From positions 2,705 to 38,417 of the forward strand of contig JAHDFR010000003.1 in assembly GCA_020628065.1 (NCBI GenBank): a DNA stretch of 35,713 nucleotides, in the 5' to 3' direction. The stretch is from Acidimicrobiales bacterium. Its GTDB lineage: Bacteria > Actinomycetota > Acidimicrobiia > Acidimicrobiales > SZUA-35. Every line of letters starts with the position of its first letter. Position 1 is the stretch's first letter. The notes below the pieces were generated by a model that was not told the origin of the DNA, did not search any database, and saw nothing but the letters and a program-made list of their open reading frames with translations. Position numbers and translations under genes: made by a program. Positions 1 through 35,713 of the stretch are shown here, in pieces.

Positions 1-1
1 C

Positions 2-1972
2 ATCGCCGCCGCCGTCGACACCGGTTGTGATGCTGTTCATCCCGGGTACGGGTTTCTGGCCGAACGAGCCGATGTCGCCCAGGCAGTGGTCGATGCCGGT
101 CTCATCTGGGTTGGTCCGGCCCCGGAGCACATTTTGCTGCTCGGCGACAAGATGGCCGCCAAAGCCGCTGCTGTCGACGCCGGTGTTCCGACGTCGCCGG
201 TGTTCGACCATGAGGTGTTGAGCGCAGCCGCCGGAGGCGAGGGTGTCGACTCGCTCTCATTCCCGCTACTGGTTAAGGCGGCCGGTGGCGGTGGTGGTAG
301 AGGCATGCGGGTGGTCCAGTCGCTCACTGATTTGGGCGAGGCGGTTGACGCCGCATCACGAGAAGCCAAGGCTGCGTTCGGTGATGCCACCGTGTTCGCC
401 GAGCCGTATCTGGCCGGCGGTCGTCACATCGAAGTTCAGATCTTCGGTGACCATCACGGCAACGTGATTCATTTGGGGGAGCGGGATTGCTCGGTCCAAC
501 GACGCAACCAAAAGATCATTGAAGAGTCGCCGGCTCCCGGCCTCGATGATGCCACCCGGCAGCGTTTGCTGGATGGCGCGGTGAGTTTGGCCCGTCACGT
601 CGGCTACCGAAACGCTGGAACAGTTGAATTCCTGGTAGGGGCTGGGGGAGAGATCAACTTCTTGGAGGTGAACACCCGGCTGCAGGTCGAGCACCCGGTC
701 ACCGAAGCCGTCACCGGCTTGGATTTGGTCGAACTCCAGCTGCGGGTGGCCAGCGGTGAGCCGCTACCGCCGGTCCCCTTAGGGCTGTCGGGGCACGCTA
801 TCGAGGTGCGCCTGGTGGCCGAGTCCCCCTCCCAGGGCTGGCTTCCATCCACCGGGCGACTTGAGTTGTTTGATTTGGATCTCGAGGGTGCTACCAATGC
901 TGACAACCCAGTCAGGGTTGATGCCGGTTTTCGTCGCGGTGATGAGGTGACGCCTTACTACGATTCGCTGTTGGCCAAACTGATCGTCCACCGGCCAACC
1001 AGGGCTGAGGCCGCCGCGGTGTTGGCCGCCCACCTCCGGCGGGTACCGATCGCCGGGGTGGCCACAAACCGTTCGGCGCTAACCGGCATTCTGAGCGAGG
1101 ACGACTTCCTGGCCGGTCGATTGTCTACCGGCTACCTCGATGCTCACCCTGAGGTGGTGGAGCCGGACGACGTTGATCCCGCATTGGTGCTGGCCGCCAC
1201 CATTTACCTCGACCGATTCCATCGCAGTAGTGATCGACGGACAGGATTTGCGCCCACCGGTTGGCGTAACGTGCCAACCGTGGGGCAGCGACTTGAGTGG
1301 GAGCTCGATGCCGGTGAGCCTTCCGTCGACTCCAATCGGATGGCGGTGGAGTACCGATCTTGTGGTGATCAAGCGGTCCATCAAACTGTCCGGGGATTGG
1401 CTGCCGTTGCCAGGATCGGCCCCTTCCCCGAGCCAACCGACGATGGCACGTTGAGCGAGGACAATCGGCCGTCATTCGACATCCGTCTCCTCTCAATCGA
1501 CCTCGACCACAAGGCCGAGCCGGCCGGTCACCCAAGCGCAACATCCCGAAGTGCAGTACTCGGTTTCGAAGTCGATGGTGTCCGGCGCCGGGTGACGGTC
1601 CAGCACCGGACTCTCGAGCCAACCGGTCCGGGTGCCGGCAGCGATGAACCGGTTGAGCTGGTTGTCGTGTCCTCGGCTTCGGGTTCGGTTGCGTTGCAAT
1701 CCGTGCCTCGGTTCGAAACGCCTTCGCTCGACGGTTCGGTTGGGTCCGGGCCGGTCTGCCCGCTACCGGGAACGGTGATCGCCGTGCATGTCGAAGCCGG
1801 CCAAACGGTGGGTGAAGGTGATGTCCTGGTAGTGGTCGAAGCCATGAAGATGGAGCACAAAATAACGGCCTCAACCCCGGCCAAGGTGATTGCACTGCCG
1901 TTCGCGGTCGGCGATCGGGTGGATGCCGGTGACCTCTTGGTCGAGCTTGGGAGTGCACCGGTGGTCGGTTGA
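2..1972 (+). CDS. acyl-CoA carboxylase alpha subunit (biotin carboxylase + BCCP), 5'-truncated by window edge
   Basis: The subunit carries out ATP-dependent carboxylation of biotin and carries that biotin, for acetyl-, propionyl- or methylcrotonyl-CoA carboxylation in the cytoplasm. The reading frame is open from base 2, ahead of the track's ATG at 86, and encodes the biotin carboxylase signature HPGYGFLAE, so the true start lies upstream of the window. In order it shows the ATP-grasp glycine-rich loop (AAGGGGGRGMR), the biotin carboxylase core with EVNTRLQVEHPVTE, a middle BT-like linker domain, and a C-terminal biotinyl domain with EAMKMEH, whose lysine would be biotinylated. About 656 residues are visible, close to the usual length for this actinobacterial fusion type. 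The carboxyltransferase beta partner is not in the window, so the acyl substrate cannot be fixed. The gene ends convergently with the MFS gene, 49 nt apart. Confidence 0.93.
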   Translation: MAAAVDTGCDAVHPGYGFLAERADVAQAVVDAGLIWVGPAPEHILLLGDKMAAKAAAVDAGVPTSPVFDHEVLSAAAGGEGVDSLSFPLLVKAAGGGGGRGMRVVQSLTDLGEAVDAASREAKAAFGDATVFAEPYLAGGRHIEVQIFGDHHGNVIHLGERDCSVQRRNQKIIEESPAPGLDDATRQRLLDGAVSLARHVGYRNAGTVEFLVGAGGEINFLEVNTRLQVEHPVTEAVTGLDLVELQLRVASGEPLPPVPLGLSGHAIEVRLVAESPSQGWLPSTGRLELFDLDLEGATNADNPVRVDAGFRRGDEVTPYYDSLLAKLIVHRPTRAEAAAVLAAHLRRVPIAGVATNRSALTGILSEDDFLAGRLSTGYLDAHPEVVEPDDVDPALVLAATIYLDRFHRSSDRRTGFAPTGWRNVPTVGQRLEWELDAGEPSVDSNRMAVEYRSCGDQAVHQTVRGLAAVARIGPFPEPTDDGTLSEDNRPSFDIRLLSIDLDHKAEPAGHPSATSRSAVLGFEVDGVRRRVTVQHRTLEPTGPGAGSDEPVELVVVSSASGSVALQSVPRFETPSLDGSVGSGPVCPLPGTVIAVHVEAGQTVGEGDVLVVVEAMKMEHKITASTPAKVIALPFAVGDRVDAGDLLVELGSAPVVG

Positions 1973-2021
1973 GCGTCGGCTCGGCTGAACGTAGCTTGGC
2001 CGGACTCCGCTCGATTGTGCT

Positions 2022-3227
2022 TCAGTCGCTGTCGAAGAACCCGGTGATAACAAAGAAACCGGCTGCCCCGGTGACGACAACCACCGCCAGCGCCAGGCCT
2101 ACCGACGACCAGGCTGCGGCCAGGAACCCCACCACCGTAGGAAAGATGAGATCTGCTGCGCGTAGCCCGCCGGTGAGCGCACCCAGGCCGGCGCCCGTGC
2201 GCCCGGTTGCTCTGGCGGCTAGGTCGTACATTCGCGGTAGGAGGGCGGCGGTGCCCAGTCCGCCGACTACGAAACCGGCCAACGTCATCCAGACTGTCGG
2301 GCCCAGCGATGCCGCCGCCAGACCAACAGCGGCCAAGGCTGCGCTGGCCCGCATGTGCCGGTGCGCCCCGTACAGCGACGCCATCCAGTCACCGCCCAGC
2401 CGGCCAACCGTCATACCACCGGCGAAGGCCACGTAACCGAGCACGGCAACACCGGGTGGAGCGGCGAAGTCGTCGGCCACTCGAAACGCCGCCCAGCCCA
2501 TCGGAACGCCCTCGGCGGCGATGGCGAACACGCCGGCAAGAAAGAACAGCAGCAGCATCGGACGGGCCCGGCCACGTCCCTTGATCTCGGCGCTGGCCGC
2601 TAAAGCACCATCTTCGGGTTGGTCTTCGTCCTGATGGCTCTCGTCCTGATGGCCATGATCGACCGACGGCAGGCTCTGGTGGACTGCCAGCACGACTACC
2701 AAGATAAGGACGGCTGACATGGTGAGATGAGCTTGCAGCGACAAGCCGGAGGCCGCCAACCGAGACGAGGCCAGCCCGCCCAGAAGCGTGCCCAGGCTCC
2801 ACAGCCCGTGAAGGCGGCTCATCACCGGCGTGGCCCGTCGAGAGCTGAGCCACGAGCCCTGCAGGTTCATGGCCACGTCGACAAACACGTCAAGCACCGA
2901 GAGCGCAACCAGAGCGAGTAAGAGAACAGGCCAGGCCGAGGCCCAGCCGACAAGGGCCAGCGCCAGACAGGCTGCGCTTCCGCCCAGAAGAATGACCCGC
3001 CGGGTGCCCAGCGGTTCCATGATCCTTCCTACCAGAAGACTGCCGAGCAGACTTGCCCCGCCGGCTGCTGACAACATCAGACCGATGTCGTCGACGTCCA
3101 GACCCAGCCGATCACGGATCTCCGGGAGCCGGGGAACGAACGACGCAAAGACCAGTCCGTTTACGAAGAACTGGGCGCCGACTGCCGTAAGAGCACGACG
3201 GTCCGATGGTTGGGCGACGACCGACAC
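2022..3227 (-). CDS. MFS transporter (YbjJ-like)
   Basis: This is a 401-residue integral membrane protein of the major facilitator superfamily, probably a proton-coupled exporter or importer; the substrate is unknown. Roughly twelve hydrophobic segments fall in two halves, separated by a charged cytoplasmic loop (about residues 190-215, rich in H, D, E and Q). The N-terminal half has an MFS motif-A-like loop (GRIMEPLGTRR) after the second segment, and the second half opens with an AEGVPMGWAAF segment typical of YbjJ/fucose-permease-like members. The start is a GTG at 3227 with only a weak Shine-Dalgarno. It lies 47 nt downstream of the CUT1 permease gene on the same strand and may be the last gene of that transcript. 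No regulator is adjacent. Confidence 0.82.
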   Translation of the reverse strand: MSVVAQPSDRRALTAVGAQFFVNGLVFASFVPRLPEIRDRLGLDVDDIGLMLSAAGGASLLGSLLVGRIMEPLGTRRVILLGGSAACLALALVGWASAWPVLLLALVALSVLDVFVDVAMNLQGSWLSSRRATPVMSRLHGLWSLGTLLGGLASSRLAASGLSLQAHLTMSAVLILVVVLAVHQSLPSVDHGHQDESHQDEDQPEDGALAASAEIKGRGRARPMLLLFFLAGVFAIAAEGVPMGWAAFRVADDFAAPPGVAVLGYVAFAGGMTVGRLGGDWMASLYGAHRHMRASAALAAVGLAAASLGPTVWMTLAGFVVGGLGTAALLPRMYDLAARATGRTGAGLGALTGGLRAADLIFPTVVGFLAAAWSSVGLALAVVVVTGAAGFFVITGFFDSD

Positions 3228-3274
3228 CCTGACGTTCTACCGCCGTTCGAGCGATTTCGGCTGGATTGGCAGAT

Positions 3275-4150
3275 TCAGCCCTTGGTTGAGCCCAAGGTCA
3301 GCCCGGCGATGAAGTGCCGTTGCAACGCCAGATACACGATCAGTGTCGGTAGAGCGATGACGATTGAGGCGGCGGCGATCAGGTTGAAGTCGGTGGCGTA
3401 CTGGCCGTTCAGGACGGCGATTGAAGACGTTATCGGTCGCTCGTTGCCCTGGTTCAGCAGAACGGCTCCCCAGAAGAAGTCGTTGTACAACCAGGTGAAC
3501 TCCAGCGTGCCCAGAGCGGCCAGCGCCGGGCGGGTCAACGGCAGAATCACCGAGAAGAACTGCCGGGGTACCGACGCTCCGTCGATGGCGGCTGCTTCGC
3601 TGAGCTCGGTGGGAATGGTCTTCATGTAGTTGGCCAGCACAAAGGTGCAGAAACCGATCTGGAAGGCGACGTGGATCAGAATCACCGCGATCTTGGTGCC
3701 CAACAGACTCCCGGTGTCGGTGTCCGATAGAAGGTCCGGCCAAGGCGTTCGCTTGAGCATCTGGAACAACGGCTGAAACAGTACCTGTTGGGGCATCAGA
3801 TTGCCGGCGGTGAACAAGATGAGGAAAGCGATGTTGAACCGCCACGAGTAGCGGGTGCAGGCATAAGCCACGACTGACGCCAATAGCAAGGTGAAGAACA
3901 AGGCGGGCAGCACGATGAACGCGGTGTTGCCGAAGGTCTTGCTCATTTCGCCGACCGCCCAGGCGTCGCGGTAGTTGTCGAGCGTCAGGGCCGTCGGCAG
4001 CGAAAACACGCCGTTGACCTGGGTGTCGGCCTCGTAGTACCTGAACGATGAGTAGACGGCGGTTGCCACCGGTAGCAGCCAGGCCACGGCCACAGTGATC
4101 AGGAATCCCTGAAGCAGGACTCGGGCCGGAGTCAGTCGAGGAGGTTTCAT
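3275..4150 (-). CDS. carbohydrate ABC transporter permease, MalG/UgpE-like (CUT1)
   Basis: This is the second of two inner-membrane permeases of a CUT1 sugar importer. Six hydrophobic segments are evident, and the cytoplasmic EAA loop reads ELSEAAAIDGASVPRQFF, the contact surface for the ATPase. The ORF track begins 17 codons earlier, but the ATG at 4150 overlaps the upstream permease stop as ATGA (4147-4150). It gives a normal MalG N-terminus (MKPPRLTPARVLLQGF), so that start is preferred and translational coupling is likely. The length, about 291 residues, is typical. Substrate is not deducible from sequence. No ATPase gene is present in this group. Confidence 0.93.
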   Translation of the reverse strand: MKPPRLTPARVLLQGFLITVAVAWLLPVATAVYSSFRYYEADTQVNGVFSLPTALTLDNYRDAWAVGEMSKTFGNTAFIVLPALFFTLLLASVVAYACTRYSWRFNIAFLILFTAGNLMPQQVLFQPLFQMLKRTPWPDLLSDTDTGSLLGTKIAVILIHVAFQIGFCTFVLANYMKTIPTELSEAAAIDGASVPRQFFSVILPLTRPALAALGTLEFTWLYNDFFWGAVLLNQGNERPITSSIAVLNGQYATDFNLIAAASIVIALPTLIVYLALQRHFIAGLTLGSTKG

Positions 4151-5121
4151 GCCGTCTTCCTGTAGTGGTCGGCCACATACCAGATGATGAATCCGATACA
4201 CAGCACCAGTAGGACGACGCCGTAAGCCGAGCCTACGCCCACTCGACCGGCGCCCTCACCCAGCAAAGCGTTGGTAACCAGCGTGCCGAGCACTTCGGTG
4301 CCCCGCGGTTCATTGAGCGCGGCCACAATGTCGTAGGCACGTAGAGCCTCGATAACGGTGATGACGATGACGATGACATTGATGGGCTTCAGTGATGGAA
4401 AGATCACTTGGCGGAACGATTGCCATTCGTTGCAGCCATCGATGGCGGCGGCTTCTTTCAGCGAGTTGTCGACTGCCTTCAGTCCGGCCAGGTACATCAC
4501 CATGATGTAGCCGATGTGGCGCCAGGCCATGGCCACCAGAAGAGCGGCGAAGTTTCGGCTCAAGCCGAGAGGGAAGTCGAGAAACGGCAGGCTGAACTCG
4601 AACAGCTTCTGTCCGTCACCCACCCAGTCGATGGGTTCACCCGGCCACACCATATTGAGTAGGCCACGGTCCCGGGAAAACATGGTGCTTCGCCAGATGA
4701 AACCGACAACGGCCAGCGACAGCACCACCGGGAAGTAGTAGATGCTCTGGTAGATCCTGCTACCGGCCACTTCTTTGTCCAGCAGGTAGGCCAACAGCAT
4801 GCCGATAGCCGAACAGATGGTCAGCCAGATCACCAACACGAAGTTGTTGAACATGGCCGGGAACAAGTTGGTGTCGAAGATGGTGAAGATGATCCGGTAG
4901 TTCTCGGTCGCCACGTATTCAATGGCGGAGAACGGATCCAGATTGTTCCACTTGGTGAACGACAGCACCACCGTGAGCAGCGCCGGTATCCAAACAAGAA
5001 GAAGGTGGAGCGCCGCCGGAAATGCCACCATTGCCACCAGCCAGATTCGATCCGACCTATTCAGCGATAGCTTTTTCCGGGCGGCGCCCCTTCTCTTCGC
5101 AGCGGGAAGCCTTGTGGCCAT
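4147..5121 (-). CDS. sugar ABC transporter permease, MalF/UgpA-like (CUT1)
   Basis: This 324-residue inner-membrane permease pairs with the MalG-like protein encoded immediately downstream. Residues 1-25 are basic and cytoplasmic. About six transmembrane segments follow, with an EAA loop reading LKEAAAIDGCNEWQSFRQV near the C-terminal third. The size is standard for UgpA/ThuF-type permeases, without the large periplasmic insert seen in the other MalF-type protein of this window. It lies 118 nt downstream of the binding-protein gene, and a stem-loop sits in that gap. The stop overlaps the start of the next permease by 4 nt. Confidence 0.93.
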   Translation of the reverse strand: MATRLPAAKRRGAARKKLSLNRSDRIWLVAMVAFPAALHLLLVWIPALLTVVLSFTKWNNLDPFSAIEYVATENYRIIFTIFDTNLFPAMFNNFVLVIWLTICSAIGMLLAYLLDKEVAGSRIYQSIYYFPVVLSLAVVGFIWRSTMFSRDRGLLNMVWPGEPIDWVGDGQKLFEFSLPFLDFPLGLSRNFAALLVAMAWRHIGYIMVMYLAGLKAVDNSLKEAAAIDGCNEWQSFRQVIFPSLKPINVIVIVITVIEALRAYDIVAALNEPRGTEVLGTLVTNALLGEGAGRVGVGSAYGVVLLVLCIGFIIWYVADHYRKTA

Positions 5122-5147
5122 AAGCCCTCAGTCGGCCCCGTCTGGTG

Positions 5148-5175
5148 TTGGCCGACCGCCGGAGCGGTCGACCAA
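5148..5175 (-). terminator. stem-loop between binding-protein and permease genes
   Basis: Read on the transcribed minus strand, TTGGTCGACCGC pairs with GCGGTCGGCCAA around a TCCG loop: 12 pairs, one of them a G-U wobble that is a mismatch if read on the plus strand. No T-run follows. It lies about 65 nt after the binding-protein stop and 27 nt before the permease start. This fits an mRNA-stabilising or partial-termination hairpin rather than a full terminator. Confidence 0.6.
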
Positions 5176-5239
5176 TCCGAAGAATGTGTGTTTGATCATT
5201 GACCTTTGATCATTCACGTCTGCTGCGTTGGTAGTCGCC

Positions 5240-6634
5240 TTATTCAAACGTGTAGGTGGACTTCTGCTCCTCCACGGTGGCCAGTACCGAGTCGATCGAA
5301 CCCGGATCGGCCAGGAAGTCGGCAATCGCTTTGCCCACCACGTTGGCGGCGAAGTCCGGGTCGGTGTCACGGTCCAGGAACTGGGCGATGAACTTCGATC
5401 CGCCTACCAGTTCCGCTGCCTTGTTCTGCAAGGCGTTGTAGGAGCCGGTGTCGGCACCGGATACAGCGGCTACCACCGATGGGTCGACACCGATGTAGGC
5501 GTCGGCCGCAGCCGGCTGGCCCATACCACCGAGCAGCGCCTTGGCGCCGGCTTCGTTGGCCGGGCTGGCCGCCATCATGAAACCGTCAATCGGGGCTTCG
5601 ATGGCGTCCTGGCCGTGCTCGGAGTTGATCTCCGGGAACAGGAAGAAGTCGATGTCGTCGATGATGTCCTGCTGGGTGTCACCGTCGAAGTTTGAGGTCA
5701 CGAAGTTGCCCAACAGGTACATGCCGGCTGACTTGTCGCCCAGCGCGTTGGCCGCATCCTGCCAGGTACGTCCGTTGGCGTCGGGCTGGTAGTAGGGGAG
5801 GATTTCGTTCCACTTGGCGAAGACTTCCTTCACCTCGGGGCTGGTCCAGTCCTCGTTGCCGCCCATGAGCGACACGTGGTAGTCGTATCCGTTGACCCGC
5901 AGGTTGATCATGTCGAACATGCCCATCTGGGGCCAGCCACCGTCGTTGGCGGCGCACAGCGGCACGAGGCCGTCGGCCTGCATCGTGTCGCACAGCGCTT
6001 TGAAGTCGTCCCAGGTGGTGGGGATCTCGTAACCGTTCTCCTCAAACAGGCTCTTGCGGTAATGAATACCCCAGGCGTAGAAGTAGAAGGGTACGAAGTA
6101 CTGACTACCGTCGAGCCCGGTCGAGGCGCTCTTGAAGCCCTCGGACATCCCCGACAGCTGGTCGGACCAGACATCGGAGATGTCGCCGACAACCCCGCGA
6201 GATGCGAAGGCTCGCATGCGGTATCCGGCGAACCAGGCCATGATGTCGTCCGGCTGCTGGACGTAGGTGTTGAAGTTCTCCTGGTAGGTGTTGTGGTCGA
6301 CGGTGTTGATGGCCACATCGAGACCGGTGGTCGCTACTGCGGCGGCCAGCGCCTCTTTTGGCTTTTCATCGGAGTAGTTGGACCCGAAGGTGACCTCGCC
6401 GAGGTCACCTCCACCCTCGGCTGCTCCACCGGCTTCGGTCTCGTCGCTGTCGCCACCACAGGCGGCCAGCACGGCACCGGTGCCCAGTGTCGCGGCGGCA
6501 CCGACGATGAATGAACGGCGGGACAGACCCGAACCGGCTTCGGTCCCTGGGTCTTGTGTTTCCTCTCCGAGGGCGAACCCCACTTCGGACGGACTTGGTG
6601 AACGAGGTACGCGAACACGACGATCAGACGTCAT
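5240..6634 (-). CDS. extracellular sugar-binding lipoprotein with Tat signal (CUT1 solute-binding protein)
   Basis: This is the substrate-binding component of the CUT1 importer encoded just downstream. From the ATG at 6634 the protein is about 464 residues. It has a long basic N-terminus, a twin-arginine motif (LSRRSFIVGA, about residues 37-46), a hydrophobic stretch and a lipobox LAAC at about residue 59, followed by an acidic/glycine linker. This predicts Tat export in a folded state and lipid anchoring to the outer face of the membrane. The mature part has a type-1 solute-binding composition rich in aromatics (YYPFYFYAWG-like segments), as in UgpB/MalE relatives. The 6634 start is chosen over the track's start at 6700 because a GGGGGAG Shine-Dalgarno sits 4-5 nt upstream. 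The other binding proteins in the window carry ordinary Sec lipoprotein signals. Confidence 0.9.
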   Translation of the reverse strand: MTSDRRVRVPRSPSPSEVGFALGEETQDPGTEAGSGLSRRSFIVGAAATLGTGAVLAACGGDSDETEAGGAAEGGGDLGEVTFGSNYSDEKPKEALAAAVATTGLDVAINTVDHNTYQENFNTYVQQPDDIMAWFAGYRMRAFASRGVVGDISDVWSDQLSGMSEGFKSASTGLDGSQYFVPFYFYAWGIHYRKSLFEENGYEIPTTWDDFKALCDTMQADGLVPLCAANDGGWPQMGMFDMINLRVNGYDYHVSLMGGNEDWTSPEVKEVFAKWNEILPYYQPDANGRTWQDAANALGDKSAGMYLLGNFVTSNFDGDTQQDIIDDIDFFLFPEINSEHGQDAIEAPIDGFMMAASPANEAGAKALLGGMGQPAAADAYIGVDPSVVAAVSGADTGSYNALQNKAAELVGGSKFIAQFLDRDTDPDFAANVVGKAIADFLADPGSIDSVLATVEEQKSTYTFE

Positions 6635-7163
6635 TGATCTCCCCCTGAGTAGATGTAATGAGCCGAAAGGCTCTTGCTCCTGACCGACCAAAACTCCCAC
6701 CTTTTGATTGCGCAGTCAAGTGATTCAACGGTGACCGAAGCGTGTGTCTGGGTAGCGTCACCTATCTCAAAACGGCGCCTGACGTAATACTTACCCTCCT
6801 CTAACCTTCCGCAGTCGCAGAGTCGTTAGCCGGTGTTCTAAAATGAAACCCTGTCGGCGGACAGTTTTTACGAACTGACGCTTGCGGAGGCTTAAGCGCC
6901 GGATGGTTTGTCGGATAGTGTTGCGCCACCTCGCCATATCCTGACCGTCCGGCGCCGCCTCGCGTTTGGCCTAGCTCCCGCTGACGCCTTCCAGTTAAGA
7001 GGCAGTGGCGGTTGTGTTAACACCACGTTGAGCCGGGAGCAGCGCCTTGACATTCCCGTAGGCACTCTGCAAAGCTTCCACGACGTGGCGGGGAGAGGTC
7101 GACTGGCCTACTGGTGTGCCCCGCACGCAAGTCCCGACTCAAGCTGTCGTGGCACAAGGTCGT
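6635..7163. other. divergent intergenic region, no convincing gene
   Basis: About 530 nt separate the Tat binding-protein gene (minus) from the nucleoside permease (plus). Short ORFs here (for example 6908-7192) have no recognisable content. Visible elements are a 5-bp GAGCC/GGCTC stem with a 4-nt loop in the binding-protein leader (6660-6673), a CTGTC/GACAG stem followed by TTTTT (6851-6869), a palindrome GTGTTAACAC (7014-7023) and a perfect TTGACA hexamer (7047-7052) without a good -10 partner. It probably holds promoters for both directions, but I cannot assign them. Confidence 0.5.
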
Positions 7164-8267
7164 ATGGTGCGGTTGCAAGTCTTTCAAGGTGAGCGGGTTT
7201 CCTCGACGGCGGTGCGGTCCGCCGCCATTCCCGTCGTTGCCGTTCTGTTGGCGCTGCTTGTCGGCGCCGCCATGATTCTGGCCCTCGGCGCCAACCCGCT
7301 TGACGGCTATCGGGCACTGTTCATCGGTGCCTTTGGCAGTCGCTCGGCCCTGGCTGACTCGGCGGTGAGGGCAATGCCACTGTTGTTGGTGGCGGTCGGC
7401 ATCTGCGTTGCCTTTCGGGCCAAGGTCATCAACATCGGAGGCGAGGGTCAGATTATCGCCGGTGCCATCTTGTCGACCGTGGTTGCACTGTCGGTCGGTG
7501 ATCTTCCGGCCGTTCTGTTGATACCGCTGGTCCTCATCATGGGAATGGTCGGCGGCGGGATTTGGGGGGCGATTCCAGGAGCCATGAAGGCGTACCTGGG
7601 GGTCAACGAAATCTTGAGCACAATCATGCTCAACATCGTCGCCGTCCAAATCATGAACTACCTGCTGCGCGACCCCCTGATCGACCCGAAGGAGATCGAA
7701 CAGGGAACCAGAATCCCCCAGACCGAGCGTCTGCCGGAGACCGCCGACCTGCCGATACTGCTTGAAGGAACGCGGCTACACCTCGGCGTTGTCGTCGCTG
7801 TTGTCGCCGCGGTTGCCGGGTGGGCTTTTCTCTGGCGGACCACCATCGGATTTCGAGTTCGAGCAGTCGGACATAGCCCCCACGCGGCCCGCTACGCAGG
7901 CATGTCTGTGCCCCGCATGACCATGCTGGCCCTCTCGTTGTCCGGGGCGTTGTGCGGATTGGCCGGAGCAGCCCTTGTCTTTGGTAGCCAGTCACATCGG
8001 CTGATAACCGACGGCTCGGCTGCCGGTTTCACCGGTTCGGCCGGCTTCAACGGCATTGTTGCCGCTTTGTTCGGTGGCCTGCATCCGCTGTGGGCCATCC
8101 CATCATCGTTCCTGTTCGGGGGTCTCCTGGTCGGGGCCAACGCCATGCAGCGGGCCATCCAGATTCCTTCAGCGTTGGTGGTTGCACTAAACGGCCTTGT
8201 CGTCGTGTTTGTGATTGCCAGCAACCGGATCAGGGACAATCTACGAAAGCGGGTCGTTGATGGCTGA
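7164..8267 (+). CDS. nucleoside-type ABC transporter permease 1 (NupP/YufP-like)
   Basis: This is the first membrane permease of a BMP-family (nucleoside/purine) ABC importer. It has about eight to ten hydrophobic segments, and the family-typical segment FRAKVINIGGEGQI followed by VNEILSTIMLNIVA, which are hallmarks of YufP/NupP-like permeases. The C-terminal half contains the coupling region GFRVRAVGHSPHAARYAGM. The track starts at a GTG at 7116; an ATG at 7164 (MVRLQVFQG), preceded by AAGG, is equally possible and is used here. The 3' end overlaps the second permease by 8 nt (8260-8267). The gene order permease-permease-BMP-ATPase differs from the more common BMP-ATPase-permease-permease order. 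Confidence 0.9.
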   Translation: MVRLQVFQGERVSSTAVRSAAIPVVAVLLALLVGAAMILALGANPLDGYRALFIGAFGSRSALADSAVRAMPLLLVAVGICVAFRAKVINIGGEGQIIAGAILSTVVALSVGDLPAVLLIPLVLIMGMVGGGIWGAIPGAMKAYLGVNEILSTIMLNIVAVQIMNYLLRDPLIDPKEIEQGTRIPQTERLPETADLPILLEGTRLHLGVVVAVVAAVAGWAFLWRTTIGFRVRAVGHSPHAARYAGMSVPRMTMLALSLSGALCGLAGAALVFGSQSHRLITDGSAAGFTGSAGFNGIVAALFGGLHPLWAIPSSFLFGGLLVGANAMQRAIQIPSALVVALNGLVVVFVIASNRIRDNLRKRVVDG

Positions 8268-9195
8268 GTTCTTCACCGCTTCGGTTTTGGTCACCACGTT
8301 CGCCGCCGGGGTTCGCTTGGCCATGCCGTTCTTGTTGGCGGCTCTCGGCGAGACATTGGGGCAGCGCAGCGGCGTGTTGAACCTCGGAGTCGACGGCGTC
8401 ATGTTGATCGGCGCATTCTTCGCCTACTGGACCGTCCTTGAAACCGACTCACGACTCGGGGGCATCGCAGTCGGATTGTTGGTCGGCCTGGCGATGGGCG
8501 TGTTGTACGCAGTCGTCACCTTGGTCTTTCACGCCGAGCAGGGCATAAGCGGTATCGGCATCTTCCTGTTCGGTCTCGGTATGAGTGAGCTGTTGTTTCA
8601 GGAGCTGGTGGGAACACCGTTTCCCATTCCGGCTCTGACCGAGGTGGCAATTCCTCTGCTGTCGGACATCCCCGGGTTGGGGGACATGCTGTTTAACCAC
8701 AGTCTCTTGGTGTATGTCGGTGTGGTCCTGGTCGTTGTCTTTACCTGGGTGATCAACCGCTCGACGTTCGGCCTCAACCTGAGGGCTGTTGGGGAGAATC
8801 CCGAGGCTGCTGACTCTCTCGGCGTCTCGGTGGTCCGGACCCGGGCCATCGCCATCCTCATCGGCAACGCACTGGCCGGAATGGCCGGAGCAGCCTTGAC
8901 GATTGAATTGGGTACGTTTCAAAACAACCTGACCAACGGCATTGGCTTTATCGCCGTTGCCCTTGTCTACTTCGGGGCTTGGCGACCACTCGGCGTGCTG
9001 GCCGGGTCATTCCTCTACGGGCTTGTGACCGCCACCGTCACCCAGCTAAAGGTGCTCGATATTGTCAGCGGTGCCGCTGCCAGCCTCACCACCACGGCTC
9101 CCGCCGTGCTCACCGTGCTTGCTCTAGCCGTTATCGCTCGTCGAACCGCTTCCCAGCCGGCCGCTCTCACCGTCCCGTTCGAACGTCGGCGCTAG
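8260..9195 (+). CDS. nucleoside-type ABC transporter permease 2 (NupQ/YufQ-like)
   Basis: This second permease forms the heterodimeric membrane channel with the preceding gene. From ATG 8260 it is 311 residues. The diagnostic N-terminal block is ALGETLGQRSGVLNLGVDGVMLIGAF, and a second conserved block is FGLNLRAVGENPEAADSLGVSV, both typical of YufQ/NupQ proteins. The track's earlier start (8215) would overlap the upstream gene by 53 nt; ATG 8260 gives an 8-nt overlap (ATGGCTGA) consistent with translational coupling. About nine hydrophobic segments are visible. Confidence 0.92.
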   Translation: MAEFFTASVLVTTFAAGVRLAMPFLLAALGETLGQRSGVLNLGVDGVMLIGAFFAYWTVLETDSRLGGIAVGLLVGLAMGVLYAVVTLVFHAEQGISGIGIFLFGLGMSELLFQELVGTPFPIPALTEVAIPLLSDIPGLGDMLFNHSLLVYVGVVLVVVFTWVINRSTFGLNLRAVGENPEAADSLGVSVVRTRAIAILIGNALAGMAGAALTIELGTFQNNLTNGIGFIAVALVYFGAWRPLGVLAGSFLYGLVTATVTQLKVLDIVSGAAASLTTTAPAVLTVLALAVIARRTASQPAALTVPFERRR

Positions 9196-9245
9196 AAGCC
9201 ACACCCGATACCTGCCAACAACTCTCGTCTACACACTCCCGAACA

Positions 9246-9284
9246 ATCTCACCAATAGCTCTCATGTATAACTCTCACTTATAG
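9246..9284 (+). repeat. three tandem imperfect 13-bp repeats upstream of the BMP gene
   Basis: ATCTCACCAATAG, CTCTCATGTATAA and CTCTCACTTATAG follow each other with no spacer. The second and third, and the first and third, share 10 of 13 positions. The array ends directly at the AGGAGGAG ribosome binding site of the BMP lipoprotein gene. It is AT-richer than its surroundings and contains TATAA-like hexamers, so it could hold a promoter or a leader element; this is inference. Confidence 0.6.
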
Positions 9285-9297
9285 GAGGAGAACCATC

Positions 9298-10368
9298 ATG
9301 GCCAAAACCGAAACGCCGGATGACGGCGGTAGCCGAACCCAACTGACAGCGAGCCGACGGCCCGGTGGCTGGCGGCTATTTGTCGCGTTACTAGCCGCTT
9401 TTGCGCTGGTGTTGGCGGCCTGCGGCGGAGGTGACGACGCCGACGAGGCATCGGAGGATACCGGCGAGTCGGCAGACGACTCAGGTGCCGACGGTCTCCG
9501 AGTCGCCATTGTGGCCCCCAGCGCCGAGAACGACCTGGCGTTTACTCAGAGCATCGTTGAGGGCGTCGAGGCGCTCAGTGGCGTGTCCGAGACCGCCATC
9601 ACCCCCGGCACGTTTGTGGTTGAAGACGCTGCAACCGCTATTCGTGACTACGCAGCCGACGGCTTTGATCTTGTTATCGCCCACGGCTCGCAGTACGGCG
9701 GTCCTCTACAGGAGATCGCTCAGGAGTTCCCCGACACGGCCTTTGCCTGGGGCACGGCGGTTGACACCTTCGATCTGGACAACGTCTCCGCCTACACCGC
9801 AGCATCCGATCAGGGTGGCTATGTACTAGGTGCTTTGGCGGCCTCCATGTGTTCCAAGATCGGCATCGTCGGTCCTATCGCCGTCGGCGACGCCAAGCTC
9901 TATGTCGACGGATTCACCCTCGGTGCCCAGGACAACGGTGCCGAGGTCGACGTTGTCTACACCGAGTCGTTCTCCGACACTCAGCTGGCCTCAGAGACGG
10001 CCACCGCATTTGTTGAAAACGGCGCCGACTGCCTGACTGGTACCGCTCAGATGACTGTTGGTGCGATAGGTGTTGCCGAGCAGGAGGGCCTGCTGTGGTT
10101 TGGTACCCAGTCCGATCAGACCTCGGCTGCAGCCGACGGTGTGGTTGTGGCCAACCAGGTCTATCAGTGGGAAGTCGTGCTTCAAGACCTGGTTGACGAC
10201 GTGGCCGGTGGCGCCACCGGCGGCTCGGTCTACGCCATCGACCTCGACAATGGCGGCCTCACCATTGAGTACGGAAACGTCGACGCCGGCGATGACATGA
10301 CTTCGGCGGTCGATGCCGCCAGTTCAGCGGTCCTGGCCGGCGAAGTGGAGACCATGATCGAGGGCTAG
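9298..10368 (+). CDS. BMP-family (basic membrane protein) substrate-binding lipoprotein
   Basis: This is the extracytoplasmic nucleoside/purine-binding lipoprotein of the adjacent importer. The N-terminus (MAKTETPDDGG) is followed by an SRRPGGW positive patch, a hydrophobic signal and lipobox LAAC at about residue 42, then an acidic linker (DDADEASEDTGES). The mature domain has the BMP/PnrA pattern: AENDLAFTQSIVEGVEAL, a central AHGSQYGGPLQEIAQEFPDT segment, ASDQGGYVLGALAA, and a distal TGTAQMTVGAIGVAEQEGL block. At 356 residues it has family-typical size. A strong AGGAGGAG ribosome binding site lies 6-7 nt upstream. A 14-bp hairpin follows the stop. Confidence 0.93.
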   Translation: MAKTETPDDGGSRTQLTASRRPGGWRLFVALLAAFALVLAACGGGDDADEASEDTGESADDSGADGLRVAIVAPSAENDLAFTQSIVEGVEALSGVSETAITPGTFVVEDAATAIRDYAADGFDLVIAHGSQYGGPLQEIAQEFPDTAFAWGTAVDTFDLDNVSAYTAASDQGGYVLGALAASMCSKIGIVGPIAVGDAKLYVDGFTLGAQDNGAEVDVVYTESFSDTQLASETATAFVENGADCLTGTAQMTVGAIGVAEQEGLLWFGTQSDQTSAAADGVVVANQVYQWEVVLQDLVDDVAGGATGGSVYAIDLDNGGLTIEYGNVDAGDDMTSAVDAASSAVLAGEVETMIEG

Positions 10369-10386
10369 TCATCGGCCTGGAAGCAT

Positions 10387-10423
10387 GTGGTGTCGGGTCG
10401 GGTTGCGCTCGACCCGACACCAC
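10387..10423 (+). terminator. 14-bp perfect stem-loop between BMP and ATPase genes
   Basis: GTGGTGTCGGGTCG pairs perfectly with CGACCCGACACCAC around a 9-nt loop, 18 nt after the BMP stop and 66 nt before the chosen ATPase start. It is not followed by a T-run. As the operon continues in the same direction, it most likely lowers read-through into the ATPase gene or protects the 3' end of binding-protein mRNA. Confidence 0.72.
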
Positions 10424-10489
10424 GCACCGATCGATATTCGGACCGAAGCTTCTCTCGATGATTCGACGTTCAGCCGCCATCCATCAACC

Positions 10490-12133
10490 ATGACAACTCA
10501 ACCTGAGAACGGCCCCGAGGCCGAAACAAACAGCGGCTCAACATCCGCATCCGGCACGTCGGTTGCCAACACGTCGGTTTCAGGCGCGCTGTTGGAGATG
10601 CGGGGGATAACAAAGCGATTCCCAGGCGTGTTGGCCAACGACTCTGTCAGCTTCGATGTTCAAGGCGGCGAAGTTCACACCCTCCTGGGGGAGAACGGCG
10701 CGGGCAAGAGCACGTTGATGAAGATTCTCTTCGGGATGTACAGCGCCGATGCCGGCGAGGTGCTTCTGGAAGGTCGTCCGGTAGACGTGTCGTCACCGTC
10801 AGCCGCCATCGAAGCCGGGATCGGGATGATCCATCAGCACTTCATGCTGGTTCCCACCTTGACGGTGACCGAAAATGTTGCTCTCGGTTTGCCCCACGGC
10901 GTGCGCCCTGATCTTGATGTCGTTCGTAGCCGGGTTGGTGAGCTGTCCGAGCAGTACGGCTTGGCCGTCGATCCCGATGTGTATGTTTGGCAGCTGGCGG
11001 TCGGCGAGCGCCAGCGGGTCGAGATACTGAAGGCCCTCTACCGAGAGATCCGACTGTTGGTGTTGGATGAACCTACGGCGGTTCTGACTCCTCAAGAGGT
11101 GGATGACTTCTTTGTCACCTTGCGGGCATTGGCCGATGATGGGAGAGGTTTGATCTTCATCTCTCACAAGCTGCACGAGGTGATGGCTCTCTCCGACCGA
11201 ATCACGGTTCTTCGGGACGGTCGGGTGGTCGGCTCCACCACACCGGGGGAGACCGATCGTCAGGAGTTGGCGGAAATGATGGTTGGCCGCCAGGTGAAGT
11301 TGGCCTCCGTTCAGCGTCAACCGGCCGACTCGTCCGGCGAGAGCAACCCGGCAGATCTCGACTACGACGCCCGTCCGGCCAACGACGCTCGTTTGGTTGT
11401 CACGGCGCTGGATGTGGCCGGAGACAGAGACGGAGTTCCTCCGGCTGTTAGAGGTCTGAGTCTGGAAGTGGCGCCTGGAGAGATTCTGGGGGTGGCCGGG
11501 GTGTCGGGCAACGGGCAGCGGGAGTTGGCCGAAGCCATTGCCGGTCTTCGCCGACCGCTGACCGGTTCCATCACGCTCGACGGATTCGAACTGGTCGGTG
11601 CATCCCCGCAACGGATCAGGCGGTCGGGCTTGTCGTTTGTACCGGAAGAACGGATGCGCGACGGTGCCATCGGTGACTTCTCCGTCTCGGAGAACCTCAT
11701 GTTGGTCGACCACGGTGAGCCTGCCCACGCAGTCCGAGGTTGGCTGAAGCTTGGTGCGCTAAACAAACGAGCGGTCGATTTGGTTGATCGCTATCAGATC
11801 AAGACGCCGGATGTGTCAACCCCGACCAGCTCACTGTCGGGCGGCAACATTCAAAAGATGATCATGGCCAGGGAGTTGTCTTCCGGGCCGTCGGTGCTGT
11901 TGGCGGCACAGCCGACCAGAGGCGTGGATGTTGGTGCCGCCGAATACATTCACGAGCGGCTGCTGGCGCAACGCGATGAAGGCACCGCCGTCATTGTTAT
12001 CTCTGAAGATCTCGATGAAGTCCTCGCCCTGGCTGATCGGATCATGGTGATGTTTGAAGGTCGAGTGGTGGGAACTGTTCATCGTGACCGATGCACTGTT
12101 GAACAGCTCGGCCTGATGATGGCTGGCGGGTAG
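10490..12133 (+). CDS. nucleoside-type ABC transporter ATPase, two ABC domains (NupO/YufO-like)
   Basis: This cytoplasmic ATPase energises the BMP importer. The track start (10385) falls inside the hairpin; ATG 10490 (MTTQPENGPEAET) gives 547 residues and a Ser/Thr-rich N-terminal extension before the first domain. Domain 1 has Walker A GENGAGKSTLMK, Walker B LLVLDEPTAVLTP and H-loop FISHKLHEV. Its signature region reads LAVGERQRVEI, not LSGG, which is normal in this family. Domain 2 has a degenerate Walker A (GVSGNGQRELAE, lacking the lysine), signature LSGGNIQKM, and a Walker B region LLAAQPTRGVDVG. Such asymmetry is typical of RbsA/YufO-class double ATPases. The gene ends 10 nt from the convergent Lrp-family regulator. 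Confidence 0.92.
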   Translation: MTTQPENGPEAETNSGSTSASGTSVANTSVSGALLEMRGITKRFPGVLANDSVSFDVQGGEVHTLLGENGAGKSTLMKILFGMYSADAGEVLLEGRPVDVSSPSAAIEAGIGMIHQHFMLVPTLTVTENVALGLPHGVRPDLDVVRSRVGELSEQYGLAVDPDVYVWQLAVGERQRVEILKALYREIRLLVLDEPTAVLTPQEVDDFFVTLRALADDGRGLIFISHKLHEVMALSDRITVLRDGRVVGSTTPGETDRQELAEMMVGRQVKLASVQRQPADSSGESNPADLDYDARPANDARLVVTALDVAGDRDGVPPAVRGLSLEVAPGEILGVAGVSGNGQRELAEAIAGLRRPLTGSITLDGFELVGASPQRIRRSGLSFVPEERMRDGAIGDFSVSENLMLVDHGEPAHAVRGWLKLGALNKRAVDLVDRYQIKTPDVSTPTSSLSGGNIQKMIMARELSSGPSVLLAAQPTRGVDVGAAEYIHERLLAQRDEGTAVIVISEDLDEVLALADRIMVMFEGRVVGTVHRDRCTVEQLGLMMAGG

Positions 12134-12143
12134 CGCTTCGCTG

Positions 12144-12635
12144 TCAGGACTTGCTTGTCACCTCTGAGCGAAGCAAACCGGCAACCGAGCGCCTAAGCGG
12201 CGACGACAGCGCCAGCTGGGTGGACAGCTCGGAAACCTGCTCGATCGATGCAACGGTCTGAAGGATCTCGTGGAGATCATCGTTGGATCGGGCGGCCACG
12301 GCGAGAAGAAGGTCGCCTCGACCGGTCACAACATGAGCTTCCAGCACTTCCGGTATCCGTTTCAGCTCAGCCAGCACTTCATCTAGCTGTCCTTGCAAAA
12401 TCGAGACCGTGGTGAAGGCCTTGACCGGAAAACCTGCCTTTCCCGGATCGATCTCCGGGCCATACCCCTCGAGGATCTTGTCTCGGCGGAGGCGCTCCAG
12501 CCGAGCGTGCACGGTGCCGCGAGCGATGGACAGCGTCCGCGCCAGTTCCGATACCGAAGGTCGAAGAGCTGTATCCAGAGCAGCCAGGATTCTGGTGTCG
12601 ATGGAGTCCACGCTGCGTTCTAGTTGGTCCTTCAT
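12144..12635 (-). CDS. Lrp/AsnC-family transcriptional regulator
   Basis: From ATG 12635 the protein is 163 residues. An N-terminal winged helix-turn-helix (about 10-60; SVSELARTLSIARGTVHARLERL) is followed by a RAM/effector domain (about 68-145; VKAFTTVSILQGQLDEVLAEL, EAHVVTGRGDLLLAV). The track begins at 12728, but the 12635 ATG has an AGGAGG Shine-Dalgarno 8-9 nt upstream and gives a standard AsnC N-terminus (MKDQLERSVDSIDTRIL). Family members bind amino acids or related metabolites. The regulator diverges from the HPPD-like gene. In actinobacteria AsnC-type regulators are known beside HPPD genes, so control of that neighbour is a reasonable inference. Confidence 0.9.
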   Translation of the reverse strand: MKDQLERSVDSIDTRILAALDTALRPSVSELARTLSIARGTVHARLERLRRDKILEGYGPEIDPGKAGFPVKAFTTVSILQGQLDEVLAELKRIPEVLEAHVVTGRGDLLLAVAARSNDDLHEILQTVASIEQVSELSTQLALSSPLRRSVAGLLRSEVTSKS

Positions 12636-12830
12636 CTTCGGCGTCCTCCTGAGGCCGGAGCCCTTGCCGAGTGACAACTTGGTCATCGAGAGCCGTGACT
12701 CGTTGATCTTACTGACCAATTCGATCAATCTACTAGCCAGAAGCAGTCAATTTGTATGCCTCTATGGACGTTTCGCACCAGATTGTTCGAACATGGTGTC
12801 ACGTCACTCCAACCGCCCGAAAGGTACGAC
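12636..12830. promoter_or_regulatory. divergent regulatory region between AsnC regulator and HPPD-like gene
   Basis: This region of about 195 nt lies between divergently transcribed genes. It contains a 10-bp palindrome TGTTCGAACA (12784-12793), 37 nt before the HPPD-like start, flanked asymmetrically by CACCA (12776-12780) and TGGTG (12794-12798), and an AT-rich stretch around 12709-12760. It is a plausible AsnC operator/promoter zone, though no clear -35/-10 pair is visible. Confidence 0.4.
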
Positions 12831-13460
12831 ATGAGCACTCACCTGAAGAAGGTCGATCACATCACCTACGCCTGCGAGCACGGAGCGATTGAGAAGTGGT
12901 GCTGGTTCCACACCGAGGTGGAGGGTGGCACGCTAATCAACCGCATTGACGACGTCCGTCCCGACGACCCTGACTCCAGTATGAAGATTTGGTGCATCGA
13001 CTACGGCGACTTCGGGGTTGCTCTCATCGAAGGCATCGACCGTGCCAAAAAGTCGCAGGTCACCAAGTTTGTAGAGCGTCACGGTGACCACGCCGTCCAA
13101 CACGTGGCCTACGACACCCACGACCTCAACAAGTTCACCGATCACCTGAAGGACATGGGCGGGACGCCCAGAGGCGAGACCCTCGTCCGACACGACGGAT
13201 TTGGCATTCTGAAGCAGATGTTCGCCCGGGGCTACGCCGAAGGCGACGCGGCCGAAGCCAGCTTCCCGGAATACGTCCAGCGGCCACAACCGGGCGACAC
13301 GGCCGACGAGGTGGCCATCACCTTCGCTGAGGAGACCGGCAAGGGCTTCTACGACCAAATCGAAGACGCCGTCGAAGCGGGTGACCAGGAACCGTTCTTC
13401 GATTTCAGCCGGATGCCGGCCGATTGGGCTGTTCCAACTCCGACTCCTAAGGGGAGCTAG
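12831..13460 (+). CDS. stand-alone VOC protein resembling the C-terminal catalytic half of 4-hydroxyphenylpyruvate dioxygenase
   Basis: This 209-residue protein aligns by eye with only the C-terminal half of HPPD-type dioxygenases. VDHITY matches the first metal-ligand strand (His10), KSQVTKFVERHGDHAVQHVAYDTHDL the second (His91, as in GVQHIAL) and SFPEYVQRP the third (Glu147, as in FFEIIQR). GKGFYDQIEDAVE matches the terminal helix. The 2-His-1-carboxylate Fe(II) triad is therefore present, so a metal-dependent dioxygenase or related activity is likely. HPPDs are usually 350-380 residues with an N-terminal VOC half that is absent here. The start ATG 12831 has AAAGG upstream; the track start (12756) adds unrelated residues. 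The acid it acts on is unknown. Confidence 0.75.
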   Translation: MSTHLKKVDHITYACEHGAIEKWCWFHTEVEGGTLINRIDDVRPDDPDSSMKIWCIDYGDFGVALIEGIDRAKKSQVTKFVERHGDHAVQHVAYDTHDLNKFTDHLKDMGGTPRGETLVRHDGFGILKQMFARGYAEGDAAEASFPEYVQRPQPGDTADEVAITFAEETGKGFYDQIEDAVEAGDQEPFFDFSRMPADWAVPTPTPKGS

Positions 13461-13562
13461 CACCGTCGGTACCGACTGTCGTCTAGTGACGAGCCGGCGG
13501 CGCTAGGTCTCCGGCTGAGGGATCTGGTCGCGAAGCGGCGTTGGACCGATGCCAACGCTAAG

Positions 13563-14357
13563 GTGTTGGCCGTGGGCGACGGAGCAGGCGGTCGACGGCG
13601 AGGCCAGCGTTCCCGGCACGGTGATGTCGAGATCTGGGACGGGTGCGAACCTGGCATCGTCATGCTCCATGACGGGCTCGGTTCGGTCGCTCAATGGCGC
13701 TCCGTGCCGGAGATGATCAACGCCCGGACGGGCGCCATGGTCATGGTCTACAACCGGCCGGGCCATGGCACGGCAAGGCCAATCCCGTCGGGCCCATGGC
13801 CGGTGTCATGGATGCACGACGAAGCGAGGCGCCTTGTTGCCCTATTGGAGGCGTCTCGTGTAGACAAACCGTTGCTGGTTGGTCACTCCGACGGCGGTTC
13901 TATAGCGCTACTGGCTGCTGCCGCAGGTCTGCCCGTATCCGGAGTGGTGGCGCTGGCCCCTCATAGCTTCGTCGAGCCGGTTTGCGCCGAAGCGATCTCG
14001 GCCATGCGAGCCAATCGCCAGCCTATTGTCGATGGTCTGGCCTCGTTCCACTCCGACTCGTCGGCGCTGTTCGAGGCGTGGTCGTCGGTGTGGGTGAGCG
14101 CCGAGTTTGCCTCCTGGGATATAAGAGATGAGCTGGCTTCGGTTGATTCGCCTTGTGTCGTTGTCCAGGGCGACAGCGACGAGTACGCCACCGACATGCA
14201 GCTGGCCGAGACTACGACCGCCATCAACGTCGGCTCCATGCCAGGATCCGAGGTGGCCGAGGCTCAGCTTTGGCCGGGGGTGGGACATCTCGTTCACCAC
14301 GAAGCTCCCGACGCGGTTGTCGACCTGGTGGCGTCGATGTTCAATCAGCACGCCTGA
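13563..14357 (+). CDS. alpha/beta hydrolase fold protein
   Basis: This is a 264-residue alpha/beta hydrolase of unknown substrate. Visible elements are the oxyanion-hole loop LHDGLG (about 35-40), the NRPGHG turn, the nucleophile elbow GHSDGG (Ser109), a candidate acid in QGDSDEYA (Asp204 or Asp206) and the catalytic histidine in GVGHLVHHEAPD (His242). The start is uncertain. The track uses GTG 13563, but the frame is open back to the TAG of the HPPD-like gene at 13458-13460, in the same frame, with no ATG between. An alternative non-ATG start, or occasional read-through, is possible. Its position suggests co-transcription with the HPPD-like gene. Confidence 0.82.
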   Translation: MLAVGDGAGGRRRGQRSRHGDVEIWDGCEPGIVMLHDGLGSVAQWRSVPEMINARTGAMVMVYNRPGHGTARPIPSGPWPVSWMHDEARRLVALLEASRVDKPLLVGHSDGGSIALLAAAAGLPVSGVVALAPHSFVEPVCAEAISAMRANRQPIVDGLASFHSDSSALFEAWSSVWVSAEFASWDIRDELASVDSPCVVVQGDSDEYATDMQLAETTTAINVGSMPGSEVAEAQLWPGVGHLVHHEAPDAVVDLVASMFNQHA

Positions 14358-14367
14358 CGAATAGTCG

Positions 14368-14410
14368 GCCCCCTGTCCGAAGAGACGTTCGGCGTGGACA
14401 GGGGGCCGAG
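14368..14410 (+). terminator. 13-bp stem-loop after the hydrolase gene
   Basis: CGGCCCCCTGTCC pairs perfectly with GGACAGGGGGCCG around a 17-nt loop that can itself form a small CCGAA/TTCGG stem. It begins 11 nt after the hydrolase stop. No T-run follows. It probably marks the 3' end of the HPPD-like/hydrolase transcript. Confidence 0.65.
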
Positions 14411-14646
14411 AAGCCCAACCCCAAAACCGAGGCGACCGAATGCAGGCGACGGTCGGCGGATCCGAGGCTGGATGTGAGGGCCCGAAGCGGCGGGAGGAAA
14501 GGTTTGCATGGACCCTCGGTATGTAACCGCCATCCTAGACCGACATGCGACCAGGCCGGTGGTATCTGGTGACAATTGCCTGTGGTTGCCTGTTCTGTTG
14601 TTTGTTGGCTGCCAGGTGTCGAGTGAGGGTCAACTACGCTAGTGAG

Positions 14647-15090
14647 ATGCCGATCAGCGGAGACTACGAACCAAGCACCTGGCAGTGGGTGGCCGACCAG
14701 GCCGCCGAATACGAGGCGTCAGGGGGGACCAAAGCCAACACGTTGCGTGACACCGGTATCCCGATCATTGTCATGACGACCGTTGGTCACCGAACCGGCA
14801 AGGTTCGCAAAGTGCCCCTCATGCGAGTCGAGCATGAAGGCTCGTACGCTCTGATCGGATCCAAAGGTGGGGCTCCTGAGCATCCTGGTTGGTATCACAA
14901 CCTGATGGCTGACTCGACGGTGATGATTCAGGATGGCCCGGCGCCGTTTGACGCCGAGGCTCGACTGGTAGCTGGAGCTGAACGTCAGGCCTGGTGGGAT
15001 CGAGCTGTCGAGGTGTTCGCCCCTTACGCCGAATATCAAGCCAAAGCCGATCGGGAGATTCCGGTGTTTGTGGCCTCGCCTGTCGATTGA
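14647..15090 (+). CDS. Ddn/DUF385-family deazaflavin (F420)-dependent nitroreductase-like protein
   Basis: From ATG 14647 this is a 147-residue split-beta-barrel protein of the Ddn family, which uses F420H2 in actinobacteria. The cofactor-binding signatures are visible: GHRTGKVRKVPLM (about 47-59) and SKGGAPEHPGWYHNL (about 72-86). The track start (14545) would add a Cys-rich hydrophobic leader unlike the family; the internal ATG gives a normal N-terminus. Known relatives reduce quinones or nitro compounds, and the physiological substrate here is unknown. It converges with the acyl-CoA dehydrogenase gene, with 16 nt between stops. If correct, the host makes F420. Confidence 0.88.
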   Translation: MPISGDYEPSTWQWVADQAAEYEASGGTKANTLRDTGIPIIVMTTVGHRTGKVRKVPLMRVEHEGSYALIGSKGGAPEHPGWYHNLMADSTVMIQDGPAPFDAEARLVAGAERQAWWDRAVEVFAPYAEYQAKADREIPVFVASPVD

Positions 15091-15106
15091 CGATCGTCAC
15101 CGGCCA

Positions 15107-16402
15107 CTAGCCGTTGCTGGAGCGTTCCGATGATGCTGAGGCTTTGCGAACCTCTCGGAATGCGACGTTTTTATCCAGCTCTGGTTCCTTCGGCAGTCCG
15201 AGGATGCGCTCACCGATGATATTGCGCTGAATCTGGTCTGTGCCGCCACCGATTGAGGTGAAGAAGGCGTTCAGTAGCGAGTAGGTGGCATCGGCTGAAC
15301 GGGGCGAGTCCGACCCACCGATCATGCCTTCGGCTCCAAGCAGTTCTTTCTCCAAGCTCCCGGCGTCGTGGAGGATGCGGCTCATGGCCAGCTTGCCCAG
15401 CGACACGACCGGTGAAGATGTTCCCTGGGTCAGAGCCGCCTTTCCCCGCCGGTTGTTCCAGTCGTTTACGGTGACGAGCAGGTGCAACTTCATCAGGCTC
15501 TGCCGGACCATCGGGTCGTTCGACTTGCCGACACTATGGGCCAGCGCCACCAGAGACAGGTCTGGGGTTGGGGCGTCGCCGTCGGTGAAGGCCGCTTTAG
15601 GTCGGGCGCTTGCGGCACCGTTGTTCGACTTGCCGGTGTCGCCACCGGAGGCGTTTGACCGTTGCTTGGCCACGACCTCACCCATCCACGCTCGTTCGTA
15701 GGCCAATGCGGTCTGTAGGACTCCCCAGCCTTTGTTCATCTCTCCCAGCAGATTTTCGGCCGGGACCCGTGCCTCGGTAATGAATACTTCGTTGAAGCGG
15801 GCATCACCGGTTGCCTGCCGGAGTGGTCGAACCTCCACCCCGGTCTGTTTCATCGGCAGGAAGAAGAAGCTGAGGCCGCGATGTTTGGGGACGTCCCAGT
15901 CGGTGCGGGCAATTAGGAAGGCGTAGTCGGCGTGTCTGCCGTTTGACGTCCAGACTTTCTGGCCCGTTACGACGAACTCGTCGCCGTCGAGGATCCCCGT
16001 GGTCTGAGCGGCGGCCAGGTCTGAACCAGCACCCGGTTCGCTGTAGAGCAGGCACATTTGGATCTCGCCCAACAGGAGAGCCCGCAGGTGACGGGCCTTC
16101 AGTTCGTCACTACCGAAGGTGAGAACCGTGTTGGACCATAGATTGTGTTTGTCGGCTCCGGCGCCGAAGGCACCGACCGAACGAAACTCGTCTATAACGG
16201 CAGTGGTCAGCGTCGGGTCGAGGCCCTTGCCAAACCACTGGGTGGGCCAACTTGGAGCAGCCCAGCCCGAGTCAACCACCGTGGCCAGCCACTGGTCTGG
16301 ATCCATCGTCGGGTCCCAGTGGTTTTGAAGCCAGTGCCGGACGTCGCCTCTGACCTGCTGTTCGGTTGTCGCCGCCGTTGCTGTCTGAGCCATGCCCTCC
16401 AT
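15107..16402 (-). CDS. acyl-CoA dehydrogenase family protein
   Basis: This is a FAD-dependent acyl-CoA dehydrogenase for alpha,beta-oxidation of an acyl thioester. The substrate and FAD-binding signature YSEPGAGSDLA is followed by VVTGQKVWTSNGRHADY. The C-terminal region carries GGGTDQIQRNIIGERILGLP, the usual flavin-binding/end helix of the FadE-type actinobacterial group. A poorly conserved, Ser/Gly/Ala-rich stretch (around KQRSNASGGDTGKSNNG) interrupts the helical domain. The track start is a TTG at 16474; ATG 16402 or 16393 would remove a low-complexity leader, and none has a clear ribosome binding site, so the N-terminus is uncertain by up to about 27 residues. It lies directly downstream of the LacI gene on the same strand. 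Confidence 0.9.
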   Translation of the reverse strand: MEGMAQTATAATTEQQVRGDVRHWLQNHWDPTMDPDQWLATVVDSGWAAPSWPTQWFGKGLDPTLTTAVIDEFRSVGAFGAGADKHNLWSNTVLTFGSDELKARHLRALLLGEIQMCLLYSEPGAGSDLAAAQTTGILDGDEFVVTGQKVWTSNGRHADYAFLIARTDWDVPKHRGLSFFFLPMKQTGVEVRPLRQATGDARFNEVFITEARVPAENLLGEMNKGWGVLQTALAYERAWMGEVVAKQRSNASGGDTGKSNNGAASARPKAAFTDGDAPTPDLSLVALAHSVGKSNDPMVRQSLMKLHLLVTVNDWNNRRGKAALTQGTSSPVVSLGKLAMSRILHDAGSLEKELLGAEGMIGGSDSPRSADATYSLLNAFFTSIGGGTDQIQRNIIGERILGLPKEPELDKNVAFREVRKASASSERSSNG

Positions 16403-16503
16403 GTTCGCAGGCGGGGCAGAGGCCGTCACCTCCGAGGTGTCGTCGGCATTGATGTATGTGGCGTCATTGCTCAAGCGTTTGCTCGACGCGCCTCGTCCAA
16501 CCT

Positions 16504-17643
16504 TTAGTGCGTGGCGCTGGCCACCGCACCGGTTGATTCTCTGACCATAAGCTCCGGTTTGACCACCACTTCGTGGTCGGAGTCGGGATCGTCGATCGCC
16601 GCCACCAGTTGTTGGATGAGAAGTTGGCCAAGCCGTTCGACTGGCTGATGCAGGGTGGTCAGGGTTGGGGAGATGAATCTGGCCAAGCTGACGTCGTCAA
16701 AGCCGACGATGCTGATGTCGTCCGGAACGCGAAGCCCGTGCCCGAGAAGGGCGGCCAGGGCACCGATGGCCAGCTGGTCGTTGAACCCGATTACCGCGGT
16801 TGGCGGCGGCTCTGCTGCCAGCAGTGCCTCCATGGCACTTCGGCCTCCGTCCTCCTGGAAGCTTTCGGCTGTTGTGATCAAGCTTGGGTCGACCGGGAGA
16901 CCGTGCCTGGTCAGCGCGTCGGTGAAGTGGATCAGGCGTCGGTCGCTGATGGCATATCCCGCAGGGAGGGCGATGGCCCCGATGCGTCGGTGGCCCAACT
17001 CGACCAGGTGGCCAACGGCGGAGTCGAGGCTGTCTTCGGCCCCAACCACTCGCCGGTACGGGCCGTCGACCACCGGTCGGCCGAGGGTTACGAAAGGTAC
17101 GCCGGCGCTGGAGAGAAAGGCCACTCTCGGGTCTTTGGTTTGAAGTCGGAGCAGAACGTAGCCGTCGGCTCGTTTGTGGCGAACGCTTCTTTCCAGGGCA
17201 GCCACCGGGTCTTCGTCGACGGTGGGGGAGAACAGAAGCATTTCGAACCCGTGCCGGGAAACCTCATCGACCATCGCCGTGAGGAGGTCGCCGAGGAATG
17301 GGTCAGAGAATCTTTGGGTGGTCGATGTTAGGAGTACCCCGATTGTCTGGGTTCCGCTGCCGGGGTCTTTGAGTCGCCTGGCAGCCAGATTCGGTACATA
17401 TCCGAGTTCGTCGGCTGCCGCCAGTGCCCGCCGGCGCGAGTCTTCGGCTACGTCACTGTGGCCGTTCAACGCTCGTGATGTCTGGGTCACCGAGAGGCCG
17501 GCCCTGCCTGCCACGTCGCGCAGCGTCGGCCTTCCGTTGTTGGAACCGGATTTGCCGGTACCGGCGTTTGCGGCGGCTGATTCGGCCCGAGGTAGTTCTG
17601 TTGCCGTTGGGGCGTTCACTGTCGGCTCGGTCACCGTTGACAT
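16504..17643 (-). CDS. LacI-family transcriptional repressor
   Basis: This 379-residue regulator has an unusually long, Ala/Thr-rich N-terminal extension of about 36 residues. After it come the LacI helix-turn-helix (TLRDVAGRAGLSVTQTSRALNG), the hinge helix (YVPNLAARRLKDPGS) and a periplasmic-binding-protein-like effector domain. The latter includes the family block VIGFNDQLAIGALAALLGHGLRVPDDISIVGFDD. It is divergent from the solute-import operon starting at 17863. The intergenic region holds a 16-bp palindrome with central CG, the classical form of LacI-family operators, so it most likely represses that operon until a glycosylglycerate-like ligand or its breakdown product is sensed (inference). 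Confidence 0.94.
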   Translation of the reverse strand: MSTVTEPTVNAPTATELPRAESAAANAGTGKSGSNNGRPTLRDVAGRAGLSVTQTSRALNGHSDVAEDSRRRALAAADELGYVPNLAARRLKDPGSGTQTIGVLLTSTTQRFSDPFLGDLLTAMVDEVSRHGFEMLLFSPTVDEDPVAALERSVRHKRADGYVLLRLQTKDPRVAFLSSAGVPFVTLGRPVVDGPYRRVVGAEDSLDSAVGHLVELGHRRIGAIALPAGYAISDRRLIHFTDALTRHGLPVDPSLITTAESFQEDGGRSAMEALLAAEPPPTAVIGFNDQLAIGALAALLGHGLRVPDDISIVGFDDVSLARFISPTLTTLHQPVERLGQLLIQQLVAAIDDPDSDHEVVVKPELMVRESTGAVASATH

Positions 17644-17778
17644 CCTGAAGGTTGTGCTTGGAAGTATTCCTTGGCCTCGATGCCTTCCGGCGTCAAGGAC
17701 TTGACGATCAGATTTCCCCGGTTGGCAAGCCTACTTGGGGCGTTGTCCGGTGTTGTTGATCTTCGACTCAAGTAGAGC

Positions 17779-17807
17779 TTGCCAGGCGGCTCGCTTCTTG
17801 GTATGTT
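17779..17807 (+). promoter_or_regulatory. candidate sigma-70-type promoter of the LacI-controlled operon
   Basis: TTGCCA (17779-17784) and TATGTT (17802-17807) are separated by exactly 17 nt and match the -35 and -10 consensus at 5 and 4 of 6 positions. A start near 17814 would place the palindromic operator (17817-17832) immediately downstream. Predicted from sequence only. Confidence 0.55.
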
Positions 17808-17816
17808 TCTTCCTGT

Positions 17817-17832
17817 TCCGAAACGTTTCGGA
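17817..17832. promoter_or_regulatory. LacI-family operator, 16-bp perfect palindrome
   Basis: TCCGAAACGTTTCGGA is a perfect palindrome with central CG, as bound by CcpA/LacI-type repressors. It lies between the divergent LacI gene and the binding-protein ATG (30 nt upstream of it), just downstream of the candidate -10 box. Occupancy would block promoter escape or elongation. Confidence 0.85.
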
Positions 17833-17862
17833 CACTTTAGCTCAAACTAAAGGGGAGTGGAT

Positions 17863-19302
17863 ATGTCCAGTTCAGAGGAGTCGAGGTCGGTATCGCGCCG
17901 TCTAGCGGCTCTATTTGCCATTTTGGCTGCATTTGCCGTTGTGGCCGCAGCCTGCGGTGGCGGTTCGGACGACGCCGAGGATTCCTCGGCCGATACCGAA
18001 GCTGCCGAAACCGAAGAAGAAGCCGAACCCGAACCAGAGCCCGAAGAAGAGGCTATGGAAGAGGAAGAAGCTTCAGAAGAAGAGGAGGCGATGGAAGAGG
18101 AAGAGCACAGCGCCGCCTCATTCGTGAGTCTCCAGTTCGCCCCGGTTGAGGAAGCCGAGAAGTTCCGAGCCATCCTCGACGAAGGCGGCTTCGAGGTCAC
18201 CATCGGTGAGGAAGGTCCCACCATCGACCAGATCAAGGCCGGTGCCGGCTCGATCGACGTCGTCGGTGCCCTTCACGGTACGTTCCCGCCGCTGACGTCT
18301 GAGGACAACATGGCCAACATGGCCGACGTCTTGGACGATCTCAGCGCTGACCGTACCTTCGCCCCGTCCTTTGTTGAGTCCGGTCTGCTGGGCTCGGACG
18401 ACTTCCTGGCCTACGTTCCCTGGGCCCAGGCCACCTACATCATGGCCGCCAACCAGGAGGCCATCGCCTACCTGCCCGAGGGTGCCGACATCGACAACCT
18501 GACCTGGCAGGACCTTTCGGCCTGGTGCCAGGCCATCCTCGACGGTGAAGGTGCTCCGAAGTGCGGCCTGCCGGTCGCCGGTCTGTTCCACCGCTTCCTC
18601 GAGGGCTATCTCTGGCCCTCGTTCACCGGTGGCATGGTTTCCGAGTTCCGTAGCCAGGGCGCTGCTGACATGCTGACCTGGGCTCGCGACGACATGTGGC
18701 CCACCGTGGTCCCCGAGTCGATCAACTACGAGTTCATGCAGGAGCCGCTGCAGTCCGGCGAGGTGTGGGTCGCATTTGATCACGTCGCCCGCCTGATCGA
18801 GGCCTTCGAGGCTGATCCTGAGAACCTGGTTGGCTTCCCGACTCCGTCTGGTCCGGTCGGCCGTGGCTTCATGCCGGTCATCGTCGGTCTGGGTATCCCG
18901 GCCGACGCTCCGAACCCGGAAGCCGGCGCCGCCGTCATCGAGTACCTGACCCGTCCGGACGTTCAGGCCCAGGTGCTTTCCGAGCTGGCCTTCTTCCCGG
19001 TCCTTGAGGGTGTCGACGTCTCCGACCTGCCGCCCGGCGTGCAGATCGAGGCTGAGGCTGTGAACAAGCTGGCCAACGCCCCCGATGCCATCCCGGCACT
19101 GCTGCCGGTCGGCCTGGGCGAGCGTGGCGGCGAGATCAACCAGATCTTCCGCGACGCCTTCACCCGAGTCGTGCTTGACGGCGAGGACATCCAGACCGTT
19201 CTCGATTCCCAGGGCGATGTCCTGCAGGCCCTGCTGGACGAGACCGGTGCTCCGTGCTGGTCACCGGATCCGGCCAGCGACGGTCCGTGCCAGGTCAACT
19301 AG
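17863..19302 (+). CDS. extracellular solute-binding lipoprotein with acidic linker (CUT1 type)
   Basis: This is the binding component of the glycosylglycerate-type importer encoded downstream. ATG 17863 follows AGGGGAG by 5 nt and is preferred to GTG 17857. A Sec signal (RRLAALFAILAAFAVVAAAC) gives lipid-Cys31. Residues about 34-81 form an almost purely acidic linker containing EEEAMEEEE twice, followed by a type-1 binding domain of about 390 residues ending in a Cys-containing tail (GAPCWSPDPASDGPCQVN), whose two cysteines could form a disulfide. From about 18300 on, codons are strongly C/G-ending (CTG, GCC, GTC, AAC), suggesting selection for high expression. A 6-bp stem CTTTAG/CTAAAG (17835-17852) overlaps the front of the ribosome binding site. 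Confidence 0.92.
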   Translation: MSSSEESRSVSRRLAALFAILAAFAVVAAACGGGSDDAEDSSADTEAAETEEEAEPEPEPEEEAMEEEEASEEEEAMEEEEHSAASFVSLQFAPVEEAEKFRAILDEGGFEVTIGEEGPTIDQIKAGAGSIDVVGALHGTFPPLTSEDNMANMADVLDDLSADRTFAPSFVESGLLGSDDFLAYVPWAQATYIMAANQEAIAYLPEGADIDNLTWQDLSAWCQAILDGEGAPKCGLPVAGLFHRFLEGYLWPSFTGGMVSEFRSQGAADMLTWARDDMWPTVVPESINYEFMQEPLQSGEVWVAFDHVARLIEAFEADPENLVGFPTPSGPVGRGFMPVIVGLGIPADAPNPEAGAAVIEYLTRPDVQAQVLSELAFFPVLEGVDVSDLPPGVQIEAEAVNKLANAPDAIPALLPVGLGERGGEINQIFRDAFTRVVLDGEDIQTVLDSQGDVLQALLDETGAPCWSPDPASDGPCQVN

Positions 19303-19387
19303 TCTTCACCGACTGATCGTCGACCTGAATGACCGACTCCACAGCTGATGTAGTCTCGGTCTCCGTCCTACGGGACTAGTAAACGAA

Positions 19388-19420
19388 TCGGGCCCGGCAC
19401 CGAGCTGGTGTCGGGCCCGA
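19388..19420 (+). terminator. 14-bp stem-loop after the binding-protein gene
   Basis: TCGGGCCCGGCACC pairs with GGTGTCGGGCCCGA around a 5-nt GAGCT loop, with one G-U pair, followed by the pyrimidine-rich CTTGTTCTGT. It lies 85 nt after the binding-protein stop and 93 nt before the permease start, inside the operon, so partial termination or 3'-end protection is the likely role. Confidence 0.75.
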
Positions 19421-19513
19421 CTTGTTCTGTCGCTTCCCGCTTGACGGTCCAGGCCGTTACGGGGACAGTGGTGGCGGCAACGTGCGGTCGAACGGTCACT
19501 CAACACAAACACC

Positions 19514-20995
19514 ATGGCAGATAACAAACAGGGGGATCCGGCACAAAGTCCGGATCATGGGGTTTCCGGCGGAGCAGCAGCACCAGCGACGTCGGCGCCG
19601 CAATCAAAGCCGGAAGCGAAAACCAAGCAGGGGTCACGGCGTCGACTGGTGCCGTATCTTCTGATTGCACCGGCGCTCATTTACTTGGCGATGTTTTTCG
19701 CCTATCCGATGTTTCAAGGACTGATGCTGGCCATCTTCGATGATGACGCCGCGCTGGTCCTGGTCGATGAACCTTCTTTGGACGGTCAAGAGGTTGAGCG
19801 ACTCACCCAGGGAACCAGGCTGAACATTCTCGGCCGTCAAGGAAACCTGTTGACCGATGACTCCGAAGGCACTGAGCTGCTCACCGAACAATGGTTTCTC
19901 GTTGTAGGCGAGTCGGCCGGCGGTGCCGAGGTCAGCGGTTGGGCACCCGAAGCCCGAGTACGAATCCGGGACGAAGCCGCCGATGGGACTCCGCTGGGAG
20001 GCACGATCCGCCCACGACTCGGCGCTGGTTCCGATGAGGCCACTCCGTTGCTGGCCGAGCCGAACGAAACCTCCGAGACGGTAGCCGAGCTCGAACAGCG
20101 GGCACCGGTCACCATCGAGGAAATCGCTGTTCTTGAGGTCTGGTTCCAGGTGCAGGCCTCCGAAGACTCCTCCAAGGTCGCCGGTTGGGCACCGTCCCGC
20201 TTCGTCGAGGTATTCGACGACGAGGAGACCGGGCGGGTGGATGAAGGCTCGGTCGGTGAGTTCACCACCGGATTCATCACCAAAATGTTCAATGACAGCT
20301 TCTTCTCCGATGCCTGGCAGACGACGCTGTTGCTGATGTTGCTGATCCTGCCACTGCAGTTTGTGCTGGCCATGTTGATGGCCCTGGTCATCGATGCCCG
20401 GTTGAAGCTTGGGTCCGGATTTCTGTACATCTTCACCTTGCCGATGGGCATGTCGGACCTGGCGGTCGGCATCTTGTTCTTCTCCATTTTCACCGGCAAC
20501 GGCCTTTTGAACAGCGTCTTGGAGGCCATCGGTATTCTTGACGGCCCCAAAACCTTCCTTTCGGCCGACACCATTCCGTGGATCATCTTCGCCATCGTCT
20601 TGGCCGAGCTGTGGCGAGCGACCTCCATCGTCATGGTGATCATCGTCTCCGGCCTGCAGGCCATCCCCAGGGAAACGTTGGAGGCAGCCGAGTTGTTCGG
20701 CGCCGGCTACTGGCAACGGGTGCGTCACATCATGTTGCCGCTGCTGTTGCCCAGCATTCAGGTGGCGTTGATTCTGCGCACCATCTTGGCCTTCCAGGTC
20801 TTCGCCGTGGTAATCGCACTGAGCGGAGGGGACATCGTGACCGTGCTGGCCAACGAGACGTATCGTCAGTACTTCGAGTTCCGCAATAACAACGTGGCCT
20901 CGGCCTACGCCCTGTTCATCCTGTTGCTCTCCATGGCCAGCGCCTTCTTCTACCTTCGAGCGGTCCGAGCCCAAACGGAGGTGGCCAACACATGA
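19514..20995 (+). CDS. MalF-type sugar ABC permease with extracytoplasmic tandem SH3b-like insert
   Basis: This 493-residue CUT1 permease is much longer than the usual roughly 300. Residues 1-44 are a hydrophilic Ala/Pro/Lys-rich cytoplasmic tail, and TM1 is about 47-73. Residues about 77-250 are a soluble acidic insert. It contains two repeats of the SH3b pattern, each ending in W-F-x-V, about 15 residues, then GWAP (QWFLV...VSGWAPEARV and VWFQV...VAGWAPSRFV); the second begins LLAEPNETSETVAELE. By topology the insert faces outward. TM2 onward is normal, with an EAA loop TLEAAELFGAGYWQRV at about 388-403. E. coli MalF also has a large periplasmic loop, but between TM3 and TM4 and with a different fold. 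No clear ribosome binding site precedes the ATG. The stop overlaps the next gene as ATGA. Confidence 0.9.
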   Translation: MADNKQGDPAQSPDHGVSGGAAAPATSAPQSKPEAKTKQGSRRRLVPYLLIAPALIYLAMFFAYPMFQGLMLAIFDDDAALVLVDEPSLDGQEVERLTQGTRLNILGRQGNLLTDDSEGTELLTEQWFLVVGESAGGAEVSGWAPEARVRIRDEAADGTPLGGTIRPRLGAGSDEATPLLAEPNETSETVAELEQRAPVTIEEIAVLEVWFQVQASEDSSKVAGWAPSRFVEVFDDEETGRVDEGSVGEFTTGFITKMFNDSFFSDAWQTTLLLMLLILPLQFVLAMLMALVIDARLKLGSGFLYIFTLPMGMSDLAVGILFFSIFTGNGLLNSVLEAIGILDGPKTFLSADTIPWIIFAIVLAELWRATSIVMVIIVSGLQAIPRETLEAAELFGAGYWQRVRHIMLPLLLPSIQVALILRTILAFQVFAVVIALSGGDIVTVLANETYRQYFEFRNNNVASAYALFILLLSMASAFFYLRAVRAQTEVANT

Positions 20996-21891
20996 CCGAT
21001 AGCTCCACATCCATCTCCCCGTCCTCGCTTCCACCGCTCGATTCGCCGGAGGTCGTTGACCTTCACCGCAAGATGAAGCGGCGAAACCTGCGGGGCCGGC
21101 TGTTCACCTACGCCTCGGCCATCCTCATTGCCCTGTGGATCCTTGTGCCGATCTTCTTTGTGTTCTCCATGGCGTTTACCACCGAGGACACCGTTCGTTC
21201 CTACCCCAAGAACTTCCTGCCGTTCATTCCGTTCTCGACCGAGACGATGACGTTCTTCCTTCAGTCCGAAGGGGTGCTGGAAAGCCTGTTGAACAGCATC
21301 ATCGTGGCCGTGGTGACTCTGGTGTTGTCCACCATCATCGCCGTGCCGGCCGGCTACGCCGTCGCTCGTTACCTGTTCCCCGGACGGGACTTGTTCCGCC
21401 TCGCCGTACTTGCGGTTCGGGCCTTCCCCATTGTCGTGCTTTCGATCCCGTTGGCTGTGTTGTTCCTGAGGGCAGGTCTGTTCGATTCGGTCTGGAGTCT
21501 GGCATTGATGCATACCGCTCTTGCTATGCCCACCACCATCTTGGTGGTGTCGAGTGTGTTTGCCAGTGTTCCTTACGAGCTGGAGGAGGCCGGTCAGGTG
21601 TTCGGGGCAACGCCGCTGCAGTCGTTCCGCTACATCGTTACGCCGCTGGTATTGCCGGGTATCGCCGCATCGGGCCTATTCACCTTCGTTCTGTCGTGGA
21701 ACGAGGTCTTCGCCGCCAGTGTCTTGACCCTTGAGAATCGGACACTCCCGGCCTTGGTGTTGACCTCGCTGGCCAACTCGCCGGACGCCTTCCAGTTCGC
21801 CGGTGGGTTTTTCTTGATGGTGCCGTCCATCATCTTCATGTTTTTCATCCGCAAGTACTTGTTCAACATGTGGGGGCAGGTGTCCAAGTGA
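20992..21891 (+). CDS. MalG-type carbohydrate ABC transporter permease
   Basis: This 299-residue partner of the SH3b-bearing permease has six transmembrane segments and an EAA loop reading YELEEAGQVFGATPLQSFRYI, slightly altered from EAAxxDG. A hydrophilic N-terminus of about 40 residues precedes TM1 (LFTYASAILIALWILVP). The start ATG overlaps the upstream stop by 4 nt (20992-20995), consistent with coupled translation. The length is typical of MalG/ThuG. Confidence 0.93.
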   Translation: MTDSSTSISPSSLPPLDSPEVVDLHRKMKRRNLRGRLFTYASAILIALWILVPIFFVFSMAFTTEDTVRSYPKNFLPFIPFSTETMTFFLQSEGVLESLLNSIIVAVVTLVLSTIIAVPAGYAVARYLFPGRDLFRLAVLAVRAFPIVVLSIPLAVLFLRAGLFDSVWSLALMHTALAMPTTILVVSSVFASVPYELEEAGQVFGATPLQSFRYIVTPLVLPGIAASGLFTFVLSWNEVFAASVLTLENRTLPALVLTSLANSPDAFQFAGGFFLMVPSIIFMFFIRKYLFNMWGQVSK

Positions 21892-21954
21892 GAGACTTCG
21901 TCGCTGCCGTCAGCGCCACAATGTCATCCCCGGGAACTGTGTCAGGAGTGCACC

Positions 21955-23049
<1,095 letters not shown>

Positions 23050-23054
23050 TGGCT

Positions 23055-24341
23055 ATGAATAGTGTCGAAGATGTTGATCTCGCCCATAGGGTGGCGGTTA
23101 TGGGTCAGCGGGCCAAGCGGGTCCTCCGGGACAATGATCGTGGCCGATACACCGTCCCTACCGCCAAGCTCTATCCCTTCCAGTGGAACTGGGATTCGGC
23201 TTTTGTGGCTCTCGGTTGGGCCGAGTTCGACCCTGAGCGAGCATGGCTCGAGGTTGAGACGTTGCTGTCGTCCCAGTGGCCTTCGGGCATGGTGCCGCAC
23301 ATCATTTTCTGGACCCAGGAGGATACCTACTTCCCTGGTCCCGATGTTTGGCGGGCCAACCATGGCCCGCAGCCCAGTTCGGGTATCTCCCAGCCGCCGG
23401 TGTTGGCTTCGGTTGTCCGGCAACTGGCGACCGAGAGCGACACGGACAGGGTTAACGCCATGTTTGACGGTCTGAACCGCTGGCATCAATGGTGGCACGC
23501 GGCGCGGGATCCAAAGGGTCTAGGGGTCATCGCCATCTCCCACCCGTGGGAGTCGGGTCGAGACAACCTGCCTGACTGGGACATTCCGGCGGCGGCTATT
23601 GATGCGTCGCAGGTTGGCGAGTATGAGCGGCGGGACACCCAGCTGGTCGACGCCTCCATGCGACCGCACAAGCATGACTACGACCGATATCTGGCCCTGG
23701 TCAATTTCGGGGCCGAGCACGGCTGGGACGACGCCGCCATTGCCGCCGGCAACGAGTTCTGGGTTGTTGATCCGGGTATAACCGCCATCCTGCTGCGGGC
23801 CGAGCGGGACCTGCTCAAGCTGGGGGAGTGGGTTGGCCGAGATGCCGACGAGCTGACTTCAATCAGCACCCGCATCGAGCGGATGGAGGGCGGCTATGAC
23901 CGAATGTGGAATCCTGAAGCGGGAACGTATACCTCGATCGATCTGCGTTCGGGTGAGTACGCCACCACGGGTACTTCGGCTTCGTTCCTGGCCCCCTACG
24001 CCGGTGTGACCGAGCGGACGCCTGCTCTGATCGATGAACTGGCCACCTGGTCTCAACACTGTCCCTATCTGGTCCCGTCGTTTGATCCTCGGGACAGTCG
24101 CTTCGAGCCGAACCGATACTGGCGCGGACCGGTGTGGGCCATGGTCAACTACATGATTGCCACCGGCTTGGCCGAGACCGGGGAGGATGAGTGGGCCGAA
24201 AAGGTCCGGTTGTCGACCCGGCAAATGATGCTGCACTCCGGTTTCCCCGAGAGCTTCAGCCCGACAACCGCTGAGTCAGTCGGCGGTCTGCACTTCGCCT
24301 GGACCGCTGCCATTTGGCTGGCGTGGCTGCATAAGCTGTAG
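23055..24341 (+). CDS. GH63-family hydrolase, mannosylglycerate/glucosylglycerate hydrolase-like
   Basis: This predicted cytoplasmic glycosidase has 428 residues from ATG 23055 (GTG 23049 adds two). Its family blocks match the GH63 mannosylglycerate/glucosylglycerate hydrolase group: YPFQWNWDSAF (Asp47), QWPSGMVPHI, YFPGPDVW, SGISQPPV, HPWESGRDN (Asp170, candidate general acid), RRDTQLVDASMRP, RYWRGPVWAMVNY and GFPESFSPTT (Glu399, candidate base). No signal peptide is present, so it acts on imported solute, releasing a hexose and glycerate. As the last gene of the LacI-controlled importer operon it is the best indicator of the transported compound, a glycosylglycerate-type compatible solute. 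Other alpha-glycosides cannot be excluded. Confidence 0.8.
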   Translation: MNSVEDVDLAHRVAVMGQRAKRVLRDNDRGRYTVPTAKLYPFQWNWDSAFVALGWAEFDPERAWLEVETLLSSQWPSGMVPHIIFWTQEDTYFPGPDVWRANHGPQPSSGISQPPVLASVVRQLATESDTDRVNAMFDGLNRWHQWWHAARDPKGLGVIAISHPWESGRDNLPDWDIPAAAIDASQVGEYERRDTQLVDASMRPHKHDYDRYLALVNFGAEHGWDDAAIAAGNEFWVVDPGITAILLRAERDLLKLGEWVGRDADELTSISTRIERMEGGYDRMWNPEAGTYTSIDLRSGEYATTGTSASFLAPYAGVTERTPALIDELATWSQHCPYLVPSFDPRDSRFEPNRYWRGPVWAMVNYMIATGLAETGEDEWAEKVRLSTRQMMLHSGFPESFSPTTAESVGGLHFAWTAAIWLAWLHKL

Positions 24342-24357
24342 CGATCCGGGAGCGGTT

Positions 24358-24372
24358 GGCGCGTTTCGCGCC
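24358..24372 (+). terminator. short stem-loop in the convergent gap
   Basis: GGCGCG-TTT-CGCGCC, extendable by two T-G wobble pairs, lies between the GH63 stop and the arsR stop, which face each other 36 nt apart. It could act in either direction, and T-tracts are weak. Confidence 0.45.
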
Positions 24373-24377
24373 GGCTT

Positions 24378-24809
24378 CTAGGCGGTTGGGGTGATCTGCC
24401 CGAGGCTGATGGCCGAACAGATTCGTTCCAGTTGATCTGGGCGGAGGCGGAACCACGCCCATTTGCCTCGTTGTTCCCGATCGAGAATCCCGGCCGCTAC
24501 CAGTTGTCGCAGGTGATGGCTGACCGTTGGTTGGCTCTTGCCGACGGCCTCGGGCAGGTCGCAGGCGCAGACTTCGCCGTCGAGTGCCTGACCGATAATG
24601 GAAACCAGCCGTAGCCTCACCGGGTCGGCCAATGCTTTCAGAACAGCCGCCATGTCGTCGGCCGCTTCTTCGTCGAACGCCGGAGCGAACAGGGGTGAGC
24701 AGCAGGGCTCGGCCGTTGTTGGGCGTTGCTCTGTCGAAGTCACCAACCCAGTTTGCCACGTCGACAAGTAACGTGACGTATCGATGATGGTCGAATTGAC
24801 CGATGTCAC
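24378..24809 (-). CDS. arsR: ArsR-family metalloregulator
   Basis: This is a 143-residue winged-helix repressor. The DNA-reading helix region is AVGKSQPTVSHHLRQLVAAG, and the beta-wing is GILDREQRGKWAWFRL. Candidate As(III) ligands are the vicinal pair in EPCCSPL (Cys36-Cys37) and Cys81/Cys83 in GEVCACDL, an arrangement resembling actinobacterial ArsR proteins with an N-terminal CC motif. The track start is GTG 24809 without a ribosome binding site; GTG 24743 (VTSTEQRP) is an alternative. It is divergent from arsI across a palindromic operator, so autoregulation and control of arsI are expected. Confidence 0.9.
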   Translation of the reverse strand: MTSVNSTIIDTSRYLSTWQTGLVTSTEQRPTTAEPCCSPLFAPAFDEEAADDMAAVLKALADPVRLRLVSIIGQALDGEVCACDLPEAVGKSQPTVSHHLRQLVAAGILDREQRGKWAWFRLRPDQLERICSAISLGQITPTA

Positions 24810-24816
24810 TTCATAT

Positions 24817-24853
24817 CATATTGACAAGCATCAAATTGATAGATATCAATATG
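24817..24853. promoter_or_regulatory. large inverted repeat, probable ArsR operator
   Basis: A 37-bp dyad is centred on 24835: outer arms CATATTGA and TCAATATG (8 bp each, perfect), inner palindrome ATCAAATTGAT, and a partly matching connector, with 14 of 18 arm positions complementary. A second overlapping dyad TTGATA-GA-TATCAA sits at 24836-24849. AT-rich dyads of this type are usual for ArsR/SmtB repressors. Confidence 0.8.
24821..24849 (+). promoter_or_regulatory. candidate arsI promoter inside the ArsR operator
   Basis: A perfect -35 hexamer TTGACA (24821-24826) and TATCAA (24844-24849, 4 of 6) are separated by 17 nt and lie wholly within the dyad, so bound ArsR would exclude RNA polymerase. 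The start would fall near 24856, at a GAGTAG/CTACTC stem (24853-24870). Confidence 0.65.
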
Positions 24854-24868
24854 AGTAGCCTTTACTAC

Positions 24869-24910
24869 TCGCAACTTAGTTCTCGCAGCTTAATTTTCGC
24901 AGCGAGAGCA
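24869..24910 (+). repeat. three phased imperfect 14-bp repeats in the arsI leader
   Basis: TCGCAACTTAGTTC, TCGCAGCTTAATTT and TCGCAGCGAGAGCA occur head to tail, each beginning TCGCA exactly 14 bp apart, between the arsI promoter and its ribosome binding site. Role unknown. Confidence 0.55.
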
Positions 24911-24932
24911 ACGACAGAAGGATCAGAACCCC

Positions 24933-25391
24933 ATGCGTCTCCAGCTAGCCCTCAACGTTGATGACATCGACGCCGCCGTCGACTTCTACTCAAAGATGTT
25001 TGCCACCCAGCCGCAGAAGCTCAAGCCGGGTTACGCCAACTTCGCCATCGAACAGCCGCCACTCAAGCTGATTCTCTTCGAAGGCGCCGGCGACAACGGA
25101 TCCATCAACCACCTGGGAGTCGAGGTTGAAACCTCAGCCGACGTCGTGTCAGCCGAGGCGCGGCTCAGCGAAGCCGGTCTCTCCACCACTGGCGTCGACG
25201 AGACCATCTGCTGCTTCGCCGAGAAAGCCGAGACCTGGCTTCAAGGCCCCGACGGCAACCGCTGGGAGTGGTACGTCAAACAGGGTGACACGGAACAGGC
25301 CGAGTACGAGTTGGTCAACAACGTCAGTGAAGGGTCAGAACAGACAGCCTGCTGTGCCCCGGTCGGCGGGAGTGCCACCAGCTGCTGCTAG
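24933..25391 (+). CDS. arsI: ArsI/CadI-type C-As lyase (VOC family)
   Basis: This 152-residue Fe(II)-dependent dioxygenase would cleave the C-As bond of methylarsenite or related organoarsenicals to inorganic As(III). Expected metal ligands are Gln4 (LQLALNVDD), His60 (INHLGVEVE) and Glu112 (WEWYVKQ). The vicinal cysteine pair that binds trivalent arsenic is present as TICCFAEK (Cys93-Cys94). The C-terminus ends in two further CC pairs (TACCAPV...TSCC), also common in CadI/ArsI proteins. It is divergent from arsR, and the stop overlaps the convergent polymerase stop in the shared CTAG at 25388-25391. No arsenite efflux pump is visible here, so the product must be handled elsewhere. Confidence 0.9.
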   Translation: MRLQLALNVDDIDAAVDFYSKMFATQPQKLKPGYANFAIEQPPLKLILFEGAGDNGSINHLGVEVETSADVVSAEARLSEAGLSTTGVDETICCFAEKAETWLQGPDGNRWEWYVKQGDTEQAEYELVNNVSEGSEQTACCAPVGGSATSCC

Positions 25392-27790
25392 TTGAAGTCG
25401 ATGATGTCGCTGTCGGCCAGCGAGCTGCGAATATCAACGTCGGCCTTGGCCGCCACATCGGGACAGAACCGTCGAGAGGTCGACTCCAGCACATGGCGAA
25501 CAGTGTCGGCCACGGCAGCGGCATCGGACCTATTGCACTCAACCACAACCGAGTCGTGAACAGTCTGGACCGGCTTTGCCTCGGTGAACGGCCGCAGTGC
25601 CCGATGTAGCTCGCCGTAGGCCGCCAGCATGATGTCGGCCACCCCGCCCTGAATAGGAGCGTTGCGCCAGGCGTTGACCATGGCTCTAGCTCGTTCCCTG
25701 GCCGCTCGACCGAGCAGCCGGTACGCCGTCTCCTCACCGGCCTCGCTAGCAATGGCGACAATGAAGTGACGGCGCAGGGCGCGGTCGTCGAACTGTCTGG
25801 CGATGCTGGACCCGGCGGAGACCTGATCAGGTTCAAGCTGCAATCCGTGCTGAGAAGCGAAGTTCCAGCGAATCCTGGTCAACGCCGGATCGGTCGACTC
25901 GACGGCGGCAATGGCCGCCACGAGAAAAAGGCGATCAAGGTGCAGGTTGAACTGCTGTCGCCGACCGGTCAACGTTCTGCTTGAGAAGGTAAACGGCACA
26001 CCGTCAGAGGTAAGAGCGACCGAAGCCGAATAACCCAAGGTCCAGCGGACTTCGTTCAACAAGCCGTCGTCGTGCAGCCACCGGTCGTGGGCCGGATCGG
26101 CTGTTGGCATCTGGTTGGCAAGCGCATCGGCGATCTCTTCAGCTGATGGCCACCGACTCTCGGCCGCTCGAAGCTCTCGTCGGACCTTGGATACGGTTGG
26201 GAACCGTTCGGCCAACCTCATCGTCAAGGTCCAGTTGATGTCGTTGGTCCGGCCGGCCACGGCGTCGATGTCGGCAATTCGTTGCTCGGCCCAGCGGGCC
26301 GTTCCCGGATAGGTTCGGCGGTAGTCGGCCAGAAGTCGATCAGCTTCTGCAACCGATGTTTCGGTGCCTTCGGCCGACAATGAACGGGCAAGCGAAGCGG
26401 CTCCGGTCCCGTAGGCGATGCCAAAGTTGAGGGCCTTAGCCTGCTGTCGTAGCCGTTTGAGTCTGGCAGGGTCGCTGGCCGCCAACTGTTCGGGGTCAAC
26501 GCCGAACATGGAGGCCGCGGTAGTCATGTGAACGTCGGCCCCCTGTTCAAATGCTTCCCGCAGCCCGTGGTCTTCGGCTACCTGGGCCAGGTACCGAAGC
26601 TCGGCCTGACTGAGATCGGCATACACAAAAACCCTGTCTTCGCCCGGCGGGCGGCAGAAAGGTTTCATGGCCGGGGTGAAGTTCTGGGCGTTGGGATTTC
26701 GGCTGGCCAACCGTCCGGTGTTGGTGCCCACCACCTGGAGATATTGCGGGCGGAGCCGGCCGTCGTCTTGTAGGTGCTCATGCATCGACTCGCCGTAGGT
26801 GGTCAACGTTTTGCTCAGCTGGCGGAATTCCAGAAGTGATTGGCATACATCGCCACCGATCTCGCGCAGCACCGATGCTGTCACCGAATCATGTCCGGTC
26901 AGCGGCCGGGCATGCCCGAAGCGGCCTTTGGTCCATGCCTCCACCTCGGTCCGAGCCCACTTGTTCAAAGCATCACGGACCTGCAGATCGGACGCCGGGT
27001 TCCATGCCGGCTCGATAGATGCGTCGAACAGTGAACCCTGGCCCCCTCCGGTCAGCAACGCCAGCCGGCTGAGCACCTCTGTTCGGTCGTGTTGCATACG
27101 GTCCAGTTCGGACTCCCAGCCAGCCCAGTCAAATGGGAGCCCTGTTCGCTCCATCTGGTCAAGGAACGGTCGGGCGTCCTGTTCGATGTCACACACCGTT
27201 TCCAGCCCGGCTTCTTTCAACTCGGACCGGATCCGGTCGGCCACCCACAAGGTGTGTACCGCATCGGCCGCCGCATAGCTGATCTGTTCGTCGGTCAGAT
27301 CGCTGGTGGCGTCGTAGGACGTCTGGGTGGTGCCTTTGCCCTCGGCTTTGAGGCCCAGGTAGTGCTCGGTGGCCCAAGCCAGGCTGTGGTACCAGGTAAA
27401 ACCGCTGCGGCCCTGGTAAATCAAGGCGTCGGCCAACATGGCGTCCCACCACCGGATGCCGGTGGTGGTGTCTCCGGTCAGCCAGATCGCCCTATCGAGG
27501 ACTCTGGCATCGAAGCCGGCATTCCAGGCATCGGCCTGGACTCCGTCGAGTAACGGAGCCAGTGCGGTTGCCGGCACGTCTCGATTGTCGACGACGAAGG
27601 CTTGTTCTCGGCCGTTGACGTCGCGGGTTGCCACCGACATCACCCGAAGCTCTCCGGCACCGGGACCGCTGATCGGCACTTCGGTGTCGATGGCCATACG
27701 CTCGGCCGAAGCGATGGCTTTGTCCAACGACTCCAACTGGTGGGCAGCGGAAATCAGGGTACACGCAACGTCTCCAGCCGACCCCTTCAT
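25388..27790 (-). CDS. family A DNA polymerase with DEDDy 3'-5' exonuclease domain and large fingers-palm insert
   Basis: This 800-residue protein lacks the 5'-nuclease domain of PolA. The exonuclease domain (about 30-190) retains DTE (Asp35/Glu37), NAGFDARVLD (Asp94) and SYAAAD (Tyr172/Asp176), so proofreading is predicted. Polymerase motif A reads DLSQAELR (Asp392), motif B RQQAKALNFGIAYG (Arg448, Lys452, Phe456, Tyr460) and motif C VHDS (Asp746), with Ser in place of the usual Glu. Motif B and the NAPIQGGVADIM palm block are about 250 residues apart, versus about 80 in E. coli Pol I: an extra stretch of about 170 residues (roughly 515-699) with no recognised homology. Actinobacteria have smaller exonuclease/polymerases of this kind, possibly repair enzymes. 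It lies 36 nt downstream of the iolG-like gene. Confidence 0.88.
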   Translation of the reverse strand: MKGSAGDVACTLISAAHQLESLDKAIASAERMAIDTEVPISGPGAGELRVMSVATRDVNGREQAFVVDNRDVPATALAPLLDGVQADAWNAGFDARVLDRAIWLTGDTTTGIRWWDAMLADALIYQGRSGFTWYHSLAWATEHYLGLKAEGKGTTQTSYDATSDLTDEQISYAAADAVHTLWVADRIRSELKEAGLETVCDIEQDARPFLDQMERTGLPFDWAGWESELDRMQHDRTEVLSRLALLTGGGQGSLFDASIEPAWNPASDLQVRDALNKWARTEVEAWTKGRFGHARPLTGHDSVTASVLREIGGDVCQSLLEFRQLSKTLTTYGESMHEHLQDDGRLRPQYLQVVGTNTGRLASRNPNAQNFTPAMKPFCRPPGEDRVFVYADLSQAELRYLAQVAEDHGLREAFEQGADVHMTTAASMFGVDPEQLAASDPARLKRLRQQAKALNFGIAYGTGAASLARSLSAEGTETSVAEADRLLADYRRTYPGTARWAEQRIADIDAVAGRTNDINWTLTMRLAERFPTVSKVRRELRAAESRWPSAEEIADALANQMPTADPAHDRWLHDDGLLNEVRWTLGYSASVALTSDGVPFTFSSRTLTGRRQQFNLHLDRLFLVAAIAAVESTDPALTRIRWNFASQHGLQLEPDQVSAGSSIARQFDDRALRRHFIVAIASEAGEETAYRLLGRAARERARAMVNAWRNAPIQGGVADIMLAAYGELHRALRPFTEAKPVQTVHDSVVVECNRSDAAAVADTVRHVLESTSRRFCPDVAAKADVDIRSSLADSDIIDFN

Positions 27791-27826
27791 CGGCTTCAGG
27801 CTAGCGCAGGCGCAGGAGGGTTCTGG

Positions 27827-28858
27827 CTAGCCGATTTCGGCAATGGTGACCGGTCGGTTCTCCGCCACCGATTTGTTGGCGGCCAGACCCATCAGTAGCG
27901 GCGCCCGGCCGTCCGCTCCGCTGACAGGAGTCGGTTCACCATTGGTCACCGCAGCCACAAACTCCACCCATTGGTTTACATAGGACGGGATGTAGCGGTC
28001 GAGGAAGAAGTTGGGGACCAGAGCCGAGCTACCACCGGAGGCGGTCAGTGTTCGGCCATAGTGCTCTCGGTGATTCTCCGACAGTGCCGCCCCGCCGGAG
28101 CCGAACGCCTCAACCCGCTGGTCGTAGCCGTAAGCCGACTGGCGGCAGTTATCGATGGTGGTCACCACGCCGTTCTCATGGGTCAGCATGACGGTGACGG
28201 TGTCGTAGTCTCCGGCTTCGCCGATAGCGGGGTCAACCGACACCCAGCCTTTGGCGTAGACCTCGACCACTTCGGCGCCGGTGATGTAGCGGGCCATATC
28301 GAAGTCGTGAATGGTCATGTCGAGGAAGATGCCGCCACTCACGTTGATGTAGGAGATCGGCGGGGGAGCGGGGTCTCGACTGGTGATGGCGACCTGACGA
28401 AGATCGCCGATGACGCCATCGGCCACGGCGTTGCGCACCGAACGATGACCGGCGTCGAAGCGTCGATTGAACCCGACGTGAAGCGGCACTCCGGCGGCGG
28501 TGGCGGCTGCCAGCCCCCGGTCGACCTCACTGAGGTCAAGCGACAACGGCTTTTCGCAGAAAATCGCCTTGCCGGCTTCGGCTGCGGCAACCAGCAGATC
28601 GATGTGGGTGTCGGTACTGGTGCAGATGGCCACGGCGTCAACGTCATCCGATGCGATGAGCTCTTCGGCCGAAGCGAACTGAGCGACATCGTGGCGTTGG
28701 GCCACGGCGGCCGCCCCCTCGTCGTAGACGTCGAAGACGCCGGCTACTTCTGCGCCCTCCACCTGGTTGGCCACCAGGTCGGCGTGCATCGAGCCGATGC
28801 GGCCAACGCCGAGAATACCGACTCGCAGCTGGTCGGCTGAGTTCTGTGAGCTGGACAT
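27827..28858 (-). CDS. iolG: inositol 2-dehydrogenase-like Gfo/Idh/MocA oxidoreductase
   Basis: From ATG 28858 (AGGAG 7 nt upstream) this is 343 residues. An N-terminal Rossmann fold carries VGILGVGRIGSMHA, and the catalytic lysine lies in CEKPLSL (Lys103). The active-site Asp180 and His184 are in GGIFLDMTIHDFDMARY, the pattern of myo-inositol dehydrogenases. It would oxidise myo-inositol to 2-keto-myo-inositol with NAD+. The track start (28978) adds 40 unrelated residues. The neighbouring iolB-like gene and ABC importer support an inositol role, though close relatives oxidise other polyols or sugars. Confidence 0.85.
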   Translation of the reverse strand: MSSSQNSADQLRVGILGVGRIGSMHADLVANQVEGAEVAGVFDVYDEGAAAVAQRHDVAQFASAEELIASDDVDAVAICTSTDTHIDLLVAAAEAGKAIFCEKPLSLDLSEVDRGLAAATAAGVPLHVGFNRRFDAGHRSVRNAVADGVIGDLRQVAITSRDPAPPPISYINVSGGIFLDMTIHDFDMARYITGAEVVEVYAKGWVSVDPAIGEAGDYDTVTVMLTHENGVVTTIDNCRQSAYGYDQRVEAFGSGGAALSENHREHYGRTLTASGGSSALVPNFFLDRYIPSYVNQWVEFVAAVTNGEPTPVSGADGRAPLLMGLAANKSVAENRPVTIAEIG

Positions 28859-28929
28859 GTATGTACTCCTGCCTCGTCGTGTCGACTGTTGATCGGGTCG
28901 AAGGTCGCCAGATATCAGATGTGTGTCGG

Positions 28930-30147
28930 CTACGGAAGCCGAACCGAGGTGACATGCTCCCAGGCTTGCGATTCCCAACTGCGGACCAGGGCCGACTGCA
29001 CGCTCACGTAGTCGATGGCTTCGTCAAAGCCGGGATTGAAGGGCTTGTCCTGGGCCACGGCGTTGAGGAAGCCGAGACATTCGATGACCTTCAAATCTTC
29101 GTACCCAATGCTGTTGGCGTCGCCGGGGACGAACGCTCCGTGGTACGGGTAGCGGTCGCCGGCATACACCTTGGTGTAACCGTCGTGCAGGTACTCGTTA
29201 CCGCCAAGATCCGCTGACTCGGTAAGGAAAATGTCCATTTCGTTCATGGTCTCCAGGTTCCACCGCAGCGAACCCTTGGTTCCGTAAATCTCGAACGCCA
29301 TTTGGCTTTGCGGACCGACGATGGCCCGGCTGGTCTCGAACGTGCCGACGGCACCGTTCTCGAAACGGACCATGCAACCGGCGTAGTCTTCGTTGGTGAC
29401 CGGGCCGGTGGGGTCACCGGGTTCTCCACGGTCGTAGTGGCTTCCTCCACCCGGCTTGGGCAGCGGTCGCTCTTTGATGAACGTTTCGGCCATGCCAACC
29501 ACCGAGGTGATCGGACCGTTCAACATCATGGCCAAGTCAACGGAGTGACTCAGGATGTCGGTGGAGACCCCGTATCCCGCCCCTTCGTGTTCGAAACGCC
29601 ACGACAGGAGGCCCATGGGATCGGCACCGTACATGGAGAAAAAGCGGCCCCGGTAGTTGGTGATGTCGCCCAGCACTCCAGCCGAGATGATCTGAGAGGC
29701 GTACTGCACCAGGGGGGCCCACCGGTAGTTGTAGCCAACGCCGGTAATCACTCCGGCCTGCCTGGTGGCCTTCTCGATCCGGGCCGTCTGTTCGGGGGTG
29801 CCGCCAACCGGCTTTTCACAGAAGACATGCTTGCCGGCTTCCGCTGCAGCAACGCACAGTTCCTCGTGCAACATGTTGGGTCCGCACACGATGACGGCGT
29901 CGACCTCGGGGTGATTTATGGCCTCGGCCGGATCGGTGGTTGAGGTGGCGAACCCGAAGTTCGACTCGGCCTCGTGACCTTTGGCCTCAATGCTGTCACA
30001 ACACACCACGAGGCGAGGGTTGGCCAGGCGGTTACGTTGCGGATCGTCACCGACGGGGAACAGGGTCGGGATGCGGTAGTAGGAGCGGCTGTGGGCCTGG
30101 CCCATCCAACCGAATCCGATAACGGCAATGCCAATCGTCTTTGTCAC
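28930..30147 (-). CDS. second Gfo/Idh/MocA-family oxidoreductase
   Basis: This 405-residue NAD(P)-dependent dehydrogenase has a Rossmann motif VIGFGWMGQAHS, the catalytic lysine in FCEKPVGG (Lys112) and an active-site D...H pair in GVSTDILSHSVDLAM (Asp197, His201). The C-terminal domain is longer than in the iolG-like neighbour and contains a Gly/Pro-rich loop (PLPKPGGGSHYDRGEPGDPTGP). AGAGGAAG precedes the ATG. It sits between iolB-like and iolG-like genes on the same strand, 71 nt from the latter, so it may act on another inositol isomer or a downstream keto-inositol; the substrate is inference only. Confidence 0.88.
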   Translation of the reverse strand: MTKTIGIAVIGFGWMGQAHSRSYYRIPTLFPVGDDPQRNRLANPRLVVCCDSIEAKGHEAESNFGFATSTTDPAEAINHPEVDAVIVCGPNMLHEELCVAAAEAGKHVFCEKPVGGTPEQTARIEKATRQAGVITGVGYNYRWAPLVQYASQIISAGVLGDITNYRGRFFSMYGADPMGLLSWRFEHEGAGYGVSTDILSHSVDLAMMLNGPITSVVGMAETFIKERPLPKPGGGSHYDRGEPGDPTGPVTNEDYAGCMVRFENGAVGTFETSRAIVGPQSQMAFEIYGTKGSLRWNLETMNEMDIFLTESADLGGNEYLHDGYTKVYAGDRYPYHGAFVPGDANSIGYEDLKVIECLGFLNAVAQDKPFNPGFDEAIDYVSVQSALVRSWESQAWEHVTSVRLP

Positions 30148-30207
30148 GGGTTGACTTCCTCTTACTGATTTGAGTTTCTATGATTGCTGGCTGGACTGAT
30201 GGTGGAG

Positions 30208-31158
30208 CTACCGGCTCACCACGCCGTCGGCGGAGGTCATGGGGCACCGGGGGTCCAGTGCCATGGTTGACCAGGTGTCACGGACCCAGTGGTGGCCGGG
30301 ATCGTCACAGAACGCCATGGATCGGTCGCCACCGGGCCCGGCCAGGACGTTCAAGTAGTACATCGGGTATCCGGGAGCGGCGATACAAGGCCCGTGGAAA
30401 CCGCGAGGCACCAGGTAGACGTCACCGTCGCCCACCACGACGTTGTCGTCGAACAACAACATCGGGTCGGTTGATTCCAGGTCCGGTCGCTCGCCGGTAT
30501 AGGTGCGATGAAATCCGAATCCGGTCTGGTCGTAGTTGGTTCCACCGGCTTTTCCGATCCGGAAGTAGTAGATCTCTTCGTTGTTGACGTCGCATTCCGG
30601 CGAGTCATCGTGTTTGTGAGGCGGGTAGCTGGACCAGTTTCCATCCGGGGTCAAAAGCTCGCAGCACATGAGGCGGTCGGCGTGAGGCCAGCGTTCCGGC
30701 GTCAAGAAGTTGGTGACCTGCCGGGTGGCAGGCCCGCCCCCACGAGCTTCGGTTTCCACGTCTTCAGCCGGTCCGTATTTGGGTTCCAGTGCGTTTTCGC
30801 ACCGAGACAACGGCAGAGCCAGCTCCAGGCCTGGCCCGTCTACCGGGCAGGAGACCGTGACGTTCGAGTCCCGGCCGACGTAGACGAAGTCGGTTACTCG
30901 ACTGAAAACGCTGGACCGGCCCTGCAGGTCGAAGAAGGCGGCCATCCCGGCGGCCGGGTTCACCTCGACCTTTGATTGGCCACCGCTTAATGGCAGGAGC
31001 GCCATCTCACAGTCGTCGGTTGTGAACGATCGGCTTTCGCCGGGGGCAATCGACAGTACTCGCAGGCCGGTGTAGGTCCAGCCGGCTTCGGCCTGGCTGA
31101 GATGCAGCGAGAAGTCGTCGGTCGCCAACGTCCCGGCGGCGAAGTGGCGTTGATTCAT
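30208..31158 (-). CDS. iolB: 5-deoxy-glucuronate isomerase (IolB-like)
   Basis: This cupin-type isomerase of inositol catabolism converts 5-deoxy-D-glucuronate to 2-deoxy-5-keto-gluconate. Two cupin halves are visible; the second holds the metal-binding region SYPPHKHDDS...EEIYYFR and the later YLVPRGFHGPCIAAPGYPMYYLN, both characteristic of IolB. The track starts at a TTG (31203); ATG 31158 (MNQRHFAAG) gives 316 residues, close to family size, although neither start has a good ribosome binding site. A hairpin separates it from the upstream ATPase gene. The earlier pathway genes (iolC, iolD, iolE) are not in the window. Confidence 0.88.
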   Translation of the reverse strand: MNQRHFAAGTLATDDFSLHLSQAEAGWTYTGLRVLSIAPGESRSFTTDDCEMALLPLSGGQSKVEVNPAAGMAAFFDLQGRSSVFSRVTDFVYVGRDSNVTVSCPVDGPGLELALPLSRCENALEPKYGPAEDVETEARGGGPATRQVTNFLTPERWPHADRLMCCELLTPDGNWSSYPPHKHDDSPECDVNNEEIYYFRIGKAGGTNYDQTGFGFHRTYTGERPDLESTDPMLLFDDNVVVGDGDVYLVPRGFHGPCIAAPGYPMYYLNVLAGPGGDRSMAFCDDPGHHWVRDTWSTMALDPRCPMTSADGVVSR

Positions 31159-31212
31159 TCGGAGTGCTCGATTCGGCTGAAAGGTGGCTTGTCTTTCGGG
31201 CAAAAGGCTGAC

Positions 31213-31240
31213 GGCCCCGAGTGCGTGAACACTCGGGGCC
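31213..31240 (-). terminator. 11-bp stem-loop between transporter ATPase and iolB
   Basis: GGCCCCGAGTG pairs perfectly with CACTCGGGGCC around a 6-nt loop, 14 nt after the ATPase stop on the minus strand. It is followed by GTCAGCCTTTTG, with a short T-run. It may end the transporter transcript or partly separate it from the catabolic genes. Confidence 0.72.
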
Positions 31241-31254
31241 CAGCGTTCGAGTGG

Positions 31255-32076
31255 TTAGTCGACGCCGCTGATGGCGGCCGCCAGCTCGCCTTGGAGCTGC
31301 TCGAGTTCGGCCCCGCCGGCCATGAGCTTGGTCAGCTCTTGCTGGCTTATCTCGTCTTTGCCGAAGTTACCCATGGACTGACCTCGGTTGAGGATGAGGA
31401 AACGGTCGCCGACCGGGTAGGCGTGAGCAGGGTTGTGGGTGATGAAGATCACTCCGAGACCACGCTTGGCCGCTTCGACGATGTAGCGCAATACGACGCC
31501 GGACTGCTTAACACCGAGAGCCGATGTGGGCTCGTCAAGGATAAGCACCTTGGCACCGAAGTACACGGCCCGGGCGATGGCCACCGACTGACGCTCACCG
31601 CCGGAGAGGGTACCCACCGGCTGTTCGGTGTCGCGAATGTCGATGCCCATTTTGGCCATCTCTTCTTTTGCGGTGGCCTTGGCCGTGGCTTTGTCAATCC
31701 ACTGGAGGGGCCATACACCTTTGGTCGGCTCGGACCCGAGGAAGAAATTGCGCCACACCGACATGAGCGGCACCATTGCCAGGTCCTGATACACCGCGGC
31801 GATGCCGCGGTCGAGAGCCTCACGGGGTGAGTTGAATCGGACGGCCTCACCTTCCAGCTTGAATTCGCCTTCGTCGTGTTGATGCACGCCGGCCAGAATC
31901 TTGATGAAGGTCGATTTGCCGGCGCCGTTGTCACCGAGAACACACGTGACCTTGCCGGCTTCCACATGGGTTGTCACGCCGTTGAGGGCGATGATGTTCC
32001 CGTAGAACTTGCCGATGTTGGTCAACTCCAACAGGGGAGTGCCGCTTGACGATGATGTTGATTCGGTATCAGTCAT
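31255..32076 (-). CDS. single-domain sugar ABC transporter ATPase (FrcA-like, CUT2)
   Basis: This 273-residue ATPase has Walker [17 protein letters not shown], a Q-loop in [11 protein letters not shown], signature [15 protein letters not shown], Walker [16 protein letters not shown] and H-loop [10 protein letters not shown]. It carries one ABC domain rather than the fused pair of RbsA, as in fructose FrcA-type systems, and would act as a homodimer with the permease dimer. It lies 9 nt downstream of the permease gene. In the inositol-type locus it energises uptake of the sugar or cyclitol bound by the 34354-35433 protein. Confidence 0.93.
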
Positions 32077-32085
32077 GGTGCTCTC

Positions 32086-34107
32086 CTAGCGGGTTGCTTC
32101 GGCTCGTGATCGGATGAAGTTGTTGGCGATAACAGCCAGCAGCAGAATGCCGCCGAGGAACACGAACCGCCAGTCCGAGTTCCAGCGGGCGGATGGAATG
32201 CCCTGAGCGGCCATGGCCATGATGATCGCTCCGATGGCGGCCCCGAGGGTTGATCCGTAGCCTCCAGTCAGGGCGGTACCACCGACCACGGCGGCGATGA
32301 TGTACTCGAATTCCTCACCGTCACCGGTGCTGGCCTGAATGGTGTTCAGGCGGAAAGCCAGCAAAGTACCGACAAGCCAGGCGGCGAAGCTGACCAGCAT
32401 GAACAGCTGAACTTTGGTGCGGGCAGCGGGAACACCGATCTGGCGTGACGCCTCTTTGTTGCCTCCGACGGCGAACACCCAGCTACCGAACTTGCTTCGG
32501 CCGAGCACCCAGGTGCAGACTCCGGCGAACAGCAGGAACCACAGCGTGCGTACGCTGAACTTGGCCGGGGATATTCCGGCTTCAATTTCAGCCGGCACGG
32601 TGTAGAGCAGGCGGGTACCGACGCCGATGATGAACATCAGGGTTCCCCCGGCGATCAGCAGTCGACCGAGACGATCGGCCGGAGCGTCCGGGTAGCGGCG
32701 CTCGGCAAAGAACAACGTCACGATGGCCCACACCGCCATGAGGGCGGCGATGGCCAACATGATGGAGAACACCTCGGTGCGGAACTTGGGGCTGGCCGAC
32801 TCCGACCGGATAAAGAACGCTATGGCAACCACCAGTCCGGCGGTGCACAGCAACACAATGGATCGGGTCAGCTGCGAACCGATTCCGGCTCTGTGCGAGG
32901 CCATCAGCAACAGTACGGCACCGGCACCGGCCAGGCCGACAAACAGGATGGCCCGAAGACCCTGTTCGGTGACCAGAAAGGTTACGTTCTCGCTGTTCTG
33001 AGCATCGAGCGAACGGGCGGCCAGAACGGCAAGGGCGAGGGCGCCGAGACCGGCACCGAACGGGGCCAGCCAGCCGGGGCTCACGCTGAAGCTTCCCTTG
33101 TCGGACAGGGGCTGGTAGCGCCACATGGCCAGACCGAAGAATCCGATCAGCATGCCGGCTCCGATGATGGCGGCACCGATGGCGTTGGCCGAAGTGCCGT
33201 CCGTACCGTGGAGGTAAAGCACACCGCCGATACCGGCTGCGATGCCGGCCAGGGTTACGGCAAGACCGGCCGGGTTCATTTTGTCTTTGCGGGCGAAGCG
33301 CATCTCATAAAGGGCGAGCACGAGCAGCGTTAGCCCGACCAGGCAGGCCACGGTGTATAGGAAGTCTCGGCTCTCCCACACGTGGTCGGTACGATCCCAC
33401 TCTGCGGCGAAGATGGGCTGGAAGAACCCGTAGCCTTTGTCACCACCCCGGTCGGCGGCGAAGATCTCAAGGTCATCCATTTTGCCGACCTGGATTTGGT
33501 CGACGATGAGCTTGGCGAAACCGAGCTTGGCACCCTTCAAGATGAAGAACGATGCCAGCGTGACGATGAAGCTCGGCAGTCCGCTGCGGTTGACCATGGT
33601 CCCGTTGAACCAGCCAAGCCCGAGCGCCACCGCCAATGAGAGTGGCAAGGCGATCCAAAGCGACAGACCCGCCCCACCCATTTCACCGGTGATGTCACGG
33701 ACAAACATGAGGGTCACGATGCCGAGCGCTCCGGTGGCCGCACCGGCGGAGAGATCAAACTCGCCGCCGATCATGAGCATGGCCACGGCGACGGCCATGA
33801 TGCCGAGCGTGGATGCCACGTCGAGGACCGACGCTGTTCCGCCGGCCAGGCCGAACACGCCGGACACGGACCAAAAGAAGATCCAGACGGCTGTTGCCGC
33901 GATGGCGGCGCCGATTTCGGGTCGCACCAGCATGCGGGCGAAGACCCCTCGGAATGCAATTCGCTCGTCGGCGGCATTCGCTGGGGTGGAGGCCGTTTCC
34001 GAGGCCTCTGTGGCTGCCTCAGCAGCCCCGGACTCACCGTTTTGTGGTGAGGTGTTTCGTGCGGATTCCGTTTCGGTCCCGGTTTCCGCTGAGTCGGTAT
34101 CTGCCAC
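32086..34107 (-). CDS. RbsC/FrcC-type ABC permease greatly enlarged by a multi-TM insert
   Basis: Canonical RbsC-type permeases are about 320-350 residues; this one is about 673. After a Ser/Ala/Glu-rich tail come the usual TM1-5 blocks, including MLMIGGEFDLSAGA and NRSGLPSFIVTLASFF (track residues about 120-205). The normal C-terminal half resumes near residue 533: LWFLLFAGVCTWVLGRSKFGSWVFAVGGNKEASRQIGVP, then IIAAVVGGTALTGGYGS. Between them, about residues 262-530, lie roughly eight additional hydrophobic segments with no counterpart I recognise. The start GTG 34107 is preceded by AGGGGGAG, and the track ATG at 34149 has no ribosome binding site. The frame is uninterrupted, so this is not a frameshift artefact. 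It pairs with the ATPase 9 nt downstream. Confidence 0.9.
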   Translation of the reverse strand: MADTDSAETGTETESARNTSPQNGESGAAEAATEASETASTPANAADERIAFRGVFARMLVRPEIGAAIAATAVWIFFWSVSGVFGLAGGTASVLDVASTLGIMAVAVAMLMIGGEFDLSAGAATGALGIVTLMFVRDITGEMGGAGLSLWIALPLSLAVALGLGWFNGTMVNRSGLPSFIVTLASFFILKGAKLGFAKLIVDQIQVGKMDDLEIFAADRGGDKGYGFFQPIFAAEWDRTDHVWESRDFLYTVACLVGLTLLVLALYEMRFARKDKMNPAGLAVTLAGIAAGIGGVLYLHGTDGTSANAIGAAIIGAGMLIGFFGLAMWRYQPLSDKGSFSVSPGWLAPFGAGLGALALAVLAARSLDAQNSENVTFLVTEQGLRAILFVGLAGAGAVLLLMASHRAGIGSQLTRSIVLLCTAGLVVAIAFFIRSESASPKFRTEVFSIMLAIAALMAVWAIVTLFFAERRYPDAPADRLGRLLIAGGTLMFIIGVGTRLLYTVPAEIEAGISPAKFSVRTLWFLLFAGVCTWVLGRSKFGSWVFAVGGNKEASRQIGVPAARTKVQLFMLVSFAAWLVGTLLAFRLNTIQASTGDGEEFEYIIAAVVGGTALTGGYGSTLGAAIGAIIMAMAAQGIPSARWNSDWRFVFLGGILLLAVIANNFIRSRAEATR

Positions 34108-34238
34108 CTGTGTGTAGCTCCCCCTGTGATGAAGACCGGCGCCGCACACCGACGCCGAAGTGTTGTTTACAGATCACCTCCACCGCCGGAGGTTCCGGCC
34201 CCTTCCGGCCGGGTCAACCCTATGGGTTGGTTACGGAC

Positions 34239-34270
34239 GGGGGCATTGGCTCTTGTGAACCAATGCCCCC
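34239..34270 (-). terminator. 11-bp stem-loop between binding-protein and permease genes
   Basis: GGGGGCATTGG pairs perfectly with CCAATGCCCCC around a 10-nt loop. It lies 83 nt after the binding-protein stop and 131 nt before the permease start on the minus strand, with no T-run downstream. As for the other three importers, it probably trims or protects the binding-protein message. Confidence 0.7.
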
Positions 34271-34353
34271 ACCGTGTCAAGGGTGCTCCCGTCAGGCGGA
34301 AGCGTCAAGTTCGGGACTGTGAGCCCCAAAGCTGTGAGCCCTGACTGGTTGTC

Positions 34354-35433
34354 TTAGCGGGTGCCCGCAGCCGACAGGGCCTTGACGGCCGCAGCGTTGT
34401 CCGGGGTCACGAAGCCAGGACCGGTGAGAACCGGCTGACCGCCACCGGCCTGGTTGGCGTTGGTGGCCTCCAGGAACATCAGCACGACCGGCAGGTAGCC
34501 CTGCAGGTACTGCTGCTGGTCAACGGTGAAGGCAATGTCGCCGGCCTCGATGGCGTCGAGGAGCTCGGGCGTCATGTCGAAGCCACCGATGGTGAGGTCA
34601 CGACCGAGGTCCTGAGCAGCCTGCAGGCCGCTCATGGCGATAACCGGACCGACGCCGAGGAAGGCGTCGATGTCGGGATCGGCCTCGAGGATGGCCTTGA
34701 TGCCGTTGATCTGCTCGGTCTGGTCAGCGTCGAGACCTACGAACTCGTCAACAACTTCACCACCGAAGGTCTCAGCAAGACCGCCGCAGCGCTCTTCCAG
34801 ACCAACGTTGGACTGTTCCTGGCGACCGCAGAGCACCTTGGTGGCGCCCAGGTCGTTGAAGCGGTTACCGGCGCCCTGGCCGGCAACGTCCTCACTCTGA
34901 CCGATGTGGGTGGTGGCACCGATGGTCTGGTAGTCGTTCAGGCCCGAGTTGAGGGTGTAAACGGGGATACCAGCGCCAACAGCGTCCTGTAGCGGTCCGA
35001 TCAGCTGATCGGGGCTGGGCAGTGACGCAGCAATGCCGGCCGAGCCCTCACCAATAGCGGTCTCGATGTCGGTGACCATCTGGCCGGGGTCGTTGTTGCC
35101 CGGCATCCAGACGCAGTTCACGCCGTGGGCGGCGCAAGCGGCGTCGAAGCCGTTCTTAACGACTGACCAGAACGGGCCGTCATCGGAGTGAGTGATCATG
35201 TGGAAGGTGAGGTCGCCACCCTGGGTTTCAAGAGCGACTTCTTCATCACCCTCTTCTTCCATGGCTTCCTCGGCCTCTTCCTCCATGGCCTCTTCTTCTT
35301 CAGCCTCTGCGGCTTCCTCCGAGGTGTCCTCGGCGGCGTCGTCAGCTGCTGTGTCGTCGTCAGAGCCACCGCAGGCGGCGGCTGCCAACGTAAACGCAAG
35401 CAGCAGAGCCAAAAGGCTCAATAGTTTCTTCAT
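34354..35433 (-). CDS. RbsB-like (type 1 periplasmic) sugar/cyclitol-binding lipoprotein with acidic linker
   Basis: This is the 359-residue binding component of the CUT2 importer. The Sec lipoprotein signal MKKLLSLLALLLAFTLAAAAC has its lipid-Cys at residue 21. Residues about 24-66 are an acidic linker with EEEEAMEEEAEEAMEEE, strikingly like that of the 17863-19302 protein. The mature fold begins LTFHMITHSDDGPFWSVVKNGFDAA, a typical RbsB start, and includes NNDPGQMVTDIETAI and GGFDMTPELLDAIEAG, with Cys pairs that may form disulfides. A GGGGAG Shine-Dalgarno lies upstream. Neighbouring iolB/iolG-like genes suggest inositol as ligand (inference). A stem-loop follows the gene. Confidence 0.92.
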   Translation of the reverse strand: MKKLLSLLALLLAFTLAAAACGGSDDDTAADDAAEDTSEEAAEAEEEEAMEEEAEEAMEEEGDEEVALETQGGDLTFHMITHSDDGPFWSVVKNGFDAACAAHGVNCVWMPGNNDPGQMVTDIETAIGEGSAGIAASLPSPDQLIGPLQDAVGAGIPVYTLNSGLNDYQTIGATTHIGQSEDVAGQGAGNRFNDLGATKVLCGRQEQSNVGLEERCGGLAETFGGEVVDEFVGLDADQTEQINGIKAILEADPDIDAFLGVGPVIAMSGLQAAQDLGRDLTIGGFDMTPELLDAIEAGDIAFTVDQQQYLQGYLPVVLMFLEATNANQAGGGQPVLTGPGFVTPDNAAAVKALSAAGTR

Positions 35434-35543
35434 GAGGTAGTTTCTCCCCTTCTACTGCACTTGATGTTGGTTATTCAGTTGGTCGGGCCACCCGGCCGCT
35501 CAGACCACGTGGCCTGGGCAATCGAGATGTTCCGATTGGTTTC

Positions 35544-35558
35544 GGCAAACAGTTTGCC
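35544..35558. promoter_or_regulatory. 15-bp palindrome upstream of the inositol-type importer, candidate operator
   Basis: GGCAAAC-A-GTTTGCC is a perfect 7-1-7 inverted repeat 110 nt upstream of the binding-protein ATG. Its form suits a dimeric repressor such as a LacI- or GntR-type inositol regulator, but no such regulator gene is in the window. Confidence 0.5.
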
Positions 35559-35623
35559 ATTCTTTCCAGGCAACACACCGTCTGATCCCAATTCCTGCCA
35601 GTGGTTCTGGCAATTTTGGTTAG

Positions 35624-35641
35624 CCGGGCTGAATAGCCCGG
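35624..35641 (-). terminator. short stem-loop, possible terminator of an upstream gene outside the window
   Basis: CCGGGCT pairs with AGCCCGG around a 4-nt loop. On the minus strand it is followed by CTAACCAAAATT, not a clean T-run. It could end a minus-strand gene lying beyond the right edge. Confidence 0.35.
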
Positions 35642-35713
35642 TGCCGACGGCGAGTCGGCTGGAGAGATCTTCGTTGATCAGGTCCGTGCTGCCAAGCCCT
35701 AAAGGTACTCCAC

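Follow-up and report, generated by a model that had tools for sequence, protein, structure and literature searches.

A tandem SH3b-like domain pair in the MalF-P2 slot of a CUT1-type ABC permease from the Acidimicrobiales

Introduction

The role that extracytoplasmic permease domains play in the capture of solute-binding proteins (SBPs) is best known from MalF of the E. coli MalFGK2-MalE importer, in which the P2 loop (residues 91-271) contacts MalE (PMC3150292). LpqY-SugABC (7cad, 8ja7), an actinobacterial trehalose importer, includes the solved permease that is nearest in sequence to the one described here (2.9e-22), and its SugA subunit, at ~305 residues, has no insert, unlike our permease.

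In the following, we describe permA, a permease from an Acidimicrobiales bacterium (assembly GCA_020628065.1, contig JAHDFR010000003.1), which bears a large insert in the P2 position. It is encoded in a window of 35,713 nucleotides, by which we mean the whole stretch of DNA that was analysed and to which all coordinates refer. A literature search, narrow enough that its negative outcome carries little weight, found no paper on SH3b domains within ABC permeases.

Results

Architecture of the permease and its operon

The genes for a binding lipoprotein, permA, a second permease, a MalK/UgpC-type ATPase and an MGH1-like hydrolase follow each other in this order, with a divergent LacI-type gene upstream (Table 1). 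PermA has a BPD_transp_1 domain (residues 283-480, 1.8e-13 in Pfam) and an EAA loop and, together with the paired permease, the ATPase and the SBP in one operon, these features place it in the CUT1 / MalF-type class.

Table 1. Features of the permA operon and of the permA insert
Feature	Residues	Coordinates	Strand	Basis or remark
LacI-family regulator		16504..17643	-	divergent from operon
Cognate solute-binding lipoprotein (SBP)		17857..19302	+	SBP_bac_1 2.2e-15
permA	493 aa	19514..20995	+	CUT1 / MalF-UgpA-type ABC permease, bears insert
Core TM1 of permA	~45-63	19646..19702	+	hydropathy and alignment; pairs with MalF TM3
Extracytoplasmic insert	77-250	19742..20263	+	in MalF-P2 slot
SH3b-like repeat 1	~80-154	19751..19975	+	SH3_3 86-145; AlphaFold strands
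Conserved insert stretch RxRxRxE...G....GTxRxxL	~148-169	19955..20020	+	alignments and model
SH3b-like repeat 2	~177-235	20042..20218	+	weak SH3_4 177-229; profile match with repeat 1
EAA cytoplasmic coupling loop of permA, EAAELFGAGYWQRVRHIMLPLLLP	~390-413	20681..20752	+	sequence
permB, second permease subunit, without insert		20992..21891	+	Pfam
MalK/UgpC-type ATPase		21955..23049	+	OB_MalK and TOBE domains
MGH1-like glycoside hydrolase		23049..24341	+	PF22422 4e-103

The initial annotation, made from the sequence alone, had described a tandem SH3b-like pair in the TM1-TM2 loop of permA, an acidic insert of ~175 residues and a W-F-x-V ... GWAP pattern in both repeats. The pair is borne out and is conserved across orthologues. 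The insert is indeed acidic (38 D/E versus 12 K/R). Aligned with insert-less orthologues, in which TM1 runs straight into the short segment preceding TM2, the true insertion covers residues ~76-241, i.e. ~165 residues. The motifs were found as described, with W127-F-L-V130 followed by G142-W-A-P in repeat 1, W210-F-Q-V213 followed by G224-W-A-P in repeat 2, and a spacing of 14-15 residues from W to G. Immediately ahead of TM1, the permA N-terminus is rich in Arg and Lys; by topology rules, the insert loop should therefore face outward.

SH3b assignment of the insert

The SH3_3 family (PF08239, curated cutoff 27 bits) matches the whole of permA with 31.3 bits in two stretches and the insert by itself with 34.3 bits (E 2.6e-8); scanned singly, 9/9 orthologous inserts match it (best E 3.5e-13). 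SH3_4 (PF06347) matches repeat 2 weakly in Pfam. Judged by their profiles, which align with a probability of 97% (E 1e-10) across the W-F-x-V ... GWAP core, the two repeats are homologous to each other.

An AlphaFold model of the insert, computed from an alignment of 11 orthologues (row L016 excluded), is beta-rich and compact (mean pLDDT 85), with two sets of short strands, in each of which the GW motif leads into a brief helical turn and a closing strand; the conserved stretch at residues ~148-169 is predicted to form a beta hairpin that links both repeats. Searches with this model in Foldseek gave nothing significant against the PDB (best E 0.019, poor TM-scores) and no significant viral relative in BFVD, and the insert profile found no match among PDB sequences, MalF chains included. 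The SH3 barrel has the backing of the sequence profiles, while no solved structure matches the model significantly; the SH3b call is therefore based on these profiles and on the overall appearance of the model. A full-length model of permA (mean pLDDT 52.6) was too poor in its transmembrane part for use.

Elsewhere in the same genome, a 1850-residue open frame contains at least six SH3_3 repeats (L001, L003-L007; G000:C382:3124-5430).

Position relative to MalF-P2

In an alignment with E. coli MalF, MalF TM3 corresponds to TM1 of permA and MalF TM4 to TM2. Because the core TM1-TM2 pair is homologous to MalF TM3-TM4, the insert, as placed by this alignment, occupies the loop homologous to the MalE-contacting P2; the MalF loop after TM3, previously set apart as a different place, is the same slot. 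The phmmer match between the two permeases starts at MalF residue 276, past the P2 loop, and neither this match nor the PDB profile search detects sequence homology of the insert to P2 itself. The two therefore share the site, where alignment and model put a big folded domain between core TM1 and TM2 of permA, and differ in sequence and, probably, in fold.

Among the best 30 of 49 permease matches in the genome, hydropathy reveals a comparable TM1-TM2 loop only in a PotB-type permease (L083, G000:C165:25138-25518; 434 residues). Its loop of ~150 residues, seemingly unrelated to the insert in sequence, likewise fills the P2 slot.

Distribution and history

A search of 198 genomes of the order recovered the full-length insert in nine and the SBP in exactly those nine; the operon is kept with the insert in these carriers, and every orthologue found in the order has it (9/9). 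Two further hits, L017 and L018, were rejected as weak matches within other proteins. Samples of the class and the phylum yielded 6/395 and 2/297 matches, respectively, all in the same order and mostly from the nine genomes already counted, and plasmid records gave no match to the insert.

By contrast, the insert is absent from orthologous operons in four other Actinomycetota, whose SBPs are 46-50% identical to the one described here, two Deinococcota (Meiothermus, Deinococcus) and three Alphaproteobacteria (Chelatococcus, Roseomonas, Paracoccus). The latter two groups contribute five plasmid-borne operons, which are intact; their permeases (280-307 residues) have no SH3b-like insert and their SBPs no long acidic linker. 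These insert-less operons (Meiothermus taiwanensis pMtWR-220, Deinococcus peraridilitoris, Paracoccus seriniphilus and others) share with our operon the gene set and its arrangement between SBP and hydrolase, at identities of 41-48% for the SBP, 43-59% for the permease core and 49-56% for the ATPase. In a tree built from the SBP, the permease core, permB and the ATPase, all insert-bearing systems group apart from all insert-less ones with a support of 100. This distribution is compatible with a single gain; the simplest history is one lineage-specific acquisition in an ancestor within the Acidimicrobiales, with carriers elsewhere possible given the partial samples, and an insert that is dispensable for transport as such.

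Conservation and co-evolution

Across orthologues from several families, the insert retains 46-60% identity and is under purifying selection, with a dN/dS of ~0.04-0.16 in four pairs, in some of which dS is near saturation. Conservation, the 9/9 SH3_3 matches, the low dN/dS and the homology of the repeats all argue that it is not a chance product. At the same time, it is the fastest-evolving part, with a mean identity of 52% versus 71-78% in the other parts; its conserved features are an invariant W, the GW motif and the Arg/Glu-rich hairpin.

Two tests for co-evolution with the SBP, both of low power (ten sequences), gave no SBP-specific signal: in a mirror-tree analysis, the partial correlation between insert and SBP was not positive (-0.26), and clade-specific fixed residues are no more frequent in the SBP (4.7%) than in the other subunits (4.1-4.7%).

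The binding protein and its acidic linker

The cognate SBP has a 56-residue acidic linker after its lipobox Cys, and it had been suggested that the insert might co-occur with SBPs of this kind. We rejected this link: 8/12 SBP matches in the genome, the cognate one included, have at least 20 D/E within 70 residues past the likely lipobox Cys, and in L028 the insert-bearing permease is paired with an SBP whose linker is rich in Pro, Thr and Ala (8 D/E of 63). As the insert is itself acidic, one would not expect it to attract the linker; the exception would be the invariant Arg-rich hairpin, a candidate contact surface.

At residues 224 and 236, SBPs of the insert clade, including that of the window, have two cysteines that are specific to this clade and could form a disulfide. 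In L027 (19-2448; G106:C204), an SBP frame of ~809 residues with two tandem SBP copies adjoins the insert-bearing permease; it lies at a contig start, where an assembly effect is possible.

Likely substrate

The transporter adjoins an MGH1/GH63 hydrolase with both catalytic motifs, ESGxDN with the acid Asp and the substrate motif WxWD, at the residues described in PMC6608630. Its best solved match is T. thermophilus TTHA0978 (4wva, 340 bits), named a mannosylglycerate hydrolase (PMC6608630), followed by the glucosylglycerate hydrolase of M. hassiacum (5ohc, 218 bits). The operon enzyme shares its motifs with both, but scores 329.7 bits against the NCBIfam glucosylglycerate-hydrolase equivalog NF047898, under the curated cutoff of 550 bits. 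By these matches, it is probably a mannosyl- or glucosylglycerate hydrolase, and the operon most likely encodes an importer of mannosyl- or glucosylglycerate, a sugar-acid osmolyte in either case.

Three of the syntenic operons examined (Meiothermus, Chelatococcus, Deinococcus, Roseomonas and Paracoccus) have a sugar phosphorylase, a DUF4147 protein or a glycerate kinase downstream. Among the insert-bearing operons, only a distant hydrolase (33%) is present in L024 and L026, and none was seen in L023, L025 and L027 over the stretch covered.

Discussion

Its MalF-P2 slot and its strict retention with the SBP favour a docking role for the insert. Our best guess, argued mainly from position, is that it acts as a P2-like module that docks or positions the lipid-anchored SBP, a plausible role to which we give nearly even chances. 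In this scenario, a tandem SH3b-like pair would have entered the P2 loop of the MalF-like subunit once and, exposed on the outer face, would serve as an additional platform on which the SBP is held or oriented above the translocation pore, raising its local concentration or timing delivery. A more specific version, possible but more tentative, is that an unrelated SH3b pair filled the slot independently, converging on P2 function, and clamps the lipid-anchored SBP; if so, docking domains that differ in fold could be plugged into this loop.

The insert might instead be a passive or structural decoration, tolerated in a known insertion hot spot, with no specific partner and a role mainly in stabilizing or shielding the permease. 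Its fast evolution, the lack of a co-evolution signal with the SBP, the intact operons of insert-less orthologues and the long TM1-TM2 loop of the unrelated PotB-type permease all fit this explanation, but retention in 9/9 orthologues of the order, purifying selection and the invariant W, GW and Arg/Glu-rich hairpin make it rather unlikely. More improbable still is an envelope tether, by which the pair would hold the importer under the wall through peptidoglycan stem peptides or some other wall component: bacterial SH3 domains are frequently cell-wall-binding modules, the family matched is the general bacterial SH3_3 and the hosts are Actinomycetota, but SH3b domains bind proteins as well, and the insert tracks a single importer, the best 30 of the 49 permeases otherwise having no such loop, bar the PotB-type one.

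Since some orthologous importers have the domain and others lack it, they form a natural series of deletions at the P2 site, in which the role of extracytoplasmic permease domains in SBP capture becomes testable in a case independent of MalF. The gain of a domain in a transporter core is also documented, found to date in one bacterial order.

Compared with bacterial SH3_3 and SH3_4 domains, the insert has in common the profile match above the SH3_3 cutoff, the GW motif and a compact beta-rich model, and differs by an additional loop in repeat 1 and the conserved inter-repeat hairpin. With MalF it shares the CUT1 permease context and a folded domain of ~165-180 residues in the homologous loop, which would be extracytoplasmic here as well; it differs in being built of two SH3b-like repeats, and any contact with the binding protein is putative here. 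It is a real, conserved and lineage-specific insertion of presumed function, and a variation on the P2-loop theme within a known transporter family.
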